Source: Halorubrum distributum JCM 10118 (GTDB taxonomy: Archaea > Halobacteriota > Halobacteria > Halobacteriales > Haloferacaceae). From it: DNA of 52,075 bases. A program made the position numbers and the translations under genes. The stretch lies in contig NZ_AOJN01000056.1 in assembly GCF_000337335.1 (NCBI RefSeq), positions 1-52,075 of the forward strand. Reading direction: 5' to 3'. Below are positions 1-52,075 of this stretch, piece after piece; within the stretch, counting starts at the first letter, position 1, and each line of letters begins with the position of its first letter. The notes under the pieces were generated by a model. It saw only the letters and a list, made by a program, of their open reading frames with translations. It did not search any database and was not told the origin of the DNA.

Positions 1-2
1 AG

Positions 3-21
3 AGATGTGTATAAGAGACAG
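3..21 (+). other. Tn5/Nextera mosaic-end adapter (artefact)
   Basis: Bases 3-21 are identical to the 19-base transposon mosaic end used in Nextera libraries (AGATGTGTATAAGAGACAG). It lies at the extreme left edge, directly before GC-rich haloarchaeal sequence. It is untrimmed sequencing adapter at a contig end, not genomic DNA. Bases 22-40 next to it should also be treated with care. Confidence 0.95.
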
Positions 22-106
22 CTCTACAGGAGCGGAGCTTGAATCCGCCGCCGTTTCCGGGCTTGGCTACCCTCGCACGCGGACTGGCGTTGGCTCGGGC
101 TCCCCT

Positions 107-1159
107 TTACCTCGTCGGTTCCGCGCCGACCAGCGTCACCCGGAACCCGCCTTCGGCCGACTCGCCGATCTCCAGCGTCCAGCCGTGCGCGGCCGCGACG
201 CGCTCCACGATGGCGAGTCCGATGCCCGTGCCGCCGTCCGGTGAGACGCCGAAGTCGGTCAGTTCCGCGCGGTCGCGCTCGTCGTCCGGAAGCCCCGGCC
301 CGTCGTCGGCCACGTACACGCCCCGCTCGTCGACGCCGACCCGGACCGCGGGGGCGTCGCCGCCGTGGTCGAAGGCGTTGCCGATGAGGTTGCCGATGGC
401 GCGCCGGAGCAGCGTCGCGTCGCCGGCCACCGGTCCGGGGTCCTCAACGACGAGGTCGGAATCGGCCGGCAGGTCGCCGAAGTCGCCCGACTCCAGGCAG
501 TCGGCCGCGAGGTCCGCGAGGTCGACCGCCTCGTCCGCGGTCTCGATCTCGTCGGGGTCGCGGGCCATCACCAGCGCCTCGTCGATCATCGCCTCGATCC
601 GACCGAACGCGCTCTCGGCGGCCGCCAGCCGCTCCGTCTCGCCGGTCTCGCGCGCGAGGTCGACGTAGCCGCGGGCGACGGACAGGGGGTTCCGGAGGTC
701 GTGCGAGAGGAAGCCGGCGAGCCGTTCGAGCCGCTCGTTGAGCCGTTCCAGTTCGCGCTCGCGCTCGACTCGGTCCGTGACGTCGCGGATCACCCCGACC
801 GCGCCGACGACCGAGCCGTCCCGTTCGATGGGGGTCAGCCGCGTCTCGGTGGTCACCTCGCGCCCGTCCGCGAGCGTCATCGTGAGCTGGACGCGCTCGT
901 CGTCCGCCTCGCCCGCGAGGACTCGCTCGACGGCCGCCCGGTAGCGCTCGCCGGTCTCCTCGGACCAGTACCCCTCCTCGACGAGCCGTTCCGGGTGCTC
1001 GTCGTGGAGGACCGCCTCGTCGAACCCGGTCGCCTCGCGGAGCCGGTCGTTGACGAACACGCGGTTCCGGTCGGCGTCGAGGACGTACGCGCCGTCGCCG
1101 AGCGCGTTCACGATCGACTCGGCGTGGTCGATCGGGCTTGACTCCGGCGAGGGGTTCAT
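107..1159 (-). CDS. PAS-domain sensor histidine kinase
   Basis: 350 residues with no membrane segment, so a soluble sensor kinase that autophosphorylates on His and passes phosphate to a response regulator. A PAS domain covers about residues 13-125 (DGAYVLDADRNRVFVND), ending in a PAC-like stretch (GVIRDVTDR). A short coiled coil (130-148) leads to the H-box FLSHDLRNPL with the phospho-acceptor His153. The ATPase domain shows the N-box LIGNAFDHG, the DDGPGL box and GTGIGLAIVER. No response regulator lies beside it, so the partner and the signal are unknown; haloarchaea have many such orphan PAS kinases. The same-strand neighbour (1300-2181) is 140 bases upstream. The stop at 107 is complete despite the adapter-bearing contig end nearby. 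Confidence 0.93.
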   Translation of the reverse strand: MNPSPESSPIDHAESIVNALGDGAYVLDADRNRVFVNDRLREATGFDEAVLHDEHPERLVEEGYWSEETGERYRAAVERVLAGEADDERVQLTMTLADGREVTTETRLTPIERDGSVVGAVGVIRDVTDRVERERELERLNERLERLAGFLSHDLRNPLSVARGYVDLARETGETERLAAAESAFGRIEAMIDEALVMARDPDEIETADEAVDLADLAADCLESGDFGDLPADSDLVVEDPGPVAGDATLLRRAIGNLIGNAFDHGGDAPAVRVGVDERGVYVADDGPGLPDDERDRAELTDFGVSPDGGTGIGLAIVERVAAAHGWTLEIGESAEGGFRVTLVGAEPTR

Positions 1160-1299
1160 ACGATCGGTACGGGCCGAACGGCCAAGTGCCTCTCGGGTAG
1201 CGGCGGGCGCGACGGTCGAGGCGGGCGGCCGCTCGTCCCGCGTCCCGCTTCGTCTCGCGCACCGTCACCTCCCACGCGGTATCCGTCCCGCGCGCCGCC

Positions 1300-2181
1300 T
1301 CAGCCTGCGATCATCGCGACGCCGACCACCGCGAGGACGGCCGCGACGAGCCGCAGCCGGAAGTGGCGCTCGCCGAGCAGCACGCCCCCGAGGACGACCG
1401 CGACGATCGCCTGCGTGTTGATCACCGGGGAGGCGACGCTCGCGGGCAGCGCCGCGAACGCGACCGTCGTCAGGTGCTCGCCCAGCGCGACGAGCGCGCC
1501 GGCGGCGAGGAACTTCGGGAGGTCGTCCCGGCTCGCCTCGATCGGATTCCGGACCGCCGCGGGGAGCAGCACGACCGCGACGCCGGCGAGCAGCAGCGGT
1601 ACCCACAGCGTGCCGGGGATCGCGAGCTCCTGGAGCGCGACCCGCTTGCCCACGTCGGCGACCGCGTAGCAGGCCGCGCTCGCGAGCGCCAGCTGCGCGG
1701 GTCGCGATCGGGCGGCCCGCGCGAACGGCGCGAAGAAGCTGCCCGGCTCGTAGTTCGCGACGTACACCGCGAGGGTGGTGACGACCACGCCGGCGACCTG
1801 GATCGGCGCCAGCACCTGCCCGAGCAACCCGACCTCCAGCGGGAGGACGAACATCGGGACGACCTTGTTGATCGGCGCGACGTACGACACCGCCCCGTTC
1901 TCGATGGCGCGCAGGAAGAGGACGAACGCCGCGGCCGTCGCGAGGCTCGTGACGGCGACGACGGCGAACCGCTGCGGGACGACCAGCCCGGCCAGCCCGG
2001 CCGCGGCGTCGCCGAAGCCGACCGTGAGGCCGGCCCCCGCGAGGAACCACCCGAGCGCCGCGGCGTTTATCGCCACCGTCAGCGCGGCGGGGGGATACTC
2101 CGAGAAGGCGCGCTTCAGGACGAAGAGGTACGTCCCCCAGACGACGGCGGCGGCGAGCGCGAAGAGGAGTCCGGCGTCCAT
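1300..2181 (-). CDS. DMT-superfamily (EamA-like) membrane transporter
   Basis: 293 residues, almost entirely hydrophobic, with about ten predicted transmembrane helices in two repeated halves. This is the layout of EamA/drug-metabolite transporters. The N-terminus ([20 protein letters not shown]) carries the usual first-helix pattern with a W-G turn. The second half begins near residue 145 ([17 protein letters not shown]) and ends [14 protein letters not shown]. These proteins export or exchange small metabolites, but substrate cannot be read from sequence. The gene precedes the histidine kinase on the same strand, with no clear operon link. A second, only distantly similar DMT protein lies at 35627-36517. 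Confidence 0.88.
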
Positions 2182-2292
2182 TCGTTCGCCCCGAGCGCGA
2201 CCGGCGGAAAGAAGGGTTCGATCCGTCCGCGGGCCGGTTCATCCACCTCCCCCGCGAAACGGTTAGGTCGCTCCCGCGTGAACGGCCCGAAT

Positions 2293-2856
2293 ATGGACGA
2301 CCACACCCGCGACCCGGGCGTTGCCCCACCGCTCGGGGATCCGACCGGGTGGCACGCGAGCGACCGACCCGACTCGTCCGCAGCGGGCGACGAGGGCGGG
2401 TCGTCGGGCGGCCCGCCGGACCCGCGTGCGGTCGGCGGCTACTGGGAGCACGCGACGCTCCGGCGAGCGACCGAGCACGGCGTGCGGCTGTTCAACGACG
2501 GCGCCTACCACGAGAGCCACGACTGCTTCGAGGACGAGTGGTACAACTACGGGCGCGGCACCGTCGAGAGCGCCTTCCTCCACGGGATGGTCCAGGTGGC
2601 CGCCGGCGCGTACAAGCGCGTCGACTTCGAGAACGACGCGGGGATGCGGTCGCTGTTCGAGACGGCCCTCCAGTACCTCGACGGCGTCCCGGGCGACTTC
2701 TACGGGGTCGACGTCGACGACGTCCGGGAGACCCTCCGGGCCGCGCTCGACGAGCCGAGCGCGGTCGACGGGTGGCAGATCACCCTCGACGGCGCGTGCC
2801 CCCCGGCGTACCCCGCCGACTACGAGTACGCGGAGCGCGTCGACGAGGGGCACTGA
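2293..2856 (+). CDS. DUF309 domain protein
   Basis: 187 residues. After a hydrophilic, probably disordered first 45 residues, the rest is a DUF309 helical domain: [17 protein letters not shown], then [15 protein letters not shown] and [16 protein letters not shown]. The conserved His and Glu residues ([11 protein letters not shown]) typify the family, whose biochemical role is unknown. The open frame continues far upstream on this strand, but the first ATG that leaves the domain intact without running over the opposite-strand transporter is at 2293. A weak TATA-like ggttagg lies about 30 bases before it. It is followed after about 100 bases by the deacylase gene at 2963. Confidence 0.88.
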
Positions 2857-2962
2857 GATCCGTCGGCAGGGAGGCCTCGAGCGGAACGACGCGCGCGGCG
2901 GGGTCGACTCCCCGGCGACGCGGATCCGAACGCCACTTACCCGCCGCCCGCCTGGGAGTCGT

Positions 2963-3766
2963 ATGGAAGTTCACGATCTGGGCGACGGGGAGCCCGAGGT
3001 CGCCGTCGTCGGCGCGATCCACGGCGACGAGCCCTGCGGCGCCCGCGCCGTCGAGCGCCTGCTCGACGCCGACCTCGACCCCGAGCGGCCGGTGCGGCTG
3101 ATCGTCGCCAACGAGCCGGCGCTGGACGCCGGCGAGCGGTACCTCGACGCCGACCTCAACCGGGTTTTCCCGGGCAACCGCGACGCGGAGGCCCACGAGG
3201 TGCGGCTCGCGGCCGAGCTCGTCGACGCGCTGGAGGGGTGTACGACCCTCGCGATCCACTCGACGCAGTCGTACGCCGAGCCGTTCGCCGTCATCGACTC
3301 GATGGACGAGGTGACACGGGCGGTCGCGCCGCACCTCCCGGTCGACGCCGTGATCCAGACCGACGCGTTCACCGAGGGCCGGCTCATCGAACACCCGCAC
3401 ACGCTCGAAGTGGAGGCGGGGCTCCAGGGCTCCGACGCCGCCGCCGACAACGCCTACTGGCTCGCCCGCGCGTTCCTCGCCGCGACCGGCGCCATCTCCG
3501 CGCCCGGCGCCGACGACGTGCTCGACGCCGGCGGCCGCGAGGACGTCTCGGTGTTCCGGCTCCGCGAGCGGATCCCGAAGCCGGAGGCGGAGGCGTACGA
3601 GGTGTTCGCGCGCAACTTCGAGCGCGTCGAGCCCGGGGAGCGGTTCGCGGCCGCCGACGGCGAGCCGCTGCTCGCCGACGAGTCGTTCTACCCCGTGCTG
3701 CTGTCGCCGAACGGCTACCGCGACCAGTTCGGCTACGTCGCCGACCGCGTCGGCACGCTGGAGTAG
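2963..3766 (+). CDS. Succinylglutamate desuccinylase/aspartoacylase-family metallohydrolase
   Basis: 267 residues. It has the zinc site of the M14-like AstE/aspartoacylase family: HGDE with His20 and Glu23, the DLNRVFPG loop near 64-71, and the third ligand His99 in AIHST. A later acidic segment (HTLEVEAGLQG) supplies the likely catalytic Glu. Members remove an acyl group from an N-acyl amino acid or cleave a related amide; the substrate is not predictable here. ATG 2963 was chosen because a TATA-like acttac sits about 27 bases upstream and the protein begins directly with the first strand of the fold. No arginine-degradation genes are nearby, so an AstE role in that pathway is unlikely. Confidence 0.88.
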   Translation: MEVHDLGDGEPEVAVVGAIHGDEPCGARAVERLLDADLDPERPVRLIVANEPALDAGERYLDADLNRVFPGNRDAEAHEVRLAAELVDALEGCTTLAIHSTQSYAEPFAVIDSMDEVTRAVAPHLPVDAVIQTDAFTEGRLIEHPHTLEVEAGLQGSDAAADNAYWLARAFLAATGAISAPGADDVLDAGGREDVSVFRLRERIPKPEAEAYEVFARNFERVEPGERFAAADGEPLLADESFYPVLLSPNGYRDQFGYVADRVGTLE

Positions 3767-3797
3767 TCGGCGGACCGGGACCGAGACAGTCGAATTG

Positions 3798-4178
3798 CTA
3801 CTCGACGAGTTCGATCGTATCGTCGCCGTTGGGCACCGCGCAGATGAACGCGCCGGGCTCGTCGCCCTCGTTGCGGTACCAGTGTTCGACGCCCGCGGGG
3901 ATGAGGAGCGCGTCGCCGGGCGAGACGGTTCGCTCCTCGTCGCCGATACCGACGACGTACTCGCCGGCGAGGACGTACTGCTCGTGTTCGACCGCGTTGG
4001 TGTGCCGCGGGACAGCGGCGCCCGGCGCGAGCTCGAACCGGCGCATCGCGAAGTTCGGAGCGCCGTCGGACTCGTCGAGGAGGACGCCCTTCGAGAGTCC
4101 CTCGGCGGCGTCGACGGGCTCGTAGTCGACGTCGTCGCCGCGCTTCACGACCGACTCCGGATCGCCTGTGTCGCTCAT
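3798..4178 (-). CDS. Small cupin-fold protein
   Basis: 126 residues forming one cupin beta-barrel. The first motif is PRHTNAVEHEQYVLAGEYVV, with His/His/Glu metal ligands, and the second is PAGVEHWYRNEGDEPGAFIC. Such proteins bind a metal and act as dioxygenases, isomerases or simple sensors; the length fits the single-domain class and gives no substrate. Transcription runs leftward from a TATA-like cttaat about 27 bases before the ATG, which it shares in a divergent promoter region with the membrane protease at 4262. The gene converges with the deacylase, leaving about 30 bases between stops. Confidence 0.88.
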   Translation of the reverse strand: MSDTGDPESVVKRGDDVDYEPVDAAEGLSKGVLLDESDGAPNFAMRRFELAPGAAVPRHTNAVEHEQYVLAGEYVVGIGDEERTVSPGDALLIPAGVEHWYRNEGDEPGAFICAVPNGDDTIELVE

Positions 4179-4202
4179 GTGCGCCCCGACGCGGGCCGCA
4201 CA

Positions 4203-4236
4203 CTTAATCGATCACCGACCCGACCCCGTTACTTAA
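4203..4236. promoter_or_regulatory. Divergent pair of TATA-like boxes
   Basis: cttaat at 4203-4208 is about 27 bases from the cupin ATG on the minus strand. ttactta at 4229-4235 is about 30 bases from the protease ATG on the plus strand. Both spacings fit leaderless haloarchaeal promoters arranged back to back. Confidence 0.55.
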
Positions 4237-4261
4237 CCCGGCACCGGCCGAACTCAATGGC

Positions 4262-5446
4262 ATGCGTGGAATCAAGGTCGGGAGCGCGTTCGGCATTCCG
4301 ATCAGGCTCAACTGGACCTTCCTGATCGTCTTACCGCTGTTCGCGTACCTCATCGGCGGACAGGTGGGAGAGATCGCCGGGGTGATGAACGAGGTCGCCG
4401 GGCTCGGGATCGACGCGGGCGCGGTCGCGGCCGGCAACACCCCGTGGCTGCTCGGGCTGGCGGCCGCGGTGGGGCTGTTCGTCGGGGTACTGCTCCACGA
4501 GTTCGGCCACTCGCTGGTCGCGATGCGCTACGGCTACGAGATCGAGTCGATCACGCTGTGGCTGCTCGGCGGGCTCGCCAGCTTCGCCGAGTTCCCCGAG
4601 GACTGGAAACACGAGTTCTGGATCGCGATCGCCGGCCCGCTCGTCAGCGTCGCGGTCGGCGTCGCCTGCTACGGGGTCGTCCTCGTCGGGGCGGGCGGCT
4701 CCGACGCCCTCCTCTTCGTGTTCGGCTACCTCGCGCTGTTGAACGTCGTCCTCGCGGTCTTCAACATGCTCCCCGCGTTCCCGATGGACGGCGGTCGCGT
4801 CCTGCGGGCGCTGCTCGCGCGGAACCAGCCGCACGCGCAGGCGACCCAGCGGGCCGCCGCCGTTGGGAAGGTGTTCGCGTTCCTGATGGGGATCATCGGC
4901 CTGTTCACCTTCCAGTTGCTGCTCATCGTGCTGGCGTTCTTCATCTACATCGCCGCCTCCGGCGAGGCGCAGCAGACGACCCTGAAGGCCGCCTTCGAGG
5001 GCGTCACCGTCACGGACATCATGACGCCCCGCGATGACCTCCACACGGTGTCGGAGGACACCTCCGTCGCCGACCTGATGGGCCGGATGTTCGAGGAGCG
5101 CCACACCGGGTACCCCGTCCTCGACGGCGACGAACTCGTCGGGATGGTCACCCTGGAGGACGCCCGCTCGGTCCGCGAGGTGGAGCGCGACGCCTACCGC
5201 GTCGACGACGTGATGGCGACCGATCTGGTCGCGGCCGACCCGAACGCCGACGCCCTGACCGCGCTCCAGACCATGCAGGAACACGGCGTCGGGCGCCTGC
5301 CCGTGGTCGACGCCGACGGCGAGCTCGTCGGCCTCATCTCGCGGTCGGACCTGATGACCGCGTTCAACATCATCCAGACCGGCGGCACGCCGGGGATCAT
5401 CAGCGGCCGGCAGCAGCAGGCGGGCGAGGACCCGCGCATCCTCTGA
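4262..5446 (+). CDS. Site-2-type membrane metalloprotease with CBS domains
   Basis: 394 residues. An intramembrane zinc protease of the M50 (S2P/SpoIVFB) family with a cytosolic regulatory tail. The HEFGH zinc motif is at residues 79-83 and the third-ligand motif NMLPAFPMDGG ends near residue 178, both within hydrophobic helices. Two CBS domains follow from about 250 to 375 (VTDIMTPRDDLHTVSEDTS and VDDVMATDLVAADPNADAL), which in this family bind adenine nucleotides and tune activity. The product would cut a membrane-bound substrate within the bilayer; no anti-sigma-like substrate is encoded nearby. The last six bases of the gene form the start of a 30-base tandem repeat. Confidence 0.93.
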   Translation: MRGIKVGSAFGIPIRLNWTFLIVLPLFAYLIGGQVGEIAGVMNEVAGLGIDAGAVAAGNTPWLLGLAAAVGLFVGVLLHEFGHSLVAMRYGYEIESITLWLLGGLASFAEFPEDWKHEFWIAIAGPLVSVAVGVACYGVVLVGAGGSDALLFVFGYLALLNVVLAVFNMLPAFPMDGGRVLRALLARNQPHAQATQRAAAVGKVFAFLMGIIGLFTFQLLLIVLAFFIYIAASGEAQQTTLKAAFEGVTVTDIMTPRDDLHTVSEDTSVADLMGRMFEERHTGYPVLDGDELVGMVTLEDARSVREVERDAYRVDDVMATDLVAADPNADALTALQTMQEHGVGRLPVVDADGELVGLISRSDLMTAFNIIQTGGTPGIISGRQQQAGEDPRIL

Positions 5447-5532
5447 CCGCTCGTCAACTTGGCGCCGATCCGCTGACCGCTCGCCGATTCGACATCGATC
5501 CGCCGACCGCTCACCGACTCGCCGCCGAGGAA
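5443..5532 (+). repeat. Three imperfect 30-base tandem repeats
   Basis: Three units of exactly 30 bases run at 5443-5472, 5473-5502 and 5503-5532. Each opens with CYGACCGCTC and the first two end in CGATCCG. The first unit includes the protease stop codon. The array ends about 20 bases before the TATA box of the DUF460 gene. The units are not strong hairpins. Confidence 0.8.
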
Positions 5533-5552
5533 TCGTCTCCCCCGGCGTGGGG

Positions 5553-5558
5553 TATATA
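5553..5558 (+). promoter_or_regulatory. TATA box of the DUF460 gene
   Basis: tatata at 5553-5558 lies about 28 bases before GTG 5583. This is the right distance for transcription to begin at that GTG, and it supports 5583 over the upstream in-frame GTG at 5547. Confidence 0.6.
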
Positions 5559-5582
5559 CGCGGCAACGACCTACCTCGGTAC

Positions 5583-7637
5583 GTGACAACCCGGACCATC
5601 CGCGCCCGCGACCGGCCGGTGTTCGGCGTCGACGTCCACAGCGGCGACGTCCGCGGCGACAGCCCCTCCTACGCCCTCGTCATCCTCGACTCCGTCGACG
5701 AGGACGACCCGGACGCCCCGGACGCAGACGGCCCCATGGCCCGGGTCACCCGTGACGTGGTCTCCTTCCGGAAGCTCTGCCGGCTGATCGACGACCGCGA
5801 GCCCCTCTACGTGGCCACCGACAACGCCTACGAGCTGGCGGCGGACAAGGGGGAGCTCGTCAACTTCCTCCGGTCGCTGCCGGACGGCACCCGGCTCGTC
5901 CAGGTGACCGGCGCGGAGCGTCCGGAGCCGCTCTCGCGGGTCGCGTCCAGACACGGGATCCCCTACGGGAAGGAGCCGATGAAGGAGGCGGAGGCGGCCG
6001 CGCGGCTCGCCGCGGCCAACGTCGGCCACGAGGTGACCGCCTTCACCGACGAGACGACGGTGAAGGTGTCCCGCGGGCGCTCGACCGGGAAGGGCGGATG
6101 GAGTCAGGACCGGTACACGCGACGGATCCACGGCAACGTCAGGAAGCGGACGCGACAGGTCCAGTCGAAGCTGAAGGAGGCGAACCTCGACTTCGAGCGC
6201 GACGTGACCGAGAAGTACGGCGGCTACGCGAACGCGACGTTCACGGTCGAGGCCCGCCCCGAGGACATCCCCGTCTCGAACTCGCGGGCCGGCGACGTGC
6301 GCGTCGAGGTCGAACGCGAGCGCCGCGACGGCATCGAGTACGAGCCGCTGGTACAGCGGCGCGACCGCGTCATCGTCGGGATCGACCCCGGCACCACCAC
6401 CGCGGCCGCGGTCGTCGGCCTCGACGGCACCGTCCACGCCCTCTACTCCTCGCGGACCGGCGACACCGCCGAGGTGACCGAGTGGATCGTCGAGCAGGGC
6501 CGCCCGATCATCGTCGCCGCCGACGTGGAGCCGATGCCGGAGACCGTCGAGAAGTTCCGGCGCTCGTTCGACGCCGCCGGCTGGCGCCCCACGACGGACC
6601 TCCCGGTCGACGAGAAGCTCCACCGCACCCGGGAGGCGAGCTACGACAACGACCACGAGCGCGACGCGCTGGCGGCCGCGCTGTACGCCTACGACGACCA
6701 CGAGGACCAGTTCGAGCGGATCGCGGCGAAGACGCCGCCGCGGCTCGACCGCGAGGCGGTGATCGCCGGCGTCGTCGCGGGCGGCGCGTCCGTCGAGGCC
6801 GTCGTCGACGACCTGAGCGAGGACGACGGGAGCGGCGGCGGGAGCGGCGACGGCGACGCGGACGAGGCGGACCCCACGGAGCCGGAACGAACCGAGGAGG
6901 AGGAGACGATCCGCCGGCTCCGCGAGCGCGTCGACCGGCTGGAGTCGCACGCCGAGTCGCTGGAGGAGGACTTAGAGGAGCGCGACGACCGGATCGCTGA
7001 GCTGGAGGGCGAGCTGGAGGAGGCGAAACGCGAGGAGCGCATCGAGGCGCGCTCGCGGCGAGCGGTCTCGCGGCTCGAACGCGAGACGGACCGGCTGGAG
7101 CGCGAGCGCGACGAGGCACAGGAGCGCGTCGCTGACCTCGAACGGAAGGTGGAGACGTTAAAGGAGCTGTGGCGGCTCGACCACTCGAACTTCGGCGACG
7201 TCGCCGAGGGGCGGGGGCTGGTGAGCGTGAAGGTCGTCGAGCAGTTCACGCTCGACGCGCTCGACGCCGCGGACGAGGCGTACGGGCTCGTCGCCGGCGA
7301 CGTGGTGTTCCTCCGGGACGCGTCGGGCGCCGGGCGCCGGACCGCCGAGCGGCTCGCGGAGACGGAGCCGCGGGCCGTGATCCGCGGCGAGGGGAACCTC
7401 TCCGACGTCGCGGACGCGGTGCTGTTCGAGCGCGGAGTTCCGGTGGTGCCCGCGGACGCGGTGCCGGTCCGCGAGGTGGACGAACTGGCGGTCGCGAGCG
7501 AGGAGGACCTCGCCGCCGCCGTCGAGGAGTGGGAGGAGGAGGCCGAACAGCGCCGACGCGACCAGAAGGCCGAGCGGATCGACCGGATCATCTCCGAACA
7601 CCGGGCGGGGCGGACGCTGCCCGAGACGGAGGAGTGA
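5583..7637 (+). CDS. DUF460-family protein with RNase H-like fold and coiled coil
   Basis: 684 residues from GTG 5583. The N-terminal region contains FGVDVHSGDVRG near residue 15. A second element, VIVGIDPGTTTAAAVVGLDG near 263, has the shape of the first strand of RNase H-like nucleases and resolvases, with a central Asp. A charged coiled coil covers about 436-527. A compact C-terminal domain follows, with FTLDALDAADEAYGLVAGDV. The family is broadly archaeal and, to my knowledge, uncharacterised. A nucleic-acid role is inferred only from the fold-like motif. The gene precedes tyrS on the same strand by 85 bases, but tyrS has its own TATA-like box. Confidence 0.88.
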   Translation: MTTRTIRARDRPVFGVDVHSGDVRGDSPSYALVILDSVDEDDPDAPDADGPMARVTRDVVSFRKLCRLIDDREPLYVATDNAYELAADKGELVNFLRSLPDGTRLVQVTGAERPEPLSRVASRHGIPYGKEPMKEAEAAARLAAANVGHEVTAFTDETTVKVSRGRSTGKGGWSQDRYTRRIHGNVRKRTRQVQSKLKEANLDFERDVTEKYGGYANATFTVEARPEDIPVSNSRAGDVRVEVERERRDGIEYEPLVQRRDRVIVGIDPGTTTAAAVVGLDGTVHALYSSRTGDTAEVTEWIVEQGRPIIVAADVEPMPETVEKFRRSFDAAGWRPTTDLPVDEKLHRTREASYDNDHERDALAAALYAYDDHEDQFERIAAKTPPRLDREAVIAGVVAGGASVEAVVDDLSEDDGSGGGSGDGDADEADPTEPERTEEEETIRRLRERVDRLESHAESLEEDLEERDDRIAELEGELEEAKREERIEARSRRAVSRLERETDRLERERDEAQERVADLERKVETLKELWRLDHSNFGDVAEGRGLVSVKVVEQFTLDALDAADEAYGLVAGDVVFLRDASGAGRRTAERLAETEPRAVIRGEGNLSDVADAVLFERGVPVVPADAVPVREVDELAVASEEDLAAAVEEWEEEAEQRRRDQKAERIDRIISEHRAGRTLPETEE

Positions 7638-7722
7638 GGTCGGCGAACGCGGCCGCTGCGGAGCGCGTGAGCGCTCACCACGCATCCAGAAGTCATATGT
7701 CCGGTAACGTACAGTCGGACGT

Positions 7723-8709
7723 ATGGACGCTCACGAGCTGATCACCCGGAACGCGGCCGAGGTGGTCACCGAGGAGGAGATCGAGGCGCTGGCCGACGAC
7801 CCCGAGGGCAAGCGGGCGTACGTCGGCTACGAGCCCTCGGGAGTCCTCCACATCGGTCACATGCTCACCGCGAACAAGCTGATCGACCTCCAGGAGGCCG
7901 GCTTCGAGGTGACCGTACTGTTGGCCGACGTGCACGCCTACCTCAACGACAAGGGCTCGTTCGAGGAGATCCGCCACACCGCGGAGCGCATGCGCGACCA
8001 GTTCATCGCCTACGGGCTCGACGAGTCGAACACGCAGTTCGTTCTCGGCTCGGACTTCCAGCTCGACGACGACTACACCCTCGATCTCCACGCCCTGGAG
8101 CTTGAGACCACCCTCGCCCGCGCCGAGCGCGCGATGGCGGAGATCAGCTCGGGCGACTCCGTGAAGGTGTCGCAGGCCGTCTACCCGCTGATGCAGGCGC
8201 TCGACATCCCGTACCTCGGCGTCGACATCGCGGTCGGCGGGATGGAACAGCGCAAGGTCCACATGCTCGCGCGCGACGTGCTCCCGAGCATCGACCGCGA
8301 GCCGCCGACGAGCCTCCACACGCCGCTCATCGCCGACCTCGGCACCGGCCGCGGGAAGATGTCCTCCAGCGAGGGCGTCACCATCTCGATGGAGGACTCC
8401 CGCGAGGACATCGAGTCGAAGGTGAACGACGCCTACTGCCCGCCGACGGCCGACCCCGATCCGACCGACGACGGCGTCGAGCGCGACAACCCCGTCCTCC
8501 AAGTGTTCGAGTACCACGTGTTCCCGCGGTTCGACGCGGTCACCGTCGAGCGCCCGGAGGAGTACGGGGGGAACCTGAAGTACGACGCCTACGACGACCT
8601 GGAGGCCGACCTGGAGTCCGGCGAGCTCCACCCCGCGGACGCGAAGGGCGCGCTCGCGGAGTACCTCGACCGCCTCATCGCGCCGGGGCGCCAGCAGCTC
8701 GCCGAGTAG
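7723..8709 (+). CDS. tyrS: Tyrosine--tRNA ligase (archaeal type)
   Basis: 328 residues, the usual length for archaeal TyrRS, which lacks the bacterial S4-like tail. It is a class I synthetase that activates tyrosine with ATP and loads tRNA-Tyr. HIGH is at residues 43-46 (VLHIGHMLTANK) and KMSSS is near 211-215 (GRGKMSSSEGVTIS). The tyrosine-pocket stretch YVGYEPSG and the region SQAVYPLMQALDIPYLGVD also fit. A TATA-like tcatatg about 27 bases before ATG 7723 suggests an independent leaderless promoter. The downstream zinc-ribbon gene is convergent, about 20 bases away. Confidence 0.96.
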   Translation: MDAHELITRNAAEVVTEEEIEALADDPEGKRAYVGYEPSGVLHIGHMLTANKLIDLQEAGFEVTVLLADVHAYLNDKGSFEEIRHTAERMRDQFIAYGLDESNTQFVLGSDFQLDDDYTLDLHALELETTLARAERAMAEISSGDSVKVSQAVYPLMQALDIPYLGVDIAVGGMEQRKVHMLARDVLPSIDREPPTSLHTPLIADLGTGRGKMSSSEGVTISMEDSREDIESKVNDAYCPPTADPDPTDDGVERDNPVLQVFEYHVFPRFDAVTVERPEEYGGNLKYDAYDDLEADLESGELHPADAKGALAEYLDRLIAPGRQQLAE

Positions 8710-8729
8710 GCCTGCCGCTTTTCGGGCCG

Positions 8730-9512
8730 CTACGCGTCGTTCGGCCGCTGTGCTTCCGCGTCTCCGCTCGCCGTGTACCCGTCGAGCGAGCAGGAGCCGT
8801 CCAGACAGCCGAGCCCCGCCGCCGTCTCGAAGACGGGGAGTCCGCAGTCGCACTCGTCGACGACGACGCCGGCCGGGAACGAGAAGGTGGTCTCGCAGTC
8901 GGGATAGTTCTCGCAGCCGAGGTAGACCCGGCCGGGCGCGGAGCGTACCCGGAGGTCGCCCTCGCAGTCCGGACAGTCCCACGCCCTGTCGAACCGGTCG
9001 CTGACGGCGTCCTCCATCGGGTCGCACGCGGGGTCGAGACAGAGGTGGAACGGCTCGCCGCGCTCGACGCGGATCTTCGGCAGCCCGCAGTCGTCGCAGG
9101 TCGCGTCCGTGACGCTCGCGCCGGCCGGGAGCCCCCACCGCGTCTCGCAGTCGAGACAGACCACGTCGCCCCGCGAACGCACGAGCGGCCCGCCGTCGTC
9201 CGGGCAGGTCCCGACCGGAACGCCCGCCTCGGTGACGGGAAGGGCGCGGCACGCGGTCGCCTCCTCGGCGACCACCCGGAGCCGCCGGGAACCGTCGCGG
9301 GCGGTGACTGTGAACCCGTCGCCGTCGCCCTCGACGACGACGCTCTCCGGCCGAGTGAGCCACGCGACGGGCTGGTAGCCGTCGGCGTCGTGGACGAGCG
9401 TCGTGTCGTCCGGCTTGATCAGGACGACGACCCGTCCGCGGTGGGTGCGGGTGCGGTCGCCGCGGTCGGTCACTACGCAGTCGCCGGCCAGCACGCGGAG
9501 TCGTTGCGGCAT
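8730..9512 (-). CDS. C4 zinc-ribbon protein with NucS-like N-terminal domain
   Basis: 260 residues from ATG 9512. The first 70 residues (GRVVVLIKPDDTTLVHDADG, then YQPVAWL) resemble the N-terminal DNA-binding half of haloarchaeal NucS/EndoMS. The nuclease domain of that enzyme is absent. The remainder is a chain of cysteine pairs: CPDDGG to CLDC, CDDC to CLDPAC, CPDC to CENYPDC, and CDCG to CLDGSC. YLGCENYPDCETTF is the signature of topoisomerase I C-terminal C4 zinc fingers, which bind single-stranded DNA. A DNA-binding or repair role is inferred. The open frame runs on to 9926, but that extension is translated repeat DNA, so I start at 9512. Confidence 0.86.
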   Translation of the reverse strand: MPQRLRVLAGDCVVTDRGDRTRTHRGRVVVLIKPDDTTLVHDADGYQPVAWLTRPESVVVEGDGDGFTVTARDGSRRLRVVAEEATACRALPVTEAGVPVGTCPDDGGPLVRSRGDVVCLDCETRWGLPAGASVTDATCDDCGLPKIRVERGEPFHLCLDPACDPMEDAVSDRFDRAWDCPDCEGDLRVRSAPGRVYLGCENYPDCETTFSFPAGVVVDECDCGLPVFETAAGLGCLDGSCSLDGYTASGDAEAQRPNDA

Positions 9513-10079
9513 GGGGCGGGTGGCCGCGGTATGGGTGAAAAGCGGTCGTTGCGGGGGTTTATGAGGGATACGTGGTGGGTGGCGGTGAGTACTGATGGTG
9601 GGACGATAGGGCGAATCGCCTGAGCGCTCCGATCGCTCATTTATAAATTGTTGACTGCGGATCGGCGGCGAACACCACCAAATCCCCAGCCACTCACTTA
9701 TAAACCATTGACTGCGGATCGGCGGCGAACACCGCCAAAGCCCCAGCCGGGAGGCGGGCGCACGCTCGCTGCGCTCCTCGTCACTCGCTCCGCTCGTTCC
9801 TGCGGTGCTTGCGTCGCCTGCGCCCGCCTCCCGGCTGCCCCTTTGAGTCCCGCCCCGAACCGCACAGCAACCGCACCTCACGCCTCCCCAGCCTCGTCGG
9901 TGGTCCTCCGCTTCGCTCCGGACCACCGACTCCCTCGCGCGTGCGACTCGCAGTCTGACGACTGCTCGTCGGCACGCGCCACCGCCTCGTTTATTTATAA
10001 GCTATCGACGCCACCGGCGTTGTTACTTAAATAGCTCGCTGACGACAGTTCGCAAAATCGGGTTCAGACGCCGGGAGAC
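9513..10079. repeat. Gene-free stretch with direct and inverted repeats
   Basis: About 560 bases with no convincing gene. Two copies of an approximately 51-base direct repeat start at 9641 and 9698; each begins ttataaa and continues ttgactgcggatcgg. A perfect 17-base inverted repeat follows: gccgggaggcgggcgca at 9746-9762 and its complement at 9819-9835. The loop is built of repeated CTCGCTGCGCTC/CTCGCTCCGCTC words. A second perfect 10-base inverted repeat has arms at 9897-9906 and 9920-9929. TATA-like tttataaat-type words occur at about 9640, 9697, 9992 and 10026 with no matching start codon. It looks like a dispersed intergenic repeat element, or possibly a structured RNA. Confidence 0.75.
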
Positions 10080-12422
10080 CTACTCCACGCGAACCGTCCG
10101 CGTCGCGGTGACCGGCAACAGCGGGAGGTCCGGGAAGACGACCTCGACGACGAACTCCAGCTCGTCGGCGTCGGGGGTGCCGAACACGCCGACGGGGACC
10201 GTCGCCTCGCCGTCGAGGTACGTCGTCGTCGCGGTCATCTCCACGTCGTTGACGGTGACGCGGAGCCCCGCGCGGGCGCTCCCGGAGACGGCGGTCACGG
10301 CGACCTCGCACATCTCGTTTTCGCCGACGGCGATGGCCTCGGGGAAGTCGCCCCAGTCGACGTCGATCCGGGGGCAGTCGCGCGCGGCCTCGACGATGCG
10401 CTCCGCGACGGAGCCGCTCATGCCGGCGTTTTCGAGCTCTTTCGCGCCGGCGTCGACGACGTCGGCGGGAGAGGTGAGGCCGGCGTCCGCGAGGCGCTCG
10501 GCGCGGCCGGAGCCGACCCCCTCGATCGCCGTGAGGGCGACCGCCTCGCGGGAGACGCCGTGCTCGACGCGCGCCTCGACGCGGCGGGCGAGGTTGGCGG
10601 CCCGGGGGCCGGCGAAGCGGTCGAGGAACTCCGCGAGCGCCGCGAGCAGGCGGAGCGCGTTCTGCCGGATCACCCACGCGTCCGAGCGGAGGTCCGAGGG
10701 GATCGAGTCGGCCATCCCCGCGAGCAGGATGGCGAACACCTTGCGGTGGCCGTCCTCCAAGTCGGTGTCGCGCCCGTCGAGAATTCGGTCGATCGCGTCC
10801 GACTCGGCCGAGCGCGCCGACACCGAGTCGAACTCGCCGGCGGACGCGACGGTCTCAAGTACGGAGTCGACCGTCAGCGTCTCGCGGTCCGCGAGGCGCC
10901 GGAAGCGGCGCGCGGTGTCGAGCCGGAGGTAGTACTTCGAGGCGAGTCGCCCCAGGCCCGTCGGTTCGATCGCGAGGTCGTCGTCCGCCGCGACGAACCC
11001 GTCGTCGACGAGCGATTCGAGGGTGTCGCGCACGCGGTCGCGGAGGGTCGGGAAGTCGTACGCTTCGGGCTCCGACTGCGCGCGGACGTAGTAGAAGGTG
11101 GTCTCCAGCCACGCCATCACGTCCTCCAACCCGCGGATCGTCCCCATCGCGATCTCGGCGTTGAGGTGCGACTCGAGGTCGGCGGCGAGCCGCGACTCGA
11201 TCTCCTTGCCGTCGCGCAGCAGCTTCCGGTACTTGTCGGCGTCCGCGCGGTCGCAGACCACCCAGCCGTACCCCACGTCGTCGTACTCCGGCCGGCCGGC
11301 GCGGCCGAGCATCTGGAGCACGTCGAGCGGCGAGATGTCGGTCTCGCCCTCCAGCGGGTCGTGGTACTTCGTGTCGCGGATGACGACGCAGCGCGCCGGG
11401 AGGTTCACTCCCCAAGCGAGCGTGGAGGTCGAGAAGAGGAACTTGATCTTCCCCTGCTTGAACCACTCCTCGACGCGGTCGCGGTCCTCTTTCCCGAGGC
11501 CGGCGTGGTGGAAGCCGACGCCGTCCGTGACCGACTGGCGGAGGGTGTCGTTGGTGAGCTCTTTCGCCTCGTTGTGGAAGTCGTAGTCGTCCCGGGAGTC
11601 GATCGGGATGTCGCGCTCGGTGATCTCGTCGCGCGCCTTCTTGGCCGCCTGGACCGTGTCCTGCCGCGAGGAGACGAACACCAAGGCCTGCCCGTCCTCG
11701 CGCACGTGCGGCTCGGCCAGGTCGAGCGCGCGGTAGAGCCGGCGGTACTTGTCGGCGAACGCGTTCGACCCGTGCGAGTACGTCTTCACGCCGGTCTCTA
11801 AGTCGACCGGGCGGTACTCGTCGCCGAAGGCGTACGTCGTCTCGGCGGGGGCGTCCAGCCACTCGGCGACGTCGTCGATGTTCGGCATCGTGGCCGACAG
11901 CGCGACGACGCGCGGGTCCTGAAGCCGGCGGAGCCGCGAGACGGTGACCTCCAGCACGGCGCCGCGCTTCTCGGAGTCGAGCAGGTGGACCTCGTCGATG
12001 ACGACGCAGTCCACGTCGGTGATGAAGGAGTAGCGCGCGGAGTCGTGCTTCCGCGTGGCGCTGTCCGCCTTCTCCGGGGTCGTCACCAGGACGTCCGCGC
12101 GCTCCGCGCGGCGGGGGTTGAGGTCGCGCTCGCCGGAGACGACGTAGACGGAGTAGCCCAGCTCCTCGAAGCGCTCCCACTCGCTCTCCTTCTCGTTGGT
12201 GAGCGCGCGCAGCGGCGCGATAAAGAGGGCGGTCCCGCCCGCCGCGAGCGTCTTACAGATGGCGAGCTCGGCGAGCGCCGTCTTCCCGGAGGCCGTCGGC
12301 GCCGAGGCGACCACGTTGTGGTCGGTCTCAAGAATGCCCGGCAGCGCCTCCCGTTGCATCCGGTTGAACTCGTCGAACCCGAAGGCGTCGGCGAACTCCG
12401 GCACCGCGTCCGCGACCTTCAC
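10080..12422 (-). CDS. Hel308-family superfamily 2 DNA helicase
   Basis: 780 residues from GTG 12422, a 3'-5' ATP-dependent DNA helicase of the Hel308/Ski2-like group. Motif I is APTASGKT with Lys47, motif II is DEVH (VVIDEVHLLDSEK), motif III is SATMP and motif VI is QMLGRAGRPEYDD. A winged-helix and ratchet region follows. A helix-hairpin-helix segment (IEGVGSGRAERLADAGL) sits near residue 640. An extra beta-rich C-terminal domain of about 95 residues is atypical of the classical Hel308a. It probably represents the second haloarchaeal paralogue, acting at stalled forks or in recombination. GTG 12422 was chosen because VKVADAVPEFADAF starts the conserved domain; the 26 upstream residues look non-conserved. 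Confidence 0.9.
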   Translation of the reverse strand: MKVADAVPEFADAFGFDEFNRMQREALPGILETDHNVVASAPTASGKTALAELAICKTLAAGGTALFIAPLRALTNEKESEWERFEELGYSVYVVSGERDLNPRRAERADVLVTTPEKADSATRKHDSARYSFITDVDCVVIDEVHLLDSEKRGAVLEVTVSRLRRLQDPRVVALSATMPNIDDVAEWLDAPAETTYAFGDEYRPVDLETGVKTYSHGSNAFADKYRRLYRALDLAEPHVREDGQALVFVSSRQDTVQAAKKARDEITERDIPIDSRDDYDFHNEAKELTNDTLRQSVTDGVGFHHAGLGKEDRDRVEEWFKQGKIKFLFSTSTLAWGVNLPARCVVIRDTKYHDPLEGETDISPLDVLQMLGRAGRPEYDDVGYGWVVCDRADADKYRKLLRDGKEIESRLAADLESHLNAEIAMGTIRGLEDVMAWLETTFYYVRAQSEPEAYDFPTLRDRVRDTLESLVDDGFVAADDDLAIEPTGLGRLASKYYLRLDTARRFRRLADRETLTVDSVLETVASAGEFDSVSARSAESDAIDRILDGRDTDLEDGHRKVFAILLAGMADSIPSDLRSDAWVIRQNALRLLAALAEFLDRFAGPRAANLARRVEARVEHGVSREAVALTAIEGVGSGRAERLADAGLTSPADVVDAGAKELENAGMSGSVAERIVEAARDCPRIDVDWGDFPEAIAVGENEMCEVAVTAVSGSARAGLRVTVNDVEMTATTTYLDGEATVPVGVFGTPDADELEFVVEVVFPDLPLLPVTATRTVRVE

Positions 12423-12624
12423 GGCACACCACACCCGTGCGCGAGTCGTCGGGAACCGCGGCTGTGTCGCATCGGATCGAGAGGGGGGCTTCGAGGGCAA
12501 AGGCGTTTCTCATGCGGGCGCGAGGCGAGTCGGACCGTCGGGCGGCGGGAGCGCGAGGCCACGGGGCGCCGACGCGGGGTCGCGGACCCACATCGTTTAG
12601 GTGACCGCGGTCGACCGCACGGGT

Positions 12625-12987
12625 ATGATCCCATCGTCGCCGGTCGTCGTCGGCATCGCCGTCGCGGTCGCGCTGCTCGCGCTGTTCGTGCTCGCCCGAC
12701 GGCTCCGCGGGCCGTCCGCCGACGCGCGCGAGTCGAAGCGCGCCCACGACGCGGCCCAGGAGCGCGACCCGCCGGTCGAGATCGGCGAGACCTACGAGTT
12801 CGGCGTCACGGAGCTCACCGACCACCACTCCGGCGAGGAGGTCGCGGTCGGGAAGGTCGAGGGGTTCGTCCTCTTCACCGAGGACATCCCGAGCGGGCTC
12901 GAACCGGGCGACGTGATCCGCGCGAAGGTGCTCTCCTTCAACGAGGGGCGCACCTCCGCCGACGCGACGTTCGTCGAACGGGCCTGA
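12625..12987 (+). CDS. Membrane-anchored TRAM-domain protein
   Basis: 120 residues. One N-terminal transmembrane helix (SSPVVVGIAVAVALLALFVL) is followed by a charged linker and a TRAM domain from about residue 50 (GETYEFGVTELTDHHSGEEV, then VEGFVLFTEDIP, and GDVIRAKVLSFNEGRTSADA). TRAM is an OB-like fold that binds RNA and is otherwise found in tRNA-modifying enzymes; free-standing TRAM proteins in archaea act as RNA chaperones. Tethering one to the membrane is a haloarchaeal variation of unknown purpose. ATG 12625 was preferred over the in-frame GTG at 12601 because it puts the hydrophobic helix directly at the N-terminus. It sits between the helicase (divergent) and mcm (same strand, about 90 bases). 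Confidence 0.85.
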   Translation: MIPSSPVVVGIAVAVALLALFVLARRLRGPSADARESKRAHDAAQERDPPVEIGETYEFGVTELTDHHSGEEVAVGKVEGFVLFTEDIPSGLEPGDVIRAKVLSFNEGRTSADATFVERA

Positions 12988-13079
12988 GTGCGGCCGGACC
13001 GCCGGCGCGAACCGGCGGCCGCGACCACGTCCGCTCCGAACCGGAGGTTCATACGTGATGCCGACGAAGTGGTGTCGCA

Positions 13080-16000
13080 ATGGCTCAGGCCGGCACCCAG
13101 GACCTCACGGAGCGGTTCATTCAGTTCTATCGCAACTACTATCGGGAGGAGATCGGGCAGCTCGCGCAGCGGTACCCCAACGAGCAGCGCTCGCTGTACG
13201 TCTCCTACGACGACCTCTTTCAGTTCGACCGCGACCTCGCCGAGGACTTCCTGAACAAGCCGGAGCAGATGCGCGAGTACGCCGAGGAGGCGCTGCGGCT
13301 CTACGACCTCCCCGCCGACGTCAGCCTCGGCCGCGCGCACGTCCGCATCGAGGACCTCCCCGAGAGCGTCGACATCCGCGGCATCCGCGTCCACGACGAC
13401 CACATCGGGAAGCTCGTCTCCATTCAGGGGATCGTCCGCAAGGCCACGGACGTCCGCCCCAAGGTCACCGAGGCCGCCTTCGAGTGCCAGCGCTGCGGCA
13501 CGATGACGTACATTCCCCAGAGCGACGGCGGCTTCCAGGAGCCCCACGAGTGCCAGGGCTGCGAGCGGCAGGGCCCCTTCCGCGTCAACTTCGACCAGTC
13601 CGAGTTCGTCGACTCCCAGAAGCTCCGCATCCAGGAGTCCCCTGAGGGACTCCGCGGCGGCGAGACCCCCCAGTCGATCGACGTCGACATCGTCGACGAC
13701 ATCACCGGGAAGGTGAGCCCGGGCGACCACGTCACCTGCGTCGGGGTCCTCCACATCGAGCAGGTCGAGCAGGGCAACGAGAAGTCCGCCATCTTCGATT
13801 TGTACATGGACGGCGTCTCCATCGCCATCGAGGACGAGGAGTTCGAGGACATGGACATCACCGAGGCGGACAAACGCGACATCATCGAGCTCTCCGAGCG
13901 CGACGACATCTACGAGGCGATGGTCGGCTCCATCGCGCCCGCCATCTACGGCTACGAGGAGGAGAAGCTCGCGATGATCCTCCAGCTGTTCTCCGGCGTC
14001 ACCAAGCACCTTCCCGACGGCTCGCGGATCCGCGGCGACCTTCACATGCTCCTGATCGGTGACCCCGGAACGGGTAAGTGTCAAAAATATGATACTGAGG
14101 TGACACTTGCTGACGGAACGGAACGGGCAATCGGGGATATAGTAGAGTCAAACCTCGAAGACCCGATAGAGGTCGACGACGGGGTATACGAACCGGTAGA
14201 TATCGGTGTTCAAACAGTAACCGAATCAGGGGCCGTCGAGACTGGGACCGCGACAAAAATCTGGAAACGAGAAGCGCCGGATAGGATGCACAGAATTTCG
14301 ATGGCATCGGGGCGCGAAGTAGAAGTAACACCGTCGCACCCGTTGTTCAAACAGTTGAACAGAGGATTGTCTCCCCGACGGGCAGATCAATTGGCGGAAG
14401 GAGACCTCATTGCGGTCCCCGGAAACATCGACGCGGATTGGGATGATTCGCTTGATGTTTCGTTCCAGCAGGTCGAAGCCTACAACGCGAATTCGTTCAC
14501 GCCGCCCACCCGAGTCGATCCCACTCTGGCTCGACTCCTCGGTTATATCATCGCAGAGGGCCACACCTATGTCTCGGGATCGAGTGCCGCTACCGAGGTT
14601 ACGAACGTCGACGAAGAGATACTGACGGACGTGGAGAACTGCTTCCGCGAGTTGGGCGTTCGGTGGTCCCGTCTAGAGAAATGGGATCATGAGACTGCCG
14701 AAATCGTCCGCTGTTCCTCGTTGGAGTTCGTCCGGTTCCTCAGAGAACTCGAACCGGCAATTCTCAAAAACTCTGAGAATCAACTCGTCCCCGATTGTCT
14801 CAAACGGGCGAGTCCGGAGAACAAGAAGGAATTCCTACAGGCGTACGTTGACAGCGAGGGGACAGTCTCACCCAAAGAACGCGAAATCACGGTTTTCTCG
14901 ATGAGTAGAGAACTGCTGACCGGAGTACAGACGTTACTCCTCGCGTTCGGGATCCAGAGCCATCTTCGGAAACGACACAACGACAGCCACCGACTGCGCA
15001 TCAGTGGACGGGATTTCGTCAAATACGTCGACGAAATTGGATTCGTTACCGATCGCAAAGCGACGGCCTCGAAAGCGTTCGACGACGTTCCAGAGAACAC
15101 AAACACGGATGTGATTCCGGGACTAAGTGACGATCTCCGGCAGATCCGCGAGGCGCTCGCGTTGTCACAGTTCGATATCGGAATGCCGCGTCCGACGTAT
15201 CAACACTACGAACGCGGCGACAGAAATCCGAGTAGAGCGAGTCTGAGAGCGGTTGTCGACACGTTCGAAACCCGCTTAGACTGGCTTCGGGAGAAGCGCG
15301 GAGAGCTGCTGGACGGTGACTGGCAGGCAGTCGAGACGCTACGAGAGGAACTGAACATCTCTCAGAAGGTACTCTCGGAGGGTATGGACGTCTCTCAAAC
15401 CGCGATCAGCTACTATGAGCGGAACGACGTCGCTCCCGACGGTGGACAGACCGCGGATGCAAAGGACGTGATTTTGGATCGTCTCGACGAGGCATTATCT
15501 GTCAGCCAAGACATCTCCGAACTCGATCGTCTGTGTGCGAACGACGTTCACTGGGACCGGATCGAGTCGATCGAATCGGTCGATCCGGATTACGAGTGGG
15601 TCTACGATCTCGAGGTCAGAGACACGCACACGTATCTCGGAAACGGCGTCGTCTCTCATAACTCCCAGATGATTTCGTATGTAGAAAACATCGCGCCCCG
15701 CTCGGTGTACACGTCCGGGAAAGGGTCGTCCGCGGCGGGGCTCACGGCCGCGGCCGTCCGCGACGACTTCGGCGACGGCCAACAGTGGTCGCTCGAAGCC
15801 GGCGCGCTCGTGCTGGCGGACAAGGGGATCGCCGCGGTCGACGAACTCGACAAGATGGACTGCGTAACGGGCGACACGCTGGTCTCACTCGCCGACGGGC
15901 GCGTCGAGCGCATCGACGAACTCGCGCGGGAGGCCGCCGAGGACGGCGACATTGAACAGCTCTCGAACGGTCGCCGCGTCCGCGACGTCGACCTCGACGT

Positions 16001-18728
16001 CTGGTCGATGGACGAGGACGGCAGGCTCGTCGAGCGCCCCGTCTCCGCGGTCCACGAGTACGACGCGCCGTCGGAGCTGACCCGGGTGACGATGGAGACC
16101 GGCGAGTCGCTGACCGCGACCGCCGACCACCCGTTCTTCGTCCTCGACGACGGGGAGCGCGTCGAGCGCGAGGCGGCCGCGCTCGACGACGGCGACTGGG
16201 TGTACGTCCCCCGCGAGATCCCGACGAAGGCGGCGGACGGCGGAACGGTGGCGGCGAGCGGCGGAGAGGGACCGTTAACCGAACCCGTCGACGGCGAGGA
16301 TGTCAACGGCGAGAGCGTCTACGGCGTCGACGCCGCGATGGCGAGCGTCCTCGGATACCTCTCCGGCGACGGGAACGTCTACTACGACCGCGACGAGGGC
16401 GTCTACGGCGTCCGGTTCACCAACGCGGACGACGAGCTCTTGGACGACTTCGAGCGCGCGGCGCGCGAGGCGTTCGATGCCGAGCCGACGCGGCCGCCGA
16501 GCGAGAAGCGCGACGACGGCGTCGAGACGGTCCGCGTCACCGGAAAGGAACACGCCGACGCCGTCCTCGACGCGGGGATGAACCTCGGTCGGTACGACGG
16601 GAAGTGCTTCCCGACCCCCGTTCCGACCGGAAGCCGCGCGGCGAAGGCCGCGTTCGTCCGCGCGCTCGCCGACAGCGAGGGGCACGTCGACGACTCGGCC
16701 GGCAACGTTCGGATAGCGTCCGCGAGCCGGGATCTGCTGGAAGGTGCCCGAAACCTGCTCTTACAGTTCGGCGTGTCGAGCCAGCTCCAGCACCGCGAGC
16801 GGAATGGGGGCCGCGACGTGTACTACCTCACGGTGACCGACGCGGACTCGCTCGCGGCGTTCCGGCGGTACGTCGGGTTCACGGCCACGCAGAAGGTCGA
16901 AGCGCTCGACCGCGTCGTCGATTCGGCCGGCGGCGGTCGCACGATCCTCGACGTGGTCCCGGAGGTCGGCGACGTGCTCGCGCGGTGTCGCGACTCCCTC
17001 CGGCTCCACCAGCGAGAGTGCGGCCTCGACGCGGGCACGTATCACGGCTTCGAGAGCGGGGCCGCGAACGTCTCGCTTCACCGGGCGCGGCGGATCCTCG
17101 CCGCGTTCGAGGAACGGCGAGAGGCGGTCGACGACGACCTGTCGGTCCTCGACGCGACGCCGACGTGGGAGACGCTCTCGGAGCTGCGGGAGCGGTACCA
17201 CGTCTCGCAGTCCGAACTCGCGGACGGGACGGCGCTGTCCCAACAGCAGATCTCCCGCGAGTGGGGCGAGAGCGAGGCGGTCCGTCGGACGGTGACCGAG
17301 CGGCTCCGAGAGATCCTCACCGAAGTCGCGGAAACCGACCTCGACGACCTTCGCGAGTTCGTCCGCGGCGACGTGAAGTGGCGTCGGGTCGAGTCGGTCG
17401 ACACCGTTCCGCCGGAGTCGACCGAACACCGCGGCGAGGTGCTCCGACAGCGGCTCGCAGACGTCATCGGCGGGCCGGTCGAGACGGCGAAAGAGCGCGC
17501 TCGCGACCTGCTCGACCGCGGTCCGGTCGGCGAAACGCGAGCGGAGCTGTCGGCGGCGCTTGACGCGTACGGGATCAGTCAGGCGGACGTGGCGGCGAGG
17601 CTCGACGTGACGCAGGCGACCGTCTCCCGCTGGCTGTCCGGCGCCGTCGAGATGGACCGGCTCGACGACCTCCGAGAGGCGGTCGCGGGGGAAGTCGACG
17701 CCGTCAAGGCGGAACTGCGAACGATACTGGCGCGCATCGAGGACGGAGAGCGACCGCGAGTGTACGACCTGACCGTCGAGGGGACCCACAACTTCGTCGC
17801 GAACGGGCTCGTCGTCCACAACTCCTCTGACCGCTCCGCGATGCACGAGGGCTTGGAACAGCAGAAGATCTCGGTGTCGAAGGCCGGGATCAACGCCACC
17901 CTCAAAGCGCGGTGCTCGCTGCTCGGTGCGGCGAACCCCAAGTACGGCCGGTTCGACCAGTACGAGCCGATCGGCGAGCAGATCGACTTAGAGCCCGCGC
18001 TCATCTCGCGGTTCGACCTGATCTTCACGGTGACGGACAGCCCGGACCCGGAGCACGACTCCCGCCTGGCGAAACACATCATCAAGACGAACTACGCCGG
18101 CGAGCTCAACACCCAGCGCGAGGAGCTGGCGAGCTCGGAGTTCACCTCGGAGCAGGTCGCGGCGGTGACAGAGGAGGTCGCGCCGGAGATCGACTCGGAG
18201 CTGCTGCGGAAGTACATCGCCCACGCGAAGCGGTCCTGCTTCCCCACGATGACCGACGAGGCGAAGGATCTCATCGAGGAGTTCTACGTCGACCTGCGCT
18301 CGAAGGGCGCGGACGAGGACGCGCCGGTGCCGGTCACCGCCCGGAAGCTGGAGGCGATGGTGCGGCTCTCGGAGGCGAGCGCGCGGGTCCGCCTCTCGGA
18401 CACCGTCGAGCGCGAGGACGCCGACCGCGCGACCGACATCATCGAGTCGTGTCTCAAAGACATCGGCGTCGACCCGGAGACGGGACAGTTCGACGCCGAC
18501 GTGGTCGAGACGGGCACCTCGAAGAGCCAGCGCGACCGCATCAAGAACATCAAGGGGCTCATCGCCGACATCGAGGAGGAGTACGAGGAGGGCGCGCCGG
18601 TCGACGAGGTGCTCGACCGCGCGGGCGAGATCGGGATGGACCGCGGGAAGGCCGAAGGCGAGATCGAGAAGCTCCGGACGAAAGGAGAGGTGTACGAGCC
18701 CAAGCAGGGCCACCTCCGGACGACGTAG
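13080..18728 (+). CDS. mcm: Replicative DNA helicase MCM, interrupted by two inteins
   Basis: 1882-residue precursor. Removing the two inteins leaves about 700 residues, the normal size of archaeal MCM, the hexameric 3'-5' helicase of the replication fork. The N-terminal half has an OB fold with a zinc site (ECQRCGT and ECQGCERQG near 135-162). The AAA+ domain carries Walker A (GDPGTGK, then S after splicing), the sensor region, Walker B (ADKGIAAVDELDKMD) and the arginine-finger segment SRFDLIF. A C-terminal winged helix ends the protein. Intein 1 splits Walker A and intein 2 lies just after Walker B, so helicase activity depends on both splicing. A TATA-like ttcatac is about 28 bases before ATG 13080. 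Four uncharacterised genes follow in the same direction, the first directly abutting. Confidence 0.97.
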   Translation: MAQAGTQDLTERFIQFYRNYYREEIGQLAQRYPNEQRSLYVSYDDLFQFDRDLAEDFLNKPEQMREYAEEALRLYDLPADVSLGRAHVRIEDLPESVDIRGIRVHDDHIGKLVSIQGIVRKATDVRPKVTEAAFECQRCGTMTYIPQSDGGFQEPHECQGCERQGPFRVNFDQSEFVDSQKLRIQESPEGLRGGETPQSIDVDIVDDITGKVSPGDHVTCVGVLHIEQVEQGNEKSAIFDLYMDGVSIAIEDEEFEDMDITEADKRDIIELSERDDIYEAMVGSIAPAIYGYEEEKLAMILQLFSGVTKHLPDGSRIRGDLHMLLIGDPGTGKCQKYDTEVTLADGTERAIGDIVESNLEDPIEVDDGVYEPVDIGVQTVTESGAVETGTATKIWKREAPDRMHRISMASGREVEVTPSHPLFKQLNRGLSPRRADQLAEGDLIAVPGNIDADWDDSLDVSFQQVEAYNANSFTPPTRVDPTLARLLGYIIAEGHTYVSGSSAATEVTNVDEEILTDVENCFRELGVRWSRLEKWDHETAEIVRCSSLEFVRFLRELEPAILKNSENQLVPDCLKRASPENKKEFLQAYVDSEGTVSPKEREITVFSMSRELLTGVQTLLLAFGIQSHLRKRHNDSHRLRISGRDFVKYVDEIGFVTDRKATASKAFDDVPENTNTDVIPGLSDDLRQIREALALSQFDIGMPRPTYQHYERGDRNPSRASLRAVVDTFETRLDWLREKRGELLDGDWQAVETLREELNISQKVLSEGMDVSQTAISYYERNDVAPDGGQTADAKDVILDRLDEALSVSQDISELDRLCANDVHWDRIESIESVDPDYEWVYDLEVRDTHTYLGNGVVSHNSQMISYVENIAPRSVYTSGKGSSAAGLTAAAVRDDFGDGQQWSLEAGALVLADKGIAAVDELDKMDCVTGDTLVSLADGRVERIDELAREAAEDGDIEQLSNGRRVRDVDLDVWSMDEDGRLVERPVSAVHEYDAPSELTRVTMETGESLTATADHPFFVLDDGERVEREAAALDDGDWVYVPREIPTKAADGGTVAASGGEGPLTEPVDGEDVNGESVYGVDAAMASVLGYLSGDGNVYYDRDEGVYGVRFTNADDELLDDFERAAREAFDAEPTRPPSEKRDDGVETVRVTGKEHADAVLDAGMNLGRYDGKCFPTPVPTGSRAAKAAFVRALADSEGHVDDSAGNVRIASASRDLLEGARNLLLQFGVSSQLQHRERNGGRDVYYLTVTDADSLAAFRRYVGFTATQKVEALDRVVDSAGGGRTILDVVPEVGDVLARCRDSLRLHQRECGLDAGTYHGFESGAANVSLHRARRILAAFEERREAVDDDLSVLDATPTWETLSELRERYHVSQSELADGTALSQQQISREWGESEAVRRTVTERLREILTEVAETDLDDLREFVRGDVKWRRVESVDTVPPESTEHRGEVLRQRLADVIGGPVETAKERARDLLDRGPVGETRAELSAALDAYGISQADVAARLDVTQATVSRWLSGAVEMDRLDDLREAVAGEVDAVKAELRTILARIEDGERPRVYDLTVEGTHNFVANGLVVHNSSDRSAMHEGLEQQKISVSKAGINATLKARCSLLGAANPKYGRFDQYEPIGEQIDLEPALISRFDLIFTVTDSPDPEHDSRLAKHIIKTNYAGELNTQREELASSEFTSEQVAAVTEEVAPEIDSELLRKYIAHAKRSCFPTMTDEAKDLIEEFYVDLRSKGADEDAPVPVTARKLEAMVRLSEASARVRLSDTVEREDADRATDIIESCLKDIGVDPETGQFDADVVETGTSKSQRDRIKNIKGLIADIEEEYEEGAPVDEVLDRAGEIGMDRGKAEGEIEKLRTKGEVYEPKQGHLRTT
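14079..15662 (+). mobile_element. MCM intein 1 (528 residues, Walker A site)
   Basis: Inserted between Lys333 and the following Ser of the Walker A motif. It begins with Cys (CQKYDTEVTLADG), has block B EVTPSHPLF and ends VYDLEVRDTHTYLGNGVVSHN split across block F/G, with His-Asn before the Ser acceptor. All residues needed for standard splicing are therefore present. A LAGLIDADG homing endonuclease lies in the middle: LLGYIIAEG and FLQAYVDSEG, both acidic residues intact. Two helix-turn-helix-like segments follow (ALSQFDIGMPRPTYQHYERG and LNISQKVLSEGMDVSQTAIS). The DNA is visibly more AT-rich than the flanking exteins, with codons such as AAA, TAT and ATA, which suggests recent arrival by homing. 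Confidence 0.95.
15861..17822 (+). mobile_element. MCM intein 2 (654 residues, after Walker B)
   Basis: Inserted after ELDKMD and before SSDRSAMHEG. It starts CVTGDTLVSLADG, has block B TATADHPFF and ends VYDLTVEGTHNFVANGLVVHN across blocks F and G, so splicing should work. Endonuclease motifs are VLGYLSGDG and FVRALADSEG, both apparently intact. It carries helix-turn-helix-like segments at about 16980-17110 and 17160-17270. A third, GISQADVAARLDVTQATVSR, lies inside an insertion of roughly 110 residues (about 17413-17751). That insertion separates the two C-terminal splicing strands that are contiguous in intein 1. The base composition matches the host, implying long residence. Confidence 0.95.
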
Positions 18729-19028
18729 ATGGACCGCATCTCCGCGATACGGAACGTCGAGGACGCGCTCCGCGAGTTCGAGGACGGCGACGCCGACCTC
18801 GCGGCCACGGAGCGGCGCGTCGCGGCCGTGCTCCGGACGTACGCCACCGAGTTCGACGGCGACGGCGACGTGTTCCGCGCCGTCGGCGACGACCCAGTCG
18901 ACGGCACGGTCGTCGTCGCGCCCTCGGAACCGGCCGCGCGCGAGCGCGTCCTCTCGGCGAGCGGCGTCGACGGCGAGGGCGATCCGGACGGTGCCGACGG
19001 TCCCGAATTCGAAGTGGAGCGGTTCTAA
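18729..19028 (+). CDS. Small acidic protein encoded directly after mcm
   Basis: 99 residues, function not recognised. The ATG begins on the base after the mcm stop codon, so the two are almost certainly cotranscribed and translationally coupled. An N-terminal helical part (ISAIRNVEDALREFEDG and RRVAAVLRTYATEF) precedes a short beta-like segment (GTVVVAPSEPAARERVLSASG) and an acidic tail. There is no signal peptide, membrane segment or metal motif. The tight link with mcm suggests a replication-related role, but that is inference from position only. Confidence 0.8.
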   Translation: MDRISAIRNVEDALREFEDGDADLAATERRVAAVLRTYATEFDGDGDVFRAVGDDPVDGTVVVAPSEPAARERVLSASGVDGEGDPDGADGPEFEVERF

Positions 19029-19180
19029 CGGTCGACCTCGATCGCTTCCAGCGTCCGGGGTCGAGCGGTTTCGATCGCCGACCGCTGGCTCGCGAGAGGC
19101 GATTCGGTCCGCCGTCGCTGAATGCGGCTGAAACGTTCCGGTCCGGAACGGATAAATTGGAAAACCGACCACCGGCGGGC

Positions 19181-19519
19181 GTGCTGCTGGTCGTGACGTA
19201 TTCGGCGGCCGCGCAAACCGGCCTCCGAAACCTGTGTCGTCGCCACGAGTCGGTCGTCGCCCGGCGGTTCGGCCGCGCCGCGCTGTTCGACGAGACCGTG
19301 TACGCCGCCTTCCTCGCGCTCCGGCTGCGGGAGTCGCACGGCGGGGACGTCCAGATAGAGCGCACCGAGCCGTTCAATGAGTTCGTCGCCGTCGACGACC
19401 CGGTGCGGGAGGCCGCCGCGGCGTACGCGGACCGGTCGGCGGAGTCGACGCCGTACGCCGCCTTTGCGGCGGGGACGGAGCACCCGGACCCCGACGCCAT
19501 GCGCGACCGAGAGCTGTGA
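19181..19519 (+). CDS. Conserved small protein of unknown function
   Basis: 112 residues from GTG 19181. It begins VLLVVTYSAAAQTGLRNLC and continues VVARRFGRAALFDETVYAAF, then VQIERTEPFNEFVAVDD. It is a compact alpha/beta protein without recognised catalytic residues. GTG 19181 is supported by a TATA-like gataaat at 19151-19157, about 27 bases upstream, which fits leaderless initiation; GTG 19193 is the alternative. The stop overlaps the next start by four bases (GTGA), so it forms an operon with the coiled-coil gene that follows. It is likely translated, because the protein sequence reads as ordered rather than random. Confidence 0.75.
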   Translation: MLLVVTYSAAAQTGLRNLCRRHESVVARRFGRAALFDETVYAAFLALRLRESHGGDVQIERTEPFNEFVAVDDPVREAAAAYADRSAESTPYAAFAAGTEHPDPDAMRDREL

Positions 19520-20331
19520 CCGGGGCGGAGTCGAAGCCGTCGGGATCGGACCGCGAGGAGCACGAGGACGAGCGGGAAGACGGGACCGTCGCTGTCGAGG
19601 AGCGTCCGGAGCCGAGCGCGGTGCTCGGACGGCTTCCCACCGACGCGGGACTCCGACGGCAGCTCGCGGCGGCCGCGCGCTCCCGGGGACGGACCGCGTC
19701 GGTCGCGGCGGAGATCGCCGAGATCGAGGCGGAGCTCGCGGCGATCGAGATCGAGCCGGTCGACCTGACGGCGGCGCGGCGGCGGGTCGCCGAGACGACC
19801 GGAGAAACCGAGCGACTGAAAGAGCGGGTCGCGGCGCTGCGCGGGGACGCCCGGGCGCGCCGCGCGGTCGACGCCGAGGCTGACGAGACGCTCGGCGACC
19901 TGGAGGAAGCGGCCGCGGAGCTGTCGGCCGCGCAGACGGAGGCGATCGCCGCCGAGCAAGCGCTCGAACGCGCGCGAGCCGAGGCGGCTCGGAACCGCGA
20001 CGAGCGGCGGCGACGGCTCCGGCTCCGAGACCGGCTCCGAAATCGTCGGCGGACCGCCCGCCGCGAGCTCGCCGAGGCGATATATCCGGCTTTCCGGCGC
20101 GCGCTGGCGGTCGTCCCGGGCGGCGACCCGAGCGCGGCCGGCGCGGAGCCGAGCGGGTACGACGGGGACCCGATCGCGGCGTCGCTCGCGGCGGTCAGGC
20201 TCGCGGCGCTCGACGGCGTCGTCGAACTGCGCGGCGACGCGGCCCGAGCGGTCGCCGCGTCCGAGCGGAGCGCGCGATCGCTGCTCCGCGCGAGAGACGT
20301 TCGCCTCCGAGGCGCGTCCGGCGGGCGCTGA
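19516..20331 (+). CDS. Coiled-coil protein of unknown function
   Basis: 271 residues from GTG 19516, overlapping the previous stop. After an acidic N-terminus of about 40 residues, the middle (about 60-190) is a long Ala/Glu/Arg-rich helix with heptad character (IAEIEAELAAIEIEPVDL, then ETERLKERVAALRGDA). A basic patch (RRRRLRLRDRLRNRRRTARR) follows, which could contact nucleic acid or membrane. The last 80 residues are helical and Ala-rich. No enzyme motif is visible. Its place in the mcm-linked train, before a MinD-like ATPase, is the only functional hint. Confidence 0.72.
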   Translation: MTGAESKPSGSDREEHEDEREDGTVAVEERPEPSAVLGRLPTDAGLRRQLAAAARSRGRTASVAAEIAEIEAELAAIEIEPVDLTAARRRVAETTGETERLKERVAALRGDARARRAVDAEADETLGDLEEAAAELSAAQTEAIAAEQALERARAEAARNRDERRRRLRLRDRLRNRRRTARRELAEAIYPAFRRALAVVPGGDPSAAGAEPSGYDGDPIAASLAAVRLAALDGVVELRGDAARAVAASERSARSLLRARDVRLRGASGGR

Positions 20332-20369
20332 GTCCGACGGTACGGGCGCGCGCCTGGCCCGTCCCGAGC

Positions 20370-20377
20370 CTTAAATA
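20370..20377 (+). promoter_or_regulatory. TATA box for the gene at 20399
   Basis: cttaaata at 20370-20377 is about 25 bases before ATG 20399. It indicates a separate leaderless promoter inside the mcm-linked gene train. Confidence 0.6.
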
Positions 20378-20398
20378 CGATTCCGCGGCACCCGGCGC

Positions 20399-21184
20399 AT
20401 GGAACTCGACTGGTCCGTCGACCGCGAGGGTGACGCGTCGCTCGTCGGCGTTCGGGTGCGAAACGACGGAGCGGTCCCGCGGCGCGTCCGGATCGAGAGC
20501 CGGCTGGACGGCCCCGTCCTCCCGCCTCGGCGCGGCGGCGTCCCCGAATCCGGCTGGGACGCCGGGGGCGTGACCAGGGTGATCGACCCGGGCGACCGGG
20601 CGGCGTTCGGGTTCGCGGCGCTCGCCGACCCAGTCGAGCCGCCGGTCGAAATCGCGAGCGTCGAGCCCCTGAGAGGGAACGCGGACGACGGTCGCGGATC
20701 GGCCGAGGACGGCTCCGACCTCGCGCGGGCGGCGGTGCGCGACCTCGAATCGCATCGCCCTCCGCGGCGCGCGGTCGCCAGAGCGGAGCCGGGTGACGAC
20801 GAGGCGGGGAGCGACGGCGAAGCGGCTGACCGGGACGGCGAAGAGCGCCCAGGAAACGAGGAATCGACCGGTTCTGACGGAGGCGCGACTCGGTCAGCGG
20901 CTCCCCATGCGTCGCCGAGCGCGGCGGGGCCCGACGAGATCGACGCGTGGTTCGCGGCCGTCGAGGCGCGGATCGAGCGGGCGGAGCGGCTGGCCGACGC
21001 CGACCTCGCGACGGCGACGGCGGTCGTCGAGGAGGCCGGCGGCCTCGACGCGGTCGGGGGACTCGACGAGCGCGTCGCGGCCGACGCCGAGCGTCTGAAG
21101 GCGGTCCGCGACCGCGCCGCGGCGCTGGCCGAGCGCGCCGAGGAGAGCGAGGTCCCGACCGAGGCGCTGGAGGCGCTGGCATGA
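20399..21184 (+). CDS. Uncharacterised protein coupled to a MinD-like ATPase
   Basis: 261 residues. The first 90 form a beta-rich domain (MELDWSVDREGDASLVGVRV, VRIESRLDGPV, VTRVIDPGDRAAFGFAALA) that reads like an immunoglobulin-type sandwich. A long Asp/Glu/Ser/Gly linker (about 95-175) follows. The C-terminal helical part is IDAWFAAVEARIERAERLAD, continuing VEEAGGLDAVGGLDERV. It has its own TATA box, and its stop overlaps the start of the ATPase gene by four bases (ATGA), so the pair are made together. A role as partner or adaptor of that ATPase is inferred from coupling. No close named family is recognised. Confidence 0.78.
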   Translation: MELDWSVDREGDASLVGVRVRNDGAVPRRVRIESRLDGPVLPPRRGGVPESGWDAGGVTRVIDPGDRAAFGFAALADPVEPPVEIASVEPLRGNADDGRGSAEDGSDLARAAVRDLESHRPPRRAVARAEPGDDEAGSDGEAADRDGEERPGNEESTGSDGGATRSAAPHASPSAAGPDEIDAWFAAVEARIERAERLADADLATATAVVEEAGGLDAVGGLDERVAADAERLKAVRDRAAALAERAEESEVPTEALEALA

Positions 21185-21831
21185 TCCTCGCGGTGGCGGG
21201 CGGGAAGGGCGGCGTCGGGAAGACGACGCTCGCGTACAACGTCGCCGCCGAGCTCGACGGCGTCGTCGTCGATGCCGACCTCGGGATGGCGGACCTGCCG
21301 GACGGCCGCGGCCCAGACCTCCACGACGTGCTCGCCGGCGCGGCGGACCCGATAGAGACGGTTCGGTCGGGGCCGGTCGACATCGTCCCGTGCGGCCGGA
21401 CGCTGGCCGGCGCCCGGGCGGCCGACCTGACCCGGTTGGCCGAGGCGGTCGCCGCGGTCGAGCGCGAGTTCGGGACCGTCGTCCTCGACTGTCCGGCGGG
21501 GCGCCGCGCCGACGCCGGCGTGCCGCTGGCGGTCGCGGACGCCTGCCTTCTCGTCGTCTCGCCGCGGGCGTTCGCGCTGGCCGACGCGATCCGCACCCGA
21601 GAGCTCGCCCGCGAACTCGACGCCGGGCTGGTCGGCTGCGCGGTCAACCGCGTGACCGAGCCGCCGCCGGTCGAGGCGATCGGCGACACCCTCGGCGCGC
21701 CGGTCGAGGTCGTTCCGGCCGACCCGCGCGTCGGCCGCTCCGTCGCGGCGGAGCGGCCGGTCGTCGACGCCGCGCCCGACAGCGATGCCGCGGCGGCGGT
21801 CAGGGCGCTCGCGCGGCGGGTTCCGGAGTGA
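21181..21831 (+). CDS. MinD/ParA-like P-loop ATPase
   Basis: 216 residues. The deviant Walker A motif GGKGGVGKTT is at residues 8-17, with the signature Lys before the glycines. It is followed by VVVDADLGMADL (switch region) and VVLDCPAGRRADA (Walker B equivalent), then VNRVTEPPPVEAIG. These features define the MinD/ParA/SIMIBI class, dimeric ATPases that position proteins or DNA. It is shorter than classical MinD (about 260) and lacks an obvious C-terminal amphipathic membrane helix, so membrane binding may depend on a partner, possibly the coupled upstream protein. No ParB-like gene is seen. Haloarchaea have several MinD paralogues; which one this is cannot be settled here. Confidence 0.88.
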   Translation: MILAVAGGKGGVGKTTLAYNVAAELDGVVVDADLGMADLPDGRGPDLHDVLAGAADPIETVRSGPVDIVPCGRTLAGARAADLTRLAEAVAAVEREFGTVVLDCPAGRRADAGVPLAVADACLLVVSPRAFALADAIRTRELARELDAGLVGCAVNRVTEPPPVEAIGDTLGAPVEVVPADPRVGRSVAAERPVVDAAPDSDAAAAVRALARRVPE

Positions 21832-21925
21832 GGAGCGAGACGAGTGAGATGCGCGAGATCGAGAAACCGGGAACGCCGTCGCGACACCGCGCCTTTTTAC
21901 TCCGGTCGTCCCGTCGGCGAGAGCG

Positions 21926-22612
21926 ATGATCGGAGTCGCGCTCGTCGTCGGCGTCGGCGTCATCTCCGCGCTCGCGGTCTCGGTGGGACCGCTGTACGCG
22001 GCCGACCGCTTCCGGGAGTTACGGGAGCCGACGGACGCGGAGCGCGCGCAGATCGCTGCGCTGGCGGACCCCGGCGGACTCGACCTCGACCGGATCGCGA
22101 TCGAGTCCGTCGGCAGCGATGACGGCGGCGGGGGATCCGCGGCCGACGGTCCCGCCGAGGTCGCCGTCCGGGGGCCGCCCGGCCGACGGGTGCTGTTCCT
22201 CACGGCGGACGTGTTGACCGACCTCGACGAGGACGTCGCGATCGGACTGCTCGCGGCGGAGGCCGGGCGAGTCGCGACGTACTACGCGGAGTTCCGCGCC
22301 GTCGCGGTCGGCGCCGTGCTGGCGACGCTGGCGGCGGTCGTCACGACGCTCGTCCCGTTCGAGTCCGGCTTCGCCGCTGTCATCGCCGTGGGGGTCGCCG
22401 CCTTCTGGGCCGGCCGTCGGGTCCAGTACGCGGCGGACACCCGCGCGGCGGACGCCGTCGGCGCCGACCGCGTCGCGGACGCGTTCGAGCGCGTCGCGGA
22501 GCGCCGCGGGGTCGAACCGGAAACGGGGGACTGGTCGACGTGGTTCGAGGTCCAGCCGCCGCTCGGCGACCGGATCGCGCGGCTCCGCGAACGGGCGGCA
22601 GACGAAGGGTAG
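21926..22612 (+). CDS. Membrane protein resembling an M48 peptidase that lost its zinc motif
   Basis: 228 residues. One N-terminal membrane helix (GVALVVGVGVISALAVSVG) and two in the middle (VGAVLATLAAVVTTLV and AAVIAVGVAAFWAGRR). The order matches a Ste24/HtpX (M48) peptidase: VLFLTADVLTDLDEDVAIGL, then AADAVGADRVADAFERVAER, and a final PPLGDRIARLRERA that mirrors the family's closing PPLxERI motif. Where M48 enzymes have HExxH, this protein has LLAAEAGRVATYY, so no zinc can be held there and proteolysis is not expected. A scaffold or regulatory role is possible. A T-rich TATA-like stretch about 29 bases before ATG 21926 suggests its own promoter. Confidence 0.75.
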   Translation: MIGVALVVGVGVISALAVSVGPLYAADRFRELREPTDAERAQIAALADPGGLDLDRIAIESVGSDDGGGGSAADGPAEVAVRGPPGRRVLFLTADVLTDLDEDVAIGLLAAEAGRVATYYAEFRAVAVGAVLATLAAVVTTLVPFESGFAAVIAVGVAAFWAGRRVQYAADTRAADAVGADRVADAFERVAERRGVEPETGDWSTWFEVQPPLGDRIARLRERAADEG

Positions 22613-22668
22613 CGAAGCGGGTAGACGAGGCGTAGCGGGCAGAAGGAGGGATTCGAGCCGGCGGGGGC

Positions 22669-22968
22669 TCAGTCCCGCGAGCGCCGAGCGACGGCGGACT
22701 CCGGACCGACGCGGACGTCGTAGCCCGCGACGGTGAGGGAGACGTCGACGTCGGACCGGTCGGCGACGAGCGCGTTCAGCGCGTCGGGGTCGACGTGTTC
22801 GTACAGCACCACGCCCGCCTCGTGGAGCTCGGTGGCCTCGACGCCGGCGAGGTCGGCGATCGCCTCGACGACGGCGAGGCTGGGACTGGGACCGCCGTCG
22901 CCGTGACGGACGCGGGCCGTCTCGGCCGTCGAGCGGGAGCCGGTCGCTTCAGTCGGGACGCTGCTCAT
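22669..22968 (-). CDS. HalOD1 output-domain protein
   Basis: 99 residues from ATG 22968. The region from about residue 28 (PSPSLAVVEAIADLAGVEAT, then HEAGVVLYEHVDPDALNALV) to VDVSLTVAGYDVRV is the HalOD1 domain. This is a halobacterial output domain usually attached to or encoded beside signalling proteins, of unknown mechanism. The Ser/Thr-rich first 25 residues look disordered. The start is fixed by a TATA box at 22993-22999 on the same strand, 28 bases away. It is divergent from pheS and convergent with the M48-like gene. Confidence 0.87.
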   Translation of the reverse strand: MSSVPTEATGSRSTAETARVRHGDGGPSPSLAVVEAIADLAGVEATELHEAGVVLYEHVDPDALNALVADRSDVDVSLTVAGYDVRVGPESAVARRSRD

Positions 22969-22992
22969 ACTGGATCTCTCGTCGAAACCACG

Positions 22993-22999
22993 TATAAAT
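22993..22999 (-). promoter_or_regulatory. TATA box of the HalOD1 gene
   Basis: The plus-strand tataaat (atttata when read leftward) is centred 28 bases before ATG 22968, the spacing of a leaderless promoter. It rules out the longer open frame that would start at 23085. Confidence 0.65.
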
Positions 23000-23090
23000 G
23001 AGTCGTTCAATTTATCAGAAGTGATTAGATCGGGGCGTCCCGGTCCCGGAACCGTTACCAACCAGCCGCACGCGTGTAGAGACAACTCGA

Positions 23091-24626
23091 ATGCGACTCC
23101 CGGAACGACAGCTCGCGGTCCTCGAGGCCGCGAGCGCGACGGACGAACGAACGGTGGCAGAGATAGCCGCGGAGACCGACCTGAAGCCGGAGACGGTCGC
23201 CGGCGCGGCGTTCGACCTGGCCGACGAGGGCCTCGTCGAGGTCGGGTCGGCGACCGACGAGACGCTCGAACTCACCGACGAGGGGCGGACCTACGTCGAC
23301 GACGGGCTCCCCGAGACGCGGCTCTACCGAGCCGGACTCGACGCGGGCGCCGACGCCGAGCCGGCCTCGATGGGCGAGGTCATCGGCGGGGCCGATCTCG
23401 ACGGCCCCGAGGTCGACATCGCCTTGGCGAACTTCGCGCGGAAGGGGTTCGGGAGCGTCGACGGCGGCGAACTCTCGGTCGACCCCGACGCCGACCCGGA
23501 CGCCGACCACGAGGCGACGGCGCTCGCGGCGCTCGCTGACGCCGGCGGTGAGGGCGAGGGCCTCGACGCGGAGGCCCTCGGCGTCGACGAGGCGGCGATC
23601 GACCAGCTCGACTCGCGCGGGCTGGTGGCGGTCGGCGAGTCGGTCACGCGGACGGTCCGGCTCACCGACGACGGCGTCGACGCGCTGATGACCGGCGTGG
23701 AGGCGACCGAGACGGTCGGGGCGCTCACGCCCGAACTCCTCGCCAGCGGCGAGTGGCGCGACGCGGAGTTCGCCGAGTACAACGTCGAGGCCGACGCGGA
23801 GACGGCCCGCGGCGGCCGGAAGCACGTCCTCCGTCGGACCGCCGACCGCGTGAAGGACGTGCTGGTCGGCATGGGGTTCCAAGAGATGGAGGGCCCGCAC
23901 GCCGACGCCGACTTCTGGATCAACGACTGCCTGTTCATGCCGCAGGACCACCCGGCGCGGACCCACTGGGACCGGTTCGCGCTCGACGTGGACCGGATGG
24001 ACGGGATCCCGGACGAGCTGATGGCCCGCGTCGAGGCCGCCCACCGCGACGGGTGGGGGATCGACGGCGACGGCTACCACTCGCCGTGGTCGGCCGACTT
24101 CGCCCGCGAGGTCGCCTTACGCGGGCACACCACCTCGCTGTCGATGCGCTACCTCTCCGGGATCGCGGGCGCCGAGCTGGAGCCGCCCCAGCGTTACTTC
24201 TCCGTCGAGAAGGTGTACCGAAACGACACGCTGGACCCGACGCACCTGCTGGAGTTCTTCCAGATCGAGGGGTGGGTGATGGCCGAGGACCTCTCGGTGC
24301 GCGACCTGATGGGCACCTTCGAGGAGTTCTACCGCCAGTTCGGGATCACGGACATCCGATTTAAGCCGCACTACAACCCGTACACAGAGCCCTCCTTCGA
24401 GCTGTTCGGCGAGCACCCGGAGACGGGCGAGGAGATCGAGATCGGCAACTCCGGCGTCTTCCGCGAGGAGGTCACCGGCCCGCTCGGCGTCGACTGCGAC
24501 GTGATGGCGTGGGGGCTCGCCCTCGAGCGACTGGCGATGCTCACGACCGGCGCGGAGGACATCCGCGACCTCCACGGGACCCTGGCCGACATCGACTTCC
24601 TGCGGAACGCGGAGGTGAGCTACTGA
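23091..24626 (+). CDS. pheS: Phenylalanine--tRNA ligase alpha subunit
   Basis: 511 residues, the catalytic subunit of the (alpha-beta)2 class II synthetase that charges tRNA-Phe. The N-terminal 220 residues are winged-helix DNA-binding-like repeats (TVAEIAAETDLKPETVAGAA; LELTDEGRTYVDDG), typical of archaeal/eukaryotic PheS. The catalytic core starts near 235 with GGRKHVLRRTADRVKDVLVG. It shows motif 2-like YFSVEKVYRNDTLDPTHL and motif 3-like GLALERLAM, with the Phe-binding stretch EFFQIEGWVMAED. The stop overlaps the pheT start by one base, with a strong ribosome-binding site for pheT inside its last codons, so the subunits are made together. Confidence 0.96.
   Translation: MRLPERQLAVLEAASATDERTVAEIAAETDLKPETVAGAAFDLADEGLVEVGSATDETLELTDEGRTYVDDGLPETRLYRAGLDAGADAEPASMGEVIGGADLDGPEVDIALANFARKGFGSVDGGELSVDPDADPDADHEATALAALADAGGEGEGLDAEALGVDEAAIDQLDSRGLVAVGESVTRTVRLTDDGVDALMTGVEATETVGALTPELLASGEWRDAEFAEYNVEADAETARGGRKHVLRRTADRVKDVLVGMGFQEMEGPHADADFWINDCLFMPQDHPARTHWDRFALDVDRMDGIPDELMARVEAAHRDGWGIDGDGYHSPWSADFAREVALRGHTTSLSMRYLSGIAGAELEPPQRYFSVEKVYRNDTLDPTHLLEFFQIEGWVMAEDLSVRDLMGTFEEFYRQFGITDIRFKPHYNPYTEPSFELFGEHPETGEEIEIGNSGVFREEVTGPLGVDCDVMAWGLALERLAMLTTGAEDIRDLHGTLADIDFLRNAEVSY
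24611..24618 (+). promoter_or_regulatory. Shine-Dalgarno site for pheT
   Basis: ggaggtga at 24611-24618 matches the anti-Shine-Dalgarno end of 16S rRNA over eight bases and lies seven bases before ATG 24626, inside pheS. It explains internal initiation in an otherwise leaderless genome and fixes the pheT start. Confidence 0.7.
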
Positions 24627-26362
24627 TGCCCGTCGTCGACGTCGACCCCGACGAGCTGCGCGAGCTCACCGGCCACGAGGAGAAGGACGACGCGGAGCTG
24701 AAAGAGGACCTGTTCGGGCTCGGCCTGGAGTTCGAGGGCGAGACCGACGACGGCATGTTCCAGTTCGAGTTCGCGCCCGACCGGCTCGACCGCCTCTCCG
24801 TCGAGGGGGTCGCGCGCTCGCTGCGCTACCACTACGGCGACGCTCGCGGTGTCTACGTGCCGAACACGAACGACCCCGAGTGGAGCATCGAGGTCGACGA
24901 GTCGGTGCCCGACGAGCGCCCGTACGTCACGGGCGCCGTGGTCCGCGGCGTCGACCTCGACGAGGCGGCCCTGGAGTCGCTGATCCAGCTGCAAGAGAAG
25001 CTCCACGCGACGATGGGCCGCGGCCGCGCGAAGGGCGCGATCGGGATCCACGACCTCGCGATGGTGAAGGGCGCGCCGCTTCAGGAGGGCGCGGAGCCGT
25101 CGATCACCTACCGCGGCGTCGACCCCGACGGCGACACGTTCGTCCCGCTCGACGCGAACGACGAGCTGACCCCGAACGAGGTCCTCGACGAGCACGACAC
25201 GGGGACGACCTACGCCGACCTCGTCGAGGGGCTCGACCGCTATCCGGCGATCTACGACGACCTCGGCCTCTTCTCGTTCCCGCCGGTGATCAACGGGAAG
25301 CGCACCGAGGTGACGACCGGCTCCCGCGAGCTGTTCGTCGAGCTCACCGGCACCGACCAGTGGACGATCGACCGGATGTGCAACATCATCTGTTACGCGC
25401 TGTCGGCCCGCGGGGCGACGATCGAGGCGGTCGAGGTGAACTACGCCGACGGCGCGACGCACCCGAGCGAGTACGGGGCTGAACTCGTCCGTCCCAACCT
25501 CGACGTCGACGAGAAGGCCGTCTCGCACGACCGGATCGAGACGCTGCTCGGCGTCGACTTCGAGCCCGAGGAGGTTGTCGACTGCTTCGAGCGCGCCGGG
25601 CTCGACGCCTCCTACACCCTCGACGAGGACGTGACCTACGAGGTGTCGATTCCGCCGTACCGCGTCGACGTGCTCCACCCGCTCGACCTCGTCGACGACG
25701 TGGGGCGCGCGTACGGCTTCGACAACTTGGAGCCGCGCTACCCCGACGTGGGGACGGTGGGGGGCCGCCACGAGCGCTCGCGGCTGGAGGACGCGGTCCG
25801 GACGAGCCTCGTCGGCCTCGGCTTCGAGGACCTGCTGAACTTCCACATGACGAGCGGAACGGAGAACTACGACCGGATGAACGTCGAGGCGGGAAGCGAC
25901 GCCTTCGGCGGCGGCGACCCCGTCGAGATCACGGAGCCGTACAGCGAGGAGTACACCCAGCTCCGCACCTGGGCGCTCCCGTCGCTCGTCATGCTGTTGG
26001 AGCGGAACACCCACAACGCCTACCCGCAGGACGTCGCCGAGGTCGGCTTCGTCGCCGAGCGCGACGACGCCGAGGACGCGAACGTCGCCGAGTCCCGCCA
26101 CGTCGCCGGCGCGGTCGCCCGCCGCGACGCCTCCTACGAGGCCGCGAAGGGCCGCCTCCAGGCGCTCTGTGACGACTTCGGCGCCGAGCTGGCGACCCCG
26201 CGGACCGAACACCCGTCGTTCATCGAGGGGCGCGCCGCCGACGTCGAGATCGACGGCGAGCGCGTCGGCGTGATCGGCGAACTCCACCCCGCGGTGCTCG
26301 TCGAACACGACCTGGAGGTGCCGGTGGCCGCCTTCGAGTTCGATCTCGACGCGCTGCGGTAA
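24626..26362 (+). CDS. pheT: Phenylalanine--tRNA ligase beta subunit
   Basis: 578 residues, the archaeal length; bacterial PheT is near 800 because of extra tRNA-binding domains. It holds the B1, B3/B4 editing region (LIQLQEKLHATMGRGRAKGA; TGSRELFVELTGTDQWTIDR), the B5 domain (DRIETLLGVDFEPEEVVDCF) and the catalytic-like module (RLEDAVRTSLVGLGFEDLLN; VAEVGFVAERDDA; GELHPAVLVEHDLE). The editing domain hydrolyses Tyr-tRNA-Phe in this family. ATG 24626 is one base into the pheS stop codon and has the Shine-Dalgarno match described above. No promoter or other gene intervenes. Confidence 0.96.
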   Translation: MPVVDVDPDELRELTGHEEKDDAELKEDLFGLGLEFEGETDDGMFQFEFAPDRLDRLSVEGVARSLRYHYGDARGVYVPNTNDPEWSIEVDESVPDERPYVTGAVVRGVDLDEAALESLIQLQEKLHATMGRGRAKGAIGIHDLAMVKGAPLQEGAEPSITYRGVDPDGDTFVPLDANDELTPNEVLDEHDTGTTYADLVEGLDRYPAIYDDLGLFSFPPVINGKRTEVTTGSRELFVELTGTDQWTIDRMCNIICYALSARGATIEAVEVNYADGATHPSEYGAELVRPNLDVDEKAVSHDRIETLLGVDFEPEEVVDCFERAGLDASYTLDEDVTYEVSIPPYRVDVLHPLDLVDDVGRAYGFDNLEPRYPDVGTVGGRHERSRLEDAVRTSLVGLGFEDLLNFHMTSGTENYDRMNVEAGSDAFGGGDPVEITEPYSEEYTQLRTWALPSLVMLLERNTHNAYPQDVAEVGFVAERDDAEDANVAESRHVAGAVARRDASYEAAKGRLQALCDDFGAELATPRTEHPSFIEGRAADVEIDGERVGVIGELHPAVLVEHDLEVPVAAFEFDLDALR

Positions 26363-26453
26363 TCGGCCCAGGAACGGGAGCCGAAGCCGACCGAATGTCT
26401 GTTTCGACGGGTCGGTAACGAATTATCACGAACCCGATCGCGAACAGAAGACA

Positions 26454-26460
26454 TATAAAT
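26454..26460 (+). promoter_or_regulatory. TATA box of the small zinc-protein gene
   Basis: tataaat at 26454-26460 is centred 25 bases before ATG 26482, giving a leaderless transcript for a gene only 51 codons long. This supports it as real. Confidence 0.6.
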
Positions 26461-26481
26461 TCCTTGGCACACCCACCGGGC

Positions 26482-26637
26482 ATGAACTGTGAGAAGTGCG
26501 GCGTCGACGCTCCGCTCGCGCACCGCGACGTCGACGGCTTCCCGTACTACCTGTGTGAGGCCTGTATCAGCGGGTGGGACGCGGTTCGGGGGCCCTCTGC
26601 CGACGCCGCCGAGGAGGCCCGGTCTCCCGCGCGGTAG
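26482..26637 (+). CDS. Small two-CxxC zinc-finger protein
   Basis: 51 residues starting MNCEKCGVDAPLAHRDVDGF. Cys3/Cys6 and Cys25/Cys28 (YYLCEACISGWD) form a likely zinc knuckle, with a short acidic tail. Haloarchaea encode many such micro-proteins; some have been linked to regulation or swarming and biofilm behaviour, but this one cannot be assigned. The correctly spaced TATA box, the ordered Cys pattern and the position in an otherwise empty gap between pheT and the KDPG aldolase support it. It converges with that aldolase gene (about 40 bases between stops). Confidence 0.82.
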   Translation: MNCEKCGVDAPLAHRDVDGFPYYLCEACISGWDAVRGPSADAAEEARSPAR

Positions 26638-26679
26638 GGGCGTCGCGCGGCGGCGGCACAAGTCTGACCGCCGAACGAG

Positions 26680-27318
26680 TCACTCCCGAGCCGCGGCGAC
26701 GGCCTCGACGACGGCGCGCGCGTTTTCCCGGACCGCGTCGAAGTCACCGTCGGCGACCGCCTCGTCGTCGACGATCGAGCTGCCGACGCCGACCGCGACC
26801 GCGCCCGCCCGGACGTACTCGCCCGCGTTGTCCGCGCCGACGCCGCCGGTCGGCACGAGCGGTATCTGCGGGAGCGGCCCGCCGATCGCCGCGACGTGGT
26901 CCGGGCCGCCGGTCTTCGCGGGGAACACCTTCACCGCGTCGGCGCCGGCCTCGTAGGCCTCGATCGCCTCGGTCGGCGTGTACGCGCCGACGGCGACCGG
27001 CGTGCCGTAGCGGTTCGCCGTCCGGATCACGCCGCGGTTCACCGTCGGCGTCACGAGGAACTCCGCGCCGGCGAGCTGCGCCGCGCGCGCGGTCTCCGCG
27101 TCGAGGACGGTGCCGGCGCCGACGACGGCGTCGTCGACGCGGTCGGCTATCGCCTCGATGGAGGCCATCGCGTTCGGCGTGTCCGCCGTCACCTCCAGGG
27201 CCGTCACGCCGGCGTCGACGACCGCGTCCGCGACCGCCACGGCGTCGTCTCGCCCCACGCCGCGGAGGATCGCGATCACGCCGCCCTCGGTGATCCGGTC
27301 GAGTCGATCGGTTCGCAT
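26680..27318 (-). CDS. KDPG/KHG aldolase
   Basis: 212 residues from ATG 27318. A class I aldolase that splits 2-keto-3-deoxy-6-phosphogluconate (or the galactonate form) into pyruvate and glyceraldehyde 3-phosphate. The catalytic Glu42 is in ALEVTADTPNA, and the Schiff-base Lys130 is in GADAVKVFPAKTGG. The phosphate-binding loop is VPTGGVGADN. Length and order match bacterial Eda. A TATA-like cttaaat at 27343-27349 is 28 bases upstream, so the longer frame to 27387 is not used. It is divergent from the dehydratase at 27542 and belongs functionally with the kinase at 29716, which would make its substrate. Confidence 0.93.
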   Translation of the reverse strand: MRTDRLDRITEGGVIAILRGVGRDDAVAVADAVVDAGVTALEVTADTPNAMASIEAIADRVDDAVVGAGTVLDAETARAAQLAGAEFLVTPTVNRGVIRTANRYGTPVAVGAYTPTEAIEAYEAGADAVKVFPAKTGGPDHVAAIGGPLPQIPLVPTGGVGADNAGEYVRAGAVAVGVGSSIVDDEAVADGDFDAVRENARAVVEAVAAARE

Positions 27319-27541
27319 GGCTGGTACCTCCCCGCCGGGGGTCTTAAATCGGGCCGTGTCGGAGACGGCCGCGGCGCGCCCGCACACACCTCCTATTTAA
27401 CAAACGGACGGGCAAGTACGACCGTGGCGACGGACCGGTCCGGGTCGGACGCGGGAGATCGACGGAGCGTGCGACCCGCCGTGACCGACGGCGTGCGAGT
27501 CCCGCGGCCCCCGGACCGGTTCGGAGTTACCCCAACTCACC
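27319..27541. promoter_or_regulatory. Divergent promoter region of the sugar-acid cluster
   Basis: cttaaat (27343-27349) serves the aldolase on the minus strand. tattta (27394-27399) faces right, but lies about 145 bases before ATG 27542, so the dehydratase mRNA would have a leader of roughly 120 bases. No obvious inverted-repeat operator was found by eye. Confidence 0.45.
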
Positions 27542-28693
27542 ATGTACATCACCGACTACGAGCTGTTCGAAGTACCGCCCCGCTGGCTGTTCCTGAAGCT
27601 GACGACGAGCGACGGCACCGTGGGGTGGGGAGAGCCGATCGTGGAGGGGCGGTCGCACACGGTCGTCGCGGCCGTCGAGGAGCTGCTCGACGACTACCTG
27701 CTGGGCGAGGACCCGACGCGGATCGAGGACCACTGGCAGGCGATGTACCGCGGCGGGTTCTACCGCGGCGGTCCGGTGCTGATGAGCGCCATCGCCGGCG
27801 TCGACCAGGCGCTGTGGGACCTCAAGGGGAAGCAGTTCGGCGCGCCCGTCCACGAGCTGCTCGGCGGCCGCGCGCGCGACCGGATCCGCGTCTACCAGTG
27901 GATCGGCGGGGACCGACCGGCGGACGTGGGCGAGGCCGCGAGGGAGAAGGTCGACGCCGGCTTCTCGGCGCTGAAGATGAACGCCACGGCGGAGCTCGAG
28001 TCGATCGACTCCCCGGCCGCGGTGGCCGCGGCGGCCGACCGGATCGCGGCCGTGCGGGAGGCGGTCGGCGACGAGGTCGACATCGGCGTCGACTTCCACG
28101 GTCGGGTGGCCAAGCCGATGGTCCGTCGGCTCGCGGCGGCGCTGGAGCCGTACGACCCGATGTTCATCGAGGAGCCGGTGCTGCCCGAGAACAACGACGC
28201 GCTGCCGGCGATCCGGGCGTCGACGACGATCCCGATCGCGACCGGCGAGCGGATGTACTCGCGGTGGGACTTCAAGGAGGTTCTGGAGGCGGACGCCGTC
28301 GACCTGATCCAGCCGGACGTCTCCCACGCCGGCGGGATCACCGAGCTGAAGAAGATCGCGTCGATGGCCGAGGCGTACGACGTGTCCGTCGCGCCGCACT
28401 GTCCGCTCGGGCCGATCGCGCTCGCCTCCTGTATTCAGGTCGACGCCTGTACGCCGAACGCGCTGATTCAGGAGCAGTCGCTCGACATCCACTACAACGA
28501 GACGAGCGACGTGTTGGACTACCTCGCCGACCCGTCCGTGTTCGAGTACCGCGACGGGTTCGTCGACATCCCCGACGGCGACGGGCTGGGAATCGAGATC
28601 GACGAGGAACACGTCCGCGAGCAGGCCGAGGAGGACGTCGACTGGCACAACCCCGTCTGGCGCCACGACGACGGCTCCGTCGCGGAGTGGTGA
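27542..28693 (+). CDS. Galactonate/gluconate dehydratase (mandelate racemase family)
   Basis: 383 residues, very like bacterial D-galactonate dehydratase DgoD along its whole length: PPRWLFLKLTTSDGTVGWGE, MYRGGFYRGGPVLMSAIAG, LDIHYNE and the closing WRHDDGSVAEW. Magnesium ligands are in VDFHGR (Asp), FIEEPVLPE (Glu) and ATGERMYSR (Glu). The catalytic His is in APHCPLGPIALAS. It dehydrates a six-carbon aldonate to a 2-keto-3-deoxy acid. In haloarchaea related enzymes act on gluconate, so substrate (gluconate versus galactonate) is open. Its neighbours supply the aldose dehydrogenase, kinase and aldolase of the same route. The next gene starts 40 bases downstream on the same strand. Confidence 0.9.
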   Translation: MYITDYELFEVPPRWLFLKLTTSDGTVGWGEPIVEGRSHTVVAAVEELLDDYLLGEDPTRIEDHWQAMYRGGFYRGGPVLMSAIAGVDQALWDLKGKQFGAPVHELLGGRARDRIRVYQWIGGDRPADVGEAAREKVDAGFSALKMNATAELESIDSPAAVAAAADRIAAVREAVGDEVDIGVDFHGRVAKPMVRRLAAALEPYDPMFIEEPVLPENNDALPAIRASTTIPIATGERMYSRWDFKEVLEADAVDLIQPDVSHAGGITELKKIASMAEAYDVSVAPHCPLGPIALASCIQVDACTPNALIQEQSLDIHYNETSDVLDYLADPSVFEYRDGFVDIPDGDGLGIEIDEEHVREQAEEDVDWHNPVWRHDDGSVAEW

Positions 28694-28733
28694 TCCCGAT
28701 GGCGAGACATATCGACCGATCGGAGGGCGACCG

Positions 28734-29564
28734 ATGACCCGCCGACGCGAGTCGCCGACCGAGGGCGCGGTCCCCGGGCGGTTCGCCGGCGAGACGGTCA
28801 TCGTCACTGGGTCGACGCGCGGGATCGGCGCCGGGATCGCGGAGCGGCTCGCCGCGGAGGGGGCGAACGTCGTGGTCAGCGGGCGCTCCGAGGAGGCAGG
28901 AGCGGCCGTCGCCGAGCGGATCGCGGCGGGGAGCGAAGAGGGAGACGCGACGTTCGTCCGCGCGGACATGCGCGACCCGGACGACGTGGCCGCGCTCGCT
29001 GAGGCGGCCGCCGAGCGGTACGGCTCCGTCGACGTGCTCGTGAACAACGCCGGCGTCCAGACGGAGACGGCCGCCGACGAGGCGACGCTCGACGACTGGG
29101 CGTTCGTCGTCGAGACGGACTTCCGGGCGTACTGGCTCGCCGCGCGGGCCGCCCTCGAGCACATGGACCGCGGGGCGATCGTGAACGTCTCGTCGAACCA
29201 CGCGTACGCGACGATGCCGGCGCACTTCCCGTACAACGCGGTTAAGGCGGGGATCAACGGCATGACGCGGTCGCTCGCGGTCGACTTCGGCCCCCGCGTC
29301 CGGGTGAACACGGTCGTCCCCGGCTGGGTGGAGATCGAGCGCACCCGCGAGGAGCTCCCGGAGGGGCGGTTCGAGGAGGTCGAGTCGATCCATCCGACCG
29401 GGCGGATCGGGACGCCCGCCGACGTCGCCGGCGCCGTCTCCTTCCTCGCGAGCGAGGACGCCTCGTTCGTCACGGGGGCCGCGCTGCTCGTCGACGGCGG
29501 CCGCGGCGCGGTGATGCAGGACGACACGCTCCCGGACTACCGGGCGCGCGAAGACCGAGAGTAG
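28734..29564 (+). CDS. SDR-family dehydrogenase, probable aldose dehydrogenase
   Basis: 276 residues, a classical short-chain dehydrogenase. It has an N-terminal extension of about 19 residues, the cofactor loop VTGSTRGIGAG, the NNAG motif (VLVNNAGVQ), catalytic Ser in NVSSNHAY and YxxxK in YNAVKAG. Cofactor preference is not clear; the SGRSEE segment after strand 2 would tolerate NADP. Sitting between a sugar-acid dehydratase and a KDG kinase, it most likely oxidises glucose or galactose to the lactone, the first step of the pathway. A different alcohol substrate is possible. It is probably cotranscribed with the dehydratase. Confidence 0.85.
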   Translation: MTRRRESPTEGAVPGRFAGETVIVTGSTRGIGAGIAERLAAEGANVVVSGRSEEAGAAVAERIAAGSEEGDATFVRADMRDPDDVAALAEAAAERYGSVDVLVNNAGVQTETAADEATLDDWAFVVETDFRAYWLAARAALEHMDRGAIVNVSSNHAYATMPAHFPYNAVKAGINGMTRSLAVDFGPRVRVNTVVPGWVEIERTREELPEGRFEEVESIHPTGRIGTPADVAGAVSFLASEDASFVTGAALLVDGGRGAVMQDDTLPDYRAREDRE

Positions 29565-29650
29565 GCGGGGACGGCGCGGTGAGGAGAGACGCGGCGCGAG
29601 CGGAGCGCGGGCGCCCCCGCCCGCGCCGGCCGACGGCGATCACCCCTTCT

Positions 29651-29657
29651 TATAATC
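29651..29657 (+). promoter_or_regulatory. TATA box upstream of the KDG kinase
   Basis: tataatc at 29651-29657 (preceded by ctt) is about 25 bases before ATG 29678, which opens a 13-codon reading frame. It is about 63 bases before the kinase start, so the transcript should begin at the short frame. Confidence 0.6.
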
Positions 29658-29677
29658 GGCCGAGCGTAGCACCCACC

Positions 29678-29719
29678 ATGAACCCGTTCGAGACCTGCGG
29701 CGCGGGGTGGCGCCGATGA
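29678..29719 (+). CDS. Putative 13-residue leader peptide before the KDG kinase
   Basis: An ATG at 29678 opens [13 protein letters not shown] and stops at TGA 29717-29719. That stop overlaps the kinase ATG (29716) as ATGA. The TATA box is placed for a leaderless mRNA beginning at this ATG, so ribosomes would translate the short frame first and restart at the kinase. Expression of the peptide is unproven and it may only serve coupling. Confidence 0.4.
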
Positions 29720-30672
29720 CCGACCTCGTCACGTTCGGCGAGACGATGCTCCGGCTGTCGCCGCCGCGCGGCGAGCGGCTGGAGACGACGCGCGACCTGA
29801 CCGTTCAGGCCGGCGGCGCCGAGAGCAACGTCGCGGTCGGGGCCGCGCGGCTCGGCGCCGACGCCCGCTGGCTCTCGAAGCTCCCCGACTCGCCGCTCGG
29901 CCGGCGGATCGTGACCGAACTGCGAAGCCACGGCGTCCGCCCGGACGTCGCGTGGGCCGACGCGGACGCGAGCCGCGTGGGGACCTACTACCTCGAACAC
30001 GGCGGCGAGCCGCGGGGGACGAACGTGATCTACGACCGCGCCGACGCGGCGATCACGACCGTCGAGCCCGACGAACTCCCGACGGACGCGGTCGCGGAGG
30101 CAGAGTGGTTCCACACGACCGGGATCACGCCCGCCCTCTCGGAGACCACGGCGGAGACGACGACCGCGCTGTTGCGGACCGCCGGCGAGGCGGGGACCAC
30201 GCGCTCGTTCGACCTGAACTACCGGGCGAAGCTCTGGGACCCGGAGACGGCGCGGGCGGCCTACGAGGAACTGTTCGAGCACGTCGACACCCTGTTCGTC
30301 CCGCGGCGGGACGCCCGCGAGGTGCTCGACCGGGAGGGCGGCGCCGTCGAGATCGCGCACGGGCTCGCCACGGAGTTCGGCTTCGACACGGTGGTCGTCA
30401 CCCGCGGGCTCGAGGGGGCGGTCGCGCTCCACGACGGCTCGGTGTACGAGCAGGACGTGTACGAGGCGGAGACGTTCGACGCGATCGGCACCGGCGACGC
30501 GTTCGTCGCCGGCTTCGTCGCGGAGCGCCTGCGCGGCGGCGACCTCCCCGCGGCGCTCCGGTGGGGCTCGGCGACCGCGGCGCTGAAACGCACCACCGAC
30601 GGCGACCTCGCGGTGACGACCCGGGCGGAGGTCCGCGACGTCATCGAGGGCGAGGGCGGGATCGATCGGTAA
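29716..30672 (+). CDS. 2-keto-3-deoxygluconate kinase (PfkB family)
   Basis: 318 residues. It phosphorylates 2-keto-3-deoxygluconate (or -galactonate) at C6, feeding the aldolase at 26680. The start [16 protein letters not shown] is typical of KDG kinases. Sugar-binding [15 protein letters not shown] is near residue 37 and the PfkB C-terminal signature with catalytic Asp, [15 protein letters not shown], is near 258. ATG 29716 is chosen because the fold begins there; an in-frame GTG nine bases earlier is the alternative. It is preceded by a short overlapping reading frame and follows the SDR gene by about 150 bases, with its own TATA box. Confidence 0.9.
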
Positions 30673-30756
30673 GGCCGGTCGCAAGGCCGGTGAGCCGCGC
30701 GGCGGCGCCCGGGGCGTATTGACGGGAGTCCGGAGGACGTTCTCCGGTGGCAGCGT

Positions 30757-31761
30757 TCAGAGGTCGACGGGGCCGCCGTCGGCGGCGCTCTCGGCGAGCG
30801 CGTCGATGGCCGCCATGTTCGCGATCGCCTCCTGCCCGTCGGTCAGGGGGGCGGTCCCGTCGGCGACGCGCTCGGCGAAGTGCTCGACCTGAAGCCGGTA
30901 CTGGTCGACCGCGGGGAACGTCTCGACGCCGTGCCGGCCGTCGATCTCGTACTCCAGCTCGACGGGCTCGTCGGTCGGGGCGTCGAACGCGCGCTTGACC
31001 GCGACCCACCCGTTCGTCGCGTCGACGCGGTACCGCTGGACGAGCTGGGTGTCGAAGCCGGACGCGACCCGCGCCGAACGGCCGTCGTCGTACGCCAGCA
31101 CGCCCGAGAGCTCCGTGTCGACCCCGGCGTCGCGGGTGTCGCCGGCGTGGGCGTACGCGCGGTCGGGCTCTCCGAGAATCGTCCGAGCGAGCGAGACGGG
31201 GTAGCAGCCGACGTCCATCAGCGACCCGCCCGCGAGGTCGGGGTCGAGCCGCACGTCGTTCGGGCGGTCGTACAGCGGGAACCGGAAGGTGGCCGTCACC
31301 GTCCGCACGTCGTCGAGCTCGGTCGCGGCGAGCGCGACGGCGCGCTCGGTGCGCGGGTGGTACCGGTACATGAACGCCTCCATCAGCGTGACGCCCCGCT
31401 CGTCGCAGTGGGCGACCACGTCGCGCGCCTCGGCGGCGTCGGCGGCCAGCGGCTTCTCGCAGAGGACGTCCAGGCCGGCGTCCGCGGCGCGCTTCGTCCA
31501 CTCGGCGTGGCGGCCGTTGGGGAGCGGGACGTACACCGCGTCGAGCGCGTCGTCGTCGAGGAGCGCCTCGTAAGAGCCGTAGCTGCGCGGGATCGCGTTC
31601 TCGGCCGCGAACCGCTCCGCGCGGGCGGCGTCGCGGGACGCCACCGCGCCGACCGCGTGGTCACTGGCGGCGATCGCCGGGATCACCGCTTTGCGGGCGA
31701 TCCCCGCGGTGCCGAGGACGCCGAATTCGAGGCCGGTCGAGCCGGTCGGTGAGTCGGGCAT
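30757..31761 (-). CDS. Gfo/Idh/MocA-family sugar dehydrogenase
   Basis: 334 residues from ATG 31761 (another ATG lies nine codons upstream). The N-terminal Rossmann domain has FGVLGTAGIARKAVIPAIAA. The family motif EKPLAADAAEA follows, then the substrate domain with LMDVGCYPVSLARTILGEP, which places the catalytic Lys/Asp/His set in the expected order. These NAD(P) enzymes oxidise aldoses or cyclitols; a haloarchaeal relative is a xylose dehydrogenase. Here it converges with the KDG kinase and may be an alternative entry dehydrogenase of the same pathway. Substrate is not determinable from sequence. Confidence 0.88.
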   Translation of the reverse strand: MPDSPTGSTGLEFGVLGTAGIARKAVIPAIAASDHAVGAVASRDAARAERFAAENAIPRSYGSYEALLDDDALDAVYVPLPNGRHAEWTKRAADAGLDVLCEKPLAADAAEARDVVAHCDERGVTLMEAFMYRYHPRTERAVALAATELDDVRTVTATFRFPLYDRPNDVRLDPDLAGGSLMDVGCYPVSLARTILGEPDRAYAHAGDTRDAGVDTELSGVLAYDDGRSARVASGFDTQLVQRYRVDATNGWVAVKRAFDAPTDEPVELEYEIDGRHGVETFPAVDQYRLQVEHFAERVADGTAPLTDGQEAIANMAAIDALAESAADGGPVDL

Positions 31762-31928
31762 GGCCGGGGCGACGCGCCCCCCGGACAAGTCGGTTCGGGT
31801 CGGCGAGATTCAAACGGCGGCGGGGGCGGCGACCGCCGTCGCCCCCTGCGACGCGGCGTCGGTCGTCGCCGGACGGCTGTCGGGGAACCAGTACCTACTA
31901 CTGGGACGCCTCGGTACGTGGACGGCAC

Positions 31929-32126
31929 ATGTCCCTGTCGAGCGACGTCCTCCTGTTCAGCATCGTGCTCATGCTTTGGGCGGTTCGCGTCGAGGTCCGC
32001 GGATACGGCGACTCGGGCGGGATCGTCCTCGCCGCGCTCGCGCTCGGCGTCGCGGGGCTCCTCGGGAGTTTCCTCTCCGCGGCGATCGGAGCCGGCCCGA
32101 ACGCGGACGCCGAGAGCGCGGAGTGA
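31929..32126 (+). CDS. Small two-helix membrane protein
   Basis: 65 residues. Two predicted transmembrane helices (SSDVLLFSIVLMLWAVRV and IVLAALALGVAGLLGSFL) flank a short loop with charged residues (EVRGYGDSGG); the tail is acidic. No family recognised. ATG 31929 is the first that puts a helix at the N-terminus; the frame is open further upstream but that part is Arg-rich and antisense to the dehydrogenase promoter region. It is likely real given its clean hydrophobic pattern, but a promoter is not obvious. Confidence 0.6.
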   Translation: MSLSSDVLLFSIVLMLWAVRVEVRGYGDSGGIVLAALALGVAGLLGSFLSAAIGAGPNADAESAE

Positions 32127-32173
32127 CCCCGTTCGGCTCGGTTCGAAACCGAGATCGCTGCCCCTACTGACCG

Positions 32174-32851
32174 CTACCGGTCGGCCACCAACTCCCGGAT
32201 GCGGGCCGTCCCCGCGGCGGCGCGGCCGCCGTGGAAGCAGAACGTCTCTGCCACGGCCAAGTCAGCGAGCGTCTCGACGCTTTCCCACGCGGTCTCGAGG
32301 TCCTGGGTCACCTCTGGTCGGGGGCCGACGAGCGCGCCGTCGACGACGTTGAGCGCGTCCGCGCTGACGAGCAGCTCCGCGTCGGGGAAGTGCGCCGACA
32401 CGTGCCCCGGACTGTGGCCGGGCGTCGCGATGACCTCCATCGGCCCCGCGGCGGTCGCGAACGTCTCGCCCCCCGTCAGGCGGACGTCGACCGTCGTCGA
32501 GTCGATCGACAGCGGTCGCTCCGCGGTGGACTTGACGAGTTCCCTGTCGCCTTCCAGGTACGGCGCTTCCGTCTCGTGCGCGAAGACGACGGCGTCGGTC
32601 CGGTCGACGACGGCCGCCAGACAGCCGGCGTGGTCCGGATCCTGATGGGTGATGAGGATTCCCCAGGCGTCGTCGAGGCGCAGCCCCTCGTCGTCGAGCG
32701 CGGCTTCGAGGACGTCCACCGTGTCGGGGAGGCCGACGTCGATCAGGAGCGGTCCCCGCGGCGTCTCGACGGCGGTCGCGTTGAACGTCGCCTCGCGGTC
32801 GTCCATCGAGACGCGTAACGGGAGCCCGTGTACGCCCGGCGTCAGTTCCAT
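32174..32851 (-). CDS. MBL-fold metallo-hydrolase
   Basis: 225 residues from ATG 32851. The metal-binding motif is ITHQDPDHAG, a version of HxHxDH with Gln at the second position that is frequent in this group. Later ligands are in TPGHSPGHVSAH (His), LLVSADAL (Asp) and the terminal FCFHGG. It is a probable hydrolase of the glyoxalase II/beta-lactamase fold, binding one or two zinc or iron ions, with unknown substrate. The region before ATG 32851 is antisense to the small gene upstream and is not conserved-looking. A weak TATA-like element lies about 28 bases before the start. Confidence 0.87.
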   Translation of the reverse strand: MELTPGVHGLPLRVSMDDREATFNATAVETPRGPLLIDVGLPDTVDVLEAALDDEGLRLDDAWGILITHQDPDHAGCLAAVVDRTDAVVFAHETEAPYLEGDRELVKSTAERPLSIDSTTVDVRLTGGETFATAAGPMEVIATPGHSPGHVSAHFPDAELLVSADALNVVDGALVGPRPEVTQDLETAWESVETLADLAVAETFCFHGGRAAAGTARIRELVADR

Positions 32852-33047
32852 GCGAGATCCAGGTCGGCGAGCGTCTTGAAACGGGCGGGGGCGAGCGGGG
32901 CGCCTCCTCGGAGCGACCACGAATTTGCTGCGGGAGACCTACTCGGAGCTCCCGCACCTGCGACGTTCGGTACCGGGCGCGTTCGAACGCTCCGGGAGGA
33001 CCGCGACGGACGACACGGGTTTCCCCGCTGAGCGTCTACCCCGAGTA

Positions 33048-33425
33048 ATGGCACAACGCTCCCTGCTCGTTCGTGCGCTGTGGTTCGTCTTCGTCGGCTG
33101 GTGGGCGACGCCGATCGTCGTCAACGTCGCGTGGCTGCTCAACGTCACGGTCGTCCTCCTCCCGATCGGTATCAAGCTGATCAACCTCGTGCCGACGGTG
33201 CTCACGCTCGCGGAGCCGCGGTCGCTCTCGGACCCCGACTCGGCCCGAGGCCAGCGGTCGCTCGTCGTCCGTGCGGTCTACTTCGTCCTCGTCGGGTGGT
33301 GGCTGAGCCTGCTGTGGGCGAACGTCGCGTCGGCGCTCGCGATCACGGTCGTGGGGCTGCCGGTCGCGATCTGGATGCTCAACCGGCTCCCGTACGTCAC
33401 GTCGCTGTACCGGTTCCACGGGTAG
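33048..33425 (+). CDS. YccF-domain membrane protein
   Basis: 125 residues in two similar halves, each beginning with RSLLVRALWFVFVGWW or RSLVVRAVYFVLVGWW and followed by a hydrophobic helix and a Leu/Pro turn (LPIGIKLINLVPTVL; LPVAIWMLNRLPYVT). This internal duplication and the GWW motif are the YccF (DUF307) family, an inner-membrane protein of unknown function. ATG 33048 begins the first repeat. It converges with the FKBP gene about 30 bases away. Confidence 0.85.
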   Translation: MAQRSLLVRALWFVFVGWWATPIVVNVAWLLNVTVVLLPIGIKLINLVPTVLTLAEPRSLSDPDSARGQRSLVVRAVYFVLVGWWLSLLWANVASALAITVVGLPVAIWMLNRLPYVTSLYRFHG

Positions 33426-33458
33426 GCCCGACCGGCGGGCGCGGCGGACGAGCGGGGC

Positions 33459-33929
33459 TCAGTTGACCTCGATGACCTCGACGTCGAACGTCAGGGTCTC
33501 GCCGGCGAGGGGCGGGTTGAAGTCCGCGCGGACCACGTCCTCGTCCACGTGGATGATCTCGCCTTGGCTGCCGTCCTGGGCCTCGAGGTACGCGCCCTCC
33601 TCGGGCAGCTGTCCGCCGAGCATCTCCCGGAGCTCGTCAGTTTCGAACTCCTCGACGTTCTCGTCGCTGGGCTGTCCGTAGGCCTTCTCCGGCGGAATCG
33701 TCAGCGTGTCCGTCTCGCCGGCCTCCAGCCCGATCAGTCCCTCCTCCATCCCCTCGATGACCTGGCCGCCGCCGACCTCGACCGTCAACGGCGTGTACTC
33801 GCGGTCGGGCTGGGCCTCGGCGAGGCCGGCGTCCTCGGCGACCGACTCCTTGGAGGTGTCGAACACGGTCCCGTCGTCCAGTTTGCCGGTGTACTCGAGC
33901 GTCACAGAATCGCCAGTAGTTATCGACAT
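33459..33929 (-). CDS. FKBP-type peptidyl-prolyl isomerase (SlyD-like)
   Basis: 156 residues from ATG 33929. The N-terminal FKBP half has GDSVTLEYTGKLDDGTVFDT and VEVGGGQVIEGMEEGLIG. The flap is replaced by an inserted domain (EKAYGQPSDENVEEF through GAYLEAQDGSQGE), and the barrel closes with DFNPPLAGETLTFDVEVIEV. This insert-in-flap design is that of SlyD-class isomerase-chaperones; the His-rich metal tail of bacterial SlyD is missing. It is cytosolic and assists folding by proline isomerisation. The longer frame to 34013 would overlap msrA and is not needed. Confidence 0.94.
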   Translation of the reverse strand: MSITTGDSVTLEYTGKLDDGTVFDTSKESVAEDAGLAEAQPDREYTPLTVEVGGGQVIEGMEEGLIGLEAGETDTLTIPPEKAYGQPSDENVEEFETDELREMLGGQLPEEGAYLEAQDGSQGEIIHVDEDVVRADFNPPLAGETLTFDVEVIEVN

Positions 33930-34009
33930 ACGGACGCAAGAAGTGCCACACGGAAAGGCAGTGGCATCTGTGGATATCGGATATCCCGCGCACCCGGTAG
34001 CCAGCGGGG

Positions 34010-34675
34010 TCACTCGGATGCCGGGGGTTCCTCGAGGACAGCGACATCGTGTCCGGCGGCGTAGCCGTTCAGCTTGGCAGCGATCGGCGACTCGCGCACC
34101 GCTTCGTCGTCGTATCCCGCTTCGTCGAACGCGTCCATGAGCGACGAGACAGACCGGAGCTTGTACTTTTGATGGTAGTCTTCGGCGGGGTAGAACCGCG
34201 AGAGCTGTTCGATGCGCGTGCCGATGCCGTCGGCCGTGAAGCCCCGTGACGAGAGGAACTCGGTGAGAGTCGCTTGCTGGGCCGCCGTCGCCGTGAGGAC
34301 GGCGTTCTGGTACTGCGTGTTCCGGGTCTGGCGGTTGGGGGCGTGCGACTCGAAGACGAGCTCCAGCAGCTCCCGATACGTGACGGTGGCGGGGTCAAAC
34401 TCGACCTGAAACACCTCGGTGTGATCCCCCAGCGAGTGGTACGTCGGGTCGCGCGAGGTGCCGCCGGCGTAGCCCACGCGGGTGCGGACCACGCCGTCGA
34501 CGGCGCCGAACTGCGCGTCCGGCCCCCAGAAGCAGCCGAGGCCGAACGTGGCCGTCTCGGTCTCGTCGCTGGCTGTCGCGCGCCGGTCGTACTCTCGGAT
34601 TCGCGTTTCTGTGAGGTTCATGGGAGTTAGCTGCCTGTAGAGTCGTCGCAGGGCGGTTCGTGGGTCGGCCCGCAT
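34010..34675 (-). CDS. msrA: Peptide-methionine (S)-S-oxide reductase
   Basis: 221 residues. It repairs oxidised methionine. The catalytic Cys48 is in GLGCFWGPDAQFG (the usual Glu after GCFWGx is Asp). Further landmarks are RVGYAGG, YHSLGDHTEVFQVEFDP and YPAEDYHQKY. ATG 34675 is preferred over the internal ATG 34621 because a TATA box (tatat at 34701-34705) is 28 bases upstream of it, giving a leaderless start; the first 18 residues are non-conserved. Recycling cysteines were not evident near the C-terminus, so the resolving thiol may come from elsewhere. Confidence 0.93.
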   Translation of the reverse strand: MRADPRTALRRLYRQLTPMNLTETRIREYDRRATASDETETATFGLGCFWGPDAQFGAVDGVVRTRVGYAGGTSRDPTYHSLGDHTEVFQVEFDPATVTYRELLELVFESHAPNRQTRNTQYQNAVLTATAAQQATLTEFLSSRGFTADGIGTRIEQLSRFYPAEDYHQKYKLRSVSSLMDAFDEAGYDDEAVRESPIAAKLNGYAAGHDVAVLEEPPASE

Positions 34676-34763
34676 TCACCGACGGTCGGGCTCGCAGACG
34701 TATATGTCGTGTGTTGGCGTGTCTCGCTTTCGGGCGGAACGAGGGTGCGCCGTCCGATCTCCG

Positions 34764-35387
34764 TCAATCGAGCCCGAGCGCGGCCGTGAGCGCTGCCGTC
34801 GCGTCCTCGTGGATGCTCGTGCCGTGGCCGACGAGGACGTGGTCGGGGTCCCGCTCCGCCAGTTCCTGTGGCGACTCCTCGACCGCGGGGTGAACCCCGA
34901 GCGCGTCGCCGCCGTCTCGGAACGCCGGGAGGGTCCCGAGCGTCTCGGGGACGAGCAGCGTCTCGCGCTCGGCGTTCCACAGGACGGCCTCCTCCCACTC
35001 GTCGTCTGATCGGAGCTCGTGAACCTCGTACGCCGACCCGGCGAGGGCCGAGCCGGTCGCGTCCGCGTCCGCGTCGAGCTTCTCGCGGGTGAGCGCCATC
35101 CCCTCCGGCACGGACACGGCGACGTCGTGTCGACGCGCCACCGCCGCGGCGTCGCGCGTGTGTCGGTCCTGGAGGACGACGACGCCGGCGACGTCGCCCG
35201 CCTCGCGGAGGTGCGCGTCGAGCCCGTCGACGTCGACCGGGTCGACGAGCCAGACGCCGGCGTCCGTCGTCAGTGCGTGGCTCGCGCGGCGCGCGTCCTC
35301 GTCGGGATACGCGATCCAACTGAACCCGCCCTCCCACTCGGTCGTCTCGACAGGCGTCGCGTCGTCGTCGGCATCGGTGTCGGCCAT
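34764..35387 (-). CDS. MBL-fold protein with degenerate metal site
   Basis: 207 residues from ATG 35387 (another ATG three codons upstream). It has the secondary-structure order and closing motif of MBL-fold hydrolases (DHVLVGHGTSIHEDATAALT), and an early WLVDPVDVDGLDAHL. The HxHxDH motif has decayed to VVLQDRHTRDAAAVARRH. Loss of the paired histidines argues against normal hydrolase chemistry. It might bind a ligand or act on protein. No operon partner; msrA lies downstream on the same strand about 90 bases away, with its own TATA box. Confidence 0.72.
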   Translation of the reverse strand: MADTDADDDATPVETTEWEGGFSWIAYPDEDARRASHALTTDAGVWLVDPVDVDGLDAHLREAGDVAGVVVLQDRHTRDAAAVARRHDVAVSVPEGMALTREKLDADADATGSALAGSAYEVHELRSDDEWEEAVLWNAERETLLVPETLGTLPAFRDGGDALGVHPAVEESPQELAERDPDHVLVGHGTSIHEDATAALTAALGLD

Positions 35388-35626
35388 ACCAGCCATTGCC
35401 GGGCCGGAAGCTTACGTCTGTGCCCCGGTGGAGTTCGGGCTCCCGAGTTGGCAGTCGGCGATCGCGTCGAGAGTACGGACGGAGCCGGAGAGGCCCGCTC
35501 GGGGTGGGTTGAGAGTGACTCCTGACCGGCAGAACGGATATCCGGCCGTCGCCACACGCGGCCGGCCGCCAGGAGAGTCGGGGCGGTTCGACGGGTCTTT
35601 CGCCGTCGGCGGCGACCTCCGCGTGA

Positions 35627-36517
35627 ATGAGTCGCTCCCGGACGGCCGGCCGCTTTCTGTTGCTGTGCGCAGTGTGGGGGACGGCGTTTATGGCGACGGA
35701 CGTCGGGCTCGCGGACCTTCCCGCGGTCCCGTTCGCCGCCGTACGCTTCGACGTCGCCGCCGTACTGTTGTTCGCCGGCGTGCTCGTCGCCGGCGTGGAG
35801 ATCCGCCCTCGGACGCGGGACGACTACGTCTACGTGCTCGTCGGCGGCGCCCTCATCATCGGCGCCCATCACGCGTTCCTGTTCGCCGGCCAGCGGTACG
35901 TCACGGGCGGCGTCGCCGCGGTGCTGTTGGGTCTCGTCCCCGTGGTGACCCCGGCGCTCACGCGGCTCGTCTCGACCGACGAGGAGTTCACCGCCGCCAC
36001 CGCGCTCGGCGTCGCCCTCGGGTTCGTCGGCGTCGTCGTCATCGCCGACCCCGACCCGGCGAACCTCGCGGACAGCATCCTCGGCGTCGCGCTCGTGCTC
36101 GCCGCCGCGCTCGCGTTCGCCGTCGCCGCGGTCGTCACCCACAGCCGATCGCCGTCGATGCCGTTCCTCTCGACGCAGGCCTGGATGATGGCCGTCGGCG
36201 CGGTCGTCCTTCACGCCGCCGTGCTCGCGCTCCCCGGCCAGTCGTTCGCGACCGCCACGTGGACGCCGTCTGCGCTCGCTGCCATCGCGTACCTCGCCGC
36301 GGTCGCCGGCGTCGGCGGCTTCCTGCTGTATTTCACGCTCCTTGAGGATCTCGGACCGATCGAGATGAGCTTCATCGAGTACGTGATTCCCGTGTTCGCG
36401 GCGCTCGCGGGCTGGCTCGTGCTCGGGCAGGAGGTGACGCCCGCGACCGTCGCCGGCTTCGGGTTCATCCTCGCGGGGTTCGTCGCCGCGAAGTGGCGGG
36501 CGCTGCGTGGGATTTAG
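35627..36517 (+). CDS. DMT-superfamily (EamA-like) membrane transporter
   Basis: 296 residues and about ten transmembrane helices in two EamA repeats. The first starts GRFLLLCAVWGTAFMATDVG and the second near residue 155 (ILGVALVLAAALAFAVAAVV). The last part (YFTLLEDLGPIEMSFIEYVI) has the family's Glu/Pro-rich signature (IPVFAALAGWLVLGQEV). A metabolite or amino-acid exporter is likely, substrate unknown. The sequence is closer to bacterial RhaT/YdcZ-type DMT proteins than to the transporter at 1300. Confidence 0.9.
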   Translation: MSRSRTAGRFLLLCAVWGTAFMATDVGLADLPAVPFAAVRFDVAAVLLFAGVLVAGVEIRPRTRDDYVYVLVGGALIIGAHHAFLFAGQRYVTGGVAAVLLGLVPVVTPALTRLVSTDEEFTAATALGVALGFVGVVVIADPDPANLADSILGVALVLAAALAFAVAAVVTHSRSPSMPFLSTQAWMMAVGAVVLHAAVLALPGQSFATATWTPSALAAIAYLAAVAGVGGFLLYFTLLEDLGPIEMSFIEYVIPVFAALAGWLVLGQEVTPATVAGFGFILAGFVAAKWRALRGI

Positions 36518-36615
36518 TGGCACGTATGCCCACCAGAACGACAGTCTTCAGATGGCCTCTCTCGTCTGGTTTTGAGAGATGAGGCAGCTAGCGCGACGGA
36601 AGATAAGATCGTCAA

Positions 36616-38520
36616 TCAGTCGTCGGCAGCGGCGGCCTCAGCCTGCCCCTGCCAGAGGTTCGCGTACGTTCCCTCGCTCGCAACCAGCTCGTCGTGCCCG
36701 CCCTGCTCGACGATCCGGCCCTCATCCATGACAACGATCTCGTCCGCGTTCTGGATCGTCGACAGCCGGTGGGCGATGATGAACGCGGTCCGCTCCTCGA
36801 CCAGCCGCTCGAGGCTTTCCTGAATCAGTTCCTCGGTCTCCGTGTCGACGTCCGAGGTGGCCTCGTCGAACACGATGATCTCGGGGTCGTTGAGCAGCGC
36901 CCGGGCGATGGCGAGGCGCTGCCGCTGACCGCCCGAGAGTTTGACACCGCGCTCGCCAACTTGCGTATCGTATCCGTTGGGGAGACCGTCGATGAACTCG
37001 TCGGCTGCGGCCGCTTCAGCCGCTCGCTCAACCCGAGCGCGGGCGCTTTTGTCAGGTTCTTCTGCCCACTCGGCCTCGAGCGTCTCGCGGTCGCCGTACG
37101 CAATGTTCTCTGCGACAGTCCCCGAGAACAGGTACGGATTCTGCTCAACGATGGCGATAGAATCCCGTAACGACTGGAGGTCATACTCCCGGACGTCAGT
37201 TCCGTCAACCCGGACGGCCCCGTCATCGACATCGTGGAAGCGGGGAATGAGTTTCAGGAGTGTTGATTTGCCGGCCCCGGTCGCCCCGGCGAGCCCGATC
37301 GTCGTCCCCGCCGGCACGTCGAGCGAGACATCACGTAGGACCGGCTCGCGGTCCCCGTAGGCGAAGGTAACGTCTTCGAACGTGACGTCCCCGTCTATCG
37401 ACGCAGGGGTGTGCGGCGAGTCGGGGCTGGTGACCGTCGGCTCGCGGCCGAGCAACCCGAACACGCGCTCGGCGCTTGACTTCGCGAGCTGGTACTTGTT
37501 CGCCGACTTCCCGACCCGGCGCATCGGCGAGTACAGCCGCCGCAACAGGAGGAAAAAGAGCGCAAACCCGCCGAGGGTCAGCGCCCCCGCCTCGCCGGGC
37601 ACGCCGGTGATGATGTCGGTGCCACCGATGTAGAGCACGAGGACGAACACGACGCCGGTTAACAGCCGTAGGGTCGCAAAGAACCCGCGTCGGATGCGCA
37701 GTGCCGCGACCTTCTCGTCGTGGTACGCCTCGCTCTGTGCGGCGACCCGACGCTCCTCGAAGCTGTACCGGTCGAACGACTTGATCACCGCAGCGCCGCC
37801 AAGGTTGTTCTCGAGCCGCGTGTTCAGTCGCGCGACGGTCTCGCGAATCGATTTGTACCGCGGCTCGATCCAGGTGAGAAACTGACTACTGGCCAGGCCG
37901 ATGACCGGGACCGGGGCGAGCGCGATGAGCGCCAGCTTCGGCGAGTACGTCCACAGGATGATCGCGATCCCGCCGACCGTTGCGACCACGCGGATGAGTT
38001 GTCGAAACTCCGTGTTCAGAAACTGCTCGAGCCGATTGATATCGCTGTTGAGGATCGACATCATGCCGCCGGTCTGATGATCGGCGAAGAAATCCATCGA
38101 GAGCCGCTGGAGATGGTCGTACGTGTCGTTTCGCAGATCCCGCTGAACCTTCTGGGCAGTCGCTTGCAGCAGATACCGAGAGATAAACCGCGCGACCGAC
38201 CGGACTAAGTACGCAAGCACCGCGATGAGCACGAGCTGTTCGAGCACCGCCAGGCGAGCCGCTTCGCCGGTGATCTCACCGGGCGGCAGCAGACCCACAT
38301 CGGTCAGCAGGCCCGCGTCGGCCGAGCCGCGGATCGCTCGATCGATGGCGGCCGCGACGACAATTGGCGGGACCAGTCGGGCGAACCGCGTGAGAAACGC
38401 CGCGAGCACGCCGAGCGTGAGAGTCGGCCAGTAGCGTTTGGCGTAGCCGAGCAAACTCACCATCGGATGCCCATCGACGTTCTCCCGAGCGTGTTCGAAC
38501 CCGCCGTGGTCGTCTGTCAC
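36616..38520 (-). CDS. ABC exporter, fused membrane and ATPase domains
   Basis: 634 residues from GTG 38520; the frame stays open to 38577. Six transmembrane helices (about 20-320) form an ABC type-1 exporter domain. The ATPase domain carries Walker A LAGATGAGKSTLLKL, Q-loop VEQNPYLFSG, signature KLSGGQRQRLAIA, Walker B IIVFDEATSDVD and the switch IAHRLST. One half-transporter is encoded, so it should work as a homodimer, exporting a lipid, drug or peptide. The sequence VTDDHGGFEHARENVDGHPM matches a likely haloarchaeal N-terminus, hence GTG 38520. No substrate-specific partner is nearby. It marks the last gene before the accessory region. Confidence 0.92.
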   Translation of the reverse strand: MTDDHGGFEHARENVDGHPMVSLLGYAKRYWPTLTLGVLAAFLTRFARLVPPIVVAAAIDRAIRGSADAGLLTDVGLLPPGEITGEAARLAVLEQLVLIAVLAYLVRSVARFISRYLLQATAQKVQRDLRNDTYDHLQRLSMDFFADHQTGGMMSILNSDINRLEQFLNTEFRQLIRVVATVGGIAIILWTYSPKLALIALAPVPVIGLASSQFLTWIEPRYKSIRETVARLNTRLENNLGGAAVIKSFDRYSFEERRVAAQSEAYHDEKVAALRIRRGFFATLRLLTGVVFVLVLYIGGTDIITGVPGEAGALTLGGFALFFLLLRRLYSPMRRVGKSANKYQLAKSSAERVFGLLGREPTVTSPDSPHTPASIDGDVTFEDVTFAYGDREPVLRDVSLDVPAGTTIGLAGATGAGKSTLLKLIPRFHDVDDGAVRVDGTDVREYDLQSLRDSIAIVEQNPYLFSGTVAENIAYGDRETLEAEWAEEPDKSARARVERAAEAAAADEFIDGLPNGYDTQVGERGVKLSGGQRQRLAIARALLNDPEIIVFDEATSDVDTETEELIQESLERLVEERTAFIIAHRLSTIQNADEIVVMDEGRIVEQGGHDELVASEGTYANLWQGQAEAAAADD

Positions 38521-38583
38521 TGGGCTCGTTAGCGCGCTCGCGCACAAGTATCCGGTGACATGGCGCTGGTGAAGCACGCAACC

Positions 38584-38599
38584 GGCTCGGTTGAAATCC
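38584..38599 (+). repeat. Extra copy of the IS-end sequence
   Basis: ggctcggttgaaatcc at 38584-38599 differs at one base from the element end at 38680-38695. It may be the end of an earlier copy or of a larger version of the element. Confidence 0.5.
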
Positions 38600-38746
38600 G
38601 TAAGATCGGATAGGATCGGTGTGCGAGAGACAGAGGATGTGGTCAGCAGTGAAGCTGCGTTATTTTCTTCATCTAAATCGGCTCTGTTGAAATCCTATTC
38701 TTTAGATATATACACAGATGAAACAGCCGGTTGGTGAGAGCTGCAA

Positions 38747-38791
38747 ATGTACCGAAAGTGTATACTCGCAGAGACCATTCGGAAAGTATGA
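38747..38791 (+). CDS. Putative 14-residue reading frame overlapping the next start
   Basis: ATG 38747 opens MYRKCILAETIRKV. Its TGA (38789-38791) overlaps the next ATG (38788) as ATGA. A TATA-like tatatac lies about 39 bases upstream. It may be a coupling frame or chance; there is no evidence for a functional peptide. Confidence 0.25.
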   Translation: MYRKCILAETIRKV

Positions 38792-39015
38792 AACCGTCAT
38801 TTAGACGTGACACGATTATTTTTATTAGTGTATTTGTGGCAGGCCTCGTAGCTGTCGGCGCTCTTGGGGCATTTATACTCGGACAAACGCCCTCTGTGTT
38901 TCTTCGTGACAAATTTACTGACCCTGTCTGGCTATTCAGCTGTGTGTTTCTGGTGACCATCTGGGTTTGGATGTATCCAAGATTACAAACGAACCCGGAT
39001 AAACAAACAAGCTAA
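38788..39015 (+). CDS. Small membrane protein inside the IS ends
   Basis: 75 residues with two predicted membrane helices: TIIFISVFVAGLVAVGALGA and PVWLFSCVFLVTIWVWMY. No family recognised. The codons are AT-rich compared with the genes to the left, pointing to foreign origin. It lies between the decayed transposase and the left inverted repeat and points toward the transposase, so it could be a passenger gene of the element or a resident gene trapped by it. The longer in-frame start at 38731 is possible. TATA-like tatatac sits upstream at 38705-38711. Confidence 0.55.
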   Translation: MKPSFRRDTIIFISVFVAGLVAVGALGAFILGQTPSVFLRDKFTDPVWLFSCVFLVTIWVWMYPRLQTNPDKQTS

Positions 39016-39056
39016 TTCTCTGCTGGCTTGTCATCTACTTGGTCTGTATTGACCGC

Positions 39057-39877
39057 TCAGAGTGATCGATCTACATTATGAATGAGACAGGCAATGGTGA
39101 GTTCACGGAACTGCTTCCACCACCGCCGTGACCGGACAAACGCACCATACTTTCGCTTGAGTGTTGAGTTCACAGTCTCGGATTGACTCCGTTATCCGTA
39201 GAGATCAGCGTCTAAGCGTGCGTTCCATGCCTTGTGGAGTGATGTGAACTCACGATGCTTAATCAGTGGCCGAACCTCGTGTTGCCGGGCGAGCCGCCTG
39301 ATTTTCTGATCGTCGTAGCCTTTGTCTCCGAGGAGAATATCGATACACTCGGGGTTGCGCTTGATCAACGACGGAGCGATCTGGCTATCGTGTTTTCGAG
39401 TCGTCGTCACGTGTAGATCGAGAATTGCGTTCACCTTCGCATCGACCAGCAACGTCACCTTGAGCTGCTGAATCGTGATCTCGGCCCGTTTTGTGTAGTG
39501 TTTCGAGGCGTGACTGCGGTCGAAAGCTGACGCATCAATTCCAACGACGCCGCTTGTCGGAAGTAGCGACACTGAGAGAGTCAATATAATACGCCATACA
39601 GCCATATCAAGCCGGTTGAACGCCTTACAGAGCGTTGAAGCAGTAGGAAACTCGGTTAGCCCGAGAACACGACGGATGCGTGGCATCTCGATCAGTTCGT
39701 CAAGTAGGCCACGGTAGGTCGTGTTCTTCCGCACTTTGAGACAGAGCAGAACAACGTGCTGCGGGAGTGTATAGCGGTGTTTGGAAACTTCGAGGAGTAT
39801 CGAGAAACTGCTCGTCGGGCCAGATGGATCGCCTTCTCAGTAAACCGGAGAATCTGCGACTTCGGGAGGGCTTTCAT
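39057..39877 (-). pseudogene. IS5-family transposase, broken by a frameshift and a nonsense codon
   Basis: Read leftward from ATG 39877 the protein begins MKALPKSQILRFTEKAIHLA. A one-base loss near 39785-39788, after SRYSSKF, shifts the frame. The correct frame resumes through VVLLCLKVRKNTTYRGLLDE and LPTSGVVGIDASAFDRSHAS to LDADLYG. A TAA at 39192-39194 then replaces what was most likely CAA (Gln). Reading past it gives RSQSETVNSTLKRKYG and a natural TGA at 39057-39059. Two independent lesions make it inactive. The intact version would be about 273 residues with the DDE catalytic set (GIDAS, GDKGYDD and the final Glu in SETVNST). Confidence 0.9.
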
Positions 39878-39929
39878 CTCGTCGAATTATACGACGAACA
39901 TGTAACTCGATGAGGATTCCAACAGAGCC

Positions 39930-40352
39930 TGCTTTTACTATTCAACCGCTGTAGGTTTCGGTATGAGACCGCCAGCGAGTCTCGGATTGGCGGTCAGATA
40001 TCTCTTCTCGTGGCCAAGAGCGAGCCGTTGAGACCCCCGAAGGGAAATAGGAATCAGCTATGGTAGCGTTTCCAGATGAGTTCTACTGGATTGCAGCGTT
40101 TGCCATTATCGCGGCGCTGGTGAACAGTGCCGTCTCGGTCTGCGACGAGAAGGTTCGAGTTGGGATCGCCGTCGAGCAGTCACTCGGACGATGGGGGACC
40201 CCAGGATCCCAAACAGTATTGGTACCCGCACTATACCCGAACGCTTCGTCGTATCTGTCCCCAACAGTATTGGAAGTACGCTCAACAACCGGGATTGCGT
40301 ATCCCTGCGTGTATGTCGACAATCGCCGTAGGTGTGAAAGGAGGTGCTAGCC
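39930..40352. other. Intergenic region with a possible gene remnant
   Basis: About 420 bases between the IS and the respiratory genes. A short frame from ATG 40060 reads VAFPDEFYWIAAFAIIAALV, like the first membrane helix of a transporter, but becomes compositionally random after about 40 residues. It is probably the truncated N-terminus of a lost gene. The right half holds the first operator pair, and a 15-codon frame (ATG 40313 to TAG 40358-40360) that overlaps the next start by eight bases. Confidence 0.55.
40208..40279 (+). promoter_or_regulatory. Operator pair 1 (CAGTATTGG motifs)
   Basis: Two copies: CCCAAACAGTATTGGTAC at 40208-40225 and CCCAACAGTATTGGAAGTAC at about 40260-40279. Their TATTGG cores (40217 and 40268) are 51 bases apart, about five DNA turns, 85-135 bases before the gene at 40353. 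The same pair precedes the operon at 43989. Confidence 0.7.
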
Positions 40353-40574
40353 GTGAGTAGTACCGACGAGTGGCTTCCCGGTATCCCCGACGCGGGAACG
40401 AACAAGTTAGACGCGATGGCCGATGCGGAGCAGACAAATCCGCGAGAGGAACTCAAAAAGACCGACTACGACACGGAGCTGGGGCTCGCGATGACCGAGG
40501 ACGCACAACGGGTCTCGCACGGTGAATTGTCCAGCGACGAGGCGGCGACTGAGGCCGTGCGAGGTGACGCCTAA
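40353..40574 (+). CDS. Stand-alone 4Fe-4S ferredoxin N-terminal domain
   Basis: 73 residues from GTG 40353. It aligns with the first 75 residues of the iron-sulfur subunit at 43989: LPGIPDAGTNKLDAM versus LPGIPNVGKADLDAM, PREEL in both, LGLAMTEDAQRVSHGELS versus LGVAMAEDAQRVARGELS. It contains no cysteines, so it cannot bind a cluster; it is a duplicate of the non-metal N-terminal extension. GTG 40353 has a strong Shine-Dalgarno ggaggtg at 40340-40346, seven bases upstream. The stop TAA overlaps the next ATG (TAATG). It could compete with or stabilise the reductase complex; that is inference. Confidence 0.85.
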   Translation: MSSTDEWLPGIPDAGTNKLDAMADAEQTNPREELKKTDYDTELGLAMTEDAQRVSHGELSSDEAATEAVRGDA

Positions 40575-41074
40575 TGGATGGTGTCGTCGTTTTTGACGGT
40601 GACGACCCGAACGAGCTTGCGGACGCGCCCACGAGCTTTGTCATCGGCAGCGGCGGTGAACGGCGTGCGGTCGACGCCGCCGCCTGCGCCGACCGGTCGA
40701 CCGTCACCCGCGAGTACACGATCCGCTGTGCGACCGGTGAGCGGACGACCGCCTCCTGGACCGGCGTCCCGGTGACCGACCTGCTGGATATCGTCGACGC
40801 TCCGGCGGAGACGACGCACTTCCGGGTCGAGAGCGAAGACGGCTACGCGATCTGTGTCCCGGTCGCCGACGCACTCGACGGGGTCGTCGCGTTCGAACGC
40901 GACGGCGAACAGCTCCGGGAGACGCGGCCGTACGCGCTGCGGTTCCTGGCCGGCGATATCGACGGCGAGCGACTGGTGAAAGGAATCCACCGGATTGACC
41001 TGCTCAGCCTCCCGGCCGATGCTGATCCGGACCGGTACGAAACAGTGACCCTCGACAACCCCGAGTACGAATGA
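40574..41074 (+). CDS. Small sulfite-oxidase-type molybdopterin-binding protein
   Basis: 166 residues made only of the oxidoreductase molybdopterin-binding fold. The expected molybdenum-ligand Cys is in REYTIRCATGERTTASWTGV, followed by PVTDLLDIVDAP and the substrate-region YAICVPVADAL and LRFLAGDIDGERLVKGIHRI. Full enzymes of this family (sulfite oxidase, YedY) have a second domain and usually a Tat signal; both are missing, so it would be cytosolic. It may be a cofactor-binding accessory protein. ATG 40574 overlaps the previous stop and has gaggtga at 40561-40567. Its stop overlaps mobA (ATGA). Confidence 0.82.
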   Translation: MDGVVVFDGDDPNELADAPTSFVIGSGGERRAVDAAACADRSTVTREYTIRCATGERTTASWTGVPVTDLLDIVDAPAETTHFRVESEDGYAICVPVADALDGVVAFERDGEQLRETRPYALRFLAGDIDGERLVKGIHRIDLLSLPADADPDRYETVTLDNPEYE

Positions 41075-41727
41075 ACGACGAGCACAACCAGGACGACCGC
41101 AATTGCTGGGCCGTGTCGGTCACGCCCATCGTGCTCGCCGGCGGCGGGAGTGAGCGCTTCGGGCCAGAGCCGAAGTCGCTAGCGACGGTCCAAGATCAGC
41201 CGATGATCGCTCGCATCGTCGACGCGGTGCGGGCCGCGACCGGTCGGACGCCGGTCGTCGCCGTCGGCGATCCGGAGAAGCAGTTCGTCGTCGACCCGGT
41301 CCTCTCGCCGCTAGTCCGCTACCGGTACGATGTCGAGTGGGGACGCGGCCCGCTCGCGGGGATCGCAGGGGCGATCGGTGCGGTCGAGACGGATGCCGTG
41401 TTCGTCTGCGGATGCGATATGCCGCAACTCGATCCCAGCGCGGTCGAGTGGCTCGTAGGCGAATACGCAAGCCGACCCGCCGCCGCGATCATCCCGGCGA
41501 ACGACGCCGGACACCACCCCTTGCACGCCGTGTACGACTGTCGGGCGCTGGAACGATACTGTTCACAGCAACCTTCGGACCTCCGCCTGCAGCGGCTCGT
41601 GTCCGAACTCGACGCGACGGTCGTGCAGGACCAGGACGCCCCCGACCGTGTCCCGCTGAACCGTTCGGTCTCGAATACGAACACGCAGGCCGAACTGTGT
41701 GCCGTGCGAACGCGGATCAGCGACTGA
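41071..41727 (+). CDS. mobA: Molybdenum cofactor guanylyltransferase (MobA-like)
   Basis: 218 residues. It joins GMP to molybdopterin, giving the bis-MGD cofactor required by DMSO-reductase-superfamily enzymes such as the one at 46293. The nucleotide-binding motif is IVLAGGGSERFGPEPKSLA near residue 20. Then come VEWGRGPLAGIAGAI and VFVCGCDMPQLD (metal-binding Asp), and HPLHAVYDCRALE late in the protein. It overlaps the previous gene by four bases and ends the first gene group of the island. Its presence fits a locus dedicated to a Mo- or W-enzyme. Confidence 0.9.
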   Translation: MNDEHNQDDRNCWAVSVTPIVLAGGGSERFGPEPKSLATVQDQPMIARIVDAVRAATGRTPVVAVGDPEKQFVVDPVLSPLVRYRYDVEWGRGPLAGIAGAIGAVETDAVFVCGCDMPQLDPSAVEWLVGEYASRPAAAIIPANDAGHHPLHAVYDCRALERYCSQQPSDLRLQRLVSELDATVVQDQDAPDRVPLNRSVSNTNTQAELCAVRTRISD

Positions 41728-41804
41728 CATTATTTCTCATATGACAGTGATGACCCACAACAGCAAACCGGCGAGTATGTACCAGAGTAGCGACGTTCGC
41801 TCCA

Positions 41805-43643
41805 CTAAGTGGCTACTGTTCTGTCGAACAGTGCCTCGAAGAGTTTCTTTTCGGCTGCCCGAAGGTGCTGGGTAAACGTCGTCTGTGAGATATCCATCAT
41901 CGACGCGACTTCCTCTCCGCTGTGTTCACGGGGCCAATCGAAGAACCCTGAAAAATGGGCGGTCCGCGCTGCCTCCCGTTGTCGCTCTGTCAGCGCGGCT
42001 GTCAGCTGTTTTCGGAAGACTGCTTCAGTCTGTATGTCCTGCTCGCGCTCTCGTTGTGCGATCAGCGTCAACCCATCGTAGGTCGTCCGAAGCGCGTTGA
42101 CGACGCTTCGAATATCGTTCGAGCTGGCTACCTGTGCGACCAGTCGTCCGGTGGTTCCAGTAATCGAAAACGACTCGATGCTTGCCCCGTACTGCGCGAA
42201 CGTTGTGACGACCGACCGTTCGTTGATCGACAGCTGGAACAGCGCCTGCTCCTCGTGCGTATAAACGTGCTCTATGGTGTCGATAAAGTCGGCTTCGGCC
42301 GCATACTCGATGACGACCTCCGGATCGGGTTCGGTGACGGTAACGTACTGGACCTGCTCCTCGTCGCCGTCATCGACGACGTGCTCGAGTGTGACCGTAC
42401 AATCGAGCTGTGCTGCCATATTCGCCAACGGCTCGTCGATTCCTGTCAACCGGAATTCTAATTCGGTGACGCTGTTGGAAATGAGCGTCTGCTTGCTCTC
42501 GACAGCGCTGATGGCGTCTGCGATCGTTTGACCGAGTTCGACGAAAACATCCCGCTCGATCAGGTCGAACGCGTTCGGGTTGCTAGTCACTACCCCGAGG
42601 ACGCCATACTCCGCATCCTGATAGGCGAGCGGAACGACGACGCACCGTTTTTTGCCGACTGTCTGCAATCGGTCGTCCTCGACGTCGGTAAACACAGGGT
42701 CCTGTCCCTCTAGTGCCTGCTCGACCGGTGTCGGATCGGTGTTACACATCGCTTCGATATGATTCTCGAGCGATCCGAGGTCGCTGCCGGCCCAAGAGTG
42801 CGGGCTAACTGTGCCGTCGACGAGTCCTCGACTACCGATCCAGGCCACGTCGAAGAGATCCGACGAGGCGAACTGCTCACAGACGGTGGCCTCGATCTCG
42901 TCGCGTGTCGACGCAGCGACGAGTTCGCGGTTGATATCGCGGAGCACTTCGTTTGTATTGTTCAGTACCGTTAAGCGCCCGTTCTGATCCTCGATGCGCA
43001 TTTCGCGTTCCTTTCGTTCGGTGATGTCGCGCTCGATCGCGACGTAGCGATTCACGTCCCCGTCCTCGGTGATCGGGGCGATCGTCGCGTCTATCCACAG
43101 TAGCTCACCTGATTTCCGGCGATTCGTCAGTTCGCCTTCCCAGACCGATCCTGACGTGATTTGGCCCCACAGCTCTGCGTAGAAGTCGTCGCCGTGTTTC
43201 CCGGACTGCCAGAGCCGAGGAGTCTCTCCGATCACCTCCTCTCGGTCGTACCCGGTGACCGACTCGACGGCCGGGTTGGCGTACTCGATAGTCCCGTCGG
43301 AATCGGTGAGAAAGATCGCGTGCCCGGCGTGTTCGATGGCCTTCTGAAAACTCCGGAGGCGCTCGTTTACTGCCCGAAGCTCCGTCTTGAGGGCGTTTTC
43401 TTCGGTGACGTACTCGGAGAGATAGTACACTGTCAACAAAGTCAGCACGCTCACGACGAGGCCGGGAAGCTCTTCGAGCCCGGTGCTCGCCGTTTGTACG
43501 GTGAGCAGTTGCCGAAGCGTCATAAAGGAAAACAGCAGCGTCAGGAAGCCGAACCGGCGGTCACGGGTGCGAGCGAGGAGCAGAATCGAATAGCCGACGC
43601 CGAGGAGCCGCAGTCCGATCGAGAGGGCGATAATCGCGTTCAT
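41805..43643 (-). CDS. Membrane-anchored PAS/GAF/Bat HTH-10 regulator
   Basis: 612 residues from ATG 43643; the frame is open to a TTG at 43715. Three N-terminal membrane helices (NAIIALSIGLRLLGVGYSIL; LTLLFSFMTL; LPGLVVSVLTLLTVYYL) lead to a PAS domain (IFLTDSDGTIEYANPAVESV; ending VAIERDITERK), a GAF domain (ELVAASTRDEIEATVCEQFA), a bacterio-opsin-activator domain and a C-terminal HTH-10 (FFDWPREHSGEEVASMMDIS, then QTTFTQHLRAAEKKLFEAL). This is the architecture of Bat/DmsR-type activators that control anaerobic respiration in haloarchaea. Lying between two gene groups with the same paired motif, it is the likely regulator. The membrane anchor suggests a redox or surface signal. Confidence 0.9.
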   Translation of the reverse strand: MNAIIALSIGLRLLGVGYSILLLARTRDRRFGFLTLLFSFMTLRQLLTVQTASTGLEELPGLVVSVLTLLTVYYLSEYVTEENALKTELRAVNERLRSFQKAIEHAGHAIFLTDSDGTIEYANPAVESVTGYDREEVIGETPRLWQSGKHGDDFYAELWGQITSGSVWEGELTNRRKSGELLWIDATIAPITEDGDVNRYVAIERDITERKEREMRIEDQNGRLTVLNNTNEVLRDINRELVAASTRDEIEATVCEQFASSDLFDVAWIGSRGLVDGTVSPHSWAGSDLGSLENHIEAMCNTDPTPVEQALEGQDPVFTDVEDDRLQTVGKKRCVVVPLAYQDAEYGVLGVVTSNPNAFDLIERDVFVELGQTIADAISAVESKQTLISNSVTELEFRLTGIDEPLANMAAQLDCTVTLEHVVDDGDEEQVQYVTVTEPDPEVVIEYAAEADFIDTIEHVYTHEEQALFQLSINERSVVTTFAQYGASIESFSITGTTGRLVAQVASSNDIRSVVNALRTTYDGLTLIAQREREQDIQTEAVFRKQLTAALTERQREAARTAHFSGFFDWPREHSGEEVASMMDISQTTFTQHLRAAEKKLFEALFDRTVAT

Positions 43644-43807
43644 ACGGTTCGCGTCTGCCTCCGACAGCGATGGGACCCTCGGCCGCGGAGCGTTCGTCCG
43701 CTTCGACTCGACCAATTCATACTCGGAGGTAACTGGTCTCGCCGAATAACCCCTGTGATCGGTGCTTCGCTCGAGACGCGGCCCGGTTTGTCCCCGGCTG
43801 ACCCCGA

Positions 43808-43878
43808 CCCAAACAGTATTGGTACGCTCGATATGGGGTGTCTCTCCGGAGTCGGGCCGACTCAGACTATATTGGTAT
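43808..43878 (+). promoter_or_regulatory. Operator pair 2 (CAGTATTGG motifs)
   Basis: CCCAAACAGTATTGGTACGC at 43808-43827 is identical to the first site of pair 1 over 18 bases. A weaker copy, CAGACTATATTGGTATC, is at 43863-43879. TATTGG cores at 43817 and 43870 are 53 bases apart. The pair sits between the regulator and the reductase operon (ATG 43989) and could serve either. Confidence 0.68.
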
Positions 43879-43914
43879 CACCCTCTCCACGGGCGGCAAC
43901 GTACGAATACGTGT

Positions 43915-43992
43915 ATGAACTCCAAGACTGACCGGCTGACGCAGGAGCAACTGCTCGTCGGCAGGACGACCGGCAACGGGTGGTCGCGATGA
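43915..43992 (+). CDS. Putative 25-residue reading frame before the iron-sulfur subunit
   Basis: ATG 43915 opens MNSKTDRLTQEQLLVGRTTG and ends at TGA 43990-43992, overlapping the subunit's ATG 43989 as ATGA. It lies directly after operator pair 2. It could be a leader frame that couples translation; no homology is recognised. Confidence 0.35.
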   Translation: MNSKTDRLTQEQLLVGRTTGNGWSR

Positions 43993-45020
43993 GCACCGCA
44001 GACGACGACACGCTCCCCGGTATCCCGAACGTCGGGAAGGCCGACCTCGACGCGATGGTCGAGAAGGAGCGACCCGATCCGCGAGAGGAACTCGCAGACG
44101 TCGAGGCGGACACGGATCTCGGCGTCGCGATGGCCGAGGATGCACAGCGCGTCGCACGCGGTGAACTCTCCGGCGACGAGTACTGGGAAAAGTACGACGA
44201 AGCCGCGGCTGCCGAGTTCGGCGAGGCGTATCAGGAGACGCCGAACCCTGCGGTCGACGCCGGCGACCAGACTGTCTCGACGGAGACGGCCGAATCGTTG
44301 AGCTGTGCCGTCGGATCGATGGACACCGTTGCGACGGAGTCGACGCAGGTCGAAGGAGACGGGCCCGACGGTGGGATCGGCGCGGGCGACGAGAAGTGGG
44401 GGATGGTAATCGACCTCCAGAAGTGCGTCGGCTGTGACTCGTGTACGGTCGCGTGTAAGTCCGAAAACCGGACACCGCCCGGCGTTTCCTACAACGTCGT
44501 GATGGAAGAGGAACACGGCGAGTTCCCGAACGTCACCCGGACGAACGTGCCACGACCGTGTATGCAGTGCGATAACCCGCCGTGCGTGCAGGTGTGTCCG
44601 GTCTCGGCGACGTACAAGATGGACGACGGCGTGGTCAACATCGACTACGACCGGTGTATCGGCTGCCGGTACTGCAACATCGCCTGTCCGTACGGGGCGC
44701 GGTACTTCGACTTCGGCGAGAACTACGACGACGAGGTTGACGGAGCCGGCGAACTGACCAGCTCCGAGTACGGGGTCGACCGGGGACCGCGCGAAGAGGG
44801 CAAATCGCCGATCGGCAACATCCGAAAGTGCAGTTTCTGTACGCACCGGCTGGAGCGCGGCGAAGAGCCGGCGTGCGTCGAGACGTGCGTCGGCGACGCC
44901 CGGAACATGGGCGATCTCGAGAACCCCGACAGCGACGTGGCACAGATGGCCGACTCCTCACGCGCGTTCCAACTGAAAGAAGACGAGGGGACCGACCCCA
45001 ACGTCTACTACCTCAAATAA
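43989..45020 (+). CDS. Four-cluster iron-sulfur electron-transfer subunit (DmsB/TtrB-like)
   Basis: 343 residues. The first 125 are an acidic extension whose beginning matches the stand-alone protein at 40353. Four cysteine groups follow: CVGCDSCTVACKSEN, CMQCDNPPCVQVCPVSATY, CIGCRYCNIACPYGARYFD and CSFCTHRLERGEEPACVETC. This is the four [4Fe-4S] pattern of DmsB, TtrB, PsrB and NrfC. It passes electrons from the membrane anchor to the molybdenum subunit. It has no signal peptide, so export must depend on the Tat signal of the partner at 46293. ATG 43989 overlaps a short upstream frame. The next gene starts four bases after the stop. Confidence 0.93.
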   Translation: MSTADDDTLPGIPNVGKADLDAMVEKERPDPREELADVEADTDLGVAMAEDAQRVARGELSGDEYWEKYDEAAAAEFGEAYQETPNPAVDAGDQTVSTETAESLSCAVGSMDTVATESTQVEGDGPDGGIGAGDEKWGMVIDLQKCVGCDSCTVACKSENRTPPGVSYNVVMEEEHGEFPNVTRTNVPRPCMQCDNPPCVQVCPVSATYKMDDGVVNIDYDRCIGCRYCNIACPYGARYFDFGENYDDEVDGAGELTSSEYGVDRGPREEGKSPIGNIRKCSFCTHRLERGEEPACVETCVGDARNMGDLENPDSDVAQMADSSRAFQLKEDEGTDPNVYYLK

Positions 45021-45024
45021 GACA

Positions 45025-46296
45025 ATGGCAACACAGAGTTCACGCTTCGAGTTCGATCCGGGATTCGAAGATGACCGGCTGCGGATCGTCTGGTACGCGA
45101 TCATCGGCGTCCTCGTCGCCGTCGGCGCGTACGCGACGTACCTCCGGCTTACGGGAGGGATGGCGACCACCAACCTCACGAGCATCGTCCCGTGGGGGGC
45201 GTGGGTCGCCTTCTACATCTACTTCGTCGGCCTCTCCGCCGGCGCGTTTCTCGTGAGCACGATGGCCAACGTCTTCGAGGTCGAAGGGATGCACAGGATC
45301 GACCGCGACGCGCTGTTTGCGGCCATCATCAGTATGGCGGTGGCGCTGCTGTTCGTCTGGATCGACCTCGGACGGATGGACCGGATGTACTTCCCGTTCC
45401 TCTGGCGCCAACTGACTTCCGCGCTCTCGTGGGAAGTGCACGCCTACGTGGCCTATATCGGGATTCTGGTCACGGAGCTGTATTTCTCGATGCGGATCGA
45501 CCTCGCGCGGGTCGCGCAGCGCGCCTCGGGGCTTCGACAGACGTTCTACGCGGCGCTCGCGCTCGGCCGGCTGGACACGAGCGAGGGGTCTCAGTCGTTC
45601 GATCAGCGCTGGCTCAAGCGGGCCGGTATCGTCGGGATCCCACTGGCGATCTTCTTGGTCCACGGCGGGACCGGCGTGCTGTTCGCCGTCTCGAAGGCCC
45701 GTCCGTACTGGAACAGCGGGCTGTTTCCGGTGATCTTCGTCATCTCGGCACTGCTCAGCGGGACCGCGCTCGTGATGGTGATCTACGTGCTTCGGACCCG
45801 GCTGTTCGACGGCGACTCGGTCGACCCGGACTTGCTCGACCGCCTCGCACAGCTTTTGATCGGCTTCATTATCGTCGACGCCGCCCTGACCGCCATCGAG
45901 ACGTTCATCGCAATCGCCAGCCTCCACCCCCACGAGATCGAGACCTGGCAGGTCATTATGTACGGCCCGATGTCCTGGTCGTTCTGGTGGTTTATGATCG
46001 GATTCAGCTGGGTGTTCCCGATGGTATTGCTGACCAAGAAGTCCTGGCGGCGCACGCCGTCGGTGATGGTGCTTGCCGGACTGAGCGTCGTCATCGGGAT
46101 CGTCGCGGTTCGGTTCAATATCGTCGTTCCGGCACAGATCATGCCGGTAATGGAGGGGCTCCCCCACGGATCGTACTTCCCGACGCTGGTCGAGTGGGGG
46201 ACGAGCGTCGGGATGATAGGCGTCGGACTGCTGTTGTACACGCTCGGTGCGGAGACGCTGCCGTTGACGCCGCTTACCGGAGGTGACCACGAATGA
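45025..46296 (+). CDS. NrfD/PsrC-type membrane anchor and quinol site
   Basis: 423 residues with eight or nine transmembrane helices. The opening WGAWVAFYIYFVGLSAGAFL and WIDLGRMDRMYFPFLW are NrfD-family traits; FLVHGGTGVLFAVSKARPYW lies mid-protein. The family takes electrons from menaquinol in the membrane and hands them to the iron-sulfur subunit. It is encoded between the two other subunits, and its stop overlaps the catalytic-subunit start (ATGA), so all three are coupled. No haem ligands of the NarI type are evident, so it is haem-free. Confidence 0.92.
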   Translation: MATQSSRFEFDPGFEDDRLRIVWYAIIGVLVAVGAYATYLRLTGGMATTNLTSIVPWGAWVAFYIYFVGLSAGAFLVSTMANVFEVEGMHRIDRDALFAAIISMAVALLFVWIDLGRMDRMYFPFLWRQLTSALSWEVHAYVAYIGILVTELYFSMRIDLARVAQRASGLRQTFYAALALGRLDTSEGSQSFDQRWLKRAGIVGIPLAIFLVHGGTGVLFAVSKARPYWNSGLFPVIFVISALLSGTALVMVIYVLRTRLFDGDSVDPDLLDRLAQLLIGFIIVDAALTAIETFIAIASLHPHEIETWQVIMYGPMSWSFWWFMIGFSWVFPMVLLTKKSWRRTPSVMVLAGLSVVIGIVAVRFNIVVPAQIMPVMEGLPHGSYFPTLVEWGTSVGMIGVGLLLYTLGAETLPLTPLTGGDHE

Positions 46297-49200
46297 GTAC
46301 TGACGATTCAGGCGATGACGGCGCAGGCGTATCGCGTCGTGACTTCGTCAAGGCGGTCGGAAGTATCGGAATCATCGCGGCGGCCAGCAACGCCGCGGTC
46401 GACGTGGACGTCGACGACCTGTGGACGGACGACGAGTTCCACTACGTCGGGGACGACTACGGCGAGTACAGCGCGAGCGACGTGATACACACCACCTGCG
46501 GACAGTGTAACACCTTCTGTCCGATCAAGGTCCAACTCGCGGACGGGAGCGGGACCGGCGAGTACAGCTCGCTTGTCCGGAAGCTCGCCGGAAACCCGTA
46601 CTCGTTCCTCAACACGCAGCCGTTCTCGCAGGTGCCCTACGAGAGCGACCCGGAGGACGTGGCGATGGGCGACATCGAGGGGAGCGGCGACATCGCCACC
46701 GACCGCTGGTCGCTCTCGGGCGGGCGAATCTGTCTGAAGGGCCAGGCGGGCATCCAGACGGCCTTCGACAGCTACCGTGTCCGCCAGCCGATGAAACGGG
46801 TCGGCCCGCGCGGGTCGGGCGAGTGGAAGACCGTCTCGTGGGACCAAGTGATTCGAGACATCGTCGAGGGCGACGACGACCTCGGCCACCCTGGACTCAA
46901 AGACATCTGGGGATACGCCCCACAGGAGGCGGTGATGAGCGATTGGGAGGCCGTCCAGAGCGGCGAGCTGTCCAAGTCGGCGTTCGACGAGAAGTACGCG
47001 GACGACCTCATCGACACCGACCACCCCGATCTGGGGCCGAAGTCCAACCAGATCGTCGATGTCGGCGGGTTCCGCCGAAACTTCATTCGGAACCGGCTCT
47101 GGCACCAGGGGCTGGGGTCGATAAACAGCATCCACCACGCCGGGACCTGCGGCGTTTCGAGCGTGATGGGTAACGTGCGCTCCCACGGCGGCAAAAAGAA
47201 GCGCCAGTACCCCGACATCGAGAACTGCGAGTACCTCATCGCGTGGGGGACCAATCCCATGGTCGCCAACAAGGGCCCGACGTGGCTCGCACCGAAGCTG
47301 ACGAACGCCATCGAGGACGGAATGCGGATGGACGTCGTCGACCCGCGCCTGTCGAAGACGGCCGAAAAGGCCGACACGTGGGTGCCCGTCGAACCCGGCG
47401 CGGACGGGGCGCTCGCGCTCGGGATGGCGCGGTGGATCATCGAGAACGACCGCCACGATCTGACCTACCTCCAGAATCCCTCACGGTCGGCCGCGAGCGA
47501 CGACGACGAACCCACGTGGAGCGACGCGACGCACCTCGTGCTCGTCGACGAGTCGGCGGGACCGAAGGCGCGCGCCACCGACCTCGGACTCGTTTCGGAG
47601 GACGCCGATGCCGCCGACGACTTCGTCGCCGTCGATGCGGCCACAGGCGAACCACGGGCCGCAAGCGAGGTCGACACGGCCGTTCTCGACGTCGACATGA
47701 CCGTCGACGGGATGGCGGTTCGGAGCGTCTGGAGCCAGTACCGCGAGCGGGTCTTCGAGCACACCGTCGAGGAGTACGCCGAGATGGCCGGCGTGCCGGC
47801 CGAGCAGATCGCGGAGATCGCCGACGAGTTCACCAGCCACGGGAAACGCGCAGCGATTATGGCCTACCGCGGGCCGGCGAAGCACACCAACGGCTTCTAC
47901 AACACGCGGGCGATTGCCACCCTCCAGCACCTCATCGGGAACTACGACTGGAAGGGCGGCCAGATCACGCCCTACGCGGGCTACGACACCATGTCCGGCC
48001 GGTACGAACTCGGCTCGGTCCCGGACGGGCACGCGCCGTGGGGGATCCCCCTGCTCCGTGGGGGCGTCAACTACGAAGACACCTCGCTGTTCGACCGCGA
48101 CGACGGCTACCCGGCGAAGCGACCGTGGTTCCCCGTCGCGCCGCCGCAGGCGACCCAGGAGCTCTACGGGAGCGCCGCTGCCGAGTATCCGTACGGTGTC
48201 GAGGCGCTGTTCATCCGGCCGTACTCGAACAACCACGTCATGGCGGTTGCCGGTGGCGACGAGATCCCGGCGATACTCAAAGACACGGAGACGATCCCGC
48301 TGATCGTCGCCTCGGATACGGTCATCGGTGATACGAGCCAGTACGCCGACTACATCCTGCCCGAGCCGACCTACCTCGAACGGTGGGAGAACTTCGGGAC
48401 GTACCCGAACAAGCGGCTAGCCGACGAGAAGATCAGCCAGCCGGCTGTCTCAGTCGTCCCCAACGCGCGTCCGTTCGAGGACGTGCTCATCGAGCTGTGG
48501 TCGGAACTCGATCTCCCCGGCGTCGGTTCGAACGCCATCCCCGACGCGGACGGCGACCTCTGGCCCCTCGAACAGGCCGAGGACTTCTACCTGAAGCTCG
48601 CTGCCAACATCGCGTACGGCCGGGATCCGGTCGCAGACGCGACTGAAGACGAGCTTCGGGTGTTCCGCGAGAGCCACGAGAACGGGCTCGGCGATCAGTT
48701 CGACCTCGAGCGCTGGCGGGCGGCCGTCACAGACGAGGAATGGTGGAAGGTCGTCACGGTGTTGAACCGAGGCGGTCGCTTCGAGGAGCCGACCGAGGGC
48801 TACGATGAGGCGTTCGCCGAGCACGGTCACGGCTACGACTACGCCGAGCGCGCGGACGACTCGAACGCCTACGACGGCGAGCATATGCGGTACAAACTCG
48901 AGTCGCGCGTCGACTTCTACAGCGAAGTCGTCCCGAATGGGAAACACTCCTTCACCGGCGAGCGGTTCGACCCGCTCCCGAGGGTCGACGACGTCGAGCA
49001 CTACGACGGGACCGTCCAGGCCGCGGTGAGCGGCGACGACAACCGGGAGCGCCCGCTCCGGCTGATCAACTGGAAGCCCCGGACGCAGGGGATGCACCGC
49101 ACCCAGAACAGCCCGTGGCTCCGCGAGACGCGCCCGGAGAACCCCGTGTGGATCAACCCCCGCGACGCCGACGAGCGCGGCATCGAGAACGGCGACGACA

Positions 49201-49550
49201 TCGTCCTCGATGCAGGCCGCAAGACCGTCGACGCGGTCGCAATGGTCACGAGCGGAATCCGTCCCGGCGTCGTCGGCGCGATGTGGGGATGGGGCCGAAC
49301 GGGTGGCGGTGCGACGGCCGAGACGATCGACGGCGAAACGCGCCCGGCGGTCGAGGCCGACGGCCACAGCGACTACCAGTTCGACGAGCCGATGACTGAG
49401 GAGGCCGGGTACGCGAAGGGACGCGATGCTGGCTTCGCGATCAATCACGTCCAGCCACTGGATGAAGAGCTCGGCGACACCGGTCTCTCGGACCTTGTTG
49501 GCGGAAGCAACGCACAGTACGACGCCTTCGTCGACGTGGAGCGGCGGTGA
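46293..49550 (+). CDS. Tat-exported molybdopterin oxidoreductase, catalytic subunit (TtrA/DmsA-like)
   Basis: 1085 residues. Twin-arginine signal SRRDFVKAVGSIGIIAAAS at 14-32, so it acts outside the membrane. A [4Fe-4S] site is formed by Cys69, Cys72, Cys76 (TTCGQCNTFCPIKV) and Cys147 (GGRICLKGQ). Cofactor contacts include AWGTNPMVANKGPTWLAP, DVVDPRLSKTAEKADTWVPV, IVASDTVIGDTSQYADYILP and the C-terminal VWINPRDADERGIENGDDIV. HHAGTCGVSS places Cys286 where the metal ligand might be. The length and the CLKGQAG and PMKRVGPRGSGEWKTVSWDQ stretches resemble the tetrathionate/selenate-reductase type more than DMSO reductase (about 800 residues). The electron acceptor is unproven. Confidence 0.9.
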   Translation: MSTDDSGDDGAGVSRRDFVKAVGSIGIIAAASNAAVDVDVDDLWTDDEFHYVGDDYGEYSASDVIHTTCGQCNTFCPIKVQLADGSGTGEYSSLVRKLAGNPYSFLNTQPFSQVPYESDPEDVAMGDIEGSGDIATDRWSLSGGRICLKGQAGIQTAFDSYRVRQPMKRVGPRGSGEWKTVSWDQVIRDIVEGDDDLGHPGLKDIWGYAPQEAVMSDWEAVQSGELSKSAFDEKYADDLIDTDHPDLGPKSNQIVDVGGFRRNFIRNRLWHQGLGSINSIHHAGTCGVSSVMGNVRSHGGKKKRQYPDIENCEYLIAWGTNPMVANKGPTWLAPKLTNAIEDGMRMDVVDPRLSKTAEKADTWVPVEPGADGALALGMARWIIENDRHDLTYLQNPSRSAASDDDEPTWSDATHLVLVDESAGPKARATDLGLVSEDADAADDFVAVDAATGEPRAASEVDTAVLDVDMTVDGMAVRSVWSQYRERVFEHTVEEYAEMAGVPAEQIAEIADEFTSHGKRAAIMAYRGPAKHTNGFYNTRAIATLQHLIGNYDWKGGQITPYAGYDTMSGRYELGSVPDGHAPWGIPLLRGGVNYEDTSLFDRDDGYPAKRPWFPVAPPQATQELYGSAAAEYPYGVEALFIRPYSNNHVMAVAGGDEIPAILKDTETIPLIVASDTVIGDTSQYADYILPEPTYLERWENFGTYPNKRLADEKISQPAVSVVPNARPFEDVLIELWSELDLPGVGSNAIPDADGDLWPLEQAEDFYLKLAANIAYGRDPVADATEDELRVFRESHENGLGDQFDLERWRAAVTDEEWWKVVTVLNRGGRFEEPTEGYDEAFAEHGHGYDYAERADDSNAYDGEHMRYKLESRVDFYSEVVPNGKHSFTGERFDPLPRVDDVEHYDGTVQAAVSGDDNRERPLRLINWKPRTQGMHRTQNSPWLRETRPENPVWINPRDADERGIENGDDIVLDAGRKTVDAVAMVTSGIRPGVVGAMWGWGRTGGGATAETIDGETRPAVEADGHSDYQFDEPMTEEAGYAKGRDAGFAINHVQPLDEELGDTGLSDLVGGSNAQYDAFVDVERR

Positions 49551-49552
49551 TC
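49546..49552 (+). promoter_or_regulatory. Shine-Dalgarno-like site before the TorD gene
   Basis: ggtgatc at 49546-49552 overlaps the stop of the catalytic subunit and lies four bases before ATG 49557. It matches the 16S rRNA 3' end over seven bases. Confidence 0.45.
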
Positions 49553-49556
49553 TGAC

Positions 49557-50273
49557 ATGCCCACACACACGGCTGACGGCCGCGACGAGGCGACAATGGC
49601 GACGGCCCGCGCCCGGCTCTACGGGCTGTTGGCCGCAACCTTCGACGGCGAGGCCGAGACGATCGCGGCCGCACTCGATCGCGGGAGCTTCGCGGCCGTT
49701 GCCGAAGTGTTCCCGATCGACATCGAGACGGCAAATCTGCGCGGCGACGACCACGACGCCGACTCGCTGGGCGTCGGGTACGACAACCTGTTCGTCGTGC
49801 CGGGAACCCACTACGTCCCGCCATTCGCGTCCGCTCATGCGACCGATCCGAGCGAGGCGTTCGAGTCGGACTCCAGGTATCACACCGCCGGGGAGGCCGG
49901 CGAATTCCTCGGCGATCCGGCCGCCGACATGGCGCAGCTGTACGCCGCCGCCGAGTTCTCGCCCGAGCGTGGGGACAGCATCCCCGACCACGCCGCCGCC
50001 TGCTTCGAGTTTATGCGCGCGCTCTGCGAGCGAGAGGCGGTGCTCCTCGAAGACGACGGATCTGAAGCGAACCTCGACGCAGTCCGCGAGCTTCAGGCCC
50101 GGACGCTCTCCCGTCTTGGCTGGATCGACCGGTTCGAAGAGGCCGTTGCGAGCAGCGACACGGTCGAAGGCGTTTTCGCCGCAATCGCTCGTCTCGCGCG
50201 GACGTTCACCGCATGGGACGCGCAAGAAGTCGTACAGGCCGAACGGCAGCCGTCCGAAACCACACCTCCGTAA
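49557..50273 (+). CDS. TorD/DmsD-family assembly chaperone
   Basis: 238 residues, all-helical. Landmarks of the TorD family are ARARLYGLLAATF near the start, YDNLFVVPGTHYVPPFASAH in the middle, and HAAACFEFMRALCEREAVLL, followed by ELQARTLSRLGWIDRFEEAV. These chaperones bind the Tat signal peptide of a molybdoenzyme and hold export until the cofactor is inserted. Position directly after the catalytic subunit makes that its client. The family's Y-x-x-L-F-x-x-P pattern is intact. Confidence 0.9.
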   Translation: MPTHTADGRDEATMATARARLYGLLAATFDGEAETIAAALDRGSFAAVAEVFPIDIETANLRGDDHDADSLGVGYDNLFVVPGTHYVPPFASAHATDPSEAFESDSRYHTAGEAGEFLGDPAADMAQLYAAAEFSPERGDSIPDHAAACFEFMRALCEREAVLLEDDGSEANLDAVRELQARTLSRLGWIDRFEEAVASSDTVEGVFAAIARLARTFTAWDAQEVVQAERQPSETTPP

Positions 50274-50284
50274 CCACTCGACCG

Positions 50285-51364
50285 ATGACAACCACAAACA
50301 TCTCAGACGCAGACCTTCGTGATCGCCTCCGCGCCGTCGACGACCCGGCGCTCGATACCGACATCGTCACCGCCGGACTCGTCACCGATATTTCCGTCGA
50401 CGGCGGGACCGCGACCGTCGAGCTCGCACTCGGCGCGCCGCATGCCCCTGACGAGGCCGCCATCGCGGAGCGCGTCCGTGAGGTCGCCGACGATGCGGGG
50501 ATCGATGTCGAGCTCTCGGCGAACGTACCGTTGTTCGATGCTGCCGAATCGTCGGTTCTGCCTGGCGTCAAAAACGTGATCGCCGTCGCCTCCGGAAAGG
50601 GGGGTGTCGGGAAAAGCACCGTCGCCGTCAACCTCGCTGTTGGCCTCGCCGACCGCGGGGCGAACGTTGGACTGTTCGACGCCGACGTGTATGGCCCGAA
50701 CGTCCCACAGATGCTCGGCGCCGACACCGATCCCGACGTGACGACCATCGACGGCGAGGAGCGGATCGAGCCGCCGACCGCCCACGGGTTGAAACTGATG
50801 AGCGTCGGGCTGATGATCGAAGACGACGATCCGGTGGTCTGGCGCGGCCCGGTCGCACAGAACACGCTCACTGACCTGTTTGCCGATGTTTCGTGGGGAC
50901 GGCTGGACTACCTCGTCGTGGATCTCCCGCCGGGGACCGGTGACGTCCAGCTGACTGTGCTGCAGCACTTACCTGTCACAGGGACTGTCGTCGTCACGAC
51001 ACCACAGTCTGTCGCCGTAGACGATACCCGGAGAGGCGTCGAGATGTTCGGCGAGTACCAGACTAACGTGTTGGGTGTCGTCGAGAACATGAGTGGCTTC
51101 GTCTGCCCCAGTTGCGGAGACGCTCACGAGATTTTCGGTGAAGACGGTGGCCGATCGCTGGCCGACGCAGTCGATGTCCCGTACCTCGGAGCGCTTCCGC
51201 TGGATCCGGCGATCCGTGTGGGCGCCGACGCCGGCGAGCCGATCGTCCGTCAGGACGGTGCGAAGACCGCGGAAGCATTCCAAGACCTAGCGGGGACGGT
51301 TGCGAACAAAGTTGGCGTGCTGCGACGCCATTACCACCAGACTGCAACTGACGGTGGTGAATAA
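50285..51364 (+). CDS. Mrp/ApbC-type iron-sulfur carrier ATPase
   Basis: 359 residues. A MIP18-like N-terminal domain (LRDRLRAVDDPALDTDIVTA) precedes a P-loop ATPase with IAVASGKGGVGKSTVAVNLA, DADVYGPNVPQMLG and YLVVDLPPGTGDVQLTVLQH. The CxxC pair needed to hold a transferable [4Fe-4S] cluster is in GFVCPSCGDAHEIFGEDGG. It loads iron-sulfur clusters into target proteins. ATG 50285 is chosen because LRDRL begins the conserved domain; the open frame extends to 50213 inside the TorD gene. Here it probably serves the cluster-rich reductase, although such proteins also have general roles. Confidence 0.92.
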   Translation: MTTTNISDADLRDRLRAVDDPALDTDIVTAGLVTDISVDGGTATVELALGAPHAPDEAAIAERVREVADDAGIDVELSANVPLFDAAESSVLPGVKNVIAVASGKGGVGKSTVAVNLAVGLADRGANVGLFDADVYGPNVPQMLGADTDPDVTTIDGEERIEPPTAHGLKLMSVGLMIEDDDPVVWRGPVAQNTLTDLFADVSWGRLDYLVVDLPPGTGDVQLTVLQHLPVTGTVVVTTPQSVAVDDTRRGVEMFGEYQTNVLGVVENMSGFVCPSCGDAHEIFGEDGGRSLADAVDVPYLGALPLDPAIRVGADAGEPIVRQDGAKTAEAFQDLAGTVANKVGVLRRHYHQTATDGGE

Positions 51365-51414
51365 AACCCCTCGGTCCGGATATCGACGATATCTCCAAAC
51401 TCCGTGGGTCAGTT

Positions 51415-51660
51415 CTAGTCAGCGACCTCGGGTAGGAATTCGGCGCCGCAGACAATTCGCTGGTCGCTATCGACTGTGAGCCAGCTTAATTTGTGGCCGG
51501 CTGAGAAACACAGCGTCAGCGTTGAGTCGTCCTCCCAGAGAATGTGATCTATGCCTTCTTCCGCTTCTACCCGGGTAACATATCTGCGAGCCGTTGTACC
51601 GTGGCGATCACGATGGGCGTGGCTAAGCACAAGACGAGTGCCACGCCGAGGGCCATCCAC
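51415..51660 (-). CDS. Uncertain small protein
   Basis: 81 residues if started at ATG 51660. Only the C-terminal half reads as ordered protein (HILWEDDSTLTLCFSAGHKL, then VDSDQRIVCGAEFLPEVAD). The N-terminal half is out of frame inside the membrane-protein gene at 51567 and looks random. No ATG or GTG starts the ordered part, so it may belong to a frameshifted gene or use a rare start. Function unknown. Confidence 0.4.
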   Translation of the reverse strand: MDGPRRGTRLVLSHAHRDRHGTTARRYVTRVEAEEGIDHILWEDDSTLTLCFSAGHKLSWLTVDSDQRIVCGAEFLPEVAD

Positions 51661-51758
51661 AGCTCAAGTGCCCACAGGAGGAGGAACGAACCTCTATTGA
51701 GGCGGATGTGTGCCGTCGTGTTATTAACAATATCTTCTTTTCTGTTAGCTCTGGCCAT
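51567..51758 (-). CDS. Small membrane protein
   Basis: 63 residues. A polar N-terminus (ARANRKEDIVNNTTAHIRLN) is followed by a long hydrophobic stretch (SFLLLWALELWMALGVALVL, continuing CLATPIVIATV) of one or two membrane helices. Its local base composition is AT-rich. It overlaps the start of the frame at 51415. An AT-rich upstream region could supply a promoter. No family recognised. Confidence 0.45.
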   Translation of the reverse strand: MARANRKEDIVNNTTAHIRLNRGSFLLLWALELWMALGVALVLCLATPIVIATVQRLADMLPG

Positions 51759-51760
51759 TC

Positions 51761-51992
51761 TATAATTGAATTAATGACTCCACAGATATCCAATATGAGC
51801 GCTTAGCAGGAGATGGATATTATTGACACGGACACTCTCGACAATTCGGATACTGGCCGGATGCCCGAATGCTTGCAGAATATGCACGCCCATCTTACTG
51901 CAGGCTCACTCGGTAATTCTTGGACCAAAACCAATCTCGATGAGACCGTATGCATTGAGACAATCGGTCTCAACTTCAGGGGGAGTTGGGTA
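51761..51992. other. AT-rich intergenic stretch
   Basis: About 230 bases with lower GC than the rest. An open frame starting at 51813 has no recognisable features and runs opposite to the partial gene at the edge. I see no RNA gene or strong hairpin here. Confidence 0.4.
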
Positions 51993-52075
51993 CTACTCGC
52001 TACTGGTTCGTTGTTCCACGTACTCGCGCGTCTCCCCGTGTAACACGTATTCTACCTGCTGAAGCTCGTTGATCG
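51993..52075 (-). CDS. C-terminal end of a gene cut by the window edge
   Basis: Read leftward from the window edge, the last 26 codons give INELQQVEYVLHGETREYVE then QRTSSE and a TAG stop at 51993-51995. The Glu-rich, helical composition looks like the tail of a real haloarchaeal protein. The identity cannot be told from this fragment. Confidence 0.4.
   Translation of the reverse strand, partial: INELQQVEYVLHGETREYVEQRTSSE

Follow-up and report, generated by a model that had tools for sequence, protein, structure and literature searches.

The window analysed here, the whole stretch of 52,075 nt from Halorubrum distributum JCM 10118 (NZ_AOJN01000056.1, forward strand), carries a respiratory operon on its plus strand. 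Domain and family profile matches identified its products as an Fe-S subunit of a molybdoenzyme, TtrB/DsrO-like and with an N-terminal Ferredoxin_N domain (43989–45020), an NrfD-type membrane subunit (45025–46296), a molybdopterin catalytic subunit whose closest family is TtrA (46293–49550), a TorD/NarJ-type chaperone (49557–50273) and an ApbC/Mrp-type Fe-S carrier (50213–51364). TtrA was the best family for the catalytic subunit with 408 bits, which is below the equivalog cut-off of 1750; the best reading of these sequences is that the operon encodes a Ttr-family molybdoenzyme. A haloarchaeal Ttr branch has been described, and the Ttr-family reductase HTSR_1522 of Halodesulfurarchaeum was detected in thiosulfate-grown cells only (PMC5437934). 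Since one of the genomes compared, G007 (likely Halodesulfurarchaeum HSR6), contains both the operon and the paired sites described below, the reductase encoded here is probably the orthologue of HTSR_1522.

On the minus strand lies the gene of an HTH-10 regulator (41805–43643, most likely starting at the ATG at 43643). The protein combines sensory PAS and GAF domains (PAS_9, 74.7 bits; GAF_2, 45.7 bits) with a BAT domain (PF15915; 137.9 bits, cut-off 25.8) and an HTH_10 domain (PF04967; 68.3 bits, cut-off 23.1), the BAT domain being located between GAF and HTH_10. Up to three hydrophobic, membrane-like segments are predicted at its N-terminus, a pattern that recurs in nearly all orthologues of the regulator, albeit with varying segment scores; such a predicted membrane anchor is unusual for a Bat-type regulator. 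The original prediction had placed a Bat/DmsR-like HTH-10 regulator between the two site pairs. Its position was correct and so was the likeness to Bat, given the PAS-GAF-BAT-HTH_10 layout, but the likeness to DmsR is loose: DmsR_N (PF24277) scored 19.7 bits against a cut-off of 27, and the regulator has the predicted membrane anchor. In Halolamina rubra (L042), the regulator aligns as two overlapping pieces in different frames, which suggests a frameshift or an assembly error.

A second gene group is found on the plus strand. It begins with FdN, a 73-amino-acid stand-alone Ferredoxin_N protein and truncated paralogue of the Fe-S subunit, to whose N-terminus it corresponds (40353–40574), and continues with OxMo, a small protein with an oxidoreductase molybdopterin-binding domain (PF00174; 40574–41074), and a MobA-like molybdenum cofactor guanylyltransferase recognized by domain and family profile matches (41071–41727). 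Stand-alone Ferredoxin_N proteins of the FdN type also occur in two Halolamina genomes and at a remnant locus, L243. A transposase fragment (DDE_Tnp_1; 39192–39734, minus strand) sits directly left of the FdN promoter and gives a hint of island acquisition.

Both gene groups are preceded by a pair of 18-bp sites. In front of FdN, the distal site CCCAAACAGTATTGGTAC (40208–40225) is followed at +51 bp by the proximal site CCCCAACAGTATTGGAAG (40259–40276), which in turn lies 54 bp before the ATG of a leader ORF at 40313. In front of the respiratory operon, the same distal site CCCAAACAGTATTGGTAC (43808–43825) is followed at +53 bp by the proximal site CTCAGACTATATTGGTAT (43861–43878), with the leader ORF ATG again 54 bp further on; all four sites are read on the plus strand. 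An identical 18-mer at 40208 and 43808, each with a less exact copy 51–53 bases downstream, was precisely what had been noted at first. Exact CCCAAACAGTATTGGTAC occurred at these two places only in the window, the sole extra match with up to three mismatches was that at 40259–40276, and the search returned no match in 100 dinucleotide shuffles of the window. With a position weight matrix (PWM) built from the sites of all loci compared, the four sites scored 31.1, 31.1, 24.9 and 21.5 bits, as against 12.7 bits for the next-best site in the window and 3–13 bits for the best site in each of 20 Markov shuffles. The original proposal of paired operators before both gene groups, linked to the HTH-10 regulator, is supported. 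Because this matrix was derived from the same site family, the independent test is the comparative genome scan described below. Across the host genome, the pair pattern was present at these two promoters and nowhere else, while the bare core CAGTATTGG had 12 copies, three of them inside the window. The information-rich core over all loci reads C-A/C-A-A-C-A-G-T-A-T-T/C-G-G. It is semi-palindromic: a 6-bp centre separates the outer half-sites, CCAA and TTGG, and the right half is the better preserved.

Of 292 genomes from the class, 32 carry the catalytic subunit in addition to the host, and all 32 loci were compared. The distance from site to site was 42, 51, 52 or 53 bp and took no other value at any locus, which at 10.5 bp per turn corresponds to four (42 bp) and five (51–53 bp) helical turns. 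One intergenic region (L055, in genome G148) contained three sites, spaced by 42 and 42 bp. In the regulator tree, well supported branches forced three separate changes to account for the four-turn class; as the loci are related, it is these events, three at a minimum, and not the 31 loci, that count as independent. Spacing shifted by a whole turn and never to an intermediate value, as expected for binding to the same face of the DNA. The two spacing classes were exchanged at least three times independently, which strengthens the original prediction of sites on one DNA face.

In every locus, the distance from the proximal site to the leader ATG was 53–55 bp. The leader ORF of the respiratory operon (43915–43992, plus strand) encodes 25 amino acids and its TGA overlaps the ATG of the Fe-S gene; it was kept in 31 of 31 relatives, in lengths from 13 to 25 amino acids, and in all of them the stop codon overlapped the Fe-S start despite nine different lengths. 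A leader ORF of 15 amino acids (40313–40360, plus strand) overlaps the FdN start codon, and one of 26 amino acids (43640–43720, minus strand; similar in more than 20 loci) has a stop codon that overlaps the start of the regulator gene (ATGA). In Haloferax, the translation of genes that overlap as ATGA is coupled (PMC6728339), and 72% of transcripts are leaderless, such starts being usual in haloarchaea (PMC4983044). By their arrangement, the leader ORFs before the Fe-S and FdN genes look as though a leaderless leader peptide were translationally coupled to the gene that follows.

On the assumption that transcripts start at the leader ATGs, the two divergent promoters differ markedly. The regulator side has a TATA-like TTAT (43746–43749, minus strand) at −29 to −26 of its leader ATG, and these positions were 100% A/T in the 16 loci profiled there; the correct placement of this element, for which the haloarchaeal consensus is TTWT (PMC4983044), supports the assumed start site. 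On the operon side, no TATA element was found at −28 to −23 of the leader ATG in the loci profiled, where the bases are G/C instead. With a TATA element on one side and G/C on the other, the promoter of the enzyme genes appears to lack a TATA box and to depend on an activator. The operon is probably transcribed from at or near its leader ATG, and the sites would serve activation rather than repression. In most loci, however, a TTAT that fits the same A/T-rich consensus lies just past the distal site, at +23 to +26. Were this element a second core promoter, belonging to the distal site, transcription would start at a point covered by the proximal site, which could then act as a repressing site when bound by the regulator, amounting to a dual or autoregulatory control. 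We regard such an arrangement as unlikely. It would not account for the nearly invariant distance between proximal site and leader ATG, nor for a WW-like step at −13/−12 of that ATG; the genomes of family f4 do without the TTAT; and the known HTH-10 relatives are activators, DmsR of the dms operon (PMC1447603, PMC1971269) and Bat as the inducer of bop (PMC2253796).

A link between the sites and the neighbouring regulator emerges from the comparison of loci. The regulator gene was divergent from, and adjoined, the Fe-S gene in 31 of 32 orthologous operons, and all 31 regulator-bearing loci, which span several families, had the paired sites: 28 were recognized by PWM, and three from a single family (L067–L069) had more diverged cores at a spacing of 52 bp. 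At the one operon that has no adjoining regulator (L070), PWM search found no site, and the genome contained no full-length regulator orthologue, its best candidate being 29% identical over the full length. The same paired sites in 31 regulator-keeping relatives strongly suggest a conserved on-switch that would be run by the regulator. A loose pair pattern (MAASAGTATYGG-N39-49-TATYGG) gave 25 matches in 21 of the 292 genomes and none with the reversed pattern as control. Twenty-three of these were Fe-S or FdN promoters and one was an FdN promoter remnant in G042; the remaining match (G268, C3:48546) lay close to an unrelated regulator gene; its second site was poor, and we discounted it as a chance hit. 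Frequent random occurrence of the pair, which would have spoken against the original proposal, was thus not seen, 24 of the 25 matches falling at the operon, the FdN paralogue or its remnant. The pair pattern likewise yielded no regulon beyond the operon in the 292 genomes. A scan of all prokaryote genome contigs returned 105 matches, the majority of which come from other bacteria, as chance alone would lead one to expect.

Could the sites serve another factor, be it a different HTH_10 protein or an unrelated one, with the adjoining regulator being incidental? The host genome has 19 HTH_10 domains to choose from. Moreover, in G042, a third genome of the genus Halolamina, the FdN promoter persists with both of its sites and is followed by FdN and then by a gene that has decayed to a fragment, although the genome has no orthologue of the regulator and none of the operon. 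When covariation was examined across loci, changes in the recognition helix did not clearly track changes in the site. We nevertheless hold this to be quite improbable: regulator and sites occur together in every one of the 31 loci and are both missing at L070, and the sites are essentially confined to the operon and its paralogue, unlike those of a global factor. The neighbouring regulator is the more probable binding protein, and dimers would be its presumed bound form.

The two promoters of the window are themselves related, which the original prediction had not mentioned. The FdN and Fe-S promoters align through both sites and on into the coding sequence, and by this alignment they are diverged paralogues, which weakens any argument from two independent occurrences of the 18-mer. 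Outside the sites, their identity has fallen to approximately 45–53% (17/38 positions between the sites and 19/36 in the spacer), so that an unchanged 18-mer points to selection and not to recent copying. That the identical 18-mers are a functionless trace of recent duplication, as the homology of both promoters and of the starts of the downstream genes might imply, has next to no probability given this divergence of the flanking paralogous DNA, and is refuted by the orthologous promoters, which keep the sites while the catalytic subunits are just 63–75% identical. Among the loci compared, an FdN-type promoter with the full gene group was present in the host genome and two Halolamina genomes only.

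Taken together, the sites are probably activator operators of the neighbouring Bat-type HTH-10 regulator and drive the Ttr-family molybdoenzyme operon. In the mechanism that we propose, the regulator would bind two semi-palindromic sites CCAAACAGTATTGGTA (three in one relative) on one face of the DNA, four or five helical turns apart and probably in a cooperative manner. The bound regulator would then activate a TATA-less promoter whose transcript may start at or near the leader ORF, 53–55 bp past the proximal site, and so switch on the genes of the Fe-S, NrfD and catalytic subunits, the chaperone and the ApbC protein. In the host and the two Halolamina genomes, the duplicated promoter would add FdN-OxMo-MobA as a further target. 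The TATA promoter of the regulator gene itself would allow the regulator to be made before induction, the signal for which may be low oxygen or a sulfur oxyanion. More tentatively, a membrane-anchored Bat-type HTH-10 protein on two or three helically phased sites could stand in for the TATA box where the promoter has none. A single membrane protein would thereby connect the respiratory state at the membrane with the transcription of genes for a sulfur-compound reductase, and both divergent genes would be translated via conserved leader peptides; as a whole, we put this fuller scheme forward as a possibility that is somewhat less than even.

Haloarchaea have many HTH-10 regulators, few of which, to our knowledge, have a defined DNA site. 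The present locus offers a sharply defined and highly specific candidate operator, which in several families goes with a single regulator and a single operon. Naturally occurring variants with four turns, five turns or three sites allow a direct test of the spacing rule, and an apparently TATA-less, activator-dependent promoter is set beside a TATA-driven one. The locus also offers a way into the regulation of a sulfur-type anaerobic respiration that has received little study.

How does this arrangement relate to known systems? CadC/ToxR-type activators bind paired sites. They are also membrane-anchored one-component activators (PMC5430869), as is predicted for the present regulator, but they are bacterial proteins with a winged-helix domain and an extracytoplasmic sensor, and the resemblance is a functional analogy without homology. 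Closer by its setting is the denitrification motif associated with NarO, CGAAYATDKTYG, which is semi-palindromic, lies upstream of anaerobic respiration genes and is possibly bound by HTH-10 proteins (PMC10062603, PMC11218638). That motif consists of single sites with the half-site CGAA and a 4-bp centre, whereas the sites described here are phased pairs of CCAA...TTGG with a 6-bp centre; when the motif (PMC11218638) was compared with the conserved core CCAAACAGTATTGG, no CGAA/TTCG half-sites were found in the latter. DmsR of Halobacterium and Haloferax is, like the present regulator, an HTH-10 protein encoded beside a molybdoenzyme operon, and this activator is required for anaerobic induction (PMC1447603, PMC1971269). 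DmsR has neither PAS nor GAF domain (PMC11218638), both of which are present here. In addition, dmsR is located within the dms operon and the dms enzyme is Nar-like, whereas the present regulator gene is divergent and the enzyme Ttr-like.

At the bop promoter, a regulatory site is located upstream of a weak core promoter, an organization to which the present promoter can be likened. The bop-type upstream activator element has the consensus ACC...TTnG; a loose match to this element had been proposed for the sites but finds no support in the conserved core, of which 'ACC' is no part. Bat of Halobacterium differs further in its target, and no core sequence common to both systems was shown; the paired and helically phased site and the predicted membrane anchor set the system described here apart from it. 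What the two systems share is the regulator itself, composed of PAS, GAF, BAT and HTH_10 domains, and the association with anaerobic induction (PMC2253796, PMC1447603).
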